Shown here: positions 1-64,000 of the stretch, piece by piece
Position numbering within the stretch: the first letter of the stretch is position 1
How the letters are laid out: each line of letters starts with the position of its first letter
Origin: Candidatus Eisenbacteria bacterium
Lineage (GTDB): Bacteria; Eisenbacteria; RBG-16-71-46; JAFGJU01
NCBI GenBank assembly: GCA_026388185.1
Contig: JAPLKG010000014.1
Coordinates: 248,001 to 312,000, forward strand
DNA: 64,000 nt
Direction of reading: 5' to 3'
The notes under the pieces: model-generated
The model's database searches: none
Told to the model about the DNA's origin: nothing
What the model saw: only the letters and a program-made list of their open reading frames with translations
Made by a program: the position numbers and the translations under genes

Positions 1-1
1 C

Positions 2-601
2 TACAAGTACGCGGCGCTTTCGGCGGGAGCGGCAATTGCTGCCGCGAAGAAGAGCGGTTTTTCGCTCATGCGACCGCCCGGCCACCACGCCGGTCGCTCG
101 AGCGTCGCGGGCTTCTGCTACGTCAACAACGTGGCGATTGCGGTCAAGAAACTCGCAAGGAAGACACTGATAGTAGACATAGACGGCCATCACGGGAATG
201 GTACAGAAGAGATCTTTCTTGGGGACGCAAACGTTACGTACGTTTCCCTTCACAGGCATCCTCTTTATCCAGGCACGGGACTGGACTCTCGGGACAATTG
301 TCACAACTATCCGCTGCCGGCCTTCTGCGGAGACGAAGCGTACCTGAAGACCTTCGAGAACGCTCTTGATTCAATCGGCATGGACGGCGTGCAACAGGTC
401 GCCATTTCCGCGGGGTTTGACGCTCACGAATCGGACCCACTGGCTTCGTTGGGTCTGAGCAGTCACGCATATAGGAGAATCGGAGAGATCATCTCAAAGC
501 TCGGCGTACCGGTGTTCGCGGTTCTGGAGGGCGGGTACGACGGGACGGCGTTGGGACCCAACATAGAACAGTTATTGCAAGGCATGGCGCAGAAAGAGTA
601 A
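2..601 (+). CDS. Histone deacetylase-like amidohydrolase, 5' truncated
   Basis: The window opens inside this gene, in frame from base 2; 199 residues remain. Class II HDAC / acetoin-utilisation / acetylpolyamine amidohydrolase signatures follow in order: RPPGHHAG with the catalytic His pair, DIDGHHGNGTEE with the Asp/His zinc ligands, HRHPLYPGTG, SAGFDAHESDPL with the last zinc Asp, and the EGGYD loop with the transition-state Tyr. These enzymes remove acetyl groups from lysine, polyamines or small amines through a single Zn2+ in the cytoplasm. All visible catalytic residues are intact, so the enzyme is probably active; its substrate cannot be told. The missing N-terminus, about 110-150 residues in family members, lies upstream of the window. 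Confidence 0.93.
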   Translation, partial: YKYAALSAGAAIAAAKKSGFSLMRPPGHHAGRSSVAGFCYVNNVAIAVKKLARKTLIVDIDGHHGNGTEEIFLGDANVTYVSLHRHPLYPGTGLDSRDNCHNYPLPAFCGDEAYLKTFENALDSIGMDGVQQVAISAGFDAHESDPLASLGLSSHAYRRIGEIISKLGVPVFAVLEGGYDGTALGPNIEQLLQGMAQKE

Positions 602-773
602 GCTGTGAGACACGCTGAGAGCGAGAGCGTGCGGACACAAGCGGCGCGCGGACGACCGGTGCCTCTGCGGCTACGGTTCCGTCTCGCGCGGTGTTGACGT
701 GGCAAGGGAGGGCGAGCGGAGGCGTTGCGGCGGCAGAGCCGCGGTGGCTGCATCTGGGAAAGGGCAAGCTTGC

Positions 774-1688
774 ATGGACAGCGGCAGTACAGTAATTGAC
801 GAGGGAGTCATTGATCGTGCAATCAATGGAGACAAAGAAGCTTTCTCGGTGATCGTGAGAGGAACCGGCGCGCGCGTACTTCTCGTTGCGGAGAGAATTC
901 TACGGAATCCCGAGGATGGGATCTCTGCTGTTCACAGTCTTTTTGTGATAGCCTTCTCCAGTCTCAAGAAACTCAAGAGCAAGGGCTTTCTCGAAACCTG
1001 GCTCCTGCAGATTCTTGTCGGTATTTGCGGTGAAAGGCTGAAAGAGAAGGGCCGGAAGGCCAGGGCAACAGCCGTGCCGGGACATTCGGAACCCGAGATC
1101 CATTGTGGCGCAGGCGTTGCGACGGCCGCCGTGACTTCAGCCGAATCTGCCTTCCGTCGTCTTTCTGAGATAAGAGCCAGAAGCGAGCACGTGAGACGAG
1201 CGGTCGACGGCCTTCCTTTCAAGGAGAGAACCGCCGTGATGTTCCGCGATTGGGATGGTGTGAGCGCGATCGAAGTGGCCGAAATACTTCGTGTGAGCCG
1301 CGACGACGTGCGAAAACTCCTCGTGGGTGCCAGAAAGATCCTGGCCGCTACGCTCGAAGCTTCCGAGGGTTGGTGTTCCTACGCGCAAGATATCCGAAGT
1401 GCCAGAACAATGGCCGCAGGCGAGAACGGTGCTCTCGTGAAGAGCAAGAGTCACAACAAGTGCGGAAAACACTCGGAGCTACTTTGGCTTTTTGTCGGCG
1501 GCGAGTTGGGCCAGACGGAGCAAGTGGATCTGATTGCTCACCTGGAGCGTTGTCCCGCGTGTCGCGAGTGTCTTGCCCGCGCCTCGGTCGTTCTTGAAGC
1601 AGTGAGGGAGGCCGCTCCCGTGGAGGACGAGCCGCGGCTCGCACCAGACACCCTGTGGAAGGAAATTGAGCCGCTGCTGGCGGTCTAG
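774..1688 (+). CDS. Sigma-70-like factor fused to a ZAS anti-sigma domain
   Basis: From the ATG at 774 the protein has 304 residues; an upstream GTG at 699 would add 25 low-complexity residues and is less likely. Residues 10-95 resemble a divergent sigma-70 region 2 and residues 135-195 a region 4 helix-turn-helix (LPFKERTAVMFRDWDG, then EVAEILRVSRDDVRKLL). A tail follows with Cys at 230 and HxxxCxxC at 256-263, the signature of zinc-binding anti-sigma (ZAS/zf-HC2) domains, normally a separate, often membrane-anchored protein. No transmembrane segment follows. The fusion suggests a self-inhibited ECF-type regulator, possibly redox- or zinc-sensitive. Region 2 is weak, so promoter binding is inferred. 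Confidence 0.8.
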   Translation: MDSGSTVIDEGVIDRAINGDKEAFSVIVRGTGARVLLVAERILRNPEDGISAVHSLFVIAFSSLKKLKSKGFLETWLLQILVGICGERLKEKGRKARATAVPGHSEPEIHCGAGVATAAVTSAESAFRRLSEIRARSEHVRRAVDGLPFKERTAVMFRDWDGVSAIEVAEILRVSRDDVRKLLVGARKILAATLEASEGWCSYAQDIRSARTMAAGENGALVKSKSHNKCGKHSELLWLFVGGELGQTEQVDLIAHLERCPACRECLARASVVLEAVREAAPVEDEPRLAPDTLWKEIEPLLAV

Positions 1689-1759
1689 GTGTCGCCATCG
1701 ATAAGAGATCCTCAGCGTCGCGCAAGGTTCAATCGAGAATTGGCGCAGTAGAGCATTTC

Positions 1760-3706
1760 TTGAGCTGTCATCCCGGGCTCACTTTACTCGCGGCACTCAC
1801 AATACAGGTCGTCACCCGCCTCGTCTATCTCATATACCTCCACAGAAATCCTTTCTTCGCCGACCCGATCTTGGATTCGCGACTATACGATTCCTGGGCG
1901 CTCCAGATAGCTGCCGGTGATTGGCTTGGACACGACGTTTTCTTCATGGGTCCGCTGTACCCCTATCTCCTCGCCCTGATCTATCTGGTCGTCGGACACA
2001 ATCCGTTTGCCGCCGTGGCAGTTCAACAGGCAGTGGGAGCGATCAGTTGTCTGCTCGTATTCCTCATAGCAAGAAGGGTGTCCGGCGCGCTTGTGGCCCT
2101 GACGGCTGCAGTGATCCTCGCATTCTATGGACCCTTACTCTTCTTTGAGGGACTTCTCCTCCCGGAATCCCTTGGTATCTTCCTGAGCATGTTGTGGCTC
2201 TACCTTCTAGTCAGAGCTGAAGCAGGAATCGGACTAGGAACGTGTCTATGGACGGGCGTGTTAGTGGGGTTAGCGGCGCTTGTTCGAGGCAGCGCCCTCA
2301 TCTTTCTCGTAGGGATTCTGTCATGGTTTGCCATCAGGCTGGGCATCAGAAAAACGAGGACGTGGCTCCTGTTCATGGGGGTGCTGGCAGGAACAGCGGT
2401 GGCGATCGCGCCGGCGACGCTTCACAACTACGTCGTAGGACATGACCTGGTCATGATAACCTCAAACGGGGGCCTCAACCTGTACATAGGAAACAACGAG
2501 AAGGCCAATGGACTCTACAACCCCATCAAAGAGCTCCGAATGGTCGGGGCAGATCCAGAGAGCGATTGGACGGGGAAGCATCACGCAGAACAGTTGCTGG
2601 GTAGAACCCTAATACCTTCTCAAGTCTCGACCTACTGGATGAACCAAAGCGTTCATTTCATTGTCGGCAAACCGATCAAGTTCATCACGCTCCTGTTGCG
2701 TAAGCTCCTGCTCTTCTGGAACGCGTACGAGTTTCCGCAGATCGACGATTACTACATTTGGAGAGACGCTTCTCGCTTCCCCTTGCCACTGATGTCCTTT
2801 GTCTTCGTGGGACCTCTTGCCATCACAGGAATAGTGCTCACTTTGAGAAAACGCGAAAAATTCCTTCTCCTGCACATTTTTGTTGCCACGTACACGGTCT
2901 CCATATGTCTCTTTTTTGTCACGGCACGCTACAGAGTTCACATCGTCCCGGTGCTCGCAATATTTTCGTCCTACGCACTGTGGTGGTTGATAGATCGCAT
3001 CGACACCAGGCAGTACCGGCAAGCGGGCCTTGCGTTGTGCGTCGTGATCGCCTCGGTGGCGCTCACCGGGAGGCCGATGCTGTCCGCTCTCGGCATCAGC
3101 CCGTCAGTTAAGTCGTGGTATTGGCACTTCTCAAGAGGCACGAAATTCCTGAATGATCCGAGCAGGCTGGATGACGCGATCCGGGAGCTGACGCAGGCCG
3201 TGCAACTGAATCCACGCAACCCCGAGGCCTTCAACAATCTTGGCATGGCGTACGAAAAGAAGGGTGTGCCCGCCCGGGCAACGGCCATATTCCAAGACGC
3301 GCTTCGGATCGACTCCACTTATGTCGAGGCGCGATACAACCTCGCGTTCTTGAAACAAAAGGAAGGAGATTACACCTCTGCCATCCAGCTTTATCGAAAG
3401 GTACTGGAGTTGCAGCCGTATCTTCCTCGGGCTCATTTCAACCTCGGCATATGCTGTTTTCGATCCGGCGATCCGGCCGCGGCGGCCTACGAATTGCGCA
3501 AGACCCTGGAATTGGAGCCCGGGAGCGCCGAAGCTCACAACCAGCTTGGCATCGTCCGGGGCGAGCAAGGTGCCCTTGACGACGCGGTCGAGGAGTTCGA
3601 GGCCGCCCTTCGACTGAATCCGGGTTATCCCGCCGCCAGGGCGAACTTGGAGCTGGCGCGGAAACTCGAATCCGCACGCCGTCGGTCATCCGCGCCCGTC
3701 CATTAG
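1760..3706 (+). CDS. GT39/PMT-type membrane glycosyltransferase with C-terminal TPR repeats
   Basis: This protein of 648 residues has about 11-12 hydrophobic segments in the first 430 residues, with an acidic residue in the first extracytoplasmic loop (DSRLYDSW), as in ArnT/PMT dolichol- or polyprenyl-phosphate-sugar glycosyltransferases. From about residue 455 four tetratricopeptide repeats follow (NPEAFNNLGMAYEKKG, VEARYNLAFLKQKEGD, LPRAHFNLGICCFRSGD, SAEAHNQLGIVRGEQG). It probably moves a sugar from a lipid carrier to protein or glycan on the outer face of the inner membrane, the TPRs binding a partner. The TTG at 1760 is the first usable start; the frame is open upstream to about 1685 without ATG, GTG or a good ribosome-binding site, so the N-terminus is uncertain. 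Confidence 0.85.
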   Translation: MSCHPGLTLLAALTIQVVTRLVYLIYLHRNPFFADPILDSRLYDSWALQIAAGDWLGHDVFFMGPLYPYLLALIYLVVGHNPFAAVAVQQAVGAISCLLVFLIARRVSGALVALTAAVILAFYGPLLFFEGLLLPESLGIFLSMLWLYLLVRAEAGIGLGTCLWTGVLVGLAALVRGSALIFLVGILSWFAIRLGIRKTRTWLLFMGVLAGTAVAIAPATLHNYVVGHDLVMITSNGGLNLYIGNNEKANGLYNPIKELRMVGADPESDWTGKHHAEQLLGRTLIPSQVSTYWMNQSVHFIVGKPIKFITLLLRKLLLFWNAYEFPQIDDYYIWRDASRFPLPLMSFVFVGPLAITGIVLTLRKREKFLLLHIFVATYTVSICLFFVTARYRVHIVPVLAIFSSYALWWLIDRIDTRQYRQAGLALCVVIASVALTGRPMLSALGISPSVKSWYWHFSRGTKFLNDPSRLDDAIRELTQAVQLNPRNPEAFNNLGMAYEKKGVPARATAIFQDALRIDSTYVEARYNLAFLKQKEGDYTSAIQLYRKVLELQPYLPRAHFNLGICCFRSGDPAAAAYELRKTLELEPGSAEAHNQLGIVRGEQGALDDAVEEFEAALRLNPGYPAARANLELARKLESARRRSSAPVH

Positions 3707-3753
3707 TCATTATGTGACGCAAACCCTCGAAGCACCGCCGTCCCACAACTCGC

Positions 3754-3782
3754 TTGACAAAAACGTTCAATCGGCGCATCAT
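3754..3782 (+). promoter_or_regulatory. Candidate promoter for the zinc-ribbon gene
   Basis: TTGACA at 3754-3759 is separated by 17 bases from CATCAT at 3777-3782. The -35 is perfect and the -10 is weak. It lies 70 bases ahead of a well-spaced AGGGGAGG ribosome-binding site and the ATG at 3851. Confidence 0.4.
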
Positions 3783-3850
3783 TTCTTGGTGTTTCTTGTT
3801 GTGTGTCACTGGATGGAACTCTTTAACAGCGGGAGGGGAGGTAGAAGTTA

Positions 3851-4042
3851 ATGGAAACTTCATTTCCTGATTGCAGAAAGTGCCACGATGGCGTTCTTAT
3901 CCCTTTGAGCGATTACGGGCGTGACGGTGCTCCAATCACATACAAGGCGTGGGTTTGTTCAAACCCGAACTGCGGCTTTAACGTAAGAATCGATAACGGC
4001 GAAATTAGTCTGGGTCGTACGGTCGGTCCTTCGAGCAAGTGA
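3851..4042 (+). CDS. Small zinc-ribbon protein, 63 residues
   Basis: Two cysteine knuckles, CRKC at residues 8-11 and C-x4-C at about 36-41 (CSNPNC), suggest a compact zinc ribbon. The rest is polar with no signal peptide. A very strong ribosome-binding site (GGGAGGGGAGG) 9-10 bases ahead of the ATG supports translation. It has its own candidate promoter upstream and a hairpin terminator downstream, so it may be monocistronic. The family is not recognised; similar small proteins bind nucleic acid or act as adaptors, but no function is assigned. Confidence 0.7.
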   Translation: METSFPDCRKCHDGVLIPLSDYGRDGAPITYKAWVCSNPNCGFNVRIDNGEISLGRTVGPSSK

Positions 4043-4096
4043 CCCGTTCTGATATTCCGCTCCCGTCGGCCAGAGGCAGGCCTATCAGAACACTTT

Positions 4097-4130
4097 CTAG
4101 GTCACGACTCTCGTGACCTAGTTCGGTTTG
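4097..4130 (+). terminator. Hairpin terminator after the zinc-ribbon gene
   Basis: Perfect 11-bp inverted repeat CTAGGTCACGA / TCGTGACCTAG (4097-4107 and 4111-4121) with a 3-base loop, followed by the T-rich stretch TTCGGTTTGGTG. It ends 10 bases before the next ATG, so it could also affect translation of the HAD gene. Confidence 0.6.
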
Positions 4131-4140
4131 GTGTCCCTGA

Positions 4141-4866
4141 ATGATCAAGGCCATCATCTTCGATCTCGACAATACTCTCACTGATTTCGTCAGGATGAAG
4201 GACACGTCCGTCGAGGCAGCAGTGGACGCGATGATTGATGCCGGCCTCACCCTTCCTCGCGACGAGCTCAAGGGGAAGATATATGCCGTCTACGAGGAGG
4301 AAGGCATAGAGTATCAGAACGTTTTCGACAAGCTCCTCCAGCTTGAATTGGGGCACATCGACTACAAGGTGCTGGCCGCCGCGGTTGTGGCCTACCGTCG
4401 CGCGCGCGATTCCTCCCTCGTACTTTATCCTCACGTGATTCTTGCGTTGATGGAGCTTTTGAAAAGGGGCCTCAAGATGGCCGTCATCTCCGACGCTCCC
4501 AGGGCGCAGGCGTGGCTTCGTCTATGTCACCTCAATCTCCAACATTTCTTCGACCACGTAGTCACATTTGAAGACACTGGCGAGCGAAAGCCTAGTGCCC
4601 TGCCGTTCAAGAAAGCTCTTTCACTTCTTCGCGTTGATTCTTCAGAGGCTCTGATGGTAGGCGATTGGCCCGAAAGAGACGTCGTCGGCGCGGCAAAAGT
4701 TGGAATCAAGACCGTGTTTGCGCGCTACGGCGACACGTTCGGAACGGTCCACTCCGGAGCGGATTTTGAGATCGGCGACATAATCGAACTGGTTGAGATT
4801 GTGGACAAACTTAATGTCCCGGGGCAGAGCCAGGACTCAACGAGAGCGACCTGTTCAGAGCGCTAG
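4141..4866 (+). CDS. HAD-superfamily hydrolase
   Basis: This protein of 241 residues carries HAD motif I near the N-terminus (FDLDNTLTD, nucleophile Asp8 and acid Asp10), motif II (VISDAPR, about residue 118), the motif III lysine in ERKPS (about 150) and motif IV (VGDWPERD, about 178). An all-alpha C1 cap of about 70 residues sits between motifs I and II, as in phosphoglycolate phosphatase and 2-haloacid dehalogenase relatives. It is most likely a small-molecule phosphatase of unknown substrate. There is no clear ribosome-binding site; the start is 10 bases after a hairpin. Confidence 0.88.
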   Translation: MIKAIIFDLDNTLTDFVRMKDTSVEAAVDAMIDAGLTLPRDELKGKIYAVYEEEGIEYQNVFDKLLQLELGHIDYKVLAAAVVAYRRARDSSLVLYPHVILALMELLKRGLKMAVISDAPRAQAWLRLCHLNLQHFFDHVVTFEDTGERKPSALPFKKALSLLRVDSSEALMVGDWPERDVVGAAKVGIKTVFARYGDTFGTVHSGADFEIGDIIELVEIVDKLNVPGQSQDSTRATCSER

Positions 4867-5039
4867 TCTCAAAGCCGCGATGATCTCCGGCTCGCGATGG
4901 CGCAATCTATCGTGCCGACGCGCCTCATCGTAATAGCGCGCGTGGCACGTTCCGGCAAGGCAGTCCTCTGTCTGATAGCGTGTTCTTCGCCGGTGCCGCG
5001 TGAGCGAGCGGCGACGGCGATTTCTTCGTCGTTTCTCGT

Positions 5040-5417
5040 TTGGAGGATCGGGAGTTGGCCTTCTCTGTCGGCATCGACATAGTCGAAATCGAACGGATCC
5101 GGCAAGCAGTAGACGTGCACGCGGAACGCTTCTTGAGGAAAGTGTTTTCTTCCGAGGAAATTTCCTTTTGCCTCGGTCGAGCCGACAGCATGGCGTGTCT
5201 GGCCGCTCGCTTTGCGGCCAAGGAGGCCTTCAAGAAGGCGATTCGGGCATCGATTCCGGTGGCGTGGCGAGAGATAGCAGTCCTGCCGGAAAGCGACGGC
5301 GGTCCGACCCTGAGATTAGTGAGTTCGCTCGGCGACAGACTCGACGGGCATTTCACTTTGAGTCTGAGCCATTCGCGCGACTACGCCGTTGCGGTTGTGC
5401 TCTGGGAGAGAACTTGA
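5040..5417 (+). CDS. acpS: Holo-[acyl-carrier-protein] synthase
   Basis: AcpS transfers the 4'-phosphopantetheine arm of coenzyme A to a serine of acyl carrier protein, activating fatty-acid synthesis. The 125 residues match the usual length. Seen are GIDIVEIERI (Mg-binding Asp), the FAAKEAFKKA helix with the catalytic Glu and Lys, and the C-terminal LSLSHSRDYAVA strand. The start is a TTG at 5040, with another TTG at 5055 possible. It precedes nnr by about 56 bases, an arrangement common in bacteria (acpS-yjeF), and the two are probably co-transcribed. Confidence 0.93.
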   Translation: MEDRELAFSVGIDIVEIERIRQAVDVHAERFLRKVFSSEEISFCLGRADSMACLAARFAAKEAFKKAIRASIPVAWREIAVLPESDGGPTLRLVSSLGDRLDGHFTLSLSHSRDYAVAVVLWERT

Positions 5418-5473
5418 TTGCACGAATGCTTCATGTGAGCCCTCGATTTCGGCAAAGGTGACAAGGAGCTTCA

Positions 5474-7054
5474 GTGAAAATCGCCACGCCTGAACAAATG
5501 CGGAACATCGACAAACGAGCAATGGAAGAACTCGGCGTTTCAGGTCTCACTCTTATGGAGAAGGCCGGGGAAGGAGTCCTGATCGTCATAGAAAACGTCG
5601 TGGGTGATGTGAGAGGCAAGAGTTTCGCCGTCTTGTGCGGAAAGGGGAACAACGGAGGAGACGGATTCGTTGTCTCAAGACTTCTTCGCGAAAAGGGCGC
5701 TCATGTCACGGCATTCTTGCTTGCCAGAGCAGACGAGGTTTCGGGAGACGCGTCCGTAAACATGCACCGCTTTGCTTCGATGGGAGGAGAGCTACGGGAG
5801 CTAACCGAAGTCGATCTTTCTAAGGATCTGACCCCGGCACTTGGCAAGTCACATTTCGTTGTGGATGCGATCTACGGCACCGGCTTCAAGGGGCGCACCT
5901 CCGGTACTGCTGCACAGGCCATTGACTTGATCAACTTCTGCGGTCGCACGGTTTTCTCCGTCGATGTGCCTTCCGGCCTTGACTGTGACACGGGCAGGTC
6001 TGAGGGAAACTGTGTAAAGGCTCACGCCACGGCAACGCTCGCGCTTCTCAAGAAGGGTCTTGTGTTCTATCCGGGCCGCAAGTTTGCCGGAGAGATCTCT
6101 CTGGCGGACATCGGAATTCCGAACGAATGCGTCGAAGAAGAAGAAATCGAGCTTGAGCTCACGGACAATCTACTTGCGAAGGATTGGTTCCCAACTCGCG
6201 AGCCCGACGTCCACAAGGGTGACTGCGGCAAGATCGCCGTTGTCGGCGGTTCGGTTGGATTGACGGGTGCGGTGGCGCTTTGTTCTATGGCCGCCGTACG
6301 AACCGGAGCCGGCCTTGTGACTGCCGCCATTCCAGAAAGTCTCAACGACATTCTTGAAGTCAAGATGACCGAGCCGATGACCAGGCCTGTTCCGGAGACC
6401 GAGGAACGTACACTCTCGATCGAGGCCAAGGACGAAATTCTCCGCCTCGTCGAATCTTGTGACGTGCTCGCCCTAGGTCCGGGTCTCTCCAGACACTCGG
6501 AAAGCGCGGCGCTTGCCCGAGCAATAGTATCATCCGTCACAAAGCCGATTGTTCTTGACGCCGACGGCCTCAATGCGTTTGCGGGTCACACTGAGCTCCT
6601 CGCAGAAAGCGGACAGCGACTCATCATTACGCCCCACGTTGTTGAGATGTCTCGTCTGTCCGGCGAAGAACCCGATACCGTACTCCGGGACAGGGTCGGT
6701 GCAGCGAAGCGCTTTTCCGCGAGACTCGGCATCGTGGTCCTGCTAAAAGGAGCTCCGACCGTAATTGCGCAGCCGAACGGCACGACCTACGTCAACCCGA
6801 CCGGGAACGCCGGCCTGGCATCCGGAGGCTCCGGAGACGTCCTTACAGGGATCATCGCCGGTCTCCTGGGGCAGGGGCTGTCTCCTGTCCGTGCGGCGGC
6901 ACTTGGTGCATACCTGCACGGGCTCTCGGCAGACGTGGCGAAGGAGAAGTCCGGCGAAGAGGGCATGATAGCCAGCGATCTTATCGAATGCATTCCTGAG
7001 GCCATCCTACGGCTCAGGGCCGGATGGCAAGCGGGTTTTACGAGGGTGGGCTAG
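5474..7054 (+). CDS. nnr: Bifunctional NAD(P)H-hydrate epimerase / ADP-dependent dehydratase
   Basis: This protein of 526 residues repairs damaged NAD(P)H hydrates. The N-terminal YjeF_N epimerase domain, about residues 1-215, shows GKGNNGGDGFVVSRLL, DAIYGTGFKG and VDVPSGLDCD. The C-terminal ribokinase-like dehydratase, about 235-520, shows VVGGSVGLTGAV, ALGPGLS, VLDADGLNAF, ITPHVVEMSRL and the nucleotide-binding NAGLASGGSGDVLTGII. Start is a GTG with an AAGGAG ribosome-binding site 6 bases upstream. Downstream of acpS in the same direction. Length and domain order are standard for the fused enzyme. Confidence 0.95.
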   Translation: MKIATPEQMRNIDKRAMEELGVSGLTLMEKAGEGVLIVIENVVGDVRGKSFAVLCGKGNNGGDGFVVSRLLREKGAHVTAFLLARADEVSGDASVNMHRFASMGGELRELTEVDLSKDLTPALGKSHFVVDAIYGTGFKGRTSGTAAQAIDLINFCGRTVFSVDVPSGLDCDTGRSEGNCVKAHATATLALLKKGLVFYPGRKFAGEISLADIGIPNECVEEEEIELELTDNLLAKDWFPTREPDVHKGDCGKIAVVGGSVGLTGAVALCSMAAVRTGAGLVTAAIPESLNDILEVKMTEPMTRPVPETEERTLSIEAKDEILRLVESCDVLALGPGLSRHSESAALARAIVSSVTKPIVLDADGLNAFAGHTELLAESGQRLIITPHVVEMSRLSGEEPDTVLRDRVGAAKRFSARLGIVVLLKGAPTVIAQPNGTTYVNPTGNAGLASGGSGDVLTGIIAGLLGQGLSPVRAAALGAYLHGLSADVAKEKSGEEGMIASDLIECIPEAILRLRAGWQAGFTRVG

Positions 7055-7138
7055 CCTGCACTTGAACGTGCATCTCTCACGTTTGTGCAAATGGCCGAGT
7101 CTCGGTGGGACTTCTCCCACTTTCGAAGGTGACTATCC

Positions 7139-7975
7139 TTGAGTGCTCAGTTCCAACACAAGAAAGACATAATCGAGACGGGTCGCAGACTTTATCTGAA
7201 AGGATTCGTTGCCTCTCACGACGGCAACATCAGCATTCGGATCGACGCGAGAGAGATCCTCACAACGGCAAGCGGAGTCTGCAAGGGCCTTCTGAGTGCG
7301 GAAGACGTCGTACTCGTCGACACGCAGGGGAAGAAGATCGCCGGGAGGGGAGAGCCCTCTTCTGAACTGAAGATGCACCTCCTTGTCTACGAGAAGCGTC
7401 CTGACGTCAGGGCCGTCGTCCATGCGCATCCGCCAGTAAGCACGGGGTTCGCCGTTGCGGGCATTCCGCTCGCGCAATGTATCTTGCCGGAAGTAGTGGT
7501 GAGTCTAGGCGCGGTGCCTGTCGCAGCCTACGGCACGCCTTCCACGTACGAGGTTTGCGAAGCCATAAGGCCGTACGTCGAGAAATCTGAAGCATTCTTG
7601 CTCGCCAATCACGGCGTCGTGACGTTGGGGGAAGATGTCCTGCAAGCCTATTACAGGATGGAAACCGTGGAGCACTTCGCCAAGATCCTCCTGACGGCGA
7701 GGTTGCTCGGAAACGTAAACGTGCTTTCCCGCGAGCAAGTGGAAAAACTGATGGAAGTGAGAAAACAGGCGGGTGTGCGAGGAAAATTCCCGGACTGTGA
7801 GAGCTGTGGATACTGTAGCGGAAGCCCAGGAAGCATAGCGGGAGCCACGACCGGAGCCGCCCCCCGAGCCGCGGTCCGACCGGCCGTCCCGACAGGAACC
7901 AACTCATCTCCCGAGGATAGAGAACTGATAACTCTCATCACAGCAGTTATCAAGGAGATGACTCAAGGGAAATAG
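7139..7975 (+). CDS. Class II aldolase/adducin family protein
   Basis: This zinc-dependent aldolase of the fuculose-1-phosphate / rhamnulose-1-phosphate type has 278 residues. It shows GNISIRID near residue 30, the acidic SSELKMH segment holding the catalytic Glu, the zinc-binding HAHPP (about residue 97) and the third zinc histidine in LANHGVVTLG. The substrate is probably a phosphorylated ketose, unspecified. After the domain (about 210) it has an unusual tail: a cysteine cluster CESCGYC, then about 35 low-complexity Ala/Gly/Pro residues and a short amphipathic end. Start is TTG at 7139 with GAAGGTG upstream. Confidence 0.88.
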   Translation: MSAQFQHKKDIIETGRRLYLKGFVASHDGNISIRIDAREILTTASGVCKGLLSAEDVVLVDTQGKKIAGRGEPSSELKMHLLVYEKRPDVRAVVHAHPPVSTGFAVAGIPLAQCILPEVVVSLGAVPVAAYGTPSTYEVCEAIRPYVEKSEAFLLANHGVVTLGEDVLQAYYRMETVEHFAKILLTARLLGNVNVLSREQVEKLMEVRKQAGVRGKFPDCESCGYCSGSPGSIAGATTGAAPRAAVRPAVPTGTNSSPEDRELITLITAVIKEMTQGK

Positions 7976-8068
7976 GGGAGAGAGAAGCTTTCCGATGTGG
8001 GGACGAGAGGGTTTGCTCGCGTTGGAGACGCCCCAGAGGGACAATCGAATGGCCTTCGTCGATTTGAC

Positions 8069-8097
8069 TTGAGACCGGCCAGCTTACGTGGTATAAT
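8069..8097 (+). promoter_or_regulatory. Strong sigma70-type promoter
   Basis: TTGAGA at 8069-8074, 17-base spacer, perfect TATAAT at 8092-8097. Transcription would start near 8104, leaving a leader of more than 200 bases before the methyltransferase gene. Confidence 0.7.
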
Positions 8098-8103
8098 ATT
8101 GTC

Positions 8104-8319
8104 AGTAGGGATGCGCACTTTGTTTTCTGCTGCGCTGAGGGTCAGCCCTGGATTACGACTGAGCCGCTGGAGTGGGTAAACTCTGGCGGCTAGTCTTTTG
8201 GCGGGCGCACCTTGGTTCCTGGCGGGTAGGCTCTGGTTCCTGCCGGGCACGCTTCAGTTCCTGACTAAAGAGACAGGCCCGCAGAGCCGGGAGACAGACA
8301 GGGACCGAGAGAGGAGTAG
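8104..8319 (+). ncRNA. Structured leader or small RNA ahead of the methyltransferase gene
   Basis: No convincing reading frame fills this stretch, yet it follows a near-consensus promoter and has strong structure. A 10-bp stem (8163-8172 with 8181-8190, two G-U pairs) has an 8-base loop and is followed by TAGTCTTTT, giving terminator-like character. Downstream lie three imperfect repeats of about 20 bases, each centred on GTTCCTG (8211-8265). It could be an attenuator, a riboswitch-like leader or an independent small RNA. No known class was recognised; SRP RNA, RNase P RNA and tmRNA signatures are absent. Confidence 0.4.
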
Positions 8320-9255
8320 ATCACGAGAAGCATAACTCATTGTCCTCTCTGCAGGAGCACCAATCTCAAGAGACTCCCCTTCGAGTACTGGTACCAGCAC
8401 GAACCGTTCCCGGGCTGCCGATGCACCGGTTGCGGACTCGTTTTTCTTTCCGTCCAGCCCGACAGGGAGACACTGGAAGAAATGTACGGCGCACAGTACT
8501 TCGAGAGCGATTTCCGCTGCGGCTCTGCGCCCGCGTCTTATTTCAGCGCCGAGGAGCCTTTTGCGAGAGAAGCAGCCTCGGCTCTCAAGCTGATCCGCGA
8601 ACTCACGGGGAAAACCGGGGGTAGGTTGCTCGAGATCGGTTGTGCCGGAGGATGGCTTCTCAAGGCCGCGCGAGAAGCCGGATGGAAGGTCAAGGGAGTC
8701 GAGATTTCACGGGAGGCGGCGGAATTCGCTCGGGCCAAACTCGGCCTGGACGTCTTCTGCGGCAGCCTTAGCGAGGCAGCGTTTCCTCCTCACAGTTTTG
8801 ACGTGATCTACATGGCAGACGTGCTGGAGCACATACCGGATCCGGTCGGTTTCGCCGGCGAGTTGCGAAGGATCGTTGCGCCCGACGGTCACGTGGTCGT
8901 TTGTGGCCCGACCGCGCTCAATGCCCTGTGGCGGAGGCTCGGTGTTCTTGCCTACGGTTTGTTCAACAAGACCAGGTCGATAGCGGCGGCGCCGTATCAC
9001 CTTTTCGAATACAATCCCCAGACCATAACGCGACTCTTTGAGAACGCCGGGTTCGACGCGGTTCACTTAATGAAGAAAAAGATTCCCCCTGGACTCAGAT
9101 CTCGCGGGATTGAGGACTTCCTCGTTCTTGCAGTCGAGCTCGTGAACTATCCTGTCACTCTGCTTTTCGGGCTTTGGAGTGATAGGGTCGTTCTTTGTGC
9201 GACGCCTCGCGCGGGAGACGCAAAGGGATCGAGACCTTCGCTGGTCTGTCCATGA
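8320..9255 (+). CDS. Zinc-ribbon SAM-dependent methyltransferase; start codon unclear
   Basis: From the ATG at 8482 the protein has 257 residues and a class I methyltransferase core: LLEIGCAGGWLLKAAREAGW (motif I, SAM-binding), VEISREAAEFAR (motif II), DVIYMADVLEHIPDP (motif IV) and a C-terminal Rossmann continuation. The same frame runs back to a stop at 8317-8319 and encodes a typical N-terminal zinc ribbon (CPLC near 8341, then CRCTGCGL near 8419), found in many such methyltransferases of cell-surface sugar pathways. No ATG, GTG or TTG lies between the stop and the ribbon; an ATC at 8320 or ATA at 8332 behind GAGGAG would be needed, or the start was lost. Confidence 0.8.
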   Translation: MTRSITHCPLCRSTNLKRLPFEYWYQHEPFPGCRCTGCGLVFLSVQPDRETLEEMYGAQYFESDFRCGSAPASYFSAEEPFAREAASALKLIRELTGKTGGRLLEIGCAGGWLLKAAREAGWKVKGVEISREAAEFARAKLGLDVFCGSLSEAAFPPHSFDVIYMADVLEHIPDPVGFAGELRRIVAPDGHVVVCGPTALNALWRRLGVLAYGLFNKTRSIAAAPYHLFEYNPQTITRLFENAGFDAVHLMKKKIPPGLRSRGIEDFLVLAVELVNYPVTLLFGLWSDRVVLCATPRAGDAKGSRPSLVCP

Positions 9256-9314
9256 CAATTGTGTTATGATCACCGGTGGCGGGGTGGTTGTCATTCATGG
9301 AGAGTGCGCAAGAC

Positions 9315-11465
9315 ATGACCCGAGAGAGTAAGATCAGTGCCAGACTGGCCACGTTTCTCCGTGGGCGTACCGTGCTTCTTGCCGCGCTGTGTTATGGATG
9401 CTGCCTATCTGTTGCGCTCTTGAACTCGCCTTGCGTTTCGGCTGCACTGCTGAAAATCGATTTTGACCAGCGCTACCTCCACGAACCAGGGTGGGTCATC
9501 AAAGATCACGCTTTTATCAAGGTCGATTCTGTCTATCACGTGTTCTACCAGCGAGGGCCTGATTATTCCAGTTCTCGCCTGGCGGTTGACAGCATAGGGC
9601 ATGCGACGAGCCTGGACATGAAACACTGGAACATTCACCCTCCGGTACTCGCTGTCCAAAGTCACACGTGGGAAAATGCGGCGGTGTGGGCGCCGTTCGT
9701 CATGGAAAACCCTGCCGGCGGCTACATCATGTACTACACGGGCGTGGACTCCAACGAGGTGGAACGGATAGGGGCTGCGACTTCGGAAGATTTGTTCACG
9801 TGGACGAAGTATGCGGGCAATCCGATCTTCAGACCCGACACCGCTTGGTCGGCTTGGGACAGCACTGTACAGTACTCAAGTTGCCGCGACCCCTACGTAT
9901 ACTGCGAAGACGGAACCTACTACCTGCTCGTGACGGCCCACGCGAACGACGGAAGCGGGGTGGTAGCCTCCGCGATTTCAACGGACCTCTTCAATTGGAC
10001 GGACAACGGTCCCATCTACACTCACTCCGGCACGGATCGGTGGCACGCGATTGAGTCATGTTTTCTCATCAAGAGAAACGACACGTACAGACTGTTTTTC
10101 TCCGAACAAGACAGCCCGCCGGGCACGTCATACATGGCTTCGGACTCGCTCTATTCCGGCTGGGACATCAGCGCTCGCCGGGTTGTGGACTCGGGCATCG
10201 CCCCGGAGATCCTGAATGGCGACGGCGTCGAGCTGTTTTCCAGATTCAGCAAGTTCTTGAAGGGAGACACCGTCAACACGGCTGTCAAGATAGACACGTT
10301 GCGATGGGATGATGACCTCCCCAACACCGAAGGTCCGCATCCCTTGGCCGAGCACTGGTACGATATCAGCGGCGAAGCCCTCTACTACCAGCCTGCCTTC
10401 GGAGACAATTCGTGGCAGCGAGGTGGCGAACACTGCGGATATATCGGGAATTCCTGGCTGGGAACCATGGAGTACTTCCAGGGACCGCTTCAGGCCGGTT
10501 GGAGCGGTTGGGCGTTGGGGGAAGACGCGCGAGGCTCCGCCAAGAGCTATCCTTTTACGATTCAAGCTGACAGTATCAGCCTTCTCGTAGGCGGCGGCAA
10601 TCACCCCGACTCCGCTTTCGTGGCGCTCTACAGGGCTTCTGACGATTCCTTGCTTTTCAGCGAGACAGGAAGGAATTCCGACACGATGGACAGAAGAGTC
10701 TGGCTGGTGCGTTCTCTCAAGGGAGAGAGTGTCTATCTGAAGATAGTCGATGATGCGTCCGGCTATTTCGGGCACATCAACTGCGACGAGATAGCAGAGT
10801 TCTTTGCCCAGCCCGACGTTACCCCTCCTTGGGTGAGCCTGTTCGAGCCGAGCGGCGCCGAAACCCTGGTTCAGGGAGAGCAGTTCGAGATACGCTGGAA
10901 GGCCGGAGACGAAACCGCAATTGATTCCGTCGTCCTCGAGTATTCGCTCGACGGCGGTTCGACCTTTCCATATCTTATAGCCCGGCCGTCGCCGCAGGAC
11001 ACGTCTTACCTTTGGAACATTCCCCAGACGTATTCCGATAGCTGCCTGGTGCGAGCGACTGTCTATGATTGGGGCCCCAACAGTACGAGCGATCAAAGCG
11101 ACTCACTTTTTAGAATCGTGGCGTACATCGGAGTTGACGAGAATCCCTCCAACGCTCCTGCAATAGAGAGGAAACTCGCCTTAAGCGTTCAAGGACAGAA
11201 TCCTTTTGCGGAGCGAACTTCGTTCCGCTTCAACCTGCCTTCGTCGTTCGCTGGAAGACGATTCTCTCTGGACGTGTTCGACACGGCCGGGAGACACGTT
11301 CGCGATCTCACACGAGGAACATGCCCTGCAAACGGCGCAGCACTCTCTGCCCCCTGGAACGCCTGCGATGAAAGCGGAAGACTCGTAGGTTCGGGAATAT
11401 ACTTCGTGCTGCTCAGGGTCGATGGCACCCCACTCCTCACCAAGAAAATCGTCCTGCTCAAGTGA
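9315..11465 (+). CDS. Secreted GH43/GH32-like five-bladed propeller protein with C-terminal sorting domain
   Basis: The likely start is ATG 9315 (GGAGAG 10 bases upstream), giving 716 residues; ATG 9297 and GTG 9276 are alternatives. A signal peptide ends near VSAALL. Residues about 45-340 form a glycosidase-type beta-propeller with repeated blade strands (HVFYQRG, YIMYYTG, RDPYVYCEDGTYYLLVT, YRLFFSE), like GH43/GH32 enzymes acting on arabinan, xylan or fructan. A jelly-roll-like segment and an Ig-like strand region follow. The last 90 residues are a FlgD-like/type A sorting module (NPFAERTSF, VFDTAGRHVRDL, GSGIYFVLL, ending KKIVLLK), implying outer-membrane export. The substrate is unknown. 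Confidence 0.85.
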   Translation: MTRESKISARLATFLRGRTVLLAALCYGCCLSVALLNSPCVSAALLKIDFDQRYLHEPGWVIKDHAFIKVDSVYHVFYQRGPDYSSSRLAVDSIGHATSLDMKHWNIHPPVLAVQSHTWENAAVWAPFVMENPAGGYIMYYTGVDSNEVERIGAATSEDLFTWTKYAGNPIFRPDTAWSAWDSTVQYSSCRDPYVYCEDGTYYLLVTAHANDGSGVVASAISTDLFNWTDNGPIYTHSGTDRWHAIESCFLIKRNDTYRLFFSEQDSPPGTSYMASDSLYSGWDISARRVVDSGIAPEILNGDGVELFSRFSKFLKGDTVNTAVKIDTLRWDDDLPNTEGPHPLAEHWYDISGEALYYQPAFGDNSWQRGGEHCGYIGNSWLGTMEYFQGPLQAGWSGWALGEDARGSAKSYPFTIQADSISLLVGGGNHPDSAFVALYRASDDSLLFSETGRNSDTMDRRVWLVRSLKGESVYLKIVDDASGYFGHINCDEIAEFFAQPDVTPPWVSLFEPSGAETLVQGEQFEIRWKAGDETAIDSVVLEYSLDGGSTFPYLIARPSPQDTSYLWNIPQTYSDSCLVRATVYDWGPNSTSDQSDSLFRIVAYIGVDENPSNAPAIERKLALSVQGQNPFAERTSFRFNLPSSFAGRRFSLDVFDTAGRHVRDLTRGTCPANGAALSAPWNACDESGRLVGSGIYFVLLRVDGTPLLTKKIVLLK

Positions 11466-11613
11466 GTGCCCTGCTGAAAGCGCACAATTCCAGCCGGCAG
11501 AGGGGAACCTGCCGGGGTCAAGCAACGACGGTTGACTCAAGTTTTTTCGTTTGCTTCAACGCGTGCCAGATGATAGACTGCCTCGTTCTAATTGAATGTA
11601 GGTGCACTTCTGA

Positions 11614-11802
<189 letters not shown>

Positions 11803-11856
11803 GCGCGAGCACCAGGCGAGAGAGGTCTGCTACGACGCTTGCTTCTCGAGAATAAT

Positions 11857-11950
11857 AGAGGGTGGTGTCGAATTTCCGATCTGACCGTGTGCCGTTCGGA
11901 AACGTGGTTTGTCCTTCTAGTGGTTTCTTCGACACCACCCTCTTTTCTAG
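11857..11950 (+). terminator. Nested inverted repeat with T-rich tail after the ferredoxin gene
   Basis: A perfect 16-bp inverted repeat (AGAGGGTGGTGTCGAA at 11857-11872, its complement at 11928-11943) encloses 55 bases that contain a second perfect 7-bp stem (TTTCCGA 11873-11879 with TCGGAAA 11896-11902). The right arm runs into TTTTCT. It would act as an intrinsic terminator for the ferredoxin gene, but the arms are longer and the loop larger than usual, so a structured RNA or miniature repeat element is also possible. Confidence 0.5.
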
Positions 11951-12033
11951 CTTATGCCATTTTGCCGTAAGCTCATCGCACAGAGGTCGCTTTCGACGTA
12001 GTCTCACCGCATTACCTGCCGGCGGAGGAGAGC

Positions 12034-12912
12034 TTGGACAAGGTAATAGAAATAGTCCGTCAATTCGGCCTTCTTATCTTGGAGGTAGCTCCGTACTTTG
12101 TCCTCGGAGCTCTTGCCGGAGCGACTCTCAAGAGTTGGCTCCCGCTAAGCATTGTGGATCGCCACCTGAAACCGGGAATAAGATCCATACTGGCCCTCTC
12201 GGTTTTGGGTGGGCTACTACCGGTTTGTTCCTGCTCCATGATGCCCCTGGCTCGAGCAATGAGAGAAAGGGGGGCGGCCCTGGGCGCCGTTATGGCCTTC
12301 CTTGTCACGGCACCAGTCGTGAGTCCGGTCACAATTGCTCTCACGTGGGGATGGCTGGGTCCGGAGTTTGCGGTCGCCAGGGTCGTGGCTGCCTTCGCGG
12401 GGGCGATTGTCCTGGGCATATCGATAGAGCGTTTCACGCGGCGTCCGGTCGAGTCGGAGGCGCCGTCCTTGCCCAAGGGATCAATCGTGTCCAGTGTAAC
12501 TTCGTGTGGCTGTGCGAACGCATTCTTTCCCAACCTTCTCACGATACTCAAGGATCTATGGGGTTACCTTTTGATTGGGATCGCGATTTCGGCAGTCATT
12601 TCGGTGCTCGTTCCCACAGACCTCATACCTTCATTGCTGGGGAACGGCCCTCTGGCTTTCATTCTTGCAGCGGTTGTGGGCGTGCCGATCTACGTGTGTA
12701 GCGGCGAAGAAGTGCCCATTGCAAAGGCGCTCTTGAGTGTCAACCTGTCGCCGGGTGCCACCTTCACGTTTCTTCTCTCTTCAACTGGAACTTGCCTACC
12801 GACTATTCTGATGGCGTCAAAGTTCTTGGGTAAGAAGAACGCCGCCCTTTACGCCCTGTTCTGGCTTGTCTTTTCTATAGGCGCCGGGTTGGTATTCGCG
12901 GCTGCGTGGTAG
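12034..12912 (+). CDS. Predicted permease, PF03773 (ArsP/SO_0444-like)
   Basis: This integral membrane protein of 292 residues has about eight helices in two similar halves. Each half carries a cysteine motif at a helix end: PVCSCSMMPLA near residue 62 and SSVTSCGCANAFFP near residue 155, with YVCSGEEVPIA near 230. These Cys pairs match the ArsP / SO_0444 permease family, which exports trivalent organoarsenicals or soft metals such as copper or zinc. Start is TTG at 12034 with GGAGGAG just upstream. It stands alone, its stop only three bases from that of a convergent gene. Confidence 0.85.
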   Translation: MDKVIEIVRQFGLLILEVAPYFVLGALAGATLKSWLPLSIVDRHLKPGIRSILALSVLGGLLPVCSCSMMPLARAMRERGAALGAVMAFLVTAPVVSPVTIALTWGWLGPEFAVARVVAAFAGAIVLGISIERFTRRPVESEAPSLPKGSIVSSVTSCGCANAFFPNLLTILKDLWGYLLIGIAISAVISVLVPTDLIPSLLGNGPLAFILAAVVGVPIYVCSGEEVPIAKALLSVNLSPGATFTFLLSSTGTCLPTILMASKFLGKKNAALYALFWLVFSIGAGLVFAAAW

Positions 12913-12915
12913 GAC

Positions 12916-13608
12916 CTAGGCCGTCTTTCCTTCTCTGAGTGGCCTGACGTTTCTCCTGGCCCCTCCAATCTCTCTGCGTGCGCCGGCCGCGAAGGGCACT
13001 GTTTCTCCCGGAACCTCATAGGGGTCGGCTCCAAGCACTCTGTGCAGGAAAAGGTACAGAGAATGCCAGGCATGAAAGAGTTCTCTTCTGTCCTCCTCAC
13101 TCACCGCCAAAGCAGAGTCAAGGGAAGGGAACAGCTCGAGAATCTCTATGAAGTCCTTTTCCTTCGTGCTCGCTTCTCTCCTGATGTCACCCATGCCGTG
13201 AATGGACTTCAGAAAACTGACCGAGTTGGCCACCGCAACCTTGGCCTTGAGAAAGGAGTTCTCCGCTGCCGGAGACAATTGAGGTTGCGTACGCGAGAAC
13301 GAGAAAAAGAAGCCCAGTTCTTCCCAAGACACAAGTAGTCTTCTCAACTTTCTGGTGGTCTTGTTCGGGTGCGCGGCCCAGAGAGCTCTGGCGAGGCCGG
13401 GCCTGCCCGAGAGATAACCGGTCTGCCCCGCACTTTGCAGTCTGGAAATCTGACGTGGCGGCGTGGTTACGAGAGGCACGGTGGTGTCGCCGGGGGTGGC
13501 GAGGTCGGAGGCGACTGTGTTTGAGAGCGGCACGGTCGTCGAAGGCTGGGAACACGATTGGGACGTCTTGGGTGAGATCTGCAGCCTGAGCTTGCCAAAG
13601 AGATTCAT
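12916..13608 (-). CDS. Protein of unknown function at the end of the oxidoreductase operon
   Basis: This product of 230 residues starts at an ATG behind GGAGG (6 bases). The first 60 residues are Ser/Thr/Pro-rich and probably disordered; residues 60-190 are predicted helical with many aromatics (VSWEELGFFFSFSR, ELFHAWHSLYLFLHRVLG); the tail is Arg/Gly-rich. There is no signal peptide, cysteine cluster or known motif. It lies 81 bases downstream of the beta-gamma subunit gene and is probably co-transcribed with the 2-oxoacid oxidoreductase, so it may be an accessory factor, but the sequence does not show it. Confidence 0.65.
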   Translation of the reverse strand: MNLFGKLRLQISPKTSQSCSQPSTTVPLSNTVASDLATPGDTTVPLVTTPPRQISRLQSAGQTGYLSGRPGLARALWAAHPNKTTRKLRRLLVSWEELGFFFSFSRTQPQLSPAAENSFLKAKVAVANSVSFLKSIHGMGDIRREASTKEKDFIEILELFPSLDSALAVSEEDRRELFHAWHSLYLFLHRVLGADPYEVPGETVPFAAGARREIGGARRNVRPLREGKTA

Positions 13609-13689
13609 CTAAACCTCCAGTTCGCAGCTTCGGAGATGCAGCTCGGATCCACACGCAACGCCGCGATCCAAACACGATGCATTGAGGCA

Positions 13690-15132
13690 TCACTTCTTGA
13701 GAGAGCGCGCGTACTCCATTCCCGTCTCGAGAGCCTTCCTGTTGAGTTCATAGAAGTCCTTTCTCGGCACGGAAATGGGGATGGCTTGGAGAACGGCCTC
13801 CTTTGAGACGACACATGTATATTCTATCAGGGCTCCGAGTGCAACCATATTCGACACTCTCGTGTCACCGAGGTCGTCGGCAAGTTTCGCAGCCGGCACC
13901 GGCAACACTCTCACGTCACTTCTCTGCGGAGGTCTATCGATGAGCGAGCTCTCGTAGAGAATGAGGCCTCCCGGGACGACGTCAGACTCGAACTTCTCAA
14001 GAGAAGGTCTGTTCTGTGCGATCAACACCGTGGGGCGCGATACAAGCGGTGAGCCCACCTTGGAATCGCTCAGAATGACGTGGCAGTTCGCGGTGCCGCC
14101 ACGCATTTCCGGCCCGTATGAGGGCAGCCAGCTCACCTGATACCCCTGTCTCATTCCGGCCTCGGCGAGCACTAGCCCGAGAACGAGAATCCCCTGGCCG
14201 CCAAAGCCTGCTATCTTGAACTGCGGGTTTCTGTTCTCCGGAGACGGAAAGACTTTCGGGAGAGGCGACTCTTTCTCCTTCTCTTCCCAACCGAGAATTC
14301 TCTTTATCTCGTCAAATGGTGGCGCACCGTCAGGGTCTTTGAAGAAATAGGGAGCCCTTTCCGAAGTCACGTCCTTGAAGACCCCGAGCTTGAAGTTTTG
14401 TGTTAGCACGTCGGCGACCCAGCGTTTTGCGTCGCGCGGTTCCATTCTCCAACCCGTCGGACAAGGAGAAAGGACTTCGACAAGCGAAAACCCCTTTCCG
14501 TCAACCTGGCACTGGAGAGCCTTTCTCACAGCTTTCCGTGTCTGATTGATGGACTTCGTGTCGGCGAGAGAGACTCTCTCTATGTACGCAGGACTTTCCA
14601 GTACGGAGAGGATCTCGCAGACCTTTATGGGATATCCTTCGTTCCTGGGGTCCCTTCCCCTGGGCGACGTCATCGTCTTCTGCCCGACGAGACTGGTCGG
14701 CGCCATCTGGCTTCCCGTCATGCCGTAAATCGCGTTGTTGACAAAAAACACCGTGATGTGTTCGCCCCTGTTTGCGGCGTGGAACACGTTGTTCCATCCT
14801 ATCGCCGCGAGGTCACCGTCGCCCTGGTACGTTATCACGATCTTGTCGGGATGAGCGCGCTTGATACCGGTCGCGGCCGCTGGAGCTCTTCCGTGAGCAA
14901 CCTGTACGTTGCCGACGTCGAAGTAATAGTAGGCGAACACGCTGCAACCCACGGGGCTAATGAAAATGGTCCTGTCGCTCAGACCCATTTCGTCGAGGGC
15001 CTCGGCGATCAATTTGTGAAGATTGCCGTGCCCGCAACCGGGACAGTAGTGAGTCGTGATCTTGTCCGTCCCAGGTTTCCTTTGGTAACTGTCGTAGAAT
15101 GTGCGTGGTTTCTTCAGAACTTCAACTGCCAT
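13690..15132 (-). CDS. 2-oxoacid:ferredoxin oxidoreductase, fused beta and gamma subunits
   Basis: This protein of 480 residues holds a beta (TPP) subunit, about 1-275, and a gamma subunit, about 305-478. The beta part has CPGCGHG (cluster ligands), a TPP-binding GDGDLAAIGWNN and NNAIYGMTGSQMAPT, and a further Cys in SPCPTGW. The gamma part begins KIAGFGGQGILVLGLVLAEAG and includes SYGPEMRGGTANC, typical of KorC/VorC. With the alpha and delta genes it oxidises a 2-oxoacid (2-oxoglutarate or branched-chain) to acyl-CoA, CO2 and reduced ferredoxin. The two subunits are usually separate genes in this four-subunit class; the linker is charged (EEKEKES). Ribosome-binding site GAGG. Confidence 0.92.
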   Translation of the reverse strand: MAVEVLKKPRTFYDSYQRKPGTDKITTHYCPGCGHGNLHKLIAEALDEMGLSDRTIFISPVGCSVFAYYYFDVGNVQVAHGRAPAAATGIKRAHPDKIVITYQGDGDLAAIGWNNVFHAANRGEHITVFFVNNAIYGMTGSQMAPTSLVGQKTMTSPRGRDPRNEGYPIKVCEILSVLESPAYIERVSLADTKSINQTRKAVRKALQCQVDGKGFSLVEVLSPCPTGWRMEPRDAKRWVADVLTQNFKLGVFKDVTSERAPYFFKDPDGAPPFDEIKRILGWEEKEKESPLPKVFPSPENRNPQFKIAGFGGQGILVLGLVLAEAGMRQGYQVSWLPSYGPEMRGGTANCHVILSDSKVGSPLVSRPTVLIAQNRPSLEKFESDVVPGGLILYESSLIDRPPQRSDVRVLPVPAAKLADDLGDTRVSNMVALGALIEYTCVVSKEAVLQAIPISVPRKDFYELNRKALETGMEYARSLKK

Positions 15133-15149
15133 ACGTCGGTACCTCTAGC

Positions 15150-16193
15150 TCAGGTTTTCTCCCTGATCTTTTCCAGCAACTCCTCCGCCGTCGGGACGGA
15201 GCCTCCGTACCTGGTGTAAAGATGTACGGGCCTTCTCCCCTCTACGGCGAGACGCACGTCGTCGACCATTTGTCCGGTCGAGAGCTCGCACACGAAAAAC
15301 GCGTCGACTTTCTCCGCGAGTTCACGAATCTTCTTGGTCGGAAACGGCCAGAGACTGATGGGGCGCAGCAAACCGACCGGGAGCCCGGCCGTCCTCGCCG
15401 CATTCACGGCGGTGTGGAGTATTCTCGATACAATTCCGTAGCCTATCGTCACGACTTTTGCGCCGTCCAGTTTGTATTCCTCGAAGCGAACCTCTTTCGC
15501 CTCCACGTCGTCGTATTTTCTCTTCAGATGGCTCACGTGCTCTTCAAGTTCCTCCGGCGACAGGTATATCGAGCTTATGAGGTTGCCCTTCGTTTCCTTG
15601 TCACCCGTCACGGCCCAAGACTTCTCGGGTGGCGGGCTCAGCCTTTCCGGTAGCATGAGTGGCTCAATCATCTGGCCGACGAAACCGTCGGTCAGTATTC
15701 CGACGGGATTTCTGTACTTGTCGGCGAGCTCGAACGCAAGAATTGTGAGATCACACATTTCCTGGACGCTGTTCGGCGCAAGCGTGATGACCTTGTAGTT
15801 TCCGTGCCCCCCGCCTTTCACCATCTGGTTGTAATCGCTCTGCTCAGGCGCGATGTTGCCCAGTCCGGGGCCTCCGCGCATGACGTTCACCACAACGCAA
15901 GGCAACTCGGAGCCGGCGCAGTAGGAGATGCCTTCCTGTTTTAGACTCATACCGGGGCTCGAAGAGGCCGTCATGGTCCTCTGGCCGGCGGACGAGGCGC
16001 CGTAGACCATGTTTATCGATGCAATTTCGCTTTCGGCCTGTATGAACGTGCCGCCGGCTTCGGGAATCCACTTCGCGGCGGCGTGGGTGATCTCGCTGGC
16101 AGGCGTAATCGGGTAGCCAAAAAATGACCTGCAACCCGCCAGAATCGCTCCTGCTATGATGGCGTCGTTACCTCTCATCAGCTTTCGCTTCAT
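15150..16193 (-). CDS. 2-oxoacid:ferredoxin oxidoreductase alpha subunit
   Basis: The real start is the ATG at 16193, behind GGAG; the frame is open further upstream but that part is out-of-frame sequence of the ferredoxin gene. The 347 residues show the alpha-subunit hallmarks: [30 protein letters not shown] at the N-terminus, [18 protein letters not shown] (conserved Glu contacting TPP), the [10 protein letters not shown] loop, and a C-terminal transketolase-like domain with GYGIVSRI and [11 protein letters not shown]. This is KorA/VorB-type. Seventeen bases separate it from the beta-gamma gene. The substrate cannot be fixed from sequence by eye. Confidence 0.94.
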
Positions 16194-16270
16194 TCGGCTA
16201 CTCCTGCTTTCTCGCCTTCTCTTGATCTCTGTCCCTGCACATTCTTCCTGCGTGTTCCTTCTGACATTTC

Positions 16271-16564
16271 TTACTCGTCTTCGGTCTTCTTGTCGTCCGT
16301 TGTCTTGGTCTTCTTGTAGACCTTGATCGCACCCGGCTCGGGGCAAGCGTAGAAGCAAATCCCGCAGCCGGTGCAGCCTTCGCCCGCGTAGGTAGCTGGA
16401 TGGTAGCTGCGCTCGTTGAGACTCTCTGACATGACAATGCACTTCTTCGGGCAAGCATCGGCGCACAACTGGCAGCCCTTGCATTCGGATGGGAAGAACT
16501 CAACGTAGGGAGGCTCGTGCGGTGGAGCCTGCTCGTCAGTCTTCTCAGTGGTTTCTTGGGCCAT
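16271..16564 (-). CDS. 2-oxoacid oxidoreductase ferredoxin-like delta subunit
   Basis: This first gene of the operon encodes 97 residues. Two 4Fe-4S motifs, [15 protein letters not shown] and [16 protein letters not shown], bracket a typical linker; both ends carry charged, disordered extensions (Glu/Gln-rich N-terminus, Lys/Asp/Glu-rich C-terminus). It passes electrons from the TPP site to free ferredoxin. The ribosome-binding site GGAGGAG is strong. Operon order is delta, alpha, fused beta-gamma, unknown protein. Confidence 0.93.
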
Positions 16565-16767
16565 CGGCGACTCCTCCGATTATGTGCTAATAGTTAGGTT
16601 GGCAATCCGGAGTGAGCGGCGCGAATGCCCACTCATAAGCGTCCGCTCCGGAAGCGACACGCACGACTTGCGCGCGAGGGCGTAGCCTCCCACTCGTGTG
16701 GGACGTGCGTTGTTCCAACGCACACGCGGAGCGTCGTTCTGGATACGCTCGGCGCAACACAGCCAAA
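16565..16767 (-). ncRNA. Long structured 5' leader of the oxidoreductase operon
   Basis: These 200 bases between the promoter and the delta-subunit gene have no reading frame that looks real. Read on the minus strand they can form several hairpins: GTGCGTT/AACGCAC with a 5-base loop (near 16705-16723), CCCAC/GTGGG with a 4-base loop (near 16689-16702), and a GAGTG/CACTC stem near 16612-16636. This is consistent with a regulatory leader, but no known riboswitch class was recognised. Confidence 0.3.
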
Positions 16768-16773
16768 CACACC

Positions 16774-16803
16774 AGTATAACAGGAAAACGAGGGACTGTG
16801 CAA
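16774..16803 (-). promoter_or_regulatory. Promoter of the 2-oxoacid oxidoreductase operon
   Basis: On the minus strand TTGCAC (16803-16798), 18-base spacer, TATACT (16779-16774), preceded by TGT. Transcription would start near 16767 and give a leader of about 200 bases. Confidence 0.6.
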
Positions 16804-16854
16804 GAACGGAAGCGAAGCCTGGAGACAGAATCGCGTTCCCATTGTGATAGGGAA

Positions 16855-16884
16855 GAGGCCTCACTGCTAAGGCAGTGAGGCCTC
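16855..16884 (-). terminator. Terminator hairpin after the MBL-fold gene
   Basis: A perfect 13-bp inverted repeat (GAGGCCTCACTGC with its complement) and a 4-base loop, 48 bases beyond the stop of the minus-strand gene ending at 16932. Only a short U tract follows on the minus strand (TTCCCTAT), so it may be partly rho-dependent or a transcript stabiliser. Confidence 0.55.
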
Positions 16885-16931
16885 GTACTACTTGCGCGCT
16901 TCAAGCAAGGGGTGATAGAGCCAAGCAGCCT

Positions 16932-17942
16932 TTACCGATACAATACCTTGATCTTACCCCAGGTCGTTTCTGTCACTGTGGTGGGCCAGGTATTATAGTA
17001 GGTGTCAACAAAGCCCGTTCCTGTTACCGTGTAGGCCGCCCCGGGCCAAGGGTCAGCTTGGATTATGATTGTTCCTCCGACTTTGTCCTTACCCTCAACG
17101 GGAGAGGCTCCAGAACCAATCTCGGTCCAGTACGTCTTCACGTTGTGGTTGTGAAGTCTCGTGAGACTTTCAGACCTAACGTAACCATAGCCGTTGCTGC
17201 CCAAAGAAATCACGGCCACCTCTGGGGTAGTCGCATTGAGCCAAGTGTCGTATGAAGACGTAGCAGAACTATGGTGATGGACCTTGTACACCTCCACGTC
17301 TCCCACCTCCGGCCCGACCGTGGGTTCCACTGAGGGACTTGCCGTGAGGTCACCTCCCATCACCTCATCAAAACCGCCGTACGTGATCTTTAGAACCATA
17401 CTGAGTGCATTTTCGTCCGTCCCGCCGTAGACCCCGGCCCCATTCAAATCCACGCACTTGATGACGACGGGATAGGCTGAACCGGCGTCAAGCGTGATGG
17501 TTTGACCCTTAACCATCGTCTGCCTCTTACTGCCCAGGCAACTCACGTAGTTGTTGTAGGTCTGGGAGGTATAGGAAGAGCCTCTGTCGTATCCGGCGAT
17601 GTTCAACGCGACGCCGGCACTAAGAAGGTTGCACAGGCAGCCGATGTGGTCGGAGTGGTAATGTGACGCAAAGTGGTAGTCAACGCTTGTTATCCCCAGA
17701 CTTTGAACATAGTTCACGATCGGCGAGCAGTTATTGTACGGGCCCTCGTCAACCAGCACGACTTGGCCCAGCGGGCTGATGATGATAGCCCCGTCTCCCT
17801 GTCCGACGTCGACGTGGTGTATCTGAAGCTTACCGTTTCCCAGCGCCGCCAGCAGACACGGGGCCCACAGGGCTAGCAACGCAACACTGAAGATTGCGAC
17901 AACGAATCGCCTGTCCAGAGAAAGACCTCTGCTCTTGCACAT
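16932..17942 (-). CDS. Secreted metallo-beta-lactamase-fold hydrolase, ComEC C-domain type
   Basis: The start is the ATG at 17942 behind AAGGACGGAGGA, giving 336 residues. A signal peptide covers about residues 8-33 (VVAIFSVALLALWAPCLLAALG). The mature part shows HHVDVGQGDGAIIISP, then SHYHSDHIG (the HxHxDH zinc motif), GGDL, KVHHHSS and a final strand region, as in the MBL domain of ComEC/Rec2 and stand-alone relatives. It is probably an extracytoplasmic phosphodiesterase or nuclease. Family members in surface-associated contexts often degrade DNA, but that is inference. It has its own promoter and terminator. Confidence 0.88.
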   Translation of the reverse strand: MCKSRGLSLDRRFVVAIFSVALLALWAPCLLAALGNGKLQIHHVDVGQGDGAIIISPLGQVVLVDEGPYNNCSPIVNYVQSLGITSVDYHFASHYHSDHIGCLCNLLSAGVALNIAGYDRGSSYTSQTYNNYVSCLGSKRQTMVKGQTITLDAGSAYPVVIKCVDLNGAGVYGGTDENALSMVLKITYGGFDEVMGGDLTASPSVEPTVGPEVGDVEVYKVHHHSSATSSYDTWLNATTPEVAVISLGSNGYGYVRSESLTRLHNHNVKTYWTEIGSGASPVEGKDKVGGTIIIQADPWPGAAYTVTGTGFVDTYYNTWPTTVTETTWGKIKVLYR

Positions 17943-18102
17943 ATCCTCCGTCCTTCCGTCAGGTTCTACACCAAGTGAGCTGGGGCTCTCACCGGCTCGC
18001 TCCCCAGCGAATAGGCTACCGAAACGGCAACCTTCCTTCCGACACGTGTCGTTCAAGTCCGTGGGGACTCGACGACACTCTGTTACGCCTCTCTAATACA
18101 TT

Positions 18103-18131
18103 ATTATATCAGAAGATATCCCGAGAAGCAA
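18103..18131 (-). promoter_or_regulatory. Promoter of the MBL-fold gene
   Basis: On the minus strand TTGCTT (18131-18126), 17-base spacer, perfect TATAAT (18108-18103). It leaves a leader of about 155 bases to the ATG at 17942. Confidence 0.65.
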
Positions 18132-18259
18132 GGAATTCAGCGGGTCTGGACGGCCAGCACGGCACAACCGCCCTATTCTTAATGAGATAAGAGCGTTCGG
18201 TCCGGGGGGGAGTCGTTCCCCGTTTCTCGTCGGCGCGACCGCGCACGGTCAATTCGACG

Positions 18260-18288
18260 TTGACCGGGAACCCCGCTTGTCATAGTCT
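18260..18288 (+). promoter_or_regulatory. Candidate promoter for the phospholipase-like gene and mscL
   Basis: TTGACC (18260-18265), 17-base spacer, TAGTCT (18283-18288). A leader of about 115 bases with small hairpins (for example CAGGT/ACCTG near 18375-18388) follows before the ATG at 18409. Confidence 0.4.
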
Positions 18289-18408
18289 GTGAACGATGCG
18301 GGTTTCCTGAGAAGGCGCCTTGTCACCGTCGCGAGCGGCAGGCGTACGTCCATCGCCTATCAGGCGACCCTTCGCAGGTGAGGACCTGTAGCCTGAGGGA
18401 GGTTCGTC

Positions 18409-19404
18409 ATGAAGCAGTTTACTCATGCATGGTTGGCGTTTGCGGCGATCAGGAGACTGGAGGACGTGAAGCTATCTACCGCAGATCGGGAGTGTGCCAA
18501 CTCCCTGACCAGGTGGTTCAAGAATCACAAGGACGGCGTGATAAGGGGGGCATGGTATCCCGATTCAATGATAAAGGACATGGCGAGCAGTCACGTTCTG
18601 AAGATCACACCAGCCGAAAAAGATCAGAGCAAGAATATGTTCAAGGCGCTCCCGGCCACGTACTTGATCCAGGAATGCACGAAGAAATCTCCGCTGAGAG
18701 AGAAGTCCTTCGTGATAGACAAAGAGACGAATCTACCCGATCGATGCGAGTCCATCGCGCATTCGGTGATAGACCATCTCAAGACACAGGAAGGCGAAGA
18801 GAAGGGGTCGCCCGTCTCGCCAAGCGACAACCAGATCGCTCTAATACTCTTCATGTTGAGCCACTACGTGGCAGACGGGCACGTGCCTTTTCATTGCGAC
18901 GCCAGAATGTTTTCGAAGGGGAAGAATCTCCACGCGCACGTGGAGGGCCGGTGGGACGAAGCCGTCAGACACTACTATCGAATTGACGAGGACAACGAAC
19001 GATTCTTTTACGACTCCAATGGATATCCTTTGATGTTTTCCGGTACGGACGAAGAATATGAGTCTTCGTATCTGAGAGCCGTTGATGACTCTCTGAAGAA
19101 CAGGACGTTCACCAAAGAGTTTGGGGACAAGAACAACAACGTTTGGGACTTCATGAGCGCCGTATGTCAGCATTCCTATCTTCTCTCGTACTCCATGATT
19201 CCTCAGGGGTATGACCACACAAACGTTACCCTGAAGAACTGGGAAGCCCTGGGTTCGGCACCGTTTGGGGAAGTCAGCCGGGCGATTCTGTCTGACGCGA
19301 TTGATTCGATAGCGCGGGTTTGGTTCAGGGTCTGGCAGAGATATGTGAAATGGGAAGCAGAGCAGAGGAACACAACAAAACTGCAAGGAGGTCTAGCGTG
19401 CTGA
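18409..19404 (+). CDS. Zinc-dependent phospholipase C / S1-P1 nuclease-like protein
   Basis: This mostly helical protein has 331 residues. [11 protein letters not shown] (about residue 151) followed by [11 protein letters not shown] (about residue 176) matches the zinc-binding His/Asp/Glu pattern of the bacterial phospholipase C and S1/P1 nuclease fold; further His occur near the start (FTHAWLAF). A cleavable signal peptide is not evident, which is unusual because most relatives are secreted. Start ATG follows GGGAGG. Its stop overlaps the GTG start of mscL, so the two are translationally coupled; an envelope role is suggested by that pairing only. Confidence 0.75.
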
Positions 19405-19853
19405 AGGAATTCAAGGAATTCGCCATGCGTGGCAACGTGGTAGACATGGCCGTGGGTATCATAATCGGCGCGGCCTTTGGTACCATCGTCAACTCGCTTG
19501 TCTCCGACATCATCATGCCGCCCATCGGTCTGTTGCTGGGCAACGTGGACTTCACCAATCTTTTCATAGTGCTGAGACAGGGCGCCGCCTCCGGCCCCTA
19601 TTCTTCTCTTGCTCAGGCCCACGAGGCCGGTGCCGTCACGATGAATTACGGTGTTTTCATCAATGCAATCATAAGCTTCCTCATCGTGGCCTTCGCGGTG
19701 TTCCTTCTCGTTCGGAGTGTCAATAGACTGAAGCGCCCGGTGAAGCCTGCTGCTGCCGCGCCGGCGACGAAAGAGTGTCCTTATTGCCTGTCCGGCATTG
19801 CACTGAAGGCAACGCGCTGTCCATTCTGTACCTCTACGCTGGCCACGGTTTAG
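19398..19853 (+). CDS. mscL: Large-conductance mechanosensitive channel with C-terminal zinc ribbon
   Basis: MscL releases solutes when membrane tension rises. The start is GTG 19398 behind AAGGAGG, overlapping the preceding stop by 7 bases; 152 residues. Seen are the N-terminal amphipathic helix ([19 protein letters not shown]), TM1 pore helix ([23 protein letters not shown]), the periplasmic loop, TM2 ([19 protein letters not shown]), and the charged RLKRP segment. Beyond this a CPYC...CPFC zinc ribbon of about 20 residues replaces the usual C-terminal helix bundle, a variant also found in other bacteria. Confidence 0.93.
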
Positions 19854-20040
19854 ACCGGGGTGAAGCTATAGTGTGCGGGCAACCATAACCATGCGCATTC
19901 CATCTCTGATGCGCCGCGACACAATCACAAATGCTGAAAAGGCGAGAAAGGCGCAATCTGCCTCTCAGAAGCGAGGACAAATCTGGGTTCGGTGGGTTCG
20001 TACTCGAGACCGACGCCCCGAGGGAAAGGAGTTCAAGCAA

Positions 20041-20589
20041 ATGCACGGAACGTGGATACGATCGTCGATATTGTGTGCTCTCATAGCGCTTACGTCGGTG
20101 ACTTGCCTCCTATGCTGTTCCAAATGGTCACCGCAGAGGAAGCCCGTTGAGTTGCGATACTTTCCGATTGACGACATGGCGGGAATCATCACCAGGTCAC
20201 ACGTTGAGATCGATACCATGATTTCGAGCGACGGCAATGGATCTCTGCGAATTGCAGCGCAGGAATCCACGGTGGTGCGCCTGTTCGAAACGGGCGACGT
20301 TAACGTTGAGAACGCCACGTTGATCTATCAAGCCAGGCTCCGCACGGAAAGAGCGGAGGGTAACGTGTACCTGGAAATGTGGTGCAGTTTTCCTGGCAGG
20401 GGGGAGTTCTTCTCGCGCGGACTCACGATGCCGCTGACCGGTACCACGGATTGGACGACGGTGGAGATACCATTCTTCCTGCAAGGGGGTCAAAATCCTG
20501 ACAATTTGAAGCTCAATCTGGTCATCACCGGGGCGGGAACCGTGTGGGTTGATGACGTTCGTATCATCAAGGCGCCACGCGGGCTTTAG
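20041..20589 (+). CDS. Lipoprotein with a beta-sandwich (CBM-like) domain
   Basis: The start ATG 20041 follows AAAGGAG by 9 bases, giving 182 residues. A lipoprotein signal is clear: basic N-terminus, ALIALTSV, lipobox CLLCC. The mature domain is strand-rich and ends GAGTVWVDDVRIIKAP, the pattern of carbohydrate-binding/galactose-binding-like modules, where the VWVDDV strand closes the jelly roll. LYLEMWCSF-like and DWTTVEIPFFL strands fit. It is probably an envelope lipoprotein that binds glycan; no catalytic residues are apparent. No partner gene is obvious. Confidence 0.75.
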   Translation: MHGTWIRSSILCALIALTSVTCLLCCSKWSPQRKPVELRYFPIDDMAGIITRSHVEIDTMISSDGNGSLRIAAQESTVVRLFETGDVNVENATLIYQARLRTERAEGNVYLEMWCSFPGRGEFFSRGLTMPLTGTTDWTTVEIPFFLQGGQNPDNLKLNLVITGAGTVWVDDVRIIKAPRGL

Positions 20590-20784
20590 CCGTGCCTTTT
20601 CCTACCGAGAGTGCGGGGCATGGTTCAGGGTGCGGGATATCGCCAGGGCGCGCGCATCGTTGTTGGCGGGTAAAAAGGTCTCCGGAGCGGGCAAAATGAT
20701 GCTAGAATTAAGAGCTAGCCATTGGTCGCGTTGCGTCGCGCGGCGAGTTCGACGCGCCGCCGATTGCCTGTGCCCTCGGAGACC

Positions 20785-21132
20785 ATGCACGAGTTAACAG
20801 TAGCCCAGAGAATTCTTGAGATTGCAGAAGAAAAGGCCAGAGATTCTGGCCTTTCCAGGATTACGGGAATAAGAGTCCGCGTGGGCTCTCTTACGACCGT
20901 AGTTCCTGAAGCCCTTGACTTCTGCTTTGGCTTTGCGAGGGAAGATACTCTTGCCGGAAATGCGAATCTCGTAATCGAGGAGGTTCGAGCCGAGGCACGA
21001 TGCAATTCCTGTGGCATTGTTTTTCCGGTGGAGCAATCCTTCTTTCTCGTTTGTTCTTCCTGTGGTTCTTCTGACACGGCCCTGCTGAAAGGAACGGAGC
21101 TTGATTTGTTGAGCATAGAAGGAGAAATCTAG
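20785..21132 (+). CDS. hypA: Hydrogenase nickel incorporation protein HypA
   Basis: HypA delivers nickel, with HypB, to the [NiFe]-hydrogenase large subunit. The protein has 115 residues and begins MHE, the conserved nickel ligands (amino terminus, His2, Glu3); the zinc site is formed by CNSC at about residue 73 and CSSC at about 90. ATG 20785 is chosen because MHE must be N-terminal for nickel binding, although the frame extends upstream. It is the first gene of hypABFCDE. Confidence 0.96.
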   Translation: MHELTVAQRILEIAEEKARDSGLSRITGIRVRVGSLTTVVPEALDFCFGFAREDTLAGNANLVIEEVRAEARCNSCGIVFPVEQSFFLVCSSCGSSDTALLKGTELDLLSIEGEI

Positions 21133-21188
21133 ATCGCACGCAGTCGCGGCTACCCGCAGGCGCCGGATCGCCGTAGATGGGAGCACCA

Positions 21189-21857
21189 ATGAAACAAGTG
21201 AAAGTACTGACGAAGATTCTTGCGGCAAACGACATGATAGCGGCGGAAAACCGTGCTCTACTCGACTCCCACGGTATCTGTTGCATCAACCTCATGAGCT
21301 CGCCGGGTGCGGGCAAGACCACCCTTCTCGAGAAGACCGCACAAATGGTTTCTGGTTCTATTTCGCTGGGAGCGGTGGAAGGCGACTGCGCTACTTCCTT
21401 GGATGGCGAGAGACTCAGCGCCGCGGGCATACCGACCGTTCAGGTAAACACCGGGGGTGGATGTCACCTGGACGCCGGGATGATAAAGAGCGCCCTGCGC
21501 GACCTCGATCTGGAGAAAACAGACCTTCTTTTCATAGAGAACGTAGGCAACCTGATATGTCCCTCTTCGTTCGATCTCGGGGAGCATCACAGAGCCGTAA
21601 TGCTCAGTGTCGCCGAGGGTGACGACAAACCGCTCAAATACCCCGGCATGTTCATCAGTTGCGACGTGATGGTCCTCAGTAAGACGGACCTCGTAGATAA
21701 GTGTGATTTCGATCTCTCTGCCGGCAAGCAGAATGCCCTCAGAGTGAACCCGCGACTGAAAATCCTCGAGCTTTCGAGTCTGGAAGGCGCCGGAATGCGA
21801 GAGTGGACAGAGTTCTTGGAGAAACTGGTCGAGGAAAAGAGAGTTGAAAAGCGATAG
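21189..21857 (+). CDS. hypB: Hydrogenase nickel incorporation GTPase HypB
   Basis: GTP hydrolysis by HypB drives nickel insertion. The start ATG 21189 has GGAG 5 bases upstream; 222 residues. Motifs: P-loop SSPGAGKTTLLEKT (about 38), EGDCATSLDGERL, the metal-binding NTGGGCHLDAGMI with Cys and His, ENVGNLICP, and LSKTDLVD for guanine. The N-terminal CxxCGC or His-rich nickel-storage extension of some HypB proteins is absent. The gene overlaps hypF by 14 bases. Confidence 0.96.
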   Translation: MKQVKVLTKILAANDMIAAENRALLDSHGICCINLMSSPGAGKTTLLEKTAQMVSGSISLGAVEGDCATSLDGERLSAAGIPTVQVNTGGGCHLDAGMIKSALRDLDLEKTDLLFIENVGNLICPSSFDLGEHHRAVMLSVAEGDDKPLKYPGMFISCDVMVLSKTDLVDKCDFDLSAGKQNALRVNPRLKILELSSLEGAGMREWTEFLEKLVEEKRVEKR

Positions 21858-24291
21858 GCGCGACGTTTCTCCTCACTCTTCTCTGCGCTACGAAGCGAAG
21901 ATCCTGGGGCTTGTTCAAGGCGTGGGCTTCAGGCCACACGTGGCCAGGCTCGCCAGGGGACTTAATCTCACGGGCTTCGTCATCAACGACGGCACCGGCG
22001 TGTTCGTCGACATCGAAGGTCCGCAAGAGAGACTCGAACAGTTCTTCGTGCGGCTCGAGACGGAGGCTCCCCCACTTGCAAGAATCTCGACAATCGAGAG
22101 ACATCGGAAGCAACCAGTCGGTCATCGATCTTTCTCCATTCGAGAGAGTCTGAGACCGTCTCAGAGATTTGCCCTAATCTCCCCCGACATTGCAACCTGC
22201 GAGGACTGTCTCGGGGAGTTCCGCGATTCTTCCGACAGACGTCACGGGTATCCCTTCACGAACTGCACCAACTGTGGTCCGCGGTTCACGATCGTGACCG
22301 ACGTGCCCTACGACAGGGTTCGCACCACGATGCGAGATTTCAAGATGTGCGACGCCTGCCGCAGCGAGTACACCGACGAATCAGACCGTCGTTACCACGC
22401 GGAGCCTATCGCTTGCCCGACGTGCGGGCCGTCGATTCGACTCGTGACCAGGGCGGGGACGGCGGTGCTCGGAGAGCCGATCGCGGAGACCGTCGCACTG
22501 TTGAAGGAAGGCGCCATCGTTGCAGTCAAGGGCCTCGGTGGTTATCACCTGGCGTGTGACGCCAGGAACGCTCTGGCCGTCTCCACTTTGAGGAAGAGAA
22601 AGTGTCGAGAGGAAAAACCGCTGGCGATCATGGTTAGAGACATCGATGCGGCCAGGGCGATCTGTATGATGTCCGAGAAGGAGGAAACTCTTCTGACTTC
22701 GCCGCAAAGGCCGATTGTGTTGCTCCAGAAACGCGGAGACATTCTCGTCGCGGACGAGGTCGCTCCACGGAACAAGTACATGGGTGTGATGTTACCGTAC
22801 ACGCCCCTCCATCATCTTCTTCTCGAGGGAACGTCGCCACACGAGGTCTCGGCCCTTGTCATGACGAGCGGCAACCTCACGGACGAACCGCTCGCATACA
22901 AAGACGAAGAGGCCTTGGTGAGGCTGGGCGCCGTGGCCGACTATTTTCTCTTACACGACAGGGATATTGTCACGAGATGCGACGACTCTGTTGCAAAGAT
23001 TCTTCAAGGCAAACCTCAGATGATTCGACGTTCCAGAGGATATGTGCCTGACGCGATTCACATGTCGTTCGCGGGGCGACAGCTTTTGGCAGTGGGAGCG
23101 GAGCTCAAGAACACTTTTTGTCTGGCGAAAGACGATCTTGCGTTTCTAGGCCATCACATAGGAGACCTCAAGAACTTGGAGGCCTACGAGGCCTTCAAGA
23201 CAGGAATAGAGCATCTCAAACGACTACTCTTCATCGAGCCCGAACTCGTCGCTCACGATTTGCATCCCGACTACCTCTCGACTCGCTACGCCTTGGAGAG
23301 TGGCTTGCCATCGCTTGCCGTTCAACATCACCACGCGCACATCGCGAGTTGCATGGCGGAAAACGGGATAGGAACGAGAGTGATCGGTCTTTCATTCGAT
23401 GGAACGGGCTACGGTCCAGACGGTACGGTGTGGGGTGGCGAGTTTCTAGTTGCAGATTTCGAGACGTTCGAGAGACTGGCGCATTTTGCGGCGGTGGAGC
23501 TGCCTGGAGGAGAGGCCGCCATAAACGAGCCATGGCGCATGGCCGTGAGCTATCTTCATGCCACCTTCGGGGAGAAGTTGGCGAGAATGAACATCCCCGT
23601 CGTTGAGAGAATCGGGGACGATAAGACTAACGCCATTGTTCGTATGATTGAGCGAGGGGTGAATTCACCGCTGACTTCCAGCTCGGGAAGACTCTTTGAT
23701 GCAGTCTCATCGCTTGTCGGCCTCAGGGATTTTGTTTCCTTTGAGGGCCAGGCGGCGATGGAGCTCGAAATGGTGGCTTCGGACAAGCCCTGTTTGGAGC
23801 CCTATCCGTACAGGATTGTGGAGCGAGCCAAGCCGTCGCTTCCAGACGTCGCCGGCAAGGCGACACCCACCTGGATACTGGACCTGAGCGCGATGATAGA
23901 ATTCATCTGCGAAGACGTCAGGAAAGGGGAAGCCACCTCAGACATTTCGAGAAGATTCCACGAGACTCTTTCTCGTGCGACTACGGAAATGTGTTGTCTC
24001 ATTCGAACGAAGACCTCTATCAAAGATGTTTGCTTGAGCGGTGGCGTGTTCCAAAATGCCCTTCTTTCCACCCTCCTGGTCGACTCGCTGGATAAGGCGG
24101 GATTCAAAGTGTATCTTCACTCTCTGGTACCCCCTAACGACGGCGGGATAGCGTTGGGCCAGGCGGCCATCGCTTCTTTTGCTGCTCGCACGCAGGTGAC
24201 TGGTGCGCAGGCCGAGCCGGCGGACGCGATTGACGATGCTGCTCGCCGGACAGACGGGGCTCGTGATAATGCCGCCAGAACTAAGGAGTGA
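21844..24291 (+). CDS. hypF: Carbamoyltransferase HypF
   Basis: HypF makes the thiocarbamate on HypE that becomes the cyanide ligands of the hydrogenase iron. The 815 residues hold an acylphosphatase domain (LGLVQGVGFRPHVARLA, about 17-100), two zinc-finger pairs (CEDC/CTNC and CDAC/CPTC, about 119-200), a YrdC-like domain (about 210-390) and a Kae1-like carbamoyl-transfer domain with HHHAHIASCMAENG and LSFDGTGYGPDGTVWGGEFL (about 495-540), ending with GGVFQN and NDGGIALGQ. The start is TTG 21844 inside hypB. A short Ala/Asp-rich tail follows the conserved end. Confidence 0.96.
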   Translation: MKSDRRDVSPHSSLRYEAKILGLVQGVGFRPHVARLARGLNLTGFVINDGTGVFVDIEGPQERLEQFFVRLETEAPPLARISTIERHRKQPVGHRSFSIRESLRPSQRFALISPDIATCEDCLGEFRDSSDRRHGYPFTNCTNCGPRFTIVTDVPYDRVRTTMRDFKMCDACRSEYTDESDRRYHAEPIACPTCGPSIRLVTRAGTAVLGEPIAETVALLKEGAIVAVKGLGGYHLACDARNALAVSTLRKRKCREEKPLAIMVRDIDAARAICMMSEKEETLLTSPQRPIVLLQKRGDILVADEVAPRNKYMGVMLPYTPLHHLLLEGTSPHEVSALVMTSGNLTDEPLAYKDEEALVRLGAVADYFLLHDRDIVTRCDDSVAKILQGKPQMIRRSRGYVPDAIHMSFAGRQLLAVGAELKNTFCLAKDDLAFLGHHIGDLKNLEAYEAFKTGIEHLKRLLFIEPELVAHDLHPDYLSTRYALESGLPSLAVQHHHAHIASCMAENGIGTRVIGLSFDGTGYGPDGTVWGGEFLVADFETFERLAHFAAVELPGGEAAINEPWRMAVSYLHATFGEKLARMNIPVVERIGDDKTNAIVRMIERGVNSPLTSSSGRLFDAVSSLVGLRDFVSFEGQAAMELEMVASDKPCLEPYPYRIVERAKPSLPDVAGKATPTWILDLSAMIEFICEDVRKGEATSDISRRFHETLSRATTEMCCLIRTKTSIKDVCLSGGVFQNALLSTLLVDSLDKAGFKVYLHSLVPPNDGGIALGQAAIASFAARTQVTGAQAEPADAIDDAARRTDGARDNAARTKE

Positions 24292-24297
24292 CAAACG

Positions 24298-24534
24298 ATG
24301 TGTCTAGCCGTCCCGGCCAAGGTTGTGGAACTCCGCGGAGACACGGCGACGATCGACATGGAAGGTGTTCGCAGAGAAGTCAGTGTGCTGCTTGTTCCGG
24401 ACATCAAGGCCGGCGAGTATGTAATCGTTCACGCCGGCTTTGCGATCGGGAAGCTTGACGAACACGAGGCGCTCGAGAGTCTGAAGCTAATCCGGCAGGT
24501 GCTTGGGTCTGGAGAAGAAGGGGTGGGCGGCTAG
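24298..24534 (+). CDS. hypC: Hydrogenase maturation chaperone HypC
   Basis: HypC carries the Fe(CN)2CO group with HypD and binds the hydrogenase large-subunit precursor. The 78 residues begin MCLAVPAKVVEL, with the essential Cys2, and include VHAGFAIGKLDE, both conserved in HypC/HupF. AAGGAG precedes the ATG. It sits six bases after hypF and about 14 before hypD. Confidence 0.96.
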   Translation: MCLAVPAKVVELRGDTATIDMEGVRREVSVLLVPDIKAGEYVIVHAGFAIGKLDEHEALESLKLIRQVLGSGEEGVGG

Positions 24535-24548
24535 AAGAGGGGTGCAGA

Positions 24549-25655
24549 GTGGCACGATTCACAGAAGAGTTCGAAAACCCCGAAGACGCGCGATTGCTGT
24601 TGAGTGAGATAAAGAGTCTCGCTCGATCCTCCCGCAAGAAAGAAATCCGATTCATGGAGGTGTGCGGTACCCACACGGTTGCGATATTCCGTTACGGGAT
24701 CAGGGAGCTTGTTCCGAAGAACATTCACCTTCTCTCTGGTCCCGGCTGTCCGGTTTGTGTCACACCCAATTCCTCCATCGACCAGTTCATAGAACTCAGC
24801 CGAATGCCAGGCGTGATTGGCGCGGTTTTCGGCGACATGATGCGCGTCCCGGGAAGCGATTCCAGCCTCGAGATCGAAAAAGCCGGAGGAGCGGACGTCA
24901 GAGTAGTTTACTCAGGTCTTGATGCGCTCAAGGTGGCCAGGGACAATCCTGACAAACAAGTCGTGTTCTTTGCCGTGGGATTCGAGACGACCGCTCCCAC
25001 CATAGCCGCAACCGTGCTTATTGCCGCGAGAGACGGAGTCGAAAACTTCTTCGTGCTTCCGGCGAACAAGCTTATTCCTCCTGCCATCAGAGCCGTGCTT
25101 GACACGGAAGACCTGGTGCTCGACGGCCTCATATGCCCCGGTCACGTCAGCACGATCATAGGCTCTAGAGTCTATGAGTTCATTCCTTCCCGGTACGGAA
25201 TAGGTGCCGTTGTGACGGGGTTTCAGTCGACCGACATTCTTTTCGCGATCTCTCTTCTCCTCCGGCAAATCGTGGAGGGCAAACCGCGCGTTCAAACCCA
25301 GTACTCCAGGTTGGTGAGCGACGACGGAAATCCTGCGGCGCTCAAGATCATGAACCGAGTGTTCGAGCCCTGCGACTCTTCCTGGCGGGGGCTGGGTTCG
25401 ATTCCCCAGAGCGGGCTCAATCTTCGCCCGGAGTTTGTAAGGTTTGATTTCTCTAACAGACTCGACGCCACCGTTCTCAAATCGAAAGAACCTGAGGGCT
25501 GTCTTTGCGGTGAAGTGCTCCGCGGCAAGAAGGAACCCGTTGATTGCCCGCTCTTCGGCAGCTCGTGTACCCCCGAGGCTCCAGTGGGAGCCTGCATGGT
25601 GACGACCGAGGGTACGTGTCAGGCCTACTATCGTTACAGGGGGAGAGTACGTTGA
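24549..25655 (+). CDS. hypD: Hydrogenase maturation protein HypD
   Basis: HypD is the 4Fe-4S scaffold on which the Fe(CN)2CO cofactor is assembled with HypC. The 368 residues show MEVCGTHTVAIFRYGIREL, GPGCPVCVTP (Cys of the active site), FAVGFETTAPT, GFICPGHVS-like LICPGHVSTIIG, and the C-terminal cluster cysteines (CLCGEVLRGKKEPVDCPLFG and CTPEAPVGACMVTTEGTC). Start is GTG 24549 behind AGAGGGG. Its stop overlaps the hypE start. Confidence 0.96.
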   Translation: MARFTEEFENPEDARLLLSEIKSLARSSRKKEIRFMEVCGTHTVAIFRYGIRELVPKNIHLLSGPGCPVCVTPNSSIDQFIELSRMPGVIGAVFGDMMRVPGSDSSLEIEKAGGADVRVVYSGLDALKVARDNPDKQVVFFAVGFETTAPTIAATVLIAARDGVENFFVLPANKLIPPAIRAVLDTEDLVLDGLICPGHVSTIIGSRVYEFIPSRYGIGAVVTGFQSTDILFAISLLLRQIVEGKPRVQTQYSRLVSDDGNPAALKIMNRVFEPCDSSWRGLGSIPQSGLNLRPEFVRFDFSNRLDATVLKSKEPEGCLCGEVLRGKKEPVDCPLFGSSCTPEAPVGACMVTTEGTCQAYYRYRGRVR

Positions 25656-26749
25656 GGAAGGACCGGAATCGCGAAGAGGGTGATGGCCGGACGCTGGACG
25701 AGAGCGGGGTGGAGAGGCAGACCCGAAAAAGGGAAGGCAAGAGCGCCGGTTTCATCACGCTTGCTCACGGAAGCGGGGGGAAGGCCGCGCATGAGCTGAT
25801 CACCCGTTTTTTTCTTCCGTATTTTGACAATCCTATCCTGCGCGCCATGGATGATCAGGGGGTTTTCGAAACGGAGAAGGGAAGGCTCGCCCTCACGACG
25901 GATACGTACGTTGTGGACCCTCTCTTTTTCCGCGGTGGAGACATCGGAAGGTTGGCGATATGCGGTACTGTGAATGACTTGGCCGTGTGCGGCGCCAGGC
26001 CTCTCTACCTGAGTGCGGGCTTTGTCATGGAAGAGGGTTTCCCCCTCGAGAAACTCGACAGGATCCTCTCGTCAATGAAGGAAGCCGCAGAGGAAGCCGG
26101 GGTGGCAGTCATCACCGCAGACACCAAGGTAGTCGAAAGGGGTGCGTGCGACGGGCTTTTCATCAACACGTCCGGCGTTGGAGTAGTGCCCGCCGGCGTC
26201 GAAATCTCTTCCAGGTTTGTTGAGAGCGGCGATGCCGTGTTGGTGAGCGGGGCCATCGGTGAACACGGGATTGCCATCATTAGCGAAAGGGAAGGGATCA
26301 GTTTTGAAACCGACGTCGCCAGCGATTGCGCGCCTTTGTCGGAGATGGTCGGCGCAATTCTGGCGCGTGGTCTCAGGCCTCACGCTATGAGAGACCCCAC
26401 GCGCGGCGGTCTTGCCACCACTTTGAACGAAATCGCAATGGCTTCCGGCGTCGAGATCGAGATAGAAGAGACCCTGGTTCCCGTCACCGTTCCGGTGAAG
26501 AGCGCGTGTGACCTACTCGGGTTTGACCCTCTGTACGTTGCCAACGAAGGAAAGCTCGTGGCGTTCGTTCCGGAAAGTGAGGCTCACGAAACGCTCGACG
26601 TGATGAGGCGGAACAAGTACGGAAAGAATGCTGCCATGATCGGCAGAGTCGTTTCAAGGGGGGAACCCCGCGTCTACATGAAGACCAGGATCGGCGGGCG
26701 GCGCTTCGTGGACATGCTTGTCGGCGAGCAGTTCCCGCGTATTTGCTGA
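25652..26749 (+). CDS. hypE: Carbamoyl-dehydratase HypE
   Basis: HypE dehydrates the thiocarbamate on its C-terminal Cys to thiocyanate. The best start is TTG 25652, overlapping the hypD stop (TTGA) behind GGGGGAG; 365 residues. After a charged 30-residue lead come HGSGGKAAHELI, DDQGVFETEKGRLALTTDTYVVDPLFFRGGDIG, GTVNDLAVCGARP (ATP-grasp-like AIR-synthase fold) and DPTRGGLATTLNE. It ends in PRIC, the conserved C-terminal Cys that accepts the carbamoyl. This completes a hypABFCDE set with no hydrogenase structural gene in the window. Confidence 0.96.
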   Translation: MRKDRNREEGDGRTLDESGVERQTRKREGKSAGFITLAHGSGGKAAHELITRFFLPYFDNPILRAMDDQGVFETEKGRLALTTDTYVVDPLFFRGGDIGRLAICGTVNDLAVCGARPLYLSAGFVMEEGFPLEKLDRILSSMKEAAEEAGVAVITADTKVVERGACDGLFINTSGVGVVPAGVEISSRFVESGDAVLVSGAIGEHGIAIISEREGISFETDVASDCAPLSEMVGAILARGLRPHAMRDPTRGGLATTLNEIAMASGVEIEIEETLVPVTVPVKSACDLLGFDPLYVANEGKLVAFVPESEAHETLDVMRRNKYGKNAAMIGRVVSRGEPRVYMKTRIGGRRFVDMLVGEQFPRIC

Positions 26750-26871
26750 GAACGCCACCGATCTGTAGACACGCTTGGCGGCGAGAAATATCCGTACAGT
26801 CGTCTTAGACACCGTGGGCGGCGTGCCTCATGTGGTGAGTGAGTAGGGGCGACCGCGTGCTGCGCGAAGGC

Positions 26872-27354
26872 CTACAACTTGTACCCTATCTTCCTCAAGA
26901 AGTCTTTTCTATCTCTCGCGTCATCCTCTGACTCTATGCCCTTGGGCCTTGAACCATCAACTACCCCGAGGATGGCTCTGCCCAAGTCCGTCTCGGCGAC
27001 AATCACTTCAACGGGATTGGCCGTTGCGCAGAATATGCCGCACACTTCAACACAGCTCTTGACGGCCTGTAGAACGTTGATTGGGAATGCTCCCTTCATC
27101 ACGATGAAGAAGCAGTGGCCGGCTCCGATACTCAGGGCATTTCGCGCGGCAACTAACTTGAGATCGTGATCGTTACCCTCCACCCTGACGAGACAAGGTT
27201 CGGACGCCTCACAAAATGCCACGCCGAACTTGATCGTCGGAGCGGAATTTATCAAGGCTTCGTAGAGATCCTCTGCAGACTTTATGAAATGAGTCTGCCC
27301 TATTATGACGTTGGCGTCTTCGGGCGTCTCTATTTTTACCTGCTTCAGTTCCAT
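26872..27354 (-). CDS. Adenosine-specific kinase
   Basis: This family (PF04008) phosphorylates adenosine to AMP and is common in archaea and thermophilic or uncultivated bacteria. The start ATG 27354 gives MELKQVKIETPEDANVIIGQTHFIKS, matching the usual N-terminus; ATG 27363 adds three residues. The 161 residues show FCEASEPCLVRVEGND, GAGHCFFIVMK, CGIFCATANPVEVIVAET and the C-terminal GVVDGSRPKGIESEDD loop. It has its own promoter and a 5' leader containing a short direct repeat. Confidence 0.93.
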   Translation of the reverse strand: MELKQVKIETPEDANVIIGQTHFIKSAEDLYEALINSAPTIKFGVAFCEASEPCLVRVEGNDHDLKLVAARNALSIGAGHCFFIVMKGAFPINVLQAVKSCVEVCGIFCATANPVEVIVAETDLGRAILGVVDGSRPKGIESEDDARDRKDFLRKIGYKL

Positions 27355-27375
27355 TACAATCATCACCTCTCTCGT

Positions 27376-27399
27376 GTGATACGTCCACGTGATACGTCC
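27376..27399. repeat. Tandem direct repeat in the adenosine kinase leader
   Basis: GTGATACGTCC occurs twice (27376-27386 and 27389-27399, 13-base period) between the promoter and the start codon of the adenosine-specific kinase gene. It may be a repressor site or simply a chance repeat. Confidence 0.4.
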
Positions 27400-27441
27400 G
27401 CCCGCAAGGGGAGAGTGGCCGGGCAACCCTCTCAGAAATCG

Positions 27442-27470
27442 AGGATATTAGGCTTGCCACGCGAAGTCAA
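27442..27470 (-). promoter_or_regulatory. Promoter of the adenosine-specific kinase gene
   Basis: On the minus strand TTGACT (27470-27465), 17-base spacer, TATCCT (27447-27442). A leader of about 80 bases follows. Confidence 0.6.
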
Positions 27471-27547
27471 GTCGCAGAGAGATCGTATGTGCCATCGGGC
27501 CGCCCAAAACCGGCAAGGATGTCCCCCGACATCTAGCCCGCCAAGAT

Positions 27548-27585
27548 GGAGAAGAAAGGGGGCGGCCCCTGGCGAAGCCGCCCCC
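27548..27585 (-). terminator. Terminator of the exported-protein operon
   Basis: On the minus strand a 9-bp GC stem GGGGGCGGC / GCCGCCCCC (27585-27577 and 27566-27558) with a 10-base loop is followed by TTTCTTCT. It lies about 65 bases beyond the stop of the gene at 27651-28223. Confidence 0.75.
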
Positions 27586-27650
27586 AGAAACATCACGTAT
27601 CGTCGCTACGGCCTGAGCTGACAATTGTCGCCGGTCGTTGCTAGCCTGTC

Positions 27651-28223
27651 CTACTCACGACTCGATTCGGCCATCGCAGCCGTATCCTGCTTGTCCGAAT
27701 ACAAGACCCGGAGCCTCGGCGCTCCCTGCGACCTGTCAGCCGAAAACACCCCGCTGAAAGGCTCCGACACCTTAACAACTATACCGAAGTTGCTCGAAGG
27801 CTCAGCCAACCACCCAGCTACAAAATCCGTCACGTCCAGATACACGGTCTCACCGTCGCCGGTTGGTGCAACCCAGTCCGCAGACGCACCGTCATCCCAG
27901 TCACCTCCAGCCTTGGCCCAAGGCTCACTCCAACCCACGCTCACGGCATCCCACGCCGTAGTCACACGAAACGCCTCAAGTGACACTACGCCAGCCTCAC
28001 CGCTACTGCTCACATCAAACGACACGCAGGCAAAGTCCACCACCTTCCCCTCCAACTCCTCCGGTAACGCAAACTCTACCAAGAAACGCGTGTCCCCAGA
28101 CCCTTCAGAGGAACTAATCGCAGCCACGTCAGCAGCGTCCACGAAAAGCTCTTTCGCCCCCACTGACGTGATAGACACTGCAAGAAGCAGTAAGAAGAAC
28201 GGCAACATGACTCTCGTCTTCAT
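27651..28223 (-). CDS. Secreted DNRLRE-domain-like beta-sandwich protein
   Basis: This product of 190 residues has a clear signal peptide (FFLLLLAVSITSVGA, cleavage near residue 23). The mature domain of strands includes FLVEFALPEELEGKVVDFACVSFDV, a WAKAGGDWDDG loop, VYLDVTDFVAGWL and GIVVKVSEPFSGVFSADRSQGAPRLRVLY, the pattern of DNRLRE/CBM96-type domains found in surface proteins. No catalytic residues or sorting tail are visible. GAGGTGAG precedes the start. It is the last gene of an operon with two large exported proteins, 13 bases after the 1352-residue one. Confidence 0.75.
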   Translation of the reverse strand: MKTRVMLPFFLLLLAVSITSVGAKELFVDAADVAAISSSEGSGDTRFLVEFALPEELEGKVVDFACVSFDVSSSGEAGVVSLEAFRVTTAWDAVSVGWSEPWAKAGGDWDDGASADWVAPTGDGETVYLDVTDFVAGWLAEPSSNFGIVVKVSEPFSGVFSADRSQGAPRLRVLYSDKQDTAAMAESSRE

Positions 28224-28236
28224 ATTCTCACCTCAC

Positions 28237-31200
28237 TTACTTCAAGACCACAAGCTTCTTGGTCACACGCTGCCTCCCTATCACCGCCTCGTACACGTAC
28301 ACCCCGGAGGCTACGCTTCTATTGTCTTCTCCTCTCCCGTCCCAACTCACCGTATGCACCCCTTGAAGCTCGCGGCCTTCTACCAATGTCTTCACAAGAC
28401 GCCCTGATACGTCAAAAACCCGCACAAGCACGTGCGTGCCGTCCTCAGGCACCCCGTACTCTATCGTCGTCACCGGATTCATCGGGTTCGGATAGTTCTG
28501 AACGGCGTAGCCGGCGGCCGGTGTGGCAAGAGTTCGCCCCGGCATTCTCAACGCAAACGGCATACCAGGATCCTGCGTGAGAAACGGTACCCAGTCCACC
28601 TTCCCGTAAAAGAGCATCAGGAAATACGGATCGTCGGTCCCCCACCAGTTATACTCCGCCTTCACGCTGTCCGCCGTCCTGTTCATAACCCAGTAGCGAC
28701 CCACAAGCTGACTGTCAGTGAAGATCCGATTCACCCCAGAGTCAGGCTGCGCTCCCATGTCCGCATGCGCACTGTTCTTCACAACAACACCAAAATACGT
28801 GTAGTCGGTGATGCTGTTCCTCTTAATCCCCACCTCCGCGCTTCCCTCTACGCTTATGCCAACTGTCCCGTTGTCCGCAAACACGTTCCGCTCCACTTGA
28901 AGATCGGAGCTACCGTAAACCTTCATCCCGGCAAGTACGTTCTCGATTCTGTTGTACGAAACCGATCCAGAAGTGATACCTGAGCTCTTGATCCCGTAGC
29001 GCAGACCCGAGGATGAGCCGGTTATCACGTTGTGGTTCACGTCTACCACCAGGCAACTCAGTAGCTCAATGCCACTCACTCCGGTGCTACCAACGTCCAA
29101 AGTGTCGTAGCTGAGATACACGTCAGACTTGGAGATCTTGATCCCGTCGTTCGTGAAGTCCCTAAACACTCCGTGAGCCACCGTGAGACTTTCATACTCC
29201 GCCCGAAGCCCATTCTGGAAGCCGGAAACGAAGACGTTCTCCACTGTGGTCCTACCCCTCACGGTCTCACTCACGCCGACCAGATCGATGCCGCACTCTC
29301 CGCCTCCCGCACTGCACCTAACACTGTCACCGACGAGCGTGTCAGCCAGGCAGTACTGCACGTAGATCCCGGTTGTTCCCGCGCCAGTCATGTCAAAACT
29401 CGACCCCTTCACCGAACACGTGCACGCAAGAGCCCCAAAGAACTGAAGACCCGTGTTTGAGATATCCAGTAAGCGGCATCCATCGGCATACAGGTCCGTG
29501 TATGCACAGCGGAGCCCATACTCGTGGTCCGACACGGTCACGCTGTCAAGACACAGCCCCACTGTCTCCATCACCCCGTAGCCCTTTATCCCGCACGTCA
29601 GACTATCTGCATCGCCGGAAATGGTCGTGGTACTGATGGAACCATGAGAACCCTGAGAAAGAAAAACCCCAACACTGTTCTTCCGAGAGACCCCGATGTC
29701 GCTACCCACGATCTCGAATAATGAGCTTTCTCCGGATGCATTAAGACCATATTCCTCGCATCCCACCATTGAACAGTCGGTAAGATACGCGCTCGAAGCT
29801 TCGCCAGGCATATTGACACCGCATCTCGGATGTCCTGCTATTGAGAAGTTATTGAGATGGGCGATCGCCCCTTGCCCCATCTCTACTCCCGCCTCTACGT
29901 TCTCGCCTTCGAGGCTAGTGTTAGTGACCTCGAGCACGCCGTCTACGCCAGTGAGGTCAATCCCGTAGTCTCCATCACCGCTTACCGTACAGTTCTCCAG
30001 TCTCACTTCCGCGTAGTCTCCCACGCGCACCCCGGTGTTGAGATCACAATTATCCAGAGTCAACGTCCCGTAGTCCGTTGCACGCACCCCGGTGTCGCTG
30101 TTGAAGCTTTCCAGAATGCTGTTCGAAGCCACTAACTCGCTCCCCACGCCTATGACGTCAATAACGTGCTCCGCACAACTAGTGATCCAACAACTGTCGA
30201 GTGCAACACTCCCGCTATCGCTCACGATCACTCCCACGTCTCCATACTTGAGCGAACAGCACTTCATCTCCAGGTTCCCACTGCAATATATCCCTGCCCA
30301 GTCCCCAGGCTCTGGACTCTGCGCAGCCGGCACAAACCTGATAGGTTCGCCCGGGCTACCAACCGCATTCAGATCACCCGCCACTCGAAGGCTGCACGCC
30401 TCCGCAATGCTCACGTACGTGCCGGGCTCAACAGCCAAGTCTGCACTCGCTTCAACTGTTACGTTTCCATTGACACGAATTGTGTCCATCCAGATAAAGT
30501 CGCCCGAAATAGAGCCATGAGTCCAATACGGCACCACCTCGTAGGCATATCTGTAGTCCCACTCACTGTAATCATCCCCGCTCGGGTCGGGATCCCGGCC
30601 CGTTAGGCCCAGGATCACCAAGGCAGCCTTCACCGAGTCGCCGAACTCTTCCACCGCAATGTTCACCTGCCCGCTACCAGCAGGCACATCAAGCTTCTTG
30701 ACGTCAATCACGTCCTCCCCAGACTGAAACACGTGCTCCGCCGAGGAATAGGTGATGACAGATACCTGAAGCCTCTGCCCATACGGACCAAGCGGGAGCA
30801 CGTCGTCCTGGCCTTCGGGTTGCCGCACAAAAACCTTGAGACTACAGGGACCGTCTGATCCGCTCTGAAAGTTGTACGTCGACTTAAACAGAATATAGTC
30901 GGCGCCCCAGGCACGTAGTGTGATGCTCGTATCAGCCGCTGGTGGCCCCGTCCATAGCGAATCGCTAGGATGACGGTATTGCGTAACCCATGCCCCACGA
31001 TTAACCCACGTGCTGTCCAGCACATGCTCGTTCGGCAGAACCCCCGAGTTCGGAGCTCCAAGATCGATGTCTCTGAATAGACCCAGATCCTGGTAGGGAC
31101 TAAAACCACGACCAAAACCAAGCGTAACCGAATCGCCGGGAGCAATTCTTGTCGTGTCATCCAGTGCCTTAGCTATGGACCAATCCTGGAACAGAGCACA

Positions 31201-32295
31201 GAGTTTGCCCATACGCGTGCTATCCCCAGGAGCCAGCTTCGTGTGCCACGGCTTTGTAGGATCAATCAAGACTTCGCCGAGCTGGTACATACCCCGATCC
31301 GCAGTGTAAGACTGAGTAACTGCTCTCAACCACTGATAGAGAAGATCGTCCTCATAACTCGACTCGTCAGTGTTGAATTGCTGCAATAGATAGACTGCAA
31401 ACAACCTCCACATCCCGTACGGATTAAGGGCATCGTAGCCCTGCCCAAGAAGGCTTTGGCCACACGGAAGGTCGTACTGGAGCTGCCACAAGTAGCTGCT
31501 GTCCGGCGCCACGCCAGAAAGATACTCCGCTGCCGTTGAGAAGAACTCGTTCGGCCAGCCTGTGCTCTGCATGCCTGTATTTGAGCGAAAACACATGTGC
31601 TGGTACTCATGATTAAACCTCAGATTGCAGGCCCTGCCTGACTTGTACCAATTGGGATTCCCCGCGTCTAACCCGTAGGGGCCATCGTAACCCTGAAGGC
31701 TGTTAAAGTGGTAGGCTGTGATCGTGCTTGTACTGTCCTCGTCCCAGTCCCAGAAACCTGATGGATACAGTCCAACACACGTGGTCCAATCACCCGGCAA
31801 CTCGGCCTCGTTACCGGCAAGATAAAAGTCAACGTGGTTCTCCTCTGATGAGTCGGGATAGCCGAGATTGAAAAGGACGTTCGACGGATCCTCCCCGGGC
31901 CGCTGGCCATACGGATAATCCGGCCGCGCAAAATAGTTGTAGATGAGTGCAAAATCGTGATAGGGTAGACCGAATTCATTATCCCACAGTCCGTCAAGCT
32001 CCCAGAGTAAATCATCCACTGCCTGCTCCGTGTCTCCCACTACTGCTCCGATCCTCGACAGAACCACAGGTGAAAGCAGAAGATTGAAGTCATACTGGAT
32101 CCGTTCCTCGCTCGAATGGTGATACGGAGCGAAGTTGAATGTCGTATCTATTGTTGCTTCGCTAGACTGAGGACCCGCCGGGAAGGTGATCCCGGTACCG
32201 TGTCCTCCAATAGCCAGGAGACTCGGAGGAAAAAGAAGGAAAATCGCGACAACAAGCAGAAACAAAGCAAATATCAGTGCACCTCGCCTGTACAT
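28237..32295 (-). CDS. Exported 1352-residue protein: HExxH domain, beta-helix and C-terminal sorting domain
   Basis: A signal peptide or anchor covers residues 6-30. Residues 40-400 look like a zinc-peptidase domain: HEYQH at 229-233 with Glu 257 in the STAAEYLSG helix, a gluzincin-like spacing, in a Trp/Tyr-rich context. A strand-rich region, about 400-600, is followed by about 650 residues of parallel beta-helix repeats, short turns such as VSDSGSVALDSCWI, LTLDNCDL and VRLENCTV recurring every 20-25 residues. The last 90 residues are a FlgD-like sorting module (NYPNPMNPVTTIEYGVP, VFDVSGRLVKTL, SGVYVYEA, KKLVVLK). It is presumably displayed on or released from the cell surface. Protease activity is inferred from HExxH only. 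Confidence 0.85.
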   Translation of the reverse strand: MYRRGALIFALFLLVVAIFLLFPPSLLAIGGHGTGITFPAGPQSSEATIDTTFNFAPYHHSSEERIQYDFNLLLSPVVLSRIGAVVGDTEQAVDDLLWELDGLWDNEFGLPYHDFALIYNYFARPDYPYGQRPGEDPSNVLFNLGYPDSSEENHVDFYLAGNEAELPGDWTTCVGLYPSGFWDWDEDSTSTITAYHFNSLQGYDGPYGLDAGNPNWYKSGRACNLRFNHEYQHMCFRSNTGMQSTGWPNEFFSTAAEYLSGVAPDSSYLWQLQYDLPCGQSLLGQGYDALNPYGMWRLFAVYLLQQFNTDESSYEDDLLYQWLRAVTQSYTADRGMYQLGEVLIDPTKPWHTKLAPGDSTRMGKLCALFQDWSIAKALDDTTRIAPGDSVTLGFGRGFSPYQDLGLFRDIDLGAPNSGVLPNEHVLDSTWVNRGAWVTQYRHPSDSLWTGPPAADTSITLRAWGADYILFKSTYNFQSGSDGPCSLKVFVRQPEGQDDVLPLGPYGQRLQVSVITYSSAEHVFQSGEDVIDVKKLDVPAGSGQVNIAVEEFGDSVKAALVILGLTGRDPDPSGDDYSEWDYRYAYEVVPYWTHGSISGDFIWMDTIRVNGNVTVEASADLAVEPGTYVSIAEACSLRVAGDLNAVGSPGEPIRFVPAAQSPEPGDWAGIYCSGNLEMKCCSLKYGDVGVIVSDSGSVALDSCWITSCAEHVIDVIGVGSELVASNSILESFNSDTGVRATDYGTLTLDNCDLNTGVRVGDYAEVRLENCTVSGDGDYGIDLTGVDGVLEVTNTSLEGENVEAGVEMGQGAIAHLNNFSIAGHPRCGVNMPGEASSAYLTDCSMVGCEEYGLNASGESSLFEIVGSDIGVSRKNSVGVFLSQGSHGSISTTTISGDADSLTCGIKGYGVMETVGLCLDSVTVSDHEYGLRCAYTDLYADGCRLLDISNTGLQFFGALACTCSVKGSSFDMTGAGTTGIYVQYCLADTLVGDSVRCSAGGGECGIDLVGVSETVRGRTTVENVFVSGFQNGLRAEYESLTVAHGVFRDFTNDGIKISKSDVYLSYDTLDVGSTGVSGIELLSCLVVDVNHNVITGSSSGLRYGIKSSGITSGSVSYNRIENVLAGMKVYGSSDLQVERNVFADNGTVGISVEGSAEVGIKRNSITDYTYFGVVVKNSAHADMGAQPDSGVNRIFTDSQLVGRYWVMNRTADSVKAEYNWWGTDDPYFLMLFYGKVDWVPFLTQDPGMPFALRMPGRTLATPAAGYAVQNYPNPMNPVTTIEYGVPEDGTHVLVRVFDVSGRLVKTLVEGRELQGVHTVSWDGRGEDNRSVASGVYVYEAVIGRQRVTKKLVVLK

Positions 32296-32306
32296 GACTG
32301 CCCCCT

Positions 32307-32361
32307 CCTGTCAGCGCGCGACCTGTCAGCTATAACAATCGATGTGAAAACCTGTCAGCGC
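32307..32361. repeat. Three copies of GCTGACAGG in the spacer before the 1352-residue gene
   Basis: On the minus strand GCTGACAGG recurs at about 32359-32351, 32330-32322 and 32315-32307; the last copy runs into the AGGAGGGGG ribosome-binding site of the gene starting at 32295, and the first overlaps the preceding stop codon. Spacing is 29 and 15 bases. Confidence 0.45.
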
Positions 32362-34268
32362 AATACAACTAACTTCTGGACGCCACCTCTGGCACGCCCT
32401 CCTGCCAAGAAACGAGCAAAGTAGACCCCGGGTCTCACCTCCTTACCCTTCTCGTCCCTTCCGTCCCACAATACCTCTCCCTCTCCCCCAGGACACTCTA
32501 TGCGCCTCACTAACCTCCCGGATATATCCATAACCTCGAACTCCGCCTCTCTCCTGGCCCCCGCGTAATAACCCAACATGAAACCCACACCTGACGGATT
32601 GGGCCTCACTCCAATAAAACCTGCTCTCGTACCTCCCTCACACGGCTTCACCAACACCGGTCCCGCTTCCTCGCACAACTCCACAAAAGGCGACTCTACG
32701 TCCAACCAGTATCGATACCTCCTGCCCAACTCCACCGTGCTGTCTACAAAACTCTCAACGTCCACCAATGGCTCTACCGTGTACACCAGCTCCCTCTCCC
32801 CCTCTGCATCAGGCTCTCCACAACCACCTGCGTCTGCACGATACACCTCGAACCTCACCTGCCCCCGACAGCTCCACTCAACCACCACCCGCTCTCCCTC
32901 TACACGAGCGCTGAAACCCTTGACCCACGGCTCGTACAGAAAATCATCAGAATACCGAGCCCAAATGTCATAGTCGCTCCCACTGGGACCACCGCTCCGC
33001 CTCCACACTACCCACACCCTACCTCCTCCTACACCCACGTCCGGCCACCCATCTAGTGCCACAAGCTCGCTGTCAGGCTCCGTCACCAACTCCTCCCCCT
33101 TCCACCAGCAACCCGACCAACGGCTTATGTACACGTCCCCACGATACACGTTGTTATGATCTTCCCTCGGCCACACTACTACAGGCCCACCGTCCACAGT
33201 GCCGCTCATCATGGGCTTGTAGTCCCACTCACTCGGAACTGCGTGAGGTAACGGTATGGGACCGCTGATACTCCAGCCCTCACCATCCCAAAAAGCTCCA
33301 CGAATATCGGAAGTGCTGTCAAGGTACACTATCCAGGGGCCCTCACCGCCGCTGAAACATATCGAAGGACCACGGCCCTTAATGGAGAGAAGGGACTCCG
33401 ACCAACCTGTGTCACCCCGATAGATGCAGTGAAGCGTATCTATATAGTCCATCGCTTGCCATACAACCCAAGGTACACCTGCGTCAAACACCGCTATGTC
33501 TGGATACCCGTCCTGAATCTCCGGATGATCTATGTGCTCCAATGATGACCATATCCCATCCACACGACTGCGGAAGAAGAGATCGTAGTCATACTTCGTC
33601 CCCCTCTTCACAGGGGTGCTTATCACCCCCCAAACCAACATCGTGTCCACGCACGCCATCTCATAGATCTGTCCTTCCCCGCCTCCCGCATACAGCGTCT
33701 CGGGCTCACACCAGCCTGCACCGGCCCAGTGCGTCGTCAACACGTCACAGTAAGGCGACGTCCCTCCTCGATACCGCTCCCAAATCACCCACGGAATGCC
33801 ATCTCCCCCAATCGACGCTCCCCCCAACCATGCATCCTTCTGCACATTGTCCGGGTGCACCCTCTCCTCGGGCGTCCAACCATCCCCTGTCCAACGAGAG
33901 TACATAATCTCAAAATCACCCTGACTAGCGTCAATACCCATCCAAAACACCCAAGCCGTCCCCACACTGTCAACTACCACCCTTACGCTCAAGTCGTCAG
34001 AGGTATCCTCCACATTAACCTGCATCTCAGGACTCCACATGGCTGCAAAAACGGAAGATGCTGTTGAAAGGAGAAAAGCGCAAGACAGAACAGAGGTTGT
34101 CAAGAGCAGTACTGTGCGGTCGAGCAGATGTGTGCGGCTAACACCGCGGCCAAGCCAGCGGTCACGCCCACGGCCGTGATCGCCTCTGGAACCCAGCCTC
34201 CCGCCTTGCCTGCGTGAAATAGCCCCCTCACGAGCGGACCACATGTCACAAACCTCGAGTGAAACCAA
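32355..34268 (-). CDS. Exported beta-propeller-like protein with C-terminal sorting domain
   Basis: This protein of 637 residues has a long basic lead and then a signal segment at about 48-75 (RTVLLLTTSVLSCAFLLSTASSVFA). Six or seven blade-like repeats follow, each with a Trp-Val-hydrophobic-Trp core (GTAWVFWMG, IPWVIWERY, VPWVVWQAM, GPWIVYLDS, GPVVVWPRE, RVWVVWRRS), suggesting a sialidase-type propeller. An FnIII-like domain (about 460-545) and a FlgD-like sorting module (RPNPSGVGF, VMDISGRLVRRIE, PGVYFARF, QKLVVLR) complete it. No glycosidase catalytic residues were identified. The coding strand is strikingly G-rich. Start TTG 34268 behind GGAG; first gene of the operon. Confidence 0.82.
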   Translation of the reverse strand: MVSLEVCDMWSAREGAISRRQGGRLGSRGDHGRGRDRWLGRGVSRTHLLDRTVLLLTTSVLSCAFLLSTASSVFAAMWSPEMQVNVEDTSDDLSVRVVVDSVGTAWVFWMGIDASQGDFEIMYSRWTGDGWTPEERVHPDNVQKDAWLGGASIGGDGIPWVIWERYRGGTSPYCDVLTTHWAGAGWCEPETLYAGGGEGQIYEMACVDTMLVWGVISTPVKRGTKYDYDLFFRSRVDGIWSSLEHIDHPEIQDGYPDIAVFDAGVPWVVWQAMDYIDTLHCIYRGDTGWSESLLSIKGRGPSICFSGGEGPWIVYLDSTSDIRGAFWDGEGWSISGPIPLPHAVPSEWDYKPMMSGTVDGGPVVVWPREDHNNVYRGDVYISRWSGCWWKGEELVTEPDSELVALDGWPDVGVGGGRVWVVWRRSGGPSGSDYDIWARYSDDFLYEPWVKGFSARVEGERVVVEWSCRGQVRFEVYRADAGGCGEPDAEGERELVYTVEPLVDVESFVDSTVELGRRYRYWLDVESPFVELCEEAGPVLVKPCEGGTRAGFIGVRPNPSGVGFMLGYYAGARREAEFEVMDISGRLVRRIECPGGEGEVLWDGRDEKGKEVRPGVYFARFLAGGRARGGVQKLVVLR

Positions 34269-34307
34269 TGCACACTCCGCCGTAAATCAAACTTCTGCCG
34301 CAGCACA

Positions 34308-34336
34308 AAGCTAGCGCTCCCACCGCTCTCTGTCAA
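34308..34336 (-). promoter_or_regulatory. Promoter of the exported-protein operon
   Basis: On the minus strand TTGACA (34336-34331), 17-base spacer, TAGCTT (34313-34308), about 35 bases ahead of the TTG start at 34268. Confidence 0.6.
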
Positions 34337-34440
34337 CACATTTCTGAGAGTACAGGATGACCCCGCATTGACCGTGCTGTGCCTTGCGAACGCATAACGC
34401 GGGCGGCCAATTGGGATGTCTTACCACACGCCGATGTGCG

Positions 34441-34469
34441 TTGACACGACAGCGGTAGCGTTGGATAAT
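34441..34469 (+). promoter_or_regulatory. Promoter of the DUF2400 gene
   Basis: TTGACA (34441-34446), 17-base spacer, GATAAT (34464-34469); five of six bases of the -10 and all of the -35 match consensus. It diverges from the exported-protein operon promoter about 100 bases away. Confidence 0.65.
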
Positions 34470-34519
34470 CGCTTGAGGCCGGCGAAAACAGAGGCCGCGA
34501 CGGAGACTGAACCCGAAAA

Positions 34520-35446
34520 ATGGACCCGATGCCGACAATGTCACAATCGCGCAGGGAACTTCTCAAAGAGAAGCTCGGCGAGCTCTATCTGAGCTACGAT
34601 GCAGGTTATGTAGACTCGGACCCTATCCAATTTCCACACAGGTACGGCGACGCTCGTGACAAGGAGGTAGCCGGCTTCATTGCTTCCGCACTTGCGTACG
34701 GAAGTGTCGCGACGATCAAGAAAGACTTGGAGATAGTATTCACAGTCCTGGGGGCCGATCCATACGATGCAGTGCTCACGGCAAGACCCAACGAATTGCT
34801 CTCTGCTCTCGGGGGATTCAAGCATCGCTTCACCACCGCCAGGCACCTGGCCTGGTTTCTTCTCGCTACAAAGGAAATCCTGTCCAAGCACGGGAGTCTC
34901 AAAGCGTTCTTTCTCGAGGGATACTCGAAAGACGCGCCGACTATCAGGGATTCCTTGGGTTCTTTCGCGGGAAGGTTCCTTCGATACGGAGGCCGGACGA
35001 TTTATCGCAGCGTTGAGGATGCGCGAGACGACGGGGCGCTCTTTCTTGTCCCCTCGCCACTGACCGGCAGCGCCTGCAAGCGGCTCAACCTTTTCCTCCG
35101 GTGGATGGTTAGGACCGCCGACAAAATCGATTTTGGCCTCTGGCCGGAGGTAAGTCCTTCGCAGCTTGTGATTCCTCTCGATACTCATGTGGCTCGTCTT
35201 TCTCATTACTTGGGACTTACGAGGCGCAAAACGAGCGATTGGAAGACGGCGGAGGAGATCACGCAAGCCCTCAAGACGCTTGACCCGCGGGATCCTTTGA
35301 AATATGATTTCTCTCTTACGAGACTCGGTATTCTGCGGGACTGCGTGGTCAGGAAGAATGACACAAAATGCAGAGAATGTCTGCTTGTCGGGATTTGTGA
35401 AAGAGGAGCCGCAGTCGCGAGAGGAAGGGCGCAGGGAGCGAGCTGA
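34520..35446 (+). CDS. TIGR02757 / DUF2400 family protein
   Basis: This protein of 308 residues matches the TIGR02757 family of unknown function: DPIQFPHRYGDARDKEVAGFIASALAYG, a central HRFTTARHLAWFL and the conserved LFLRWMVRTADKIDFGLWPEVSPSQLVIPLDTHVARLS block. The C-terminus has four Cys (CVVRKNDTKCRECLLVGIC), reminiscent of iron-sulfur loops in HhH-GPD DNA glycosylases; relation to that fold has been suggested by the helical pattern but is not shown here. Several ATG codons (34520, 34529, 34538) could be the start. It is followed 37 bases later by a DUF502 gene. Confidence 0.88.
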   Translation: MDPMPTMSQSRRELLKEKLGELYLSYDAGYVDSDPIQFPHRYGDARDKEVAGFIASALAYGSVATIKKDLEIVFTVLGADPYDAVLTARPNELLSALGGFKHRFTTARHLAWFLLATKEILSKHGSLKAFFLEGYSKDAPTIRDSLGSFAGRFLRYGGRTIYRSVEDARDDGALFLVPSPLTGSACKRLNLFLRWMVRTADKIDFGLWPEVSPSQLVIPLDTHVARLSHYLGLTRRKTSDWKTAEEITQALKTLDPRDPLKYDFSLTRLGILRDCVVRKNDTKCRECLLVGICERGAAVARGRAQGAS

Positions 35447-35483
35447 GGGACGTTCGGGCAGCTAATCGGGAGAAAAACCTCGT

Positions 35484-36137
35484 ATGAATTCTCTTGCAAG
35501 GTTCTTGAGACACAGTTTCCTCGCGGGGATCCTCGTGATAGTCCCTCTGGGCGTGACCTATCTCATCCTGAAACTGGTGTTCAATGCCGTTGACAACATC
35601 CTGGCCCCATACATCGAACGGCTTATCGGACTTGACATTCCAGGGCTCGGCGTTGCCGCTACGATAGTGCTGGTGTTTCTGGCGGGGCTGGTTGCGACAA
35701 ACGTTCTTGGGAAGACGCTGCTCAACTATTTTCACAGGGGTGTGTCAAAGATTCCCGTGGTGGGTAGTGTGTACGTTTCCGCAAAGCAGGTGATAGAGGC
35801 TCTCGGCACGGCCGACACACAGTCTTTCAAGAGGGTAGTGTTCATTGAGTATCCTAGGAATGGACTTCTAATGATGGGTTTTGTTACCAGGGAGCACTAC
35901 GCGGTCATTGACAAACAAGGAAACAAAACCGAGGTAATAAACGTCTTTCTTCCGACCACCCCAAACCCAACAACGGGCTTTCTCGTTGTATGTAGGTCGT
36001 CGGACGCCATAAGGGCAGGCATCACCGTGGAGCAGGGAATAAAGCTGGTCGTTTCCGGGGGTATAGTTGCGCCCCCAGAGCCACTCATGGTCGAGAGCAC
36101 CGAAGCGCTGCTGAGAGAGAACGAAACGTCCGCGTGA
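35484..36137 (+). CDS. DUF502 family membrane protein
   Basis: This protein of 217 residues has two N-terminal transmembrane helices (FLAGILVIVPLGVTYLILKLVF and VAATIVLVFLAGLVATNVLG) joined by a loop, then the conserved RGVSKIPVVGSVYVSAKQVIEAL and VFIEYPRNGLLMMGFVTRE blocks of DUF502, and a soluble beta-rich end with FLPTTPNPTTGFLVVC. The family resembles plant LCV/COV1 proteins; its bacterial function is unknown. Ribosome-binding site GGGAG. The genes up- and downstream give no clue to its job. Confidence 0.9.
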   Translation: MNSLARFLRHSFLAGILVIVPLGVTYLILKLVFNAVDNILAPYIERLIGLDIPGLGVAATIVLVFLAGLVATNVLGKTLLNYFHRGVSKIPVVGSVYVSAKQVIEALGTADTQSFKRVVFIEYPRNGLLMMGFVTREHYAVIDKQGNKTEVINVFLPTTPNPTTGFLVVCRSSDAIRAGITVEQGIKLVVSGGIVAPPEPLMVESTEALLRENETSA

Positions 36138-36233
36138 CGCTACGACCACGTTCCCGCTGATAGCCGCCGCTGATTGGGTCGCGCGACGCCGCACCGCGCT
36201 TCCCTGCGACCCGCCCCCAAGCTTTGAATCGCC

Positions 36234-37274
36234 CTACTTTTTTTCTGCCGGCCGCTCTGCCGCCAGTTCCGAAAGTATCTTCTCGTATCTCGGGTCAGAC
36301 CTCACGTTGTTGAGGTCTGAGTCCGTGCGAGCCAAAGAACCCAATTTGGGGCTGAGTCTCAAAGCTATTTCCAGTTCCTTGAGGCTATTGTCAGCGTCAC
36401 CGGCCAGCGACAAGAAGCAGGCGAGGTCGTAGTGCGCGTCGCCGTAGTCTGGTCTATATTCTACTGCTTTCCTGGCTGCTTCCACTGCTTCCTTGTACTT
36501 GCCTTGACCGTAAAGAGCGCTAGCTTCGTTCAGTCTTGACATGGCATGTTGAATCTTGAGAAGCCTGCCCAGTTCCTTAATCGGTTCGGAGTTATCGTCT
36601 ACTCTCAGGTCAATATAGCGGTCGTTGAATCCTGCATATCCGCCGCTATCTCTGACCACAAAGAGCGCGGCAGATTGCTGACCCCTTGAGTCTCCACCGG
36701 CGGACTGTCCGGCTTCGAGCGCGGCCAGGAGTCTGTCGGCCAGCTCACCTTTCGCTTTCTCGAATGCCTCGCCCATTGCCGCCACAACCTGCTCGCTGAC
36801 AAGTATGTTTCCCTGCGCCGAGTAGTGCGTACCGGTTTTCCCGCCGGCCCAGGGATTGCAGCCCTTTCCGGTGTACGTGGCCGCGTTTCCCTCTGCGTCC
36901 ACAATACCAACCTGACGCCTGTCTCTTCCTTCGTCCGCGGACGTGAGTGCTTCAATGACTTCGGCCGGAGTTTTTCCGCTTGCCAGGAGCTCAAGGCCTT
37001 TCGGACCGTAAGTGGTGTTACCAAACGCCTGCGTGGCGATTGCACCGACACCGGCCTTGGCCCACGGCACAACGGAGCCGACCGCGAAAAACTTGGACTC
37101 TACCGCCACGCCCAGGTCCTTCGTCTCCGGGTCGTAGGCTACGATGGAAAACGTAGCCACGGGTACCTGATGAAAGGGAGGCGCAGGCAGAATGGCCGGC
37201 GCCATCGCAGGAGCCAGAACGGCCACAATTGCAGAGACCAAGACCAAGAGTGTGAAAAGTGAACAGCGTGACAT
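36234..37274 (-). CDS. Secreted DUF1028 (Ntn-hydrolase-like) protein with TPR tail
   Basis: The start is ATG 37274 behind GGAGGGAGG, giving 346 residues. The signal peptide is residues 1-24. Residues about 40-240 are a DUF1028 domain: TFSIVAYDPETKDLGVAVESKFFAVGSVVPWAKAGVGAIATQAF and the NPWAGGKTG and NILVSEQVV blocks; this family is related to Ntn hydrolases, with the Thr/Ser after cleavage as nucleophile in relatives. Two TPR units follow (about 255-320: NEASALYGQGKYKEAVEAARKAVEYRPDYGDAHYDL), and a charged end. It is exported and presumably acts on a peptide or amide; no substrate is indicated. Confidence 0.88.
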   Translation of the reverse strand: MSRCSLFTLLVLVSAIVAVLAPAMAPAILPAPPFHQVPVATFSIVAYDPETKDLGVAVESKFFAVGSVVPWAKAGVGAIATQAFGNTTYGPKGLELLASGKTPAEVIEALTSADEGRDRRQVGIVDAEGNAATYTGKGCNPWAGGKTGTHYSAQGNILVSEQVVAAMGEAFEKAKGELADRLLAALEAGQSAGGDSRGQQSAALFVVRDSGGYAGFNDRYIDLRVDDNSEPIKELGRLLKIQHAMSRLNEASALYGQGKYKEAVEAARKAVEYRPDYGDAHYDLACFLSLAGDADNSLKELEIALRLSPKLGSLARTDSDLNNVRSDPRYEKILSELAAERPAEKK

Positions 37275-37434
37275 TTTGCCTCCCTCCTCGAACGGGGCCA
37301 TGAATCGACGGTGGCGGCGAGTCTGTCTGGAACCTGCCGAAAAAGTTAACAAACAGCGGGAGCCGGGTCAACATGCTTTTGCCGGTCGGAGCGAAAGTCG
37401 CTGCGTCTCTGCGCGTGTACTCAGGCATGCATCT

Positions 37435-39384
37435 TCAGTTGCGGTAGCGTTCCTGTGTGGGGAGGAAGGCGGCTTTGGTGACCACCTTGGAGAGCATTCT
37501 GGCGTGTGTTTCCTCGAGTCCTGCAATCTCTCTCTCGAGTTGTCTTGCCGACAACTTTTTCTTTCTATTCTGAATCGAGCGCAGAAGTTCGCGGAATTCC
37601 TTACCCGTTAGGGCCTCTCTCTTCACAAGAATGTCCTTCAATTTGAACAATTCATAATAGTGCGACGTGAGCACGTCGAGCGCTCGCTTTTCTGCTTCGA
37701 GCACCATGAAGTCGATCTGTCGTCTCAGAGCTTCTCTGTCGTGTTCTTTGTCGGGCAGCACGTAGCCGTTTCCGAACCCTATCTCCGTTACTGCGTAGTC
37801 CAGGAGATCCCTGAGCACCTGAAGATCGCTCGAGGCGCCGTCGGTCTTTTCGTTCTCGGGGTACATCAGTTCCTCCGCAACCCGGCCGCCGATGAGCGTG
37901 GCGATTCCGTCGAGGAGCATGTCCTTGCTCATCAGGTATCTGCCCTCTCTTTGATAGGGCCTCGTGTAACCGAGTTGCTCCCCCTTGCCCACGATTGATA
38001 TCTTGGCCACCGGGCTTGCGTTGGGCAGAAACTGGGAGACCAACGCGTGACCCAGCTCGTGGACCGCGACTATTTCTTTTTCCTTGTCCGTCAACCTGTG
38101 AGTGCTTCCGGCTCCTTCAACGATTCTGTCGAACGCCTCCCGCATCTTGTCTCCGTCGATTCCGCAGCGACAGCGTGCGGCGACCGCGAGTATTGCCGCG
38201 TCGTTGAGAAGATTCTCTATTTTTTCGGGCGTGAACCCCGCGGTGTCGCGCGCCCATCTGTCCAGATCAAGGGTTCTCTCGATGAGTTTTTTTCTTGGGT
38301 TTTGAGCGAGTACCTTTCTGCTCGTGGTAGTGTAGATTCGGAAAATTTCGAGTCTTGCCTTGAAATCCGGTTTGTCAATGGGCAAGACTCTGCCGAATCT
38401 CTCGTGTCTCAGAAGCGAGGGGTCCGGTGCCTCCGGGTTACTCGTGGCTCCTATGATCAGCACGTCGTCGGCGCCGGCGAAACCTTCGAACAGCGCGCGG
38501 AGGGCAAAGGTGGCGTAATCCTGCCCCGCAGCAGGAGCGGGCAGTACTTCGTCCACCAAGATGACGAGAGGAGAGTTTTCCTTGAGCGCCGCAATCGCCT
38601 GTGCCATGCCTTCCGAGCCGAGCTCGCCGTACATTGCCACGAGATCCGTTGCATCTATCTTGAGCATGGGCACACCGGCTTCGCCGGCCATTGCGATTGC
38701 AAGGGAGGGCTTGCCGGCACCGTGGGGTCCCTTGAGTAGCACACCCTTCGGCAGTCTCGCCCCGATTTCTCTGAATCTGGAAGGAGTCCTGAAGAATGCG
38801 ACGAATCTCATCAGCTCCCTCTTTGCGTCAATGTTTCCTCCGACGTCCTTGAACCTGAGAGAGGGCCTGAACTTCTTGAGCGTGAACTTGGGGCTTGAGG
38901 TCTTTTGCTCGGACACCACCCCGTCCCCGAGGGTTCTTTCCTGCCGCAGATCAGACTCGGGAACGTCGACTGAAACCGTCGTGGCTATTTCGTACGCTCT
39001 TTTCATGAATTCCGAGAAGAATTTCTTGGAGAAACTCGAGGCCATTTTCTTCATTTCTGGTTCGGCATGGAGCCCGAACGTACCCTTCTTCTGTCCGATC
39101 TGAAGCCGCGAGTACATTCTGCCCAGATACTCAGCCAGCGCCTTGACGGGATTGTGAAGCTGACTTAGGTCCATCATGTTTTGTGCGATCGATTCACCGA
39201 TGAGTTTTTCCAGTTGCCGGCGCTGGATCTGCGGGAGGTCTTTCTGCCCCGGCTTGCTCTGAACAACAAGGGAAGCAAGAGACTTCGCCATTTTCCTGGC
39301 CTCATCTCTTGTCAGGCCGGTGCGTGACGCGCCGCTCTGTTTCTTGGTGGCGGATTTATTGAGAGCTCTCTTGTTGGCGTTCAT
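37435..39384 (-). CDS. Soluble FtsH-like AAA protein with altered Walker A
   Basis: This product of 649 residues aligns with the FtsH AAA and M41 protease domains but has no transmembrane segments: residues 1-175 are hydrophilic and helical. The AAA part shows FKDVGGNIDAKREL, Walker A GPHGAGKP (219-226), Walker B VILVDE (Asp278, Glu279) and the SRH ATSNPEAPDPSLLRHERFGR. Pro226 replaces the Thr/Ser that coordinates Mg-ATP. The protease part has HELGH (442-446, FtsH HEAGH), with GASSDLQ carrying the third-ligand Asp. It may be an ATP-binding but weakly hydrolysing protease or chaperone. GGAGGAG precedes the ATG. It follows tusA by about 150 bases on the same strand. Confidence 0.85.
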   Translation of the reverse strand: MNANKRALNKSATKKQSGASRTGLTRDEARKMAKSLASLVVQSKPGQKDLPQIQRRQLEKLIGESIAQNMMDLSQLHNPVKALAEYLGRMYSRLQIGQKKGTFGLHAEPEMKKMASSFSKKFFSEFMKRAYEIATTVSVDVPESDLRQERTLGDGVVSEQKTSSPKFTLKKFRPSLRFKDVGGNIDAKRELMRFVAFFRTPSRFREIGARLPKGVLLKGPHGAGKPSLAIAMAGEAGVPMLKIDATDLVAMYGELGSEGMAQAIAALKENSPLVILVDEVLPAPAAGQDYATFALRALFEGFAGADDVLIIGATSNPEAPDPSLLRHERFGRVLPIDKPDFKARLEIFRIYTTTSRKVLAQNPRKKLIERTLDLDRWARDTAGFTPEKIENLLNDAAILAVAARCRCGIDGDKMREAFDRIVEGAGSTHRLTDKEKEIVAVHELGHALVSQFLPNASPVAKISIVGKGEQLGYTRPYQREGRYLMSKDMLLDGIATLIGGRVAEELMYPENEKTDGASSDLQVLRDLLDYAVTEIGFGNGYVLPDKEHDREALRRQIDFMVLEAEKRALDVLTSHYYELFKLKDILVKREALTGKEFRELLRSIQNRKKKLSARQLEREIAGLEETHARMLSKVVTKAAFLPTQERYRN

Positions 39385-39536
39385 TTCTATGCCGTCTCCT
39401 CCAACGCGCTCATGAAGCTTCCCGCGCTCAAATCGTTCGACCGGCTCGAGACCCTTGGTTCGCCCAACTATACTATCGGCATTTTCCGGGACGGAGTTCG
39501 CCGGTTACTTCTTCCTGCCGGTTGCTCTTTCACCAG

Positions 39537-39764
39537 CTATTTTTTCCTGACGTAGGCCTTGTAAACCTCCCCGTCCTCCTCGACGCCCAGAAACTCGTTC
39601 TTCGTGGCCCTGCACCAGGCCGGCATGTCTTCCTTTATTCCCTCGTCAGTTGATATTACTTCCAGTACTTGGCCCGGCTGCATTTCCTTGATTTTCTCGG
39701 CGGTTCTCACAATGGGCATCGGACAGAGAAGACCGAACGCATCGAGTGTAAAGTCAGCCTTCAT
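39537..39764 (-). CDS. tusA: TusA-family sulfur carrier
   Basis: This protein of 75 residues has the hallmark FGLLCPMPIVRTAEKIK, where Cys14 accepts a persulfide, and a strand-helix-strand TusA/SirA fold (PGQVLEVISTDEGIKEDMPAWCRAT). TusA proteins relay sulfur from cysteine desulfurases to tRNA thiolation, molybdopterin or sulfur-oxidation enzymes. It sits directly downstream of a DsrE2-like gene (76-base gap) and a NifS-like gene, the usual partners of such carriers. GGAGG precedes the ATG. Confidence 0.93.
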   Translation of the reverse strand: MKADFTLDAFGLLCPMPIVRTAEKIKEMQPGQVLEVISTDEGIKEDMPAWCRATKNEFLGVEEDGEVYKAYVRKK

Positions 39765-39840
39765 GGTGCCTCCAACAATGCGAGGGAGCGACGTCGAAGC
39801 CGTCGTTCCCCTGCGGTCCCGGTAGAACGAACGTAGTGTC

Positions 39841-40311
39841 TCAAACGAATAGGTTGATTCCTGATTCAGACGCCTCCGAAAGGTAAGTTGCGACGCCGGC
39901 CACGCGATCCACTTGTTCGACTAACTGGTCCTTGCTGATTCCCATCAGCTCCATCGTGGTTGTGCACGCGATCAGTTTGACACCGCTTTGCTCGGCGAGC
40001 GAAATCATCTCCTGAACGCCAGGCATTCTATATTGCTTCATTAACTTTTTCATCATGAACGGGCCTATTCCGAGCATGTTCAGTTTGGAAAGAGGGAGCT
40101 TGCGGGCGTCTGGAGGACTCATCATGGAGAGCATCCTTCTGATAAGACCTTTGGCCCTCGACGGGGTGTTCGGACGTTTAAGGATATGGATACCCCAGAA
40201 CGTGAAGAACATCGAGACTTCCATGCCCATTGATCCCGCTCCGATGGCGATATTGAAAGCAGCCATCGCTTTGTCCATGTCGCCGCTGAAAACGACAAGT
40301 GTGACTTTCAT
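39841..40311 (-). CDS. DsrE2/DrsE-like sulfur-transfer protein
   Basis: The start ATG 40311 follows GGAGG, giving 156 residues. It begins with a DsrE-type strand (KVTLVVFSGDMDKAMAAFNIAIGAGSMGMEVSMFFTFWGIHIL) and has the single conserved Cys in VKLIACTTTMELMGI, typical of the DsrE2 (PF13686) family that moves persulfide sulfur between carriers. The hydrophobic segment at about 17-45 could associate with the membrane. It lies between the NifS-like and TusA genes in an operon read from 41560 down. Confidence 0.9.
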   Translation of the reverse strand: MKVTLVVFSGDMDKAMAAFNIAIGAGSMGMEVSMFFTFWGIHILKRPNTPSRAKGLIRRMLSMMSPPDARKLPLSKLNMLGIGPFMMKKLMKQYRMPGVQEMISLAEQSGVKLIACTTTMELMGISKDQLVEQVDRVAGVATYLSEASESGINLFV

Positions 40312-40366
40312 CGAACCGCCTCCTTGAGCCTGAACTTGCGAACCGTCTCGTTGGCCTACCTGCCCG

Positions 40367-41560
40367 TCACGCCCCTGGGTCATTGCCCCTTTTCTTCTTC
40401 ATGTCGCTGTAAAGCGGACTCATCTCACGAAGCCTCTCGACTATTGGAGGGAAGACCTTCAAGAAATGCTCTACGTCCTCCGCGGTGTTTTCCCTGCCGA
40501 GCGAGAAGAGGAGAGAGCCCTGAGCCACGTCGGGCGGTACTCCCATGGCCGTCAAGACGTGAGACGCCTTCAATGCCTTCGAGCTACACGTGGAACCGCT
40601 CGACGCGGCAATTCCCTCCATGTTGAGAAATAGAACCATGGATTCGCCCTCTATGTACTGGGCGCAGATGCTCAAATGCCCGGGTAAGCGCCTTTCGGGG
40701 TGACCGTTCACGCGGACGAACTGGATGCGTTCTTTGATTCCAGCCTCCATCGTGTCGCGTAGTTTCTTGCAACGTTCCGCCGCCGGCCCCATTTCCTGCT
40801 CCGCCACTTCCACTGCCTTTCCCAGCCCGACAATCGCAGGCACGTTCTCGGTGCCGGCTCTCTTGCCGTCCTCCTGAACCCCGCCGTCAATGAACGGCGC
40901 AATCCTTACACCTTGCCTCACGTAAAGGGCCCCGACCCCCTTGGGTCCGTAACACTGGTGGCCCGCAAGGCTGAGAAGGTCTACACCCAGTTTGTTGACA
41001 TTGACGGGAATGTTGCCGAAGCTTGCCACGGCGTCGGTGTGAAAAACGATGCCCCTCTCCCTTGCGATCTTTGAGATTTCTTCCGTGGGTTGTATGGTGC
41101 CCACTTCGTGGTTGGCGTGCATGACGGATATGAGGACGGTGGACGGCATGACGGCTCTTGCGACATCGTCGGGATTCACCAGCCCGTGGCCGTCTGTGGG
41201 TACGTAAGTAACCTGGAAGCCTTGTTTCTCGAGTTTTTTACAGGAGTGCAGAACCGCGTGGTGCTCGATGCTGCTTGTGACTATGTGGTTTCCCTTCTTT
41301 TGAGCCGCCGCTACCAGCCCCTTGATTGCAAAGTTGTCGGCTTCCGTCCCCGTTGACGTAAAGACAATTTCGTCCGGCCGTGCGCCGATGAAATCGGCCA
41401 CACGCTTTCTGGCAGCCTCCACGGCCGCTCGCGCCTCTTGCCCGAAATCGTGCACACTGGAAGGGTTCCCGAACGTTTCACCCAAGAATGGAAGCATCGC
41501 CTCAACCACTCGAGGGTCGGTCTTTGTCGTTGCCGCGTGATCAAAATAGATCCGTTTCAT
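40367..41560 (-). CDS. NifS/IscS-like protein lacking the PLP lysine
   Basis: The 397 residues follow the NifS/IscS group throughout (YFDHAATTKTDPRV, NPSSVHDFGQEAR, IVFTSTGTEADN, SSIEHHAVL with stacking His100, and VMHANHEVGTIQP). The PLP site is altered: where E. coli IscS reads DATQ and SGHKIYGPKG, this reads DAVA (176-179) and AGHQCYGPKG, so the Schiff-base Lys206 is Gln202 and Gln183 is Ala179. The persulfide loop SSGSTCSS with Cys325 is kept. It probably cannot form the internal aldimine and may serve as a scaffold or sulfur acceptor rather than a desulfurase. It heads the operon with DsrE2 and TusA and has a promoter and a GGCGGAGG site. Confidence 0.9.
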   Translation of the reverse strand: MKRIYFDHAATTKTDPRVVEAMLPFLGETFGNPSSVHDFGQEARAAVEAARKRVADFIGARPDEIVFTSTGTEADNFAIKGLVAAAQKKGNHIVTSSIEHHAVLHSCKKLEKQGFQVTYVPTDGHGLVNPDDVARAVMPSTVLISVMHANHEVGTIQPTEEISKIARERGIVFHTDAVASFGNIPVNVNKLGVDLLSLAGHQCYGPKGVGALYVRQGVRIAPFIDGGVQEDGKRAGTENVPAIVGLGKAVEVAEQEMGPAAERCKKLRDTMEAGIKERIQFVRVNGHPERRLPGHLSICAQYIEGESMVLFLNMEGIAASSGSTCSSKALKASHVLTAMGVPPDVAQGSLLFSLGRENTAEDVEHFLKVFPPIVERLREMSPLYSDMKKKRGNDPGA

Positions 41561-41600
41561 CTACTCTCACCTCCGCCTGGTCTTCTTGTGATTCTTACGG

Positions 41601-41628
41601 AGTCTACCAAAAACCGTGGACGTGTCAA
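41601..41628 (-). promoter_or_regulatory. Promoter of the NifS-like/DsrE2/TusA operon
   Basis: On the minus strand TTGACA (41628-41623), 16-base spacer, TAGACT (41606-41601); about 40 bases ahead of the ATG at 41560. Confidence 0.55.
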
Positions 41629-41703
41629 GCGAGGGCTTGCGATCCAGGCGCCGGAAGACGCCCGCGCCGGGGGAAAATGTCGGCGAGGCGTCAACAAAGT
41701 TCT

Positions 41704-41731
41704 TGACCGTTCCAGAATTAGTGTTATGTTT
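41704..41731 (+). promoter_or_regulatory. Promoter of nikR and the nickel importer
   Basis: TTGACC (41704-41709), 16-base spacer, TATGTT (41726-41731). A GTGTTAT half-site (41722-41728), resembling NikR half-operators described in some anaerobes, overlaps the -10, but no clear matching second half was found (TGCACAC at 41745-41751 is a weak candidate). Confidence 0.45.
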
Positions 41732-41783
41732 TTGAGAAACGTATGCACACCGGCAACGGCGGCTCGCAATTGTGGGGTCAGCT

Positions 41784-42209
41784 ATGAAGAAACCGTCTCA
41801 TCTCATCAGGTTTGGCGTCTCGCTCGAAAGGGAGCTTCTCGCGCGGCTCGACTCGTTCGTCAGAGACAATGAGTTTCCGACGAGATCGGAGGCAATACGT
41901 GCCCTGATAAGAGAGAGGCTCGTCAGAAAAGAGTGGTTGTGCGGTAGGCAGGTGGTGGGTGCGATAGTGCTTGTGTATGACCACGGAAGACGCGAGATTC
42001 TCAACAAGATTACCCACGTTCAGCATGAGTTTCACGACAATGTGATCTCGACGCAGCACGTGCATCTTGATCGCGACAACTGCCTTGAGGTAGTCGTCGT
42101 GAAGGGCAGACCCAGAGACGTGGACAGTCTCTACAAGGGGCTACAGTCGATTAAAGGTATCAAGCACATCAGTCTGAATACGGGGACCACGGGTCGCGGA
42201 ATTCCATGA
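41784..42209 (+). CDS. nikR: Nickel-responsive regulator NikR
   Basis: NikR represses nickel uptake genes when nickel is plentiful. This protein of 141 residues has an N-terminal ribbon-helix-helix (LIRFGVSLERELLARLDSFVRDNEFPTRSEAIRALIRE) and a C-terminal ACT-like domain. Nickel ligands are visible as the His-rich strand HVQHEFHD, then STQHVHLDRDNCLE, supplying the two His and the Cys of the square-planar site. The start ATG 41784 is preferred over the GTG at 41772. It precedes nikMNQO in the same direction. Confidence 0.93.
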   Translation: MKKPSHLIRFGVSLERELLARLDSFVRDNEFPTRSEAIRALIRERLVRKEWLCGRQVVGAIVLVYDHGRREILNKITHVQHEFHDNVISTQHVHLDRDNCLEVVVVKGRPRDVDSLYKGLQSIKGIKHISLNTGTTGRGIP

Positions 42210-42304
42210 TTGTGCAGTGTAGGTCTCGCGCGAGCGGGGACGGCGGCTGATAGATAGCCGGTCATGCGCCGGCGAGGACGGTGGAATTCCCGGAGGACTT
42301 CTTC

Positions 42305-42949
42305 GTGCACATTCCAGACGGTTTTCTTGAAGCGAAGGTGTGGGTGCCTGCTTGGGTGCTGGCGGCCGGGGCAATGGGACTCTGCTCCAGAAAGGCCGGC
42401 CGGGCTCTTGGCGACAAAAAGATTCCTGTCATGGGAGTCACGGCGGCGTTCATCTTTGCCGCGCAGATGCTCAATTTTCCGATAGCCGGGGGTACTTCCG
42501 GTCATCTTCTTGGCGGCGCAATAGCCGCAACACTATTAGGACCGTACGCAGGATTCATGGTCATCACGGTCGTGCTCACGGTTCAATGCCTCGTATTTCA
42601 GGATGGAGGTCTCACCACGCTCGGCGCGAACATCATGAACATGGCATTTGTAGGTACCACGTGCGTCTACCCGATCATAAGGGTGAGTAGCTCCGTGATG
42701 CGCAGGAGAGCGGGAGTTGTTCTCGGGGCTTCGCTGGCAGCGTGGGTCTCTGTCGTGGCAGCTTCCTTTGGCTGCTCTCTTGAGCTTGCGCTGTCTGGAA
42801 GGGCTCCGATCGCCGTGGTCGTGCCTGCCATGGTGGGTGTCCATTCCGTGATAGGGATCGGAGAGGCCCTGATAACGGGATTCTTTGTCGGATTCCTGCT
42901 CAAGACAAGGCCCGATCTTGTGATGAGCGGGACAACGGCAAATCGCTAG
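42305..42949 (+). CDS. nikM: Nickel ECF transporter substrate-binding membrane protein NikM/CbiM
   Basis: The start is GTG 42305, nine bases after GGAGG, not the in-frame GTG at 42281: NikM/CbiM proteins begin MHIPDGF, with the free amino terminus and His2 as metal ligands, and here the sequence is (M)HIPDGFLEAKVW. The 214 residues have about six or seven helices and the conserved SGHLLGG His. NikM forms the S-component of the importer, with PDGLE protein NikN, NikQ and NikO below. Nickel rather than cobalt is inferred from nikR and hyp. Confidence 0.93.
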   Translation: MHIPDGFLEAKVWVPAWVLAAGAMGLCSRKAGRALGDKKIPVMGVTAAFIFAAQMLNFPIAGGTSGHLLGGAIAATLLGPYAGFMVITVVLTVQCLVFQDGGLTTLGANIMNMAFVGTTCVYPIIRVSSSVMRRRAGVVLGASLAAWVSVVAASFGCSLELALSGRAPIAVVVPAMVGVHSVIGIGEALITGFFVGFLLKTRPDLVMSGTTANR

Positions 42950-42969
42950 CGCGCTTCAGGGGGAGAGCG

Positions 42970-43272
42970 ATGTCGGAACGAAAGGTTCTAGTTTTGTCGT
43001 TCGTCGTTTCGCTGGTCCTTGCCGGTCTTGTGTCTCCTTACGCTTCACGGTTGCCCGACGGACTGGAGAGGATTGCCGGTGACCTGGGATTCATCGACAG
43101 AGAGCGCGCGCTCCTTCGCTCGCCCGCTCCCGATTACTCTTGGCAAGGTTTACTTCTTGGAAAACTACCCGCGTCTCTCGCCGGAATAGCGGGTGCAGCA
43201 CTCGTGTTTGCGGCCGCCGCTCTACTCGGAAAGGTCCTGACCGCGGCGGAGTTGAAACACGAGACGCGTTGA
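42970..43272 (+). CDS. nikN: NikN-type (PDGLE) subunit of the nickel ECF transporter
   Basis: This protein of 100 residues has two transmembrane helices (LVLSFVVSLVLAGLVSPY and LAGIAGAALVFAAAALLG) around a periplasmic loop with the diagnostic RLPDGLERIA. Small CbiN/NikN subunits help NikM load the metal. GGGGGAG precedes the ATG. It lies between nikM and nikQ. Confidence 0.9.
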   Translation: MSERKVLVLSFVVSLVLAGLVSPYASRLPDGLERIAGDLGFIDRERALLRSPAPDYSWQGLLLGKLPASLAGIAGAALVFAAAALLGKVLTAAELKHETR

Positions 43273-43302
43273 TCGCTAACAACGATTGTCAGCAAGAGAC
43301 GT

Positions 43303-44079
43303 ATGGATCTTTTCGCGATCGACAGATACTGCGGCTTGACGAGTCCGATCCACAGGCTGAATCCAGTCGTTACCCTGGTCTCATTCCTGACCTTTGTGGT
43401 TGTCGTAGTTCTTGTACCGGTGCGCGAATTCGCCCCGTTACTGGCGGCCCTGTTCAGCCTGTCGTGTATCGCGCTTGTTTCGAAAGTTCCTCTTCGCTTC
43501 ATCCTCAGGAGGAGTCTTGCGATAGTTCCCTTTGCGATTGCAATCGGTGCATTCAATCTGCTCGGGAGGGGTGTGGACCTCATGATTCATCACTCCGCCT
43601 CGGGTTCTTCTGCCCTTGATTCCGCCGGGGTTCCCGCGTTCCTGAACGTGGTGCTGAAGTCGTTTGTCTGCGTTCTGGGCATGACTATTCTCGTCAGCAC
43701 GACGGGCAGTGCCAATCTACTGAATGCCATGCGCAAGATAGGTGTCCCGGAAGGATTGACGGCGGGAACCTGTTTTCTCTCCAGGTACGCTTACGTTGTT
43801 GCGGACGAGCTATTCAGAATGAAGAGATCGAGAGACTCTCGACGGGCGGGCAGCTTACCGTGGATTGCGGAATTGCGTTTCGTGGGCTCGCTGGTCGGCG
43901 TGCTGTTCATTCGGTCTTACGAGCGAGCCGAGCGTGTCCACGTGGCCATGTGTTCACGCGGGTTCGATGGAACCGCCGTCGTTTCGACTCAATTCAGGAC
44001 TTCGAGAAGAGACGTCTTGTTTCCTCTGTTTCTTCTAGGGCCCCTTCTACTGATACTTCTGATTTCGAATCTGATCTGA
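43303..44079 (+). CDS. nikQ: ECF transporter transmembrane (T) component NikQ/CbiQ
   Basis: This protein of 258 residues has about five helices and the family opening FAIDRYCGLTSPIHRLNPVVT. The coupling-helix motifs are present as MRKIGVPEGLT and the second SRRAGSLPWI / ERAERVHVAMCSRGFDG, the Ala-Arg-Gly type segments that contact the ATPase. It couples ATP hydrolysis by NikO to nickel uptake through NikM. Confidence 0.92.
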   Translation: MDLFAIDRYCGLTSPIHRLNPVVTLVSFLTFVVVVVLVPVREFAPLLAALFSLSCIALVSKVPLRFILRRSLAIVPFAIAIGAFNLLGRGVDLMIHHSASGSSALDSAGVPAFLNVVLKSFVCVLGMTILVSTTGSANLLNAMRKIGVPEGLTAGTCFLSRYAYVVADELFRMKRSRDSRRAGSLPWIAELRFVGSLVGVLFIRSYERAERVHVAMCSRGFDGTAVVSTQFRTSRRDVLFPLFLLGPLLLILLISNLI

Positions 44080-44149
44080 CGGGCTGGTTTCGGAGTGATC
44101 ACGCCGGCCACGGAGTTAGCACAAGGAATCAGCAGACGAGAGTCACATA

Positions 44150-44905
44150 ATGCGCCCCATCATACAAATATCCTCGCTCTCTTTCGCCTATCCTGACGGA
44201 ACCAGCGCTCTCGACGGCGTTTCTCTTGACATATTCGAGGACGAGTGTCTGGGTCTTGTTGGGCCGAACGGCGCCGGGAAGACAACGCTCTTGCTTCACC
44301 TCAACGGCATTCTGTCTGGAAGCGGTAAAGTCACGATCGATGGTCTGGAGGTGTGTGACAAGAACTTGCGTGAAGTCAGGCAGAGAGTCGGAATTGTGTT
44401 CCAGGATCCCGACGATCAGCTTTTCAGTCCCACTGTTTTCGACGACGTGGCGTTCGGGCCGCTCACAATGAGGCTCGCCAATCCGGAGGTTCTTTCGCGC
44501 GTGAACTGGGCCTTGAACGAAGCCGGCCTTGCCGGGCTCGAGAAGAAGGCGCCACATCATCTGAGCTTCGGCCAGAAGAAAAAGGCTTCGTTAGCTTCTG
44601 TTCTTTCCATGCGACCAAGAATCATTGCCCTCGACGAACCTACGAGCAATATGGACCCGCGCAGCAGGAGGAGGTTTCTCCAGCTCATAAAGGCGCTGAA
44701 GGCTACGAAGGTTCTCTCGACTCACGACATGGAGAGCGTGAGTGAATTGTGCAGTAGAGTCGTTGTGCTCGATTCCGGCAGGGTGGTCGCCGACGGGAAC
44801 ACGCAATCCGTTCTCTCGAATAGAGAACTCATGGAATCTCACGGCCTGGAAGTCCCGCGCAGCCTCTGGTGCCCGCCACGACATTCACCTGACGTGCCAC
44901 ACTAG
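44150..44905 (+). CDS. nikO: ECF transporter ATPase NikO/CbiO
   Basis: This ABC ATPase of 251 residues has Walker A GPNGAGKTTLLLHLNG, Q-loop VFQDPDDQLFSPTVFDDVAFGP, signature LSFGQKKKASLASVL (usually LSGGQ), Walker B IIALDEPTSNMDP and the H-switch STHDMES. It closes the nikRMNQO cluster. Its TAG stop shares CTAG (44902-44905) with the stop of the convergent GH20 gene. Confidence 0.94.
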   Translation: MRPIIQISSLSFAYPDGTSALDGVSLDIFEDECLGLVGPNGAGKTTLLLHLNGILSGSGKVTIDGLEVCDKNLREVRQRVGIVFQDPDDQLFSPTVFDDVAFGPLTMRLANPEVLSRVNWALNEAGLAGLEKKAPHHLSFGQKKKASLASVLSMRPRIIALDEPTSNMDPRSRRRFLQLIKALKATKVLSTHDMESVSELCSRVVVLDSGRVVADGNTQSVLSNRELMESHGLEVPRSLWCPPRHSPDVPH

Positions 44906-46476
44906 TATTCAGGGCTCTCGAACGGGTCGTTGATGTACGGATGACGCCTAAAATTGGGAGGAATTTCCTTGCCCGTAGGATCCAGCGGGGGGGCTCCTCC
45001 TCGCCAGAATGCTTCTGCGCCCTCACGCAAAATTTTTCTGGGAGTGCCCATCCCGCTGTAGTTGAAGCAATTCCACAAGGCGACAGTCATGCCCAGGAAT
45101 CGGCCGTCCTTGTCCGCAACATACTTGCCGAAGTTGTTTGTCGCTTGAAGGTCGTTGTACGTGCAACCAACCACGCGGAAACCCTTTGAGAGCAAATAGT
45201 CAACCGTGGGGAAATCCGGCTTCCGCTGCTTGTAATGCGCGTCCACGAGGATTATGTCTTTTGGCAGAGAATCTATCAGGGCATACGTATTACCGAGGAG
45301 TCCGTTGCAGTTGTCTTGCCCCTGAAACTGGGTAGAGCTAAGCAGCATGCCTGCCCACATCATCGTCTGCACATTCTTCTGCTCGAGGTACGCGTGGATC
45401 TCTCGGATGTCGCTCAAGAATAGCTTGGCTGCCTTCTCCTTCGGCATGTTCGAGAACGCCCGAATCTCGTCGTGCCCGATATGCATGTATTTGGGCTCGA
45501 ATATCTCCAAGATCTCGTCGATGATTCCGAAGAGTCTCGCGTACACCTTCGGATTGGACGGGTCGTACGTGTTCTTGTCCAAACACAGATCCGGATAGGC
45601 TGGACAGAGCAGGACGTCCTGGTGACTGAAGGTATCTATCAGGGGGATCACTTCGAACCCCGCCGCACGTGCGTATTCTACGAGGGCTCTGAGCGTGTCC
45701 CTTGCGAGAGCATCGGTTCTTCCCACTCCCGGGGCTGAATTGAATTTGATTGCGTCGTCCACCTGGACAATCATGGTGTTCATGTGCAGCATCTCTGCCA
45801 TGTCGATGACCGCTCTTGCATCCCACACTTGCTCACGAAATCTGTAGCCGCGAAGCGGGAGCAAGAACGCTCGCATGCTTGCGGACGGGAAATCAACGAT
45901 CTCGATCGGAGGAACTACAGATGTTGCGGTGTAAGCGTCTATCGAAATAACCTGAAGCAGAGTCTGCGCGCCGCACTTGAGTCCTTGGATGCCATTTCCT
46001 ATCAGACACGTCCTGCCGGGGCTCACCGAGAGAACGTAACTCTGCTCCGGAGAGCTACCGAAGTCCGCAGTCGAGAGTGACGGAACAAGACCTTTCAACG
46101 CTGCGTTACTAGCGAGGCCGACCACGATCGCGTTTTTCTCCGGGATCAGATCTGTCACCATCATTTCGGGGTTGACTCCGTGCAACTTGTAGAGGCCTTG
46201 CTTGAGCCAGGCTGCGATGTTGCGCTCTTCCTGCGAGGAAGTGGTCGGGAGGATGATGACTGTCGTGGCGGTGAGCGTAAACGCCTCGCTAATCTTCCAT
46301 TTCAGCTGGATAGGTTCCGGCACGGCGAGCGCCCGCATGGAACTCGAGGCGGGAAGCCACCTTTGGGCGAATCCGTTGCCGGCACACGCAGCCACGAGTA
46401 TCGAAGTCAAGAGCACGATCGCGGTTCCGGAAGCGACTCTGGTTCCAGTTTTCAAGGCCATCCTCCTCGTTGCCAT
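44902..46476 (-). CDS. Secreted GH20-family beta-hexosaminidase-like protein
   Basis: This protein of 524 residues has an N-terminal hydrophobic segment (TAIVLLTSILVAACAGNGFA, possible lipobox AAC). An N-terminal alpha/beta domain resembling GH20b (ILPTTSSQEERNIAAWLKQGL) precedes a TIM barrel. The active-site motif HIGHDEI, about residue 330, has the Asp-Glu pair of GH20 substrate-assisted catalysis; MLHMNTMIVQVDDA and VIPLIDTFSHQ strands fit. It would release N-acetylhexosamine from glycans outside the cytoplasm. The barrel C-terminus (WNCFNYSG) is present. The start is uncertain between ATG 46476 and 46461. Confidence 0.85.
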   Translation of the reverse strand: MATRRMALKTGTRVASGTAIVLLTSILVAACAGNGFAQRWLPASSSMRALAVPEPIQLKWKISEAFTLTATTVIILPTTSSQEERNIAAWLKQGLYKLHGVNPEMMVTDLIPEKNAIVVGLASNAALKGLVPSLSTADFGSSPEQSYVLSVSPGRTCLIGNGIQGLKCGAQTLLQVISIDAYTATSVVPPIEIVDFPSASMRAFLLPLRGYRFREQVWDARAVIDMAEMLHMNTMIVQVDDAIKFNSAPGVGRTDALARDTLRALVEYARAAGFEVIPLIDTFSHQDVLLCPAYPDLCLDKNTYDPSNPKVYARLFGIIDEILEIFEPKYMHIGHDEIRAFSNMPKEKAAKLFLSDIREIHAYLEQKNVQTMMWAGMLLSSTQFQGQDNCNGLLGNTYALIDSLPKDIILVDAHYKQRKPDFPTVDYLLSKGFRVVGCTYNDLQATNNFGKYVADKDGRFLGMTVALWNCFNYSGMGTPRKILREGAEAFWRGGAPPLDPTGKEIPPNFRRHPYINDPFESPEY

Positions 46477-46488
46477 GTCTTGATTGCG

Positions 46489-46671
46489 ATGTCATCGTCG
46501 TCGAAGTGCCCGTGCGATTGCCACGGCCTGGTCGGCCCGGCGTCCCCGCAACAAACGCGTTTGCCGGAGTGCATGTGGGACGATTTCATCAAAGAGTGTA
46601 TAGGTGCTCCGATCGGAAGTCAATCAGCTCGTCACAGTAGAATGGGACGTCTCCTAACTGCGTCGACATGA
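46489..46671 (+). CDS. Possible small Cys-rich protein, 60 residues
   Basis: A short frame in the gap between the GH20 gene and the barrel-like gene encodes a peptide beginning MSSSSKCPCDCHG with later Cys in LPECMWDDFIKEC. The C-P-C-D-C-H arrangement could bind metal. No ribosome-binding site is visible and the frame extends upstream into antisense of the GH20 gene, so it may be non-coding. Confidence 0.2.
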   Translation: MSSSSKCPCDCHGLVGPASPQQTRLPECMWDDFIKECIGAPIGSQSARHSRMGRLLTAST

Positions 46672-46684
46672 TTCGTCACCTCTG

Positions 46685-46713
46685 TTGACGCATGGCGCCT
46701 TTGCTGTTATCAT
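46685..46713 (+). promoter_or_regulatory. Promoter of the barrel-like protein gene
   Basis: TTGACG (46685-46690), 17-base spacer, TATCAT (46708-46713). A leader of about 100 bases ends in AAAGGAGGGAGG before the ATG at 46818. Confidence 0.55.
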
Positions 46714-46817
46714 GGCGCTTCACTTAGTGGAAACGCCGAGAAGAGCGGGTGGTGACACATAAACTTGACAGATTGTTTCAGATACGGGTCACGACCTGTC
46801 GAAAGGAGGGAGGACAA

Positions 46818-47345
46818 ATGCGTGTGCTCGTTATCGCTATTGTGGTTGCTTCTTTGACCAGTCTCGCTGCTGTGTGTTCGGCTCAGGACTATTCTGATTG
46901 GAGCGTAACCGGCAGTGGTGGGGACAAGAATTACAGCATAGGGTTTCAGCTCGGACTTCCCCTCGTGGCCGGAGTGGACATTTCCGGGCAGCTCAACCAG
47001 CGGTTCAGCGTGAGCCTGGGTTTTGGATTTGTGCCCGATCTCATTGCCCTGGGCGGCCAACTGCGAATGAACGTCCTTGAGCCCGGTCCAGACAAGATAG
47101 TTCCCATTGTCGGCGTCGGACTCAACCAGTACTGGCTCGAAGACGACGGAGAAAATACCGATGCCGTGGCGGCTCATCTTCTTGTCGGAGGCCAGCGCAT
47201 GTTTGGTTCGAATTACGCTTTAGGTCTGCACCTGGGTTACATTGCAACCCTCAGCGAGAGCACTGCGTCTCATGTTAGCGTGTGGGGAGTGAACGACGAC
47301 ATGTCTAAGCTCTTCTTGGGAGTTGAGGGACGCTACTTCTTCTAA
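46818..47345 (+). CDS. Outer-membrane beta-barrel-like protein
   Basis: The start ATG 46818 follows a very strong AAAGGAGGGAGG site, giving 175 residues. A signal peptide is clear (VLVIAIVVASLTSLAAVCSA-QD). The mature part is a series of alternating amphipathic strands with Gly turns (YSIGFQLGLPLVAGVDI, RFSVSLGFGFVPDLIALGGQLRM, VPIVGVGLNQYWL, AAHLLVGGQRMF) and ends in GRYFF, an aromatic C-terminal residue typical of barrel insertion. It is probably a small 8-stranded barrel. It precedes a membrane-anchored coiled-coil protein by 48 bases. Confidence 0.75.
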   Translation: MRVLVIAIVVASLTSLAAVCSAQDYSDWSVTGSGGDKNYSIGFQLGLPLVAGVDISGQLNQRFSVSLGFGFVPDLIALGGQLRMNVLEPGPDKIVPIVGVGLNQYWLEDDGENTDAVAAHLLVGGQRMFGSNYALGLHLGYIATLSESTASHVSVWGVNDDMSKLFLGVEGRYFF

Positions 47346-47393
47346 TGGGAAACAGTGCGGTGACACTTTCTTGACAAACGAAAGGAGACGAAG

Positions 47394-47843
47394 ATGAAAG
47401 GGACAAGGGCTGTAATCATCATGATAATCGTGTTCGTCGTGGCCCTTTTTCTTGGCTTCATGATGGGTTCAAAGCGCGTGTCCGACGTCACGAAGGAACT
47501 CAATGCTCTCAAGACAGAGTTCAAGACCAAAGTCGCCACGCTCGAAGAGAACCTCGCAACGGCCAAGGCACAGAAGGAACTCTCCGTCTGCAAGTGGGAG
47601 CTTGTGCAAGTCAGAACCAACGCATCAGCGCGGAATTTCGGCAAGGCCACAGAATCTCTTTCTGTCGCGAAGGGAGCGTTAGACAAGGCCGTTTCCATAT
47701 CATCTCCCAAGTTTTTTGCCAGGCTTGCCCCTCTTCAGCCGGCACTTGAAGAGATCAAAGTCGATCTTGATAAGAACGACGTGAAGGTTGTCGGGAAGGT
47801 GGAGGGAGTGATAGCCCAGCTCGATACGATCATATCCGAATGA
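47394..47843 (+). CDS. Membrane-anchored coiled-coil protein
   Basis: This product of 149 residues has an N-terminal transmembrane anchor (AVIIMIIVFVVALFLGFMMG), then a heptad-rich helix (VTKELNALKTEFKTKVATLEENLATAKAQKEL) and further helices to the end. No family is recognised. The strong GAAAGGAGACG site and the short gap suggest co-transcription with the barrel-like protein upstream, so it may link or organise envelope layers; that role is inference. Confidence 0.7.
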   Translation: MKGTRAVIIMIIVFVVALFLGFMMGSKRVSDVTKELNALKTEFKTKVATLEENLATAKAQKELSVCKWELVQVRTNASARNFGKATESLSVAKGALDKAVSISSPKFFARLAPLQPALEEIKVDLDKNDVKVVGKVEGVIAQLDTIISE

Positions 47844-47872
47844 AATTCGCTCGGGTTACCGGGGGAGGCGCT

Positions 47873-48913
47873 CTAGGCCAGCGGAGAGACGAATAGCATG
47901 AGCCACTCTTTGAGGCTCAGTCCGAATGCCTCTTTTCCATAGCGTGTGGCGCAGACTGTCTTTATGTTGCTGAACTGTCTGCCTGTACTCACGGCGTGTT
48001 TCTTTAGCCTCAACGCAAATTCAATCGCCTCCCCCGAGAACATCGTTTCTCTAAAACCCCCCAGTCTGCGAAAGGCGCTTTTTCTTACGAACATCACCCC
48101 CAGGCTGACGCCGTTGAGCCTCAGCGGAAGGCGGGAGATCATCGCCGCGAGTCTTGAACTCAGGCTCCCATCCTCTGACGCCACATTTGTCCCGCCTCCA
48201 AGTGACTTTCTGTTGGCAGTTGCCTGAAGAATACGACAGAGAGACCCTTTCTTGGGCATCAGGTTCGGTCTGAGAAGAACCAGAATCTTTCCCCTGGCAA
48301 CGCTTGCTGCGGCGTTGATTGCCGCCGCGCAATTCGGGAGGTTTCTGGACACAATTTTGGCATCGAATTCCTCCGCCGAGGCAAAGTAGGTAAGTGAGGC
48401 GGAGCGAGTGATCCGGTCCGAGCCTTTGATTGAGGTCGACGTGGCAACGAGGGCGGCCCCGGCCGCTAGAGTGGAATCGCCGGCCCCAATGGAGTCCGTG
48501 GACTCGGAGCCGTATGCAGCCACGATTATCTCTGCCTTTCTTCCAAGCGTTCGAGAGAGTTCCTCTCCTGCTTCAGCGAGCAGTTCCAGCGTCCGCAGCA
48601 ACTCCCTTGAGCAACTAGTCGCAGCCACGATGACAGACAGGGCTGGCCTGGACTCTGGCAGTGCATTCTGCAATGGACGTCGCGGTTTGGGCTGAAGGGC
48701 CACCGACTCGGTGTCGAGGTCTTCGAGCAATGCTTCAATCGTATCGTTAAGAATGGCAGCCAATAGCGCAGACCTCCTTAGCAATGCGACAACCGGGCCC
48801 CGCGCACTAGGCAGAGCAGGGCCGACATGTATTTTGGATTGCAATAGACGTGCCAGAGGCAAAGCCGGGGTTAAGCGATCGTCCGGGCATGGTGCAGCGG
48901 GGCGATTATCCAT
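47873..48913 (-). CDS. Glycosyltransferase family 2-like protein
   Basis: This protein of 346 residues has, after a 90-residue Ala/Pro/Arg-rich lead, a GT-A-like core: ALSVIVAATSCSRELLRTLELLAEAG, IIVAAYGSES, NLPNCAAAINAAASVARGKILVLLRPNLMP (DxD region reduced to RPN), and the acceptor-side GVMFVRKSAFRRLGGFRETMFSGEAIEFALRLKK. The acidic DxD metal motif of active GT2 enzymes is not obvious, so activity is uncertain. No ribosome-binding site is visible at the ATG and the true start may lie downstream. Confidence 0.65.
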   Translation of the reverse strand: MDNRPAAPCPDDRLTPALPLARLLQSKIHVGPALPSARGPVVALLRRSALLAAILNDTIEALLEDLDTESVALQPKPRRPLQNALPESRPALSVIVAATSCSRELLRTLELLAEAGEELSRTLGRKAEIIVAAYGSESTDSIGAGDSTLAAGAALVATSTSIKGSDRITRSASLTYFASAEEFDAKIVSRNLPNCAAAINAAASVARGKILVLLRPNLMPKKGSLCRILQATANRKSLGGGTNVASEDGSLSSRLAAMISRLPLRLNGVSLGVMFVRKSAFRRLGGFRETMFSGEAIEFALRLKKHAVSTGRQFSNIKTVCATRYGKEAFGLSLKEWLMLFVSPLA

Positions 48914-49062
48914 TCGCGTCGCGACGAGGAATCTCTGGGGAGCGATTCGACAGTCCGGTCAGAGCAGAGAATATCACGAGGGGGATTCGGCAATCGTGTT
49001 AAGATGAGAACTACGCGGCGGGCAATTCGTCGACTCCGGAGCCATCTTGACAGGAGGGGGGC

Positions 49063-49518
49063 ATGACAATTCAAGAGCCGTTCGAACACATCGAGAATGC
49101 GAGAATCTTGCTTCTTCAAGCCGCCCAGGAGGTTGACAGAGAATGCTTCTTGAACAGGCAGAAGGGCATGAGTTCGATACGAGATCTTCTCGTTCATCTC
49201 ATGGATGCGGAAGACTACTGGATCGGCTCCGTAGTCTGTGGCGAAAAACGACAGAAGTTCCTCCCCGAGAAATATGAAGACGTTGCTGCGCTCCAGGCAA
49301 ATTGGGACAGAATTCACGGCCGCACCCAAAAACTCGTCTCTGACATCGCGAGCGGACTCCTCTCAGAACAAACGACCGTGCGGTGGGAAGGGGAGAGGGT
49401 GCTCGACTTGGGCACGGTCTTTCTGCACGTGTTTACCCACGAGCTTCACCATCGCGGCCAGATCTGCCTCTTGATGAGGCAGCAAGGATACGAGCCGCCC
49501 TACGTGGACTTGCTTTAA
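49063..49518 (+). CDS. DinB-family (DUF664-type) protein
   Basis: This four-helix-bundle protein of 151 residues has three metal-ligand His positions: IRDLLVHLMDAEDYW (about residue 45) and FTHELHHRGQICLLMRQQGYEPP (about residue 125). Such proteins are related to bacillithiol and mycothiol S-transferases and to damage-induced DinB of Bacillus; they are unrelated to DNA polymerase IV. The substrate is unknown. A strong GGAGGGGGG site precedes the ATG. Confidence 0.88.
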   Translation: MTIQEPFEHIENARILLLQAAQEVDRECFLNRQKGMSSIRDLLVHLMDAEDYWIGSVVCGEKRQKFLPEKYEDVAALQANWDRIHGRTQKLVSDIASGLLSEQTTVRWEGERVLDLGTVFLHVFTHELHHRGQICLLMRQQGYEPPYVDLL

Positions 49519-49894
49519 GAAAGTTGTTGACTTTGTGACCTCGGTGTGCTATCTTACGAAGGCAAGAGCAAGGAAACGAGCTGACGAGGTTACCGAAAGG
49601 CCCTGTTCTTCTTGTTACAGCAGCTTTAGCGCGGCCGAATAGCTTTCCGGCCTCCCGCCAGTTTGATTACAGTTCATGAAGTGAGACGAACATGACTCCA
49701 GCTGAGATTCCGAGCCGAGACTCGATGCCCGGAGTTTGGGGATTCTCCGTCCGTCGTTGCTTGCTGTACGTGTTCTTCCAGCCCCCTCGCCGGATTGCAT
49801 CATGTTAGCCTTTCATGGCGGGTCCCTTGCCGCTGATATCTTAGGGCCGAACTTACTGACATTCGGGTGATTCAGAGGAAAGCCCTGAAGGCAG
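49519..49894. other. Leader region before the sensor kinase
   Basis: Apart from the promoter at 49527-49555, no recognisable RNA or gene is seen. A 38-codon frame from ATG 49691 lacks a ribosome-binding site and coding character. The leader from about 49562 to the kinase start is over 330 bases, longer than normal. Confidence 0.3.
49527..49555 (+). promoter_or_regulatory. Promoter upstream of the two-component genes
   Basis: TTGACT (49527-49532), 17-base spacer, TATCTT (49550-49555), just after the stop of the DinB-family gene. Confidence 0.55.
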
Positions 49895-51601
49895 GTGATT
49901 CTCGTGGGCACGGTGGCAAGATCGGTCGACGCGAGACAACCCTCTCGGAGGCATCGCGTTGCATCTATCGTTCACTACGAACAGGCCTTTTTCATCCGGC
50001 AGATTATCGCCGCATCCGTTCCGGCAGTCAGCCTTGTCGTGAGGCATTCTTTCCCCAACTTGATGTTTGCCTTCTACGTCGTCATTGCCGTCACGTGTCT
50101 CAATCTCTTCTACTACTGGCTCACCGTGACCGGGAGATTCCGTTCTTCCTTCAAATGGGTTCAGATCGGCATCGACATGTTTCTTTGGACGCTCCTCATA
50201 CACGTTACCGGCGGGAAAGACAGCGTTTTCTTCTTTCTCTATCCGCTCGAGATACTGGTGGCGGCTTTCACGCTCTCCGCGTCAGGCTGCGCGTACGGCG
50301 CCACGCTTGCGGGTGTTTTCTACACTATCGATGTAGGTTTTCTCGGCTCACATGCGGACCTGGGAGGCACCCACATCGTCAGACTCTTTTTCCTCTCGGC
50401 AATCGCAGCCATATCCGTCCTCGTAGTCAGAAAACTCGAAAAGAAGACGGTCGAGGTGGAAAGGCTCAGCGAGATGTTGCGCGAGCGGGCCGAAAGCGCA
50501 GAGACAAGCCTGGGTGCAGTTCTCGACACCGTGGGCGACGGCCTCCTGATACTGGATGAAAAAGGTGGGTTGCTCTCCGTAAACGGCCCGTTCGCGAGAA
50601 TGTGTGAAATTGCAGACGGAAGGCTGCCTGGAGAAGCGGCGCGCGGAACACCATTCTACAACGTCAAGGCTCGATTGCTGGAATTGCTGAGCGGGGGAGC
50701 CGAAGATGAGACGGTAGAGATTACTTTTCCACAGGAATCCGGGCGCCCACGAGGGTTCCACCTTAAAACCAAGGTGTTCAAGCGGCACGGTGAAAGATGC
50801 ATCATGGCGATCGCTTCGGATGGCGTTCTCGAAAGCGAGAGGAACGACGCGCTATTTCACAACGGTGATGCCGGCGAGACGGATTCGCTTCCGGGCGTTG
50901 GCGAGACAGCCCTCGTCATAGCTCACGAAGTCAGAAATTCCTTGACCTGCATCATGGGGTTGCTGTCGCTGCTCAACGAGGATTTGTCAGGGAAAGCGGA
51001 ATCCGTTGGATTGCTCAGGAAGGCCGTGGGTGCGGCCGAAGACTTGAACTTATTCGTGTCCGATCTCCTTGTCTACTCACAACGCGTCGAACCGCGATTA
51101 GAGAAAACAGATCTTGTGAGCCTCCTGAATTCGGTGATCGAGTTGGTCTCAGGCAAGCTCGATGGCACTAAGAACGTGAGACTTACAAGAGAGTTTTCTG
51201 TGAGTCGGCTTGAAGCTGAAGTGGACCCCAGATACATGCAACGCGTGATCATAAATCTATTTCTCAATGCATATCAGGCGGTGAACGAGGAAGGCAGTGT
51301 GTGCATTCTCTTGCGCGAGGAGGATGGGAACGCCGTGATAGAGGTGAAAGATGACGGATGCGGGATATCGAGCGAACACATCGACAAGATATTTGAACCA
51401 TTTTTCACCGCGAAGGGTAAGGGTAGCGGACTCGGACTCGCGATTGCGAAAAGGCTCGTCGAGGCGCATCGAGGCAACATTAGCGCGATCAGTAACCCGG
51501 AGGTGGGAAGCACGTTGACCGTTCGGGTTCCGGCCGCGCGACATGATGCCGAGGTACGCGAGAGAACGAACGAACTCTTGTGCGAGACAACCAAGGTCTG
51601 A
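49895..51601 (+). CDS. Membrane sensor histidine kinase, NtrB-like output
   Basis: This protein of 568 residues has about six transmembrane segments in residues 33-180 with no large periplasmic domain, then a coiled coil (KTVEVERLSEMLRERAE), a PAS domain (about 205-310), and a kinase core: H-box VIAHEVRNSL with His344, N-box INLFLNAYQA (450s), DDGCG (486-490) and GKGSGLGLA (508-516). It phosphorylates the sigma54 activator encoded just downstream. Because the sensor part is buried in the membrane it may sense a lipophilic or membrane signal. The start is GTG 49895 or 49904; neither has a good site. Confidence 0.92.
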   Translation: MILVGTVARSVDARQPSRRHRVASIVHYEQAFFIRQIIAASVPAVSLVVRHSFPNLMFAFYVVIAVTCLNLFYYWLTVTGRFRSSFKWVQIGIDMFLWTLLIHVTGGKDSVFFFLYPLEILVAAFTLSASGCAYGATLAGVFYTIDVGFLGSHADLGGTHIVRLFFLSAIAAISVLVVRKLEKKTVEVERLSEMLRERAESAETSLGAVLDTVGDGLLILDEKGGLLSVNGPFARMCEIADGRLPGEAARGTPFYNVKARLLELLSGGAEDETVEITFPQESGRPRGFHLKTKVFKRHGERCIMAIASDGVLESERNDALFHNGDAGETDSLPGVGETALVIAHEVRNSLTCIMGLLSLLNEDLSGKAESVGLLRKAVGAAEDLNLFVSDLLVYSQRVEPRLEKTDLVSLLNSVIELVSGKLDGTKNVRLTREFSVSRLEAEVDPRYMQRVIINLFLNAYQAVNEEGSVCILLREEDGNAVIEVKDDGCGISSEHIDKIFEPFFTAKGKGSGLGLAIAKRLVEAHRGNISAISNPEVGSTLTVRVPAARHDAEVRERTNELLCETTKV

Positions 51602-51630
51602 AGCTTTTCGTTTGGAGTGGCCGACAGAGG

Positions 51631-53016
51631 ATGAAAGATGTTCTTCTCGTAGATGACGATCGCCGCATTCTCGAGACGATTGGTGAGATCTTAGAACGTA
51701 AAGCGCTCAGCTTTGAGGCCGCAACGAGCGTAGAGGAGGCGTTGTCTACACTCGGCGGCGAGACTTTCCGGGTCGTGCTCACAGACGTGAAAATGCCGGG
51801 TCAGGATGGGCATTCGCTCCTCCGCGAGATCAAATCGCTCTATCCCGACACGGAGGTGGTACTTCTCACCGGTTTCGGCAGCGTCGAAGGTGCCGTCAGT
51901 GCCTTGAAGGAGGGAGCGTACGACTACATTCTCAAGCCTTTTGAGCGGGAGGCGCTTGAAGGTCTCGTTGGGCGTGCGCTTGAGAAGTCTCGCCTCGTGA
52001 GCGAAACGAGGGAGCTGCGTAAGCTTCTTTCGGAGAGGTATCGGTTTCACAACGTAATCACGAGGGACGAGCGCTTGCTGAAAGCACTTGACCTTCTGGA
52101 GACGGTTTCGGATTTCAATGCCACAATCATGATTACGGGCGAGACCGGGACGGGCAAAGAACTCATTGCGAAATCGGCTCATTTCAACGGCAACCGCAAG
52201 AACAGACCCTTTGTGAAAGTCAATTGCTCTGCAATCCCAGAGGGGCTGCTTGAAAGCGAGCTCTTCGGGCACGAGAAGGGAGCGTTCACTCACGCAACCG
52301 CACGCAGGATCGGCAAGTTCGAGCACGCAGACGGAGGAACCATCTTCCTTGATGAATGCGCCGACATCCCGAGGGCGATCCAGGTCAAGCTGTTGAGGGT
52401 CCTAGAACAGAAAGAGTTCGAGAGAGTCGGCAGCAACGAGACCGTTCACGTTGACGTGCGAGTCATTGCCGCGACGAATTCCGATCCCTGCCTGGCCATG
52501 GCCGAAGGGAGAATTCGAGAGGACCTTTTCCACAGACTCAACGTGATTCCGATCAGCATTCCCCCTCTGCGCGAGAGAAAGTGTGACATCCCCTTGCTGG
52601 TCGAGCACTTTCTTGATAAGTTCGGTGGTTCCAGACAAAGGACTCTTCGAGTGTCCCCGGAGGCGATGCGGACTCTCGTCGAGCATGATTGGCCGGGCAA
52701 CGTTCGAGAGCTGGAGAACCTGATCGAGAGGCTCTCCATCATCGTGAAGGGCCCGCTTGTGAGGCCTTCCGATCTGCCGGAACAAGGCAGAAGCCAAAAA
52801 TGCGTATCCGGCGGCAGTGCTCCAGGTGGATCGCGTCCTCTCCGGGACGTCGAGAAAGAACACATTCTTAAGACCCTCCAACAATGCCGCGGCAACGTCG
52901 CCAAGACCGCAAGATTGCTCGGCATTGACCGCACCACCCTTGCCCGTCGCTTGAAGAAATATGGCGTCGGTGAAAAATCCAGCCGCAAGACGCACCCGCA
53001 ACAATTTCACGAATGA
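51631..53016 (+). CDS. Sigma54-dependent response regulator, NtrC family
   Basis: The start ATG 51631 gives 461 residues: receiver domain with Asp52 (VVLTDVKMPG), AAA+ domain with Walker A GETGTGKE (170-177), Walker B TIFLDE, the sigma54-contacting loop EKGAFTHA (217-222, usually GAFTGA), and a C-terminal Fis-type helix-turn-helix (NVAKTARLLGIDRTTLARRLKKYG). The Gly-to-His change in GAFTGA is seen in some family members but alters sigma54 contact. Paired with the kinase upstream. A consensus sigma54 promoter lies 240 bases beyond its stop. Confidence 0.95.
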   Translation: MKDVLLVDDDRRILETIGEILERKALSFEAATSVEEALSTLGGETFRVVLTDVKMPGQDGHSLLREIKSLYPDTEVVLLTGFGSVEGAVSALKEGAYDYILKPFEREALEGLVGRALEKSRLVSETRELRKLLSERYRFHNVITRDERLLKALDLLETVSDFNATIMITGETGTGKELIAKSAHFNGNRKNRPFVKVNCSAIPEGLLESELFGHEKGAFTHATARRIGKFEHADGGTIFLDECADIPRAIQVKLLRVLEQKEFERVGSNETVHVDVRVIAATNSDPCLAMAEGRIREDLFHRLNVIPISIPPLRERKCDIPLLVEHFLDKFGGSRQRTLRVSPEAMRTLVEHDWPGNVRELENLIERLSIIVKGPLVRPSDLPEQGRSQKCVSGGSAPGGSRPLRDVEKEHILKTLQQCRGNVAKTARLLGIDRTTLARRLKKYGVGEKSSRKTHPQQFHE

Positions 53017-53073
53017 AAGAGGCGTGAGACCTCCGTGGACCGCGCAAGGACCCGCCTTGCATTGAGGCAGGTT

Positions 53074-53252
53074 GCACATGTGCGGCCTAATGCATCACGT
53101 GCCCCAGTCCGTCGTTTCCCGCCATGTTCCGCTCACAAGTTCCTGAAGACTGATGTGAAGTGCCTCAGTGTCTGTAGGGAGGATCACGTCTTTAGGACAT
53201 CCACACATGCCGCAATCGCTTGTCTGGCAAGCAAATGAGGCCTTTCACGTGA
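53074..53252. promoter_or_regulatory. Palindromic CACGTG-type sites upstream of the sigma54 promoter
   Basis: GCACATGTGC (53074-53083), CACGTG (53096-53101) and TCACGTGA (53245-53252) are small perfect palindromes in the region where enhancer sites for the NtrC-like regulator would be expected. The last is too close to the promoter for a normal enhancer. Confidence 0.3.
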
Positions 53253-53254
53253 GG

Positions 53255-53270
53255 CGGCACGCATCTTGCC
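53255..53270 (+). promoter_or_regulatory. Sigma54 (-24/-12) promoter
   Basis: CGGCACGCATCTTGCC matches the consensus TGGCACG-N4-TTGC with GG and GC exactly 10 bases apart; only the first T is C. It lies between the sigma54 activator gene and the IPTL-CTERM gene and would start transcription near 53282, leaving a leader of about 265 bases. Confidence 0.75.
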
Positions 53271-53281
53271 CTGCTTCTAAG

Positions 53282-53549
53282 TGCTAGTTCATTCACGGGT
53301 AATGTCGCTTGATGGTCTGTTGTGGGCGGCGATGGTGCCCGAAGTGACGCGAGGGGCGCTTTTGCGTCTGTGTGAGAAGCCGGAGTTCTTGGGGGGGTGA
53401 TGCCCGGAAGCGTGGGATTGAGGATTGGGTGGTCGTGACGAGGGGTTGAGGCGGTGCCGCAATGGTTTCTAATTTCGCGTGTTGTGTCGGATGGCGCGTC
53501 ATGACTTGCGCGTGACGTCGTGAGCTCGTCCGAGGGAAGGAGGCAGGAA
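53282..53549 (+). other. Long leader before the IPTL-CTERM protein gene
   Basis: No gene on either strand looks real here. The stretch is G-rich on the plus strand and contains a GGGGGGG run (53391-53397). It ends in GGAAGGAGGCAGGAA before the ATG. Confidence 0.3.
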
Positions 53550-54056
53550 ATGAAGAAGGTTCTCGCTCTATTTTTGTTGGGAAGCGTACTGTTGTTGGTT
53601 CAGGTCTATGCAGTCAGTGCCGGGACAGCCTTGTCGGACAGGACGATTTCCATTGAATGCAGCCCAACTTTCAGTGTCCCTCAGTCGCCGATCACGTTCG
53701 GCGATGACACGAATGTTACGTGGGAGGTCAGCGCCGACTGCACGACAACCGCAGACAGCGTCAGGATCGTCTTTGGGGTCGATAACCCGTGGTCTGCGAC
53801 TCAGGCTGAGACGTTTACAACATTCCCGGACACCCTTGTCACCTCTCCTCCTACCACAAGGGAGGGTGACTTCTTATACAAGGTCATCCGGTACAAGAAC
53901 GGCAGTCCCGTTGACACACTTACAGCCAGGGTGATATGCGCAGGTCGAGGTCCAGGCTTGCCTTCGCTGAGCACCTGGGCTGTACTCATTCTGGTCCTTG
54001 CAGTGATTGCAGTGTCAATTGCCTTCTTGAGGCGGCGAAAGATAGTCGTTACGTAG
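53550..54056 (+). CDS. Exported protein with IPTL-CTERM-like sorting signal
   Basis: The start ATG 53550 follows GGAAGGAGG, giving 168 residues. A signal peptide (VLALFLLGSVLLLVQVYAVSAG) is followed by a small strand-rich domain with two Cys (IECSPTFSV, ADCTTT) and a C-terminal anchor: LPSLSTWAVLILVLAVIAVSIAFLRRRK, the tripartite motif-helix-basic cluster of IPTL-CTERM proteins processed by exosortase-like enzymes. The protein is probably anchored to or processed at the envelope. It sits behind a sigma54 promoter and is the likely target of the two-component system upstream. Confidence 0.8.
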   Translation: MKKVLALFLLGSVLLLVQVYAVSAGTALSDRTISIECSPTFSVPQSPITFGDDTNVTWEVSADCTTTADSVRIVFGVDNPWSATQAETFTTFPDTLVTSPPTTREGDFLYKVIRYKNGSPVDTLTARVICAGRGPGLPSLSTWAVLILVLAVIAVSIAFLRRRKIVVT

Positions 54057-54127
54057 CACCTCGGTGTTGGATTGGGCCGGCAACATCACTGTGCCGGCCC
54101 ACAATACGCGGTCAATCTTGATAAGAA

Positions 54128-54170
54128 CCGCCCCTGCCTCCATGCGAGGCCGGGGCGGCTTCTTTGTTTC
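54128..54170 (+). terminator. Intrinsic terminator after the IPTL-CTERM gene
   Basis: A 13-bp stem with one mismatch (CCGCCCCTGCCTC at 54128-54140 with GAGGCCGGGGCGG at 54146-54158), a 5-base loop, then CTTCTTTGTTT. Confidence 0.8.
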
Positions 54171-54301
54171 AACTCCTCTCTTCTTGTTGACCACCGCGGG
54201 GCGAAGTGTTATAGTCGACCGTTATCCTTCTGTGCGAACTGAAGTTAGACGGCGGAATCCCCCAGTTCCTTTTCCGAGTGTCTCACCGAAAGGAGTCTCT
54301 C

Positions 54302-55264
54302 ATGAAGCTCAAGGAGTTCTACAACAAGTGCGTTGAGGCTGGAATTGCGGGGGACCGGAGAGGGAAGGCTTTCATAACAAGCCTTCTCAAGGAAGAGAAG
54401 AAGAGATACGACAAGCTCGAGGGTTTTGACAAAGAGTGCTACGACGTCGAGCGGCTTCACAATCCCTACACGGACTGCCGAATTCTCTACGGCGATCTAA
54501 ACACACAAATCAAGTGCATGATGGTCGGCATAGATGCTCACGCGGACGAGCTGCTTCTGGCCAACGAACTGCGCAGACGCGGGAAGCAGATCGATGCCGT
54601 CTTGACGCATCATCCTGCCGGATTTGCAGTGAAGCGTCTTCCCGAGGTGATGGACATACAAACCGAGCAGTGGATTGCCTTTGGCGTACCGACGCATCTT
54701 GCCGAGGCCATGATCGAAGAGAAAAAAACGTGGGCCGTCAGACAGTTCCACGTCAGGAACACGGACGCACCGGTAGACATCGCTCGTATTCTTGACATTC
54801 CGTTCATGGCCACACATACTCCGGCCGACAACTGGGCCGCGGGCTATCTGCAGAAGAAAGTTGACAAGGCAAAGCCCAGGACCGTCGGCGATCTCATCGA
54901 TCTGCTTCGTGAAGTTTCCGAATATCGCTACCATGCCAGCCTACAGGCAGGGCCGACGCTGAGTTGCGGTGGCAAGGAGAGTCGCGCCGGGAAAGTGTAT
55001 GTTGATATGACTGGCGGGATCATGGCCGGCAAGGGCTATCTTCCCGAATTGTCCAAGCGCGGCATCAGCACGTTGGTTGTCATGCACATCCCGGATGACG
55101 CGCTCGACAAGGCCAAGGAAGAGAAACTGAACATCATCGTGGCCGGTCACATAGCGAGCGACACGCTCGGTATGAACCTTCTTCTCGACCGCGCGCTGTC
55201 GAAAGGTGTCGAGATCGTAGAATGCGCAGGGTTCAAGAGATTTCCGCGAGCCGTGGAGAAATAA
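54302..55264 (+). CDS. Nif3-like dinuclear metal centre protein
   Basis: This protein of 320 residues is of the NIF3/YbgI family, hexameric proteins with a two-metal site whose function is not settled. Metal-ligand blocks are VGIDAHADELLLANELRRRGKQIDAVLTHHPAGFA and, toward the C-terminus, MATHTPADNWAAGYLQ and VVAGHIASDTLGMNLLLD. The start ATG 54302 follows AAAGGAG. Relatives often lie near genes for GTP cyclohydrolase-type or tRNA steps; here NAD synthetase is next, which may be coincidence. Confidence 0.85.
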   Translation: MKLKEFYNKCVEAGIAGDRRGKAFITSLLKEEKKRYDKLEGFDKECYDVERLHNPYTDCRILYGDLNTQIKCMMVGIDAHADELLLANELRRRGKQIDAVLTHHPAGFAVKRLPEVMDIQTEQWIAFGVPTHLAEAMIEEKKTWAVRQFHVRNTDAPVDIARILDIPFMATHTPADNWAAGYLQKKVDKAKPRTVGDLIDLLREVSEYRYHASLQAGPTLSCGGKESRAGKVYVDMTGGIMAGKGYLPELSKRGISTLVVMHIPDDALDKAKEEKLNIIVAGHIASDTLGMNLLLDRALSKGVEIVECAGFKRFPRAVEK

Positions 55265-55340
55265 CGGATCACCGGACCTACTAGGCCCTAAGGTCGGCAG
55301 TCGGAATCGGCGCGGGAGCCGAGGAGGGTGGAAAGAACCC

Positions 55341-57110
55341 ATGTTCAGGGTTGCGCTGGCTCAGGTCAATCTCTGTGTCGGTGATCTCGAAGGGAACAAG
55401 CGCAAAATCATAGAGTACATTCACAGGGCCAGAGACGGGCAATCCGACCTCGTTGCCTTCCCCGAGCTCTCCATCACCGGTTATCCGCCCGAAGACCTTC
55501 TCCTGCAGCCCAGCTTTGTGAGAGACAGTCAAGAGGCGCTTGCGGCAATCGTACGCGAGACAAAAGGAATAATCGCCGTCGTAGGCTTTCCGTACGCAGA
55601 GGCGCACGACGGAAGTACACTCTACAACGCAGCAGTAATCGCGAGAGACGGGAGTCTCGTTTCTGTCTACAGGAAGATGCTGCTGCCGAACTATGGCGTG
55701 TTTGATGAGAAGCGCTATTTCACCGCGGGTCATTCGCCCACCACTTACGAAATAGGCAGACTTCGCTTTGCCGTTAACATCTGCGAAGACATCTGGAGAC
55801 CGGAGGTCTCGAGCGAACAAGCCACTCGAGGCGGTGCGCATGTTATCGTCAACATTTCCTCGTCTCCGTACCGTGTCGGCAAGGGAGTGGAGCGACAGAG
55901 CATGCTCTCAGACCGCGCCCGCGAGAACAACGCGGCAGTCTGCCTGGTGAACCTCGTCGGCGGGCAGGACGAACTTGTCTTCGACGGTGAGAGTCTTGTT
56001 TTCTCGTCCGGCGGGAATCTTCTCGCTCGTGCTCCGCAGTTCGAAGAGGCCCTGCTGGTGGCGGACATCGACGTCGACGAAATCGCTCGGACGCGCCAAG
56101 CCGGAAGAGGCGGCGCTACCCGCGACAGTACTCGCGAAACGACCGGGCAAGAGGCCGAGGCCCTTACGGCTGCAACAGTCAAGTTGGGTGACTGGAAAGA
56201 GCCCGTCCCGCGAGAGCCCATCAAGTCAACAATCACGCGCAGGCTCAATCACGTCGAGGAAATACACCGCGCACTCGTCCTCGGCACACGCGACTACGTC
56301 AGGAAGAACGGGTTCGAGAAAGTCGCCATCGGGTTGAGCGGTGGAATCGATTCCGCCCTCGTTGCGGTCATAGCCGCAGACGCACTTGGTCGCGAGAATG
56401 TGATCGGAGTCATGATGCCGTCGGGCTTCACTTCGGCGCAGAGCGTGAACGACGCCGAAGACTTGGCGCGAAGGCTCGGCATCAAGACCGTTACGATCCC
56501 AATTGAGGAAATCTTCTGCGCGTATCTGAGCACGCTCAAGACTGCTTTTGAGGGCAGGAGCCAGGACATTACGGAAGAAAACGTGCAGGCGAGAATCCGG
56601 GGCAACGTCTTGATGGCCCTTTCCAACAAGTTCGGTTGGCTCGTGCTCACCACGGGTAACAAGAGCGAGATAGCGGTGGGCTATTCGACTCTCTACGGGG
56701 ACACGGCCGGAGGTTTTGCCGTCGTCAAGGACGTACCAAAAACTCTCATCTACGAGCTTGCGAGATTCAGGAACTCACTGCCCGCAGGTCCGGTGATACC
56801 GGAGTCGATTCTGACCAAGGCGCCGTCCGCAGAGTTGAGGACCGATCAGAAGGACACGGACTCGCTCCCGGCTTACAGCGTCCTGGACCCAATCATAGAG
56901 GCATACGTCGAGCAGGACAAAAGCCGAGACGAAATCGTCAATCAAGGGTTTGACGAGAACGTGGTTGACCGGGTGATATCAATGGTGGAGAAAAGCGAGT
57001 ACAAACGTAGACAGGCGCCACCTGGAGTCAAGATCACGCCGAAGGCGTTCGGCAGAGACAGGCGAATGCCGATCACAAATTTCTACAACATGACACGAAA
57101 GAAACGCTGA
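55341..57110 (+). CDS. nadE: Glutamine-dependent NAD+ synthetase
   Basis: This enzyme forms NAD+ from nicotinate adenine dinucleotide using glutamine as nitrogen source. The 589 residues hold an N-terminal nitrilase-like amidase (catalytic Glu in FPELSITGYPPEDL, Lys in YRKMLLPNYGVFDE, Cys in VNICEDIWRPE) and a C-terminal synthetase with the P-loop GLSGGIDSALVAVIAADALG, TTGNKSEIAVGYSTLYGD and KAPSAELR. Domain order and length are standard. The ATG has GGAGGG about 15 bases upstream, somewhat far. Confidence 0.97.
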   Translation: MFRVALAQVNLCVGDLEGNKRKIIEYIHRARDGQSDLVAFPELSITGYPPEDLLLQPSFVRDSQEALAAIVRETKGIIAVVGFPYAEAHDGSTLYNAAVIARDGSLVSVYRKMLLPNYGVFDEKRYFTAGHSPTTYEIGRLRFAVNICEDIWRPEVSSEQATRGGAHVIVNISSSPYRVGKGVERQSMLSDRARENNAAVCLVNLVGGQDELVFDGESLVFSSGGNLLARAPQFEEALLVADIDVDEIARTRQAGRGGATRDSTRETTGQEAEALTAATVKLGDWKEPVPREPIKSTITRRLNHVEEIHRALVLGTRDYVRKNGFEKVAIGLSGGIDSALVAVIAADALGRENVIGVMMPSGFTSAQSVNDAEDLARRLGIKTVTIPIEEIFCAYLSTLKTAFEGRSQDITEENVQARIRGNVLMALSNKFGWLVLTTGNKSEIAVGYSTLYGDTAGGFAVVKDVPKTLIYELARFRNSLPAGPVIPESILTKAPSAELRTDQKDTDSLPAYSVLDPIIEAYVEQDKSRDEIVNQGFDENVVDRVISMVEKSEYKRRQAPPGVKITPKAFGRDRRMPITNFYNMTRKKR

Positions 57111-57159
57111 AAGCCGACCGGCTCTGCGGCTTGGGTGAGACGCTGCGCGGCGACTTCTC

Positions 57160-57729
57160 TCAGAGAGACGTCGGCTCGCCGGCTTCTGTTTGCGGACCTG
57201 AATGACCGGTACGACCCAGTTGTTTCCTTATCTTGGCTTCGTTGCGCGAATATCTCTCGTACAACTCGGTCGGTAGAAAACGGGCGATTACGCGTGACAC
57301 GTTCATGATACGCGGCGTGAGTTTCGACGCGATCATTGGTTCGGTGGGTTTGTCCGTGCAGACTATAAACAGCGCAAACAGGACAGCTATCAGAAGCACA
57401 AACCTCGCCAGACCGAATACGCCTCCGACCAACCTGTCGAACCATCCCACGTGTATCGCAGAGATGGCAGCCCTGGAAGCGAGGCCTATCAGCTTGAACA
57501 GCAGGATCACGATGGCAAGAATGACAACAAAAGAGATCACCGTGAGAGCCACGGGGTGCTGAATCCACTTGCTAAGATATCTGGCTAGCAGCTCGTGATA
57601 CCTAAAGGCTATGATGATGGCCAGGACGAGACCCATGAGAGAAAACGCCTGTCGCACGAATCCCTTGACGAGACCCTGGATCATGCCGGCGATGAGGATA
57701 ACTAGTATGGTGATATCAAGCCAGTTCAT
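57160..57729 (-). CDS. CvpA-family membrane protein
   Basis: The start ATG 57729 gives 189 residues, MNWLDITILVILIAGMIQGLVKGFVRQAFSLMG, the CvpA family opening; the frame is open upstream but lacks membrane character. Four transmembrane helices follow (about 5-25, 30-48, 62-85, 102-122), then a soluble tail. CvpA is linked to colicin V export and envelope functions; its real role is unclear. It is convergent with nadE, 49 bases apart. Confidence 0.88.
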   Translation of the reverse strand: MNWLDITILVILIAGMIQGLVKGFVRQAFSLMGLVLAIIIAFRYHELLARYLSKWIQHPVALTVISFVVILAIVILLFKLIGLASRAAISAIHVGWFDRLVGGVFGLARFVLLIAVLFALFIVCTDKPTEPMIASKLTPRIMNVSRVIARFLPTELYERYSRNEAKIRKQLGRTGHSGPQTEAGEPTSL

Positions 57730-57939
57730 GACGAGAGTATTGCCCAACGAATCAGAACATGTCAAATGTTTTTTGCCGAAGAACCTGGCCCTGGGGTGCA
57801 GTCTGGTTGCGCTCGGACGCCTGACTAGGGTCTTCACCGGGATGAGCAAGCCGACTAGTGCATTCTGACGGTCGTTGGCGCATACGGTCCTTCTTATTTG
57901 TTACTTCCCATGCTGTTGTCGTTCCTAATAATTTTTTTC

Positions 57940-57968
57940 TTGACACCTGCACAAATGTGCAGTAAAAT
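57940..57968 (+). promoter_or_regulatory. Promoter of lexA
   Basis: TTGACA (57940-57945), 17-base spacer, TAAAAT (57963-57968). The spacer is filled by the candidate LexA operator. Leader of about 95 bases. Confidence 0.75.
57947..57962. promoter_or_regulatory. Candidate LexA operator within the lexA promoter
   Basis: CTGCACAAATGTGCAG is a 16-base palindrome (7-bp arms, AA centre) of the form CTG-N10-CAG, the same size and outer bases as the E. coli SOS box (CTGT-N8-ACAG). It lies exactly between -35 and -10 of the lexA promoter, so binding would block RNA polymerase. No second copy was found in the window. Confidence 0.7.
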
Positions 57969-58068
57969 GTCTGCGGAATGTTTGATGTAGGCAAAATCCG
58001 AGATACCGATTGAATGTTCAGTGCAGAAACGAAGGTAGCTAACCGATTGAAAATAAAAGAGGTAGCGT

Positions 58069-58902
58069 ATGGGAATGAAAGATCGAGATCGAGTCAAACT
58101 TGAGAGACCAAGAGGCGGTAGGAAGCTCGGCAAGGGACAAGGTGCGGGTAAAAGAGCGCAGGCTGGCCAAAGAGCAACGGGTTGTCTCGGAGCGAGGGCC
58201 GGGAAGATCCTCGATTTTATAGTGAATTCTATTCTTGAAAAGGGTTCGCCACCGACGATACGCGAGATAGGAAAAGAGTTCAGGATTTCCTCTACTAATG
58301 GAGTGAGATATTACCTCGGAGTTCTTGAAAAGGCCGGATGCATTAAACGTAAAGGGAAGATATCGAGGGGCATAGAAGTGAAGAGAGAGTGGATTGATTC
58401 CGCGAGAGGGGAGTCTTGGAGATTCGTCCTCGGCCGGGTTCAAGGCGGAAGGATTGACAAGGCGAGGGAAATCAGCCCAAGCAGCCCACTAGGATTACTC
58501 AGACCACTAGGATTACCAGGGCTTGTTGAGGTTCCCCTCGTCGGTAGGGTGGCTGCCGGCACTCCTGTTCTTGCCGAGGAGAACATAGAAGATGTTATAA
58601 CGGTCGATGGGAGCATCGCGAAACCCGGGAAACTTTTCGCGCTGAGAGTGCGCGGAGACAGCATGAAGAACGCGGGCCTTCTTGATGGAGACATAGCCAT
58701 CGTAAGGCAACAACCCCGCGCCGATTCAGGCGATATTGTAGTCGCGCTTCTTGGAGAAGAGGCCACGGTGAAAAAATACGTCCTCAAAGAAAACGAAGTG
58801 ATACTTGAGCCGGAGAACGAAAGCTATGAACCCATAGTTGTAACGGAAGAAAGTCAATTCAGTTTGGTGGGTAAGGTGATCGGATCGTTGAGAAGGTATT
58901 GA
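58069..58902 (+). CDS. lexA: LexA repressor
   Basis: This protein of 277 residues, about 70 longer than usual, has a 44-residue basic lead (Lys/Arg/Gly-rich), a winged helix-turn-helix (ILDFIVNSILEKGSPPTIREIGKEFRISSTNGVRYYLGVLEKAGCI, 48-92), a linker with the hexapeptide repeat PLGLLR PLGLPG, and the S24 peptidase. Cleavage site Ala163-Gly164 (VAAGTP), catalytic Ser198 (GDSMK) and Lys235 (ATVKK) are all kept, so RecA-stimulated self-cleavage is expected. It heads a run of genes including dinB. Start: GGTAGCG region upstream, ATG 58069 or 58075. Confidence 0.95.
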   Translation: MGMKDRDRVKLERPRGGRKLGKGQGAGKRAQAGQRATGCLGARAGKILDFIVNSILEKGSPPTIREIGKEFRISSTNGVRYYLGVLEKAGCIKRKGKISRGIEVKREWIDSARGESWRFVLGRVQGGRIDKAREISPSSPLGLLRPLGLPGLVEVPLVGRVAAGTPVLAEENIEDVITVDGSIAKPGKLFALRVRGDSMKNAGLLDGDIAIVRQQPRADSGDIVVALLGEEATVKKYVLKENEVILEPENESYEPIVVTEESQFSLVGKVIGSLRRY

Positions 58903-58915
58903 GCTAAACAAAGTC

Positions 58916-59167
58916 ATGATCGAGACAATCAATGAAGCCATAGAGGTTGTGTCTGTTTGTACAAACGGCAAGATGCATCCCCTTCGTTTAAGGTGGAAAG
59001 GCAAAGTAGTCAAGGTGAAGAGAATCACGGGCGAGTGGAGAAAAAACGAGGGAGAAGCAAGGGTCTATTACTATTCGATCCTTGGTGAGAATTCCGACTA
59101 CTTCGAGATTTGCTACGATTCGCGCACGCTAATCTGGACTCTGTGCAGAGTATGGCTTGAGGGATAG
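58916..59167 (+). CDS. Small DinB-associated protein, DUF6504-like
   Basis: The 83 residues include a strand core (MHPLRLRWKGKVVKVKRITGEWRKNEGEARVYYYSILGENSDYFEICYD) rich in Arg/Lys and Trp, similar in character to DUF6504 proteins that neighbour dinB in other bacteria. It lies 13 bases after lexA, and dinB begins inside or just after its end. A role with translesion polymerase is suggested only by the neighbours. No catalytic motif. Confidence 0.7.
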   Translation: MIETINEAIEVVSVCTNGKMHPLRLRWKGKVVKVKRITGEWRKNEGEARVYYYSILGENSDYFEICYDSRTLIWTLCRVWLEG

Positions 59168-59195
59168 GCGCGTGAAAGAAAGCAGTGGAGAGCGG

Positions 59196-60356
59196 ATGCG
59201 AACAATAGCCCACATAGACATGGATGCATTCTTTGCGTCGGTTGAGCAGGTATTTAATCCGCACTATAAAGGCAAACCTCTTGTAGTGTGTGGTGACCCG
59301 AACAGAAGAGGGGTTGTGTCAACGGCTTCTTACGAAGCCCGCAAGTACGGAGTAAGAGCCGGAATGCCGCTTCAGGAAGCGCGCTACCTGTGTCCTAACG
59401 GGATTTATGTAGAGGGAAATTCCGAGAAATACGTGCATGTTTCTCTCAAACTCCTTGAGATTTACAAAGACTTCACGCCGATGGTGGAACCCTTCAGCAT
59501 TGACGAGGCCTTTCTGGATTTGACGGGGACTATTTATGAATGGGAAGTGGCGAGAAAGGGAGCCATTCTTATAAAGAAGAGGATTCGCGAGGAGTTTAAC
59601 CTTACGGCCTCAATAGGGATAGCTCCGAACAAGTACATGGCCAAGATGGCGTCGGGCCTAGAAAAACCGGACGGCCTGGTCCAGATTGACAGTGAAGACT
59701 ACAGGAAGATTTTCTGGAAGCGAAAGGTGGAAGAATTGTGGGGCGTGGGAGCCAAAACCGCTGTAGCATTGAGAAGGTTGGGTATAGACACCGTCGACGA
59801 CCTGGCCAGATTTCCGGTCACTATTTTGAGAGCAGAATTTGGAATCAACGGAGAGAAGCTTTCTGATATGGCGAACGGGAAGGACGATTCTCCTGTCACT
59901 CCTTACTACGAAGGCGTGCCGGTAAAATCAATGGGTCACGAATATACCTTGAGGGAGGATACGGACAGTCTCGACAAATTGGAAAGGACGCTCTTAAGGC
60001 TTTCGGATCAGGTCGGGCGACGCCTCAGACAAGAAGGGTATCTCGGTGACACCGTGACGCTGAAACTGAGAAGCAGTACGTTTGCAACAATAACAAGACA
60101 GAAAAAACTCACGGGTTACACCGATGAAGATAGAATGATATTCGGCGTGGGGAGAGGCCTCCTGAAAGAAAACTGGAAGGGAGAAAAAGTAAGACTGGTG
60201 GGTGTGAGTATTTCGGGACTCGTGAGAAGAGGCCACAGCTTAAGCGAATCTCTTTTCGAGAAGGACGAAAAAGAGCGAAGAGTGCTTGAGGCAATCGATA
60301 ACCTCAGGGACAAGTTCGGCGAGAACGCGATAGTAAGAGCGGGTGCCATGCGATAA
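59196..60356 (+). CDS. dinB: DNA polymerase IV (DinB)
   Basis: This Y-family translesion polymerase has 386 residues from the ATG at 59196, behind GGAG; upstream TTG 59157 and GTG 59172 are less likely. Catalytic acids are in HIDMDAFFASVEQ and SIDEAFLDLTG; TASYEARKYGVRAGMP, SIGIAPNKYMAKMAS and the thumb/HhH VEELWGVGAKTAVALRRLGI and the little-finger domain are present. The C-terminus lacks an obvious beta-clamp QxxLxLF motif. Co-transcription with lexA suggests SOS induction. Confidence 0.96.
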   Translation: MRTIAHIDMDAFFASVEQVFNPHYKGKPLVVCGDPNRRGVVSTASYEARKYGVRAGMPLQEARYLCPNGIYVEGNSEKYVHVSLKLLEIYKDFTPMVEPFSIDEAFLDLTGTIYEWEVARKGAILIKKRIREEFNLTASIGIAPNKYMAKMASGLEKPDGLVQIDSEDYRKIFWKRKVEELWGVGAKTAVALRRLGIDTVDDLARFPVTILRAEFGINGEKLSDMANGKDDSPVTPYYEGVPVKSMGHEYTLREDTDSLDKLERTLLRLSDQVGRRLRQEGYLGDTVTLKLRSSTFATITRQKKLTGYTDEDRMIFGVGRGLLKENWKGEKVRLVGVSISGLVRRGHSLSESLFEKDEKERRVLEAIDNLRDKFGENAIVRAGAMR

Positions 60357-60400
60357 TGTTGTACGAGTCATGCCATGATTTCAAGTGAGAGAACGTACTG

Positions 60401-61504
60401 ATGACAGAAGACTTTCATAAGAAACCCTTCGACGAGGGGACCATGGTGAAGCTCCGTCTTTTTGAGAACTACGTCGCGGAGTGGCTTCCGGTGTTCATAT
60501 CCTCCGCCCAGGGAAAACGAATCAATATAGTTGATTTCTTCGCGGGGCCGGGAAGAGATGTCAAGGGAGTAGACGGGAGTCCACTTATTGCGCTTAAACA
60601 GATTCGCAAATTCACCTTCCGCATTCGACAAAGCTCCAGTTTGTTGTACTTGCTTCTCAATGAGAAAGCCACACAGAAAGCGGCTACACTTCGCAGCATA
60701 ATGGAAAGTCAGACAGTTGATGAGAAGTTGTGTAAGTGTGAAATTGAGGCACTGGATTTCGGGAAGGCCTTCGAGAAGTATTACCCACACCTTCTAGGGA
60801 ATGCAAACCTGCTCTTCTTAGATCAAACCGGAGTGAAGTCCATATCGGACGACGTGTTTGTCAGAATCCTAGAGCTTCCGACGACAGACTTCATTTTCTT
60901 TATTGCATCCTCGTCGCTCCGTCGATTTGCCGATCATCCCTATTTCCATAGACACCTGAAGATTCCTAAGGGGACTATTTCAGCTCGGAGTTTCAATGAG
61001 ACGCACCGCGTAGTTACGGACTACTATCGCAGTCTGGTCCCGCCTGGGAGGGAGTTCTACTTGGGCTCTTTTTCGATTAAGAAGGGCAGCAATCTGTACG
61101 GGATCATATTTGGATCGGGACATCCACTTGGAATGGAGAAATTCCTCAGGGTATGTTGGAAACTGCATTCAATTCGCGGTGAGGCGAACTTCGATATTGA
61201 TTCGGAAGACATCAATGCCCGTTCACCACACCTGTGGAAAGAAATGGATAGACCTAAGAAGCTCGATCTCTTCGAACGGGAATTGCGGCAACGTGTACTG
61301 AAAAAAGAACTGAGAACCGATGGTGATTTATATCTATTTGCCCTCCGACGAGGATTTCGGCCATCCCATGCGCGCCACGTATTGAACCGAATGTTGAAGA
61401 AAAGCGAGGTAGCTATGGCTGAGCCGAGGGTTAGACCTAGGATCTCTCTGGATGGCTACAAGGCACCCCGGACCCTTGAGGTATTACAGAATGGCAATCT
61501 CTAG
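60401..61504 (+). CDS. tcmP: Three-Cys-motif partner protein TcmP
   Basis: This protein of 367 residues has the TcmP opening: KPFDEGTMVKLRLFENYVAEWLP, then INIVDFFAGPGRD...GSPLIAL (residues 42-65), a Rossmann-like glycine loop resembling SAM methyltransferase motif I. A DQTGVKSISDDVF block and GFRPSHARHVLNRMLKKSEV, a winged-helix-like C-terminus, follow. TcmP proteins are defined by adjacency to three-Cys Gp37/Gp68 proteins, and that partner overlaps its 3' end here. Molecular function is not established. Ribosome-binding site GAGAG is weak. Confidence 0.88.
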   Translation: MTEDFHKKPFDEGTMVKLRLFENYVAEWLPVFISSAQGKRINIVDFFAGPGRDVKGVDGSPLIALKQIRKFTFRIRQSSSLLYLLLNEKATQKAATLRSIMESQTVDEKLCKCEIEALDFGKAFEKYYPHLLGNANLLFLDQTGVKSISDDVFVRILELPTTDFIFFIASSSLRRFADHPYFHRHLKIPKGTISARSFNETHRVVTDYYRSLVPPGREFYLGSFSIKKGSNLYGIIFGSGHPLGMEKFLRVCWKLHSIRGEANFDIDSEDINARSPHLWKEMDRPKKLDLFERELRQRVLKKELRTDGDLYLFALRRGFRPSHARHVLNRMLKKSEVAMAEPRVRPRISLDGYKAPRTLEVLQNGNL

Positions 61505-62225
61505 GATCGAATGGACAGAGATGTCATGGAACCCGGTCACGGGATGTTCCAAGCTGTCCGCGGGATGCAAGAACTGCTACGCCGAAGTCTTGGCCAAGAG
61601 ACTGTGCTCTATGGGTTCAGAGAAGTACGTGAACGGCTTTGAGGTAGCGACGCATCCCGAGGCGCTCCCGGTTCCGTTCAAGTGGAAGACCCCCCGCATG
61701 GTTTTTGTGAACTCAATGAGCGACTTGTTTCACGACGCAGTACCCTTGAGCTTCATACTGGAAGTGTTCAAGGTCATGAACCAGTGCAGGCGGCACCAGT
61801 TTCAGGTATTGACCAAAAGGCCTAAGCGTCTGGTGTCGCTGGATCAAGTGCTTCCATGGAGTGCTAATATCTGGATGGGAGTCTCCGTTGAGAATGAGGA
61901 GGTGCTGGGTCGAGTAGATTGGCTTAGGAAATGCAGTGCGAAGGTCAAGTTCTTATCGCTGGAGCCCTTGCTGGGTCCCCTCAACCATCTTTCCTTGGCT
62001 CACATTGATTGGGTGATTGTCGGGGGAGAGTCTGGCTCCCGTGCAAGACCGACTCGGGAGGAGTGGGTCTTGGAGATCCGCAACAAGTGTGCAGACACTG
62101 GGGTACCCTTCTTTTTCAAGCAATGGGGTGGGGCAAATAGGAAGAAGGCCGGGCGTCTATTGTGTGGGCGGACGTATGAGCAGATGCCACCCTTTGCCGC
62201 CGAAGAAAGCCTATTGCTGGCTTAG
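61491..62225 (+). CDS. Gp37/Gp68-family three-Cys protein (DUF5131)
   Basis: From ATG 61491, which overlaps the end of tcmP by 14 bases, the 244 residues open with IEWTEMSWNPVTGCSKLSAGCKNCYAE: Cys19, Cys26 and Cys29 form CX6CX2C, a cluster signature resembling radical-SAM proteins. Further family blocks are VFVNSMSDLFHDAVP, QVLTKRPKR, IWMGVSVEN, KFLSLEPLLGPL, WVIVGGESG and FFFKQWGG, consistent with a TIM-barrel. The family includes phage proteins and has been compared with spore photoproduct lyase. A nucleic-acid repair or modification reaction is plausible given lexA and dinB upstream, but unproven. Confidence 0.9.
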   Translation: MAISRIEWTEMSWNPVTGCSKLSAGCKNCYAEVLAKRLCSMGSEKYVNGFEVATHPEALPVPFKWKTPRMVFVNSMSDLFHDAVPLSFILEVFKVMNQCRRHQFQVLTKRPKRLVSLDQVLPWSANIWMGVSVENEEVLGRVDWLRKCSAKVKFLSLEPLLGPLNHLSLAHIDWVIVGGESGSRARPTREEWVLEIRNKCADTGVPFFFKQWGGANRKKAGRLLCGRTYEQMPPFAAEESLLLA

Positions 62226-62254
62226 AGTTTCTTCGTAATCTATGTCCCAAGCGG

Positions 62255-62272
62255 ACGCTGCAGCAGCAGCGT
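62255..62272 (+). other. Short hairpin between the three-Cys and HEPN-like genes
   Basis: ACGCTGC / GCAGCGT with loop AGCA, perfect 7-bp stem, no U tract. It could slow transcription between the two genes. Confidence 0.3.
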
Positions 62273-62353
62273 CGCAAGGCCTCGCCAGTGATTACTGCCG
62301 CTATGCAGAGCTTAGGATGGATTTGGTCTCTTTTCTTTGAGTGAGTGTCCTGC

Positions 62354-63007
62354 ATGAAGAATGATTGCTGGGAGATTGTCCTTGCAGAGGACAAATTCAA
62401 TCAATTGAGAAATGATAAGGCCTTTCTGGCGATCTTGACGCTTGCGCGCTGTGTCAACGCGCTCAGATTTTGCCAGACCCCTTTGATCGAGTCCGAGCGC
62501 AAGAGTACTCCTGCTGTGAGTAGACAACGTCTCAATTCGGTCTTGCTTGCGAGTTCGGTCTTGTACGAAGGGTTGAAGGTTGCTGATTCGCTGGGACGTG
62601 ATTTCAAGAGCCTAGTTTCCTTCCGGGAAGGGTTTGGGAAGCTGCTCAAGAAGCCAGAGACGAAGAAACTTAGGAGCGGGATCCTTTGGAAGATGAGGAA
62701 TAAATTCGTGTTCCACTTCGATCAAGACGTAGCAGCCATGGCATTGACTCACTTCGAATTGCCTTCATACAAGTTCGCCGTGGGACAGGGAACAGCCCGG
62801 GGTCACGTTTACTATGCCCTAGCAGATGAGATCAGCCTTCATTATTTGCTGGACCCCGAGGGTGAGAAATCGAATGACCAACTGGAAAAAATATACATAC
62901 AGTTCGCTCAGGAAATAGCAGATCTCATGGTTGAGTTTGACAATGCGGCAGAGGAGCTGATTGCCGAAACCTTACTACAGCAGGGCTGGTCATTAGGTGA
63001 CGATTAG
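62354..63007 (+). CDS. HEPN-like protein of unknown function
   Basis: This all-helical protein has 217 residues (ATG 62354; a GTG at 62345 adds three). Residues 110-125 read ILWKMRNKFVFHFD, with Arg115-Asn116 and His121, the R-x4-6-H motif of HEPN ribonuclease domains, preceded by long helices (LASSVLYEGLKVADSLG). Many HEPN proteins are toxins or defence RNases. No separate antitoxin gene is seen next to it; the gene follows the tcmP/three-Cys pair by 128 bases. Nuclease function is inference from the motif alone. Confidence 0.55.
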   Translation: MKNDCWEIVLAEDKFNQLRNDKAFLAILTLARCVNALRFCQTPLIESERKSTPAVSRQRLNSVLLASSVLYEGLKVADSLGRDFKSLVSFREGFGKLLKKPETKKLRSGILWKMRNKFVFHFDQDVAAMALTHFELPSYKFAVGQGTARGHVYYALADEISLHYLLDPEGEKSNDQLEKIYIQFAQEIADLMVEFDNAAEELIAETLLQQGWSLGDD

Positions 63008-63233
63008 CGGGGAAGAAGACGAACCTGACGAAGGCACAGCCCAATGTAGATCCGTCATCAGCGCCTCATGTACCTGCCAGGGGCTTCTACGGGTGCAGGC
63101 GATGCGTAGCGTAAAGTTGCCCGAGTTGCAGCCGTTTGAGACTCGCTCAGACTGGAAGAGAACGGCAACAGTCGGCGCTGTGAGCTTAGCTTCATCTTGA
63201 CGCTGAGGGATTCGCAGCACAGAGAGAAGGGCC

Positions 63234-64000
63234 ATGATAAGAATAGGTACGAGCGGCTACAGTTTTGATGACTGGGTGGGGACTTTCTATCCGCCCGACA
63301 TTCGGAAGGGCGACATGCTTTCTTACTACGCCAAGCACTTCAACGTGGTGGAGATAAATTCCAGCTACTATAGGATTCCCCATCCGGCAGTATTTCACCA
63401 GATGGAGAAGAAGACCGCCCCCGGCTTTGAATTCTTCGTCAAGGCGAACAAGGCAATGACGCACGAGTGGAGCACGGAACGGGCTCTGTACCAGCAGTTT
63501 CTGGATTCGTGCCGCCCGCTCGTGGAGGCGGGCAAGTTCTGTGGTGTTCTGGCCCAGTTTCCCTGGGGGTTCAAACAGAACGAAAAAAACTCCGAGTTCC
63601 TCAAGAAAATGCGCGAGAACTTTGGGGACACCCCTCTGGTCGTTGAGTTCAGGAACGATTCCTGGGTCAAGGACGAAGTGTTCTCTCTCCTCGAGAAGGA
63701 GAGCATCTCCTTCTGCGCCGTGGATGAACCGCCGTTGAGGGGGTTGGTGCCGCCGATTGTGAAGTACACCGCCGAACCTGGTTACGTGAGGTTTCATGGG
63801 AGAAACGCGAGGAACTGGTGGGCGAGCGGCGGAGGCGATCGGTACGACTATGACTACACCGAACAAGAACTGACGGAGTGGTTAGGAAAGATAAAGGAGC
63901 TGGCCGCAACCGCGCGGAAGACGTACATTTTCTTCAACAACTGTCATGCGGGGCAGGCGGCGAGAAGTGCGAAACTCATGGAGAGGCTACTGTCGCTTGA
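63234..64000 (+). CDS. DUF72 family protein, 3' truncated by the window
   Basis: The frame starts at ATG 63234 behind AGAAGGG and is open at the window end, giving 255 residues. RIGTSGYSFDDWVGTFYPP, a conserved HFNVVEINSSYYRIP, FFVKANKAMTH, GVLAQFPWGFK, VVEFRNDSW, YVRFHGRNARNWW and the final YIFFNNCHAGQAARSA are DUF72 hallmarks; the fold is a TIM barrel of unknown reaction, sometimes found near DNA-repair genes. Only a few C-terminal residues are missing. Confidence 0.92.
   Translation, partial: MIRIGTSGYSFDDWVGTFYPPDIRKGDMLSYYAKHFNVVEINSSYYRIPHPAVFHQMEKKTAPGFEFFVKANKAMTHEWSTERALYQQFLDSCRPLVEAGKFCGVLAQFPWGFKQNEKNSEFLKKMRENFGDTPLVVEFRNDSWVKDEVFSLLEKESISFCAVDEPPLRGLVPPIVKYTAEPGYVRFHGRNARNWWASGGGDRYDYDYTEQELTEWLGKIKELAATARKTYIFFNNCHAGQAARSAKLMERLLSL

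Follow-up and report, generated by a model that had tools for sequence, protein, structure and literature searches.

A tcmP–DUF5131 pair inserted into a predicted LexA-controlled translesion operon of Candidatus Eisenbacteria: a candidate radical-SAM system for DNA lesions

Operons in which lexA is followed by a stand-alone ImuB-C protein and dinB have already been described (Aravind et al. 2013, PMC3765255). The locus studied here resembles them in its first three genes and their association; it differs in that tcmP and DUF5131 (Gp37/Gp68) are inserted behind dinB, with DUF72 as a constant neighbour, and the text of that paper mentions neither Gp37 nor a methyltransferase. SplB/COG1533 radical-SAM proteins have also been found in SOS regulons (PMC8565304, PMC3765255). 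DUF5131 shares with them a predicted radical-SAM barrel, predicted SOS control and umuDC, imuB or dinB neighbours, but belongs to a separate family with CX6CX2C cysteine spacing and a TcmP partner. The combination of TcmP and Gp37/68 is listed by PADLOC as PDC-M30, a label that stands for a phage-defence candidate only; both genes are adjacent here with strong HMM scores (M30A, E 1e-118; M30B, E 6e-113), and the pair follows an SOS operator. A search of one literature collection found no papers on the function of DUF5131/COG4422.

The window, the whole stretch of 64,000 nucleotides that was analysed, contains the cluster reported in an earlier note on this DNA. Six co-directional ORFs lie head to tail (lexA, an 83-aa ORF, dinB, tcmP, DUF5131 and a 217-aa ORF), and all except the last matched families by HMM, the 83-aa ORF below cut-off. 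The features are as follows.

57940..57968, plus strand: sigma-70-like promoter TTGACA-17-TAAAAT, 11/12 consensus matches
57947..57962, no strand: palindrome CTGCACAAATGTGCAG within the spacer of this promoter, a predicted LexA-type operator
58069..58902, plus strand: lexA; TIGR00498 183.2 bits (cut-off 110.95), LexA_DNA_bind (PF01726) and Peptidase_S24 (PF00717)
58916..59167, plus strand: probable ImuB-C-type protein of 83 aa, stand-alone; matched weakly by DUF6504 (Pfam), E 0.0015
59193..60356, plus strand: dinB, Y-family translesion polymerase; IMS E 1e-50, IMS_C; 84% identity to dinB of sister genus G002
60357..63233, no strand: insert separating dinB from DUF72, not present in sister genus G002 or elsewhere in the class
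60401..61504, plus strand: tcmP (three-Cys-motif partner); TIGR04474 132.8 bits (cut-off 53), PADLOC PDC-M30A E 1e-118
61494..62225, plus strand: DUF5131/Gp37-Gp68 three-Cys protein; PF07505 E 3e-94, PADLOC PDC-M30B/M41B
62354..63007, plus strand: orphan 217-aa helical protein with R115-x5-H121; no family or homologue match
63234..63998, plus strand, continuing beyond the window: DUF72; PF01904 E 4e-62, neighbour of dinB class-wide

The LexA assignment was based on a TIGR00498 score above the curated cut-off and on the presence of both the wHTH and the S24 peptidase domains. The 83-aa product, previously noted simply as a small protein, is probably an ImuB-C-type domain: its own DUF6504 match is weak (19.2 bits, under the cut-off of 24.2), and a homologue from the class (L101) clears that cut-off with E 5e-6. 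Its ORF occupies the operon position expected of ImuB-C, between lexA and dinB. TcmP scored well above the TIGR04474 cut-off and its 3′ end is overlapped by the gene for the adjoining three-Cys protein; its match to GMT-wHTH was weak and under cut-off. It is probably a SAM-binding Rossmann protein with a C-terminal wHTH, the Rossmann/methyltransferase reading being drawn from motifs only, namely DFFAGPG. The gap between dinB and tcmP is 44 bp. The 14 bases that the earlier note placed between tcmP and the three-Cys gene proved to be an 11-nt overlap, with the DUF5131 ATG at 61494, and its 128-base gap ahead of the 217-aa gene was correct. The transcription unit need not stop at 63007, DUF72 being a class-wide neighbour of dinB.

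A consensus scan of 57700-63400 identified TTGACA-17-TAAAAT as the only strong promoter-like site on the plus strand. No further plus-strand promoter was found between this site and 63400, including the separate promoter before tcmP that the earlier note had regarded as an argument against its proposal. The SOS-type operator it had placed at the front of the cluster is the palindrome CTGCACAAATGTGCAG within the promoter spacer, and is conserved in the phylum. The sequence is identical in sister genus G002 and in G028, that is, across three genera, and G004 carries CTGCACATATGTGCAG. Besides these genera, 27 more loci of the class were compared, of which 23 have GCAC-N4-GTGC upstream of lexA; for the phylum, the count is 25/29. 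Sequence conservation thus footprinted the pattern CTGCACA-N2-TGTGCAG across genera. The longer form TGCAC-N4-GTGCA has a single site in this 2.62-Mb genome. It stands upstream of all four ImuBC-tcmP cassettes and was missing from four contigs of the same phylum with TcmP matches, some partial (L105, L106, L108, L109). A search for a CTGCACA-type box at the recA gene of the window genome found none. Since recA showed no operator and the site occurs only once, the LexA-type regulon of this genome may be confined to the lexA operon. These data point to a lineage-specific LexA-type operator of about ACTGCAC-N4-GTGCAGT for this small phylum.

Judged from gene order, the ancestral core of the operon is lexA-ImuBC-dinB-DUF72. 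The dinB and DUF72 genes are contiguous in sister genus G002, about 40 bp apart, and are near neighbours at about 27 loci of the class. Because of this short distance in the sister genus, tcmP, DUF5131 and the 217-aa gene were recognised as a 2.9-kb insert. The window genome was the only one of its family found to carry the insert, and no close TcmP of its subfamily was found elsewhere in the phylum. Another family of the class has the order ImuBC-tcmP-DUF5131-imuB behind the same operator; in two genomes with this other cassette (G044, G045), tcmP is seemingly shortened and DUF5131 seemingly absent. These observations would suit a hitch-hiker, a mobile pair merely read through behind dinB with no functional tie to the SOS response. 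We consider this improbable, as the association with SOS loci and boxes is repeated in several lineages.

SOS genes were present within 3 kb of 9/57 sampled TcmP loci (10/58 with the window) and of 4/80 other DUF5131 loci, versus 0/60 control regions, which were drawn unevenly from 19 genomes; SOS genes at the sampled loci were scored by tblastn, which was also used to map the high-GC loci. Fisher tests gave 5e-4 for all loci, 0.005 when related cassettes were counted once and 0.04 for confirmed genes outside this class only. In other phyla, pairs adjoin lexA, dinB or umuDC, and LexA was confirmed by TIGR00498 at four loci (L221, L236, L134, L111). The repressor at L227 was rejected as LexA, being an S24/XRE repressor. 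CTGT-N8-ACAG boxes lie ahead of lexA-tcmP at two of these loci (L221, L236); at L134 such a box separates lexA from tcmP. The published Bacteroidota SOS box CTAA-N5-TTAG (PMC8565304) was found upstream of three stand-alone pairs (L131, L135 of Chitinophaga oryziterrae, L176; 0.26 expected). L126 and L154 have it in the interval that separates umuD from the pair. For pairs as a whole, no significant upstream enrichment was observed for GAAC-N4-GTTC, GAAC-N7-GAAC or CTGT-N8-ACAG, and roughly 90% of pair loci had no SOS gene nearby. Pairs of tcmP with a three-Cys gene have entered or adjoin SOS loci repeatedly. The SOS link, which the earlier note had put forward tentatively, is thus supported by operator conservation, by the place of the insert within an ancestral SOS operon, by another SOS operon of the class that holds tcmP-DUF5131 and by SOS neighbours in other phyla; the lack of lexA/dinB recurrence beside tcmP, which it had named as counter-evidence, is contradicted by these unrelated loci.

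The structural model of DUF5131 (pLDDT 93.1) contains the partial (beta/alpha) barrel of radical-SAM enzymes. Its nearest PDB entries were spore photoproduct lyases (SPL; 4FHC, 4K9R; Z 14.2-14.3), and the first-ranked SPL match (Z 14.3, with an rmsd of 2.8 across 194 residues) is the closest solved fold, with an identity of 11% and a different Cys spacing. Profile comparison by hhalign aligned DUF5131 with radical-SAM proteins of the PA0069 type (prob 88%, E 3e-6) and brought the CYA, [ST]D and LTK landmarks into register; its match to the one SPL-like protein from L113 was weak (prob 5%). A sequence search against PDB chains gave no match; the SPL link was made by structural and profile comparison, and DUF5131 was not filed as SPL because it matched neither SPL family HMM (TIGR04070, TIGR03886). 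In place of the canonical CX3CX2C, it carries CX6CX2C, invariant in 48 sequences, in which C18, C25 and C28 are the only invariant cysteines and C199 is nearly invariant. Other spacings than CX3CX2C occur in the radical-SAM superfamily, and CX6CX2C therefore does not by itself exclude membership. The third cysteine is followed by tyrosine (C28-Y29), which we take to be so in SPL too (4K9R title, Y98F), and the H-atom-donor Cys of SPL may be replaced by Ser in the SMSD segment.

The next structural neighbours, viperin (Z 11.7) and RlmN (Z 11.3), raise the alternative that DUF5131 acts on RNA, as RlmN/Cfr do, or on nucleotides, as viperin does, rather than on DNA lesions. This is very unlikely, as SPL scored clearly above both and the genomic neighbours are DNA repair and restriction genes. 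At three loci (L112, L113, L221), the place of DUF5131 beside TcmP is taken by a radical-SAM protein of the SPL- or PA0069-like kind; in L113 a radical-SAM protein with kinship to the DNA modification/repair family TIGR03916 lies, together with umuDC, beside tcmP. We read DUF5131 as an SPL-type radical-SAM module under LexA control, whose most likely targets are DNA lesions. The SPL-like predicted fold also strengthens the proposal in the earlier note of a DNA-damage repair/modification pair, whose chemistry is a prediction only.

The 217-aa gene sits inside the insert and outside the mechanism proposed below. Its product carries the motif R115-N-K-F-V-F-H121, of the R-x4-6-H type, and its low-confidence model (pLDDT 55) is all-helical. 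HepT of MntA-HepT (PDB 6M6W) was among the structural matches, with Z 8.7-8.9 and an rmsd of 2.7 over 108 residues, the lowest of the top rows. These features would fit a HEPN RNase and a damage-triggered growth-arrest or abortive-infection system, but helical bundles reach such Z values by chance. The two proteins may share a helical arrangement and an R-x-H motif; the 217-aa protein differs in its R-x5-H spacing, its low-confidence model and the absence of a detectable nucleotidyltransferase partner. No HMM family matched it, no homologues were found in 99 genomes, plasmids, phages, or viral and genome contigs, no HEPN-like gene was seen beside the nearest tcmP relatives and no antitoxin gene was identified. 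A HEPN identity is possible, and a growth-arrest role for the locus is doubtful. Of the interpretation offered by the earlier note, the SOS link held; its HEPN growth-arrest idea is weak, drawing on the R-x5-H motif and an uncertain helical model, with neither a homologue of the 217-aa protein nor its recurrence with the pair.

The pair has a patchy and mobile distribution that includes plasmids and phages. Restriction-modification genes were found within 5 kb in 20/137 loci versus 1/60 controls, at least as frequently as SOS genes, e.g., hsdR-tcmP-DUF5131-hsdS-hsdM in L166 and a pair with type ISP restriction-modification on Leptospira p74. This occurrence in restriction-modification operons would suit a phage-defence role. 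The PDC-M30A/B and M41B matches would likewise suit an anti-phage module directed at foreign DNA, by modification, marking or attack, its SOS control being due to the damage that infection causes. However, phages themselves often carry DUF5131 (159 phage records, with tcmP also present in 38/80 viral loci), for which repair or self-modification is at least as good an explanation; the SOS operators and polymerase neighbours indicate damage, and DUF5131 is predicted to fold like an enzyme that repairs DNA lesions. We therefore regard the anti-phage reading as rather unlikely, if worth keeping in view.

Our best explanation, to which we give slightly better than even chances, is that a LexA-controlled translesion operon took up a mobile tcmP-DUF5131 pair that likely acts on DNA lesions. 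The pair would have entered between dinB and DUF72 of an operon comprising lexA, ImuB-C and dinB, with DUF72 behind. DNA damage would lead to RecA-stimulated LexA cleavage and switch on the whole unit. C18, C25 and C28 of DUF5131 would hold a 4Fe-4S cluster, and the enzyme would use SAM to form a 5′-deoxyadenosyl radical. Like SPL, it would thereby act on a DNA lesion or modified base, either reversing it directly or processing it. TcmP would be the SAM-binding partner handling the DNA or substrate, and DinB would bypass lesions left unrepaired. Given its predicted SPL-like half, its insertion into an SOS operon and similar pairs beside damage-response genes of several unrelated bacteria, damaged or foreign DNA is the probable target of the pair.

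The window shows a way in which an SOS operon recruits new enzymes, and from the SPL-like fold prediction and the LexA-type control follows a testable proposal, that of a radical-SAM enzyme pair induced by damage. DUF5131 and TcmP occur in many bacterial lineages, plasmids and phages, with no function so far assigned to either family. It is plausible, at somewhat less than even chances, that together they form a widespread radical-SAM system for the repair of DNA lesions, one that moves horizontally, is akin to SPL but has its own partner protein, has repeatedly been taken up by SOS regulons and is also present in phages and restriction operons. If true, two large families would thereby gain a function.

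The six genes that the earlier note had placed head to tail were all present in the window, on the same strand and closely packed. LexA (TIGR00498) and TcmP, the three-Cys-motif partner (TIGR04474), were assigned by HMM above cut-off, DinB was likewise assigned by HMM, and the Gp37/Gp68-family three-Cys protein was assigned to DUF5131 (PF07505). PADLOC phage-defence candidate families matched both TcmP (PDC-M30A) and DUF5131 (PDC-M30B/M41B). The 14-base gap previously read between tcmP and the three-Cys gene was in fact an overlap, and the spacing ahead of the proposed HEPN-like gene was as described.

Elements of the cluster and their spacing (window coordinates)
57940-57968, plus strand: promoter-like site at the front
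lexA to ImuBC (83-aa stand-alone ImuB-C-type gene): gap of 13 bp
ImuBC to dinB: gap of 25 bp, dinB ATG at 59193
dinB to tcmP: gap of 44 bp
tcmP to DUF5131: overlap of 11 nt
DUF5131 to 217-aa gene: gap of 128 bp
217-aa gene to DUF72: gap of 226 bp
63234-63998: DUF72, after the 217-aa gene

The site at the front was the only strong promoter-like site on the plus strand and had a palindrome within it, in agreement with the SOS-type operator proposed solely at that position. Upstream of lexA, CTGCACAAATGTGCAG was identical in the window, in G002, which belongs to a different genus of the family, and in G028, from a different family; G004 carried CTGCACATATGTGCAG. Of 27 further loci of the class, 23 had GCAC-N4-GTGC, frequently as CTGCAC-N4-GTGCAG, in the 500 bp preceding lexA (25/29 once the window and G002 were added). 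The conserved palindrome is footprint evidence for a lineage-specific putative LexA box. Its stringent form, TGCAC-N4-GTGCA, occurred as a single copy in the 2.62-Mb genome of the window, at lexA (57948-57961), and was not seen at recA of this genome. Judging from sequence, the SOS regulon may possibly comprise this one operon only.

The class-wide order was dinB followed by DUF72, mostly with ImuBC ahead. The ImuBC-dinB SOS genes had DUF72 (YecE family) as a constant neighbour; it directly followed dinB in approximately 27 class loci (L072-L099) whose sequence extends far enough. In G002, lexA-ImuBC-dinB-DUF72 were contiguous, with approximately 40 bp between dinB and DUF72; in the window, this interval (60357-63233) was occupied by tcmP, DUF5131 and the 217-aa gene. 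Since the M30A subfamily of tcmP also had only distant representatives elsewhere in the phylum, the three genes must have entered the SOS operon by one or more insertions. The 217-aa gene is kept as a member of this insert. As regards its proposed HEPN-like nature, the motif held (R115-N-K-F-V-F-H121), and the low-confidence single-sequence model (pLDDT 55) was largely helical. HepT was among the structural matches (Z 8.9) and had the lowest rmsd of the top rows (2.7 over 108 residues), but by the search tool's own guidance helical bundles attain such a Z by chance. The protein had no HMM match, and searches for homologues and recurrence found none.

The survey of pair neighbourhoods suggested in the earlier note showed that SOS genes recur. 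Among 385 genomes of many families, 9/57 loci, plus the window, had SOS genes no more than 3 kb from the TcmP core, versus 0/60 control regions drawn unevenly from 19 genomes. Neighbours were scored by tblastn against a limited reference set, contigs were often short, and loci taken in order of their similarity to the window form a non-random sample. Collapsing the cassettes of family f8 to one gave 7/55 (Fisher 0.005), and counting confirmed SOS genes outside the window's class only gave 4/50 (Fisher 0.04). Four further loci with nearby SOS genes were found among 80 genome contigs retrieved by DUF5131. Within f8, which belongs to the window's class, the gene order in G043 and G035 was ImuBC-tcmP-DUF5131-imuB, followed by dnaE2 in G035; the G043 contig stops within imuB. 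G044 and G045 carried ImuBC-tcmP(shortened)-imuB-dnaE2 without DUF5131, and G036 had ImuBC-imuB with the pair absent. TGCAC-N4-GTGCA preceded all four tcmP-bearing cassettes. The seemingly shortened tcmP and missing DUF5131 in G044 and G045 (L102, L103) look as if the cassette were decaying.

LexA was verified by TIGR00498 in L221, L236, L134 and L111; the L227 candidate was rejected as an S24/XRE repressor and is not counted. In L221, tcmP began approximately 20 bp after lexA, and in L134 lexA was divergent from tcmP-DUF5131-ImuBC. CTGT-N8-ACAG boxes were located behind TTGACA ahead of lexA in L221 and L236, and one lay in the lexA/tcmP interval of L134. The SOS box published for Bacteroidota, CTAA-N5-TTAG (PMC8565304), was found inside the divergent promoter of L126 (2860-8714) and L154 (2027-8729), between umuDC and the LigT-like, PA0069-family radical-SAM, tcmP and DUF5131 genes. 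Stand-alone tcmP-DUF5131 pairs in L131, L135 and L176 had this box too, no more than 220 bp ahead of them (3 observed versus 0.26 expected from the same loci; P 0.002). It was one motif, already published, among seven patterns scanned overall.

The predicted DUF5131 model (48 sequences; pLDDT 93.1, pTM 0.89) had spore photoproduct lyases (SPL) as its best six PDB matches (Z 14.2-14.3, rmsd 2.8, 194 residues), followed by viperin (Z 11.7) and RlmN (Z 11.3). SPL is the nearest fold, but its family HMMs did not match DUF5131, which is therefore SPL-like rather than an SPL. Invariant residues included C18, C25, C28-Y29-A30, S74-M75-D77 and L106-T107-K108-R109. In the hhalign comparison with PA0069-type radical-SAM proteins (probability 88%, E 3e-6), the last Cys fell on CYA, SMSD on SGNTD and LTK on LTK. 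In L112 (7389-9362), L221 (7008-9380) and L113 (6917-12998), the TcmP partner was a PA0069- or SPL-like radical-SAM protein in place of DUF5131, which argues that DUF5131 itself is a predicted radical-SAM enzyme. umuDC and a TIGR03916-like repair radical-SAM gene were present beside tcmP in L113.

An anti-phage defence role of the pair remains a serious rival, because restriction-modification genes lay within 5 kb in 20/137 loci versus 1/60 and PADLOC classes the pair as a defence candidate. The pair was located within restriction-modification operons in L166 (615-10380; hsdR-tcmP-DUF5131-hsdS-hsdM) and in L160, L207 and L215 (res-tcmP-DUF5131-mod), and after a type ISP enzyme on Leptospira biflexa p74 (L039). 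As judged from viral contigs (L304-L383), with a recognisable tcmP near DUF5131 in 38/80, the pair also travels in phages. Set beside the observed composition, insertion, operator conservation, recurrence and predicted fold, the likeliest reading, which we hold with moderate confidence and which includes the SOS part, is that a lesion is directly reversed or processed in the fashion of SPL. LexA derepression would switch the operon on, DUF5131 would carry out radical chemistry on DNA, and TcmP would act as the SAM-binding partner handling the substrate.
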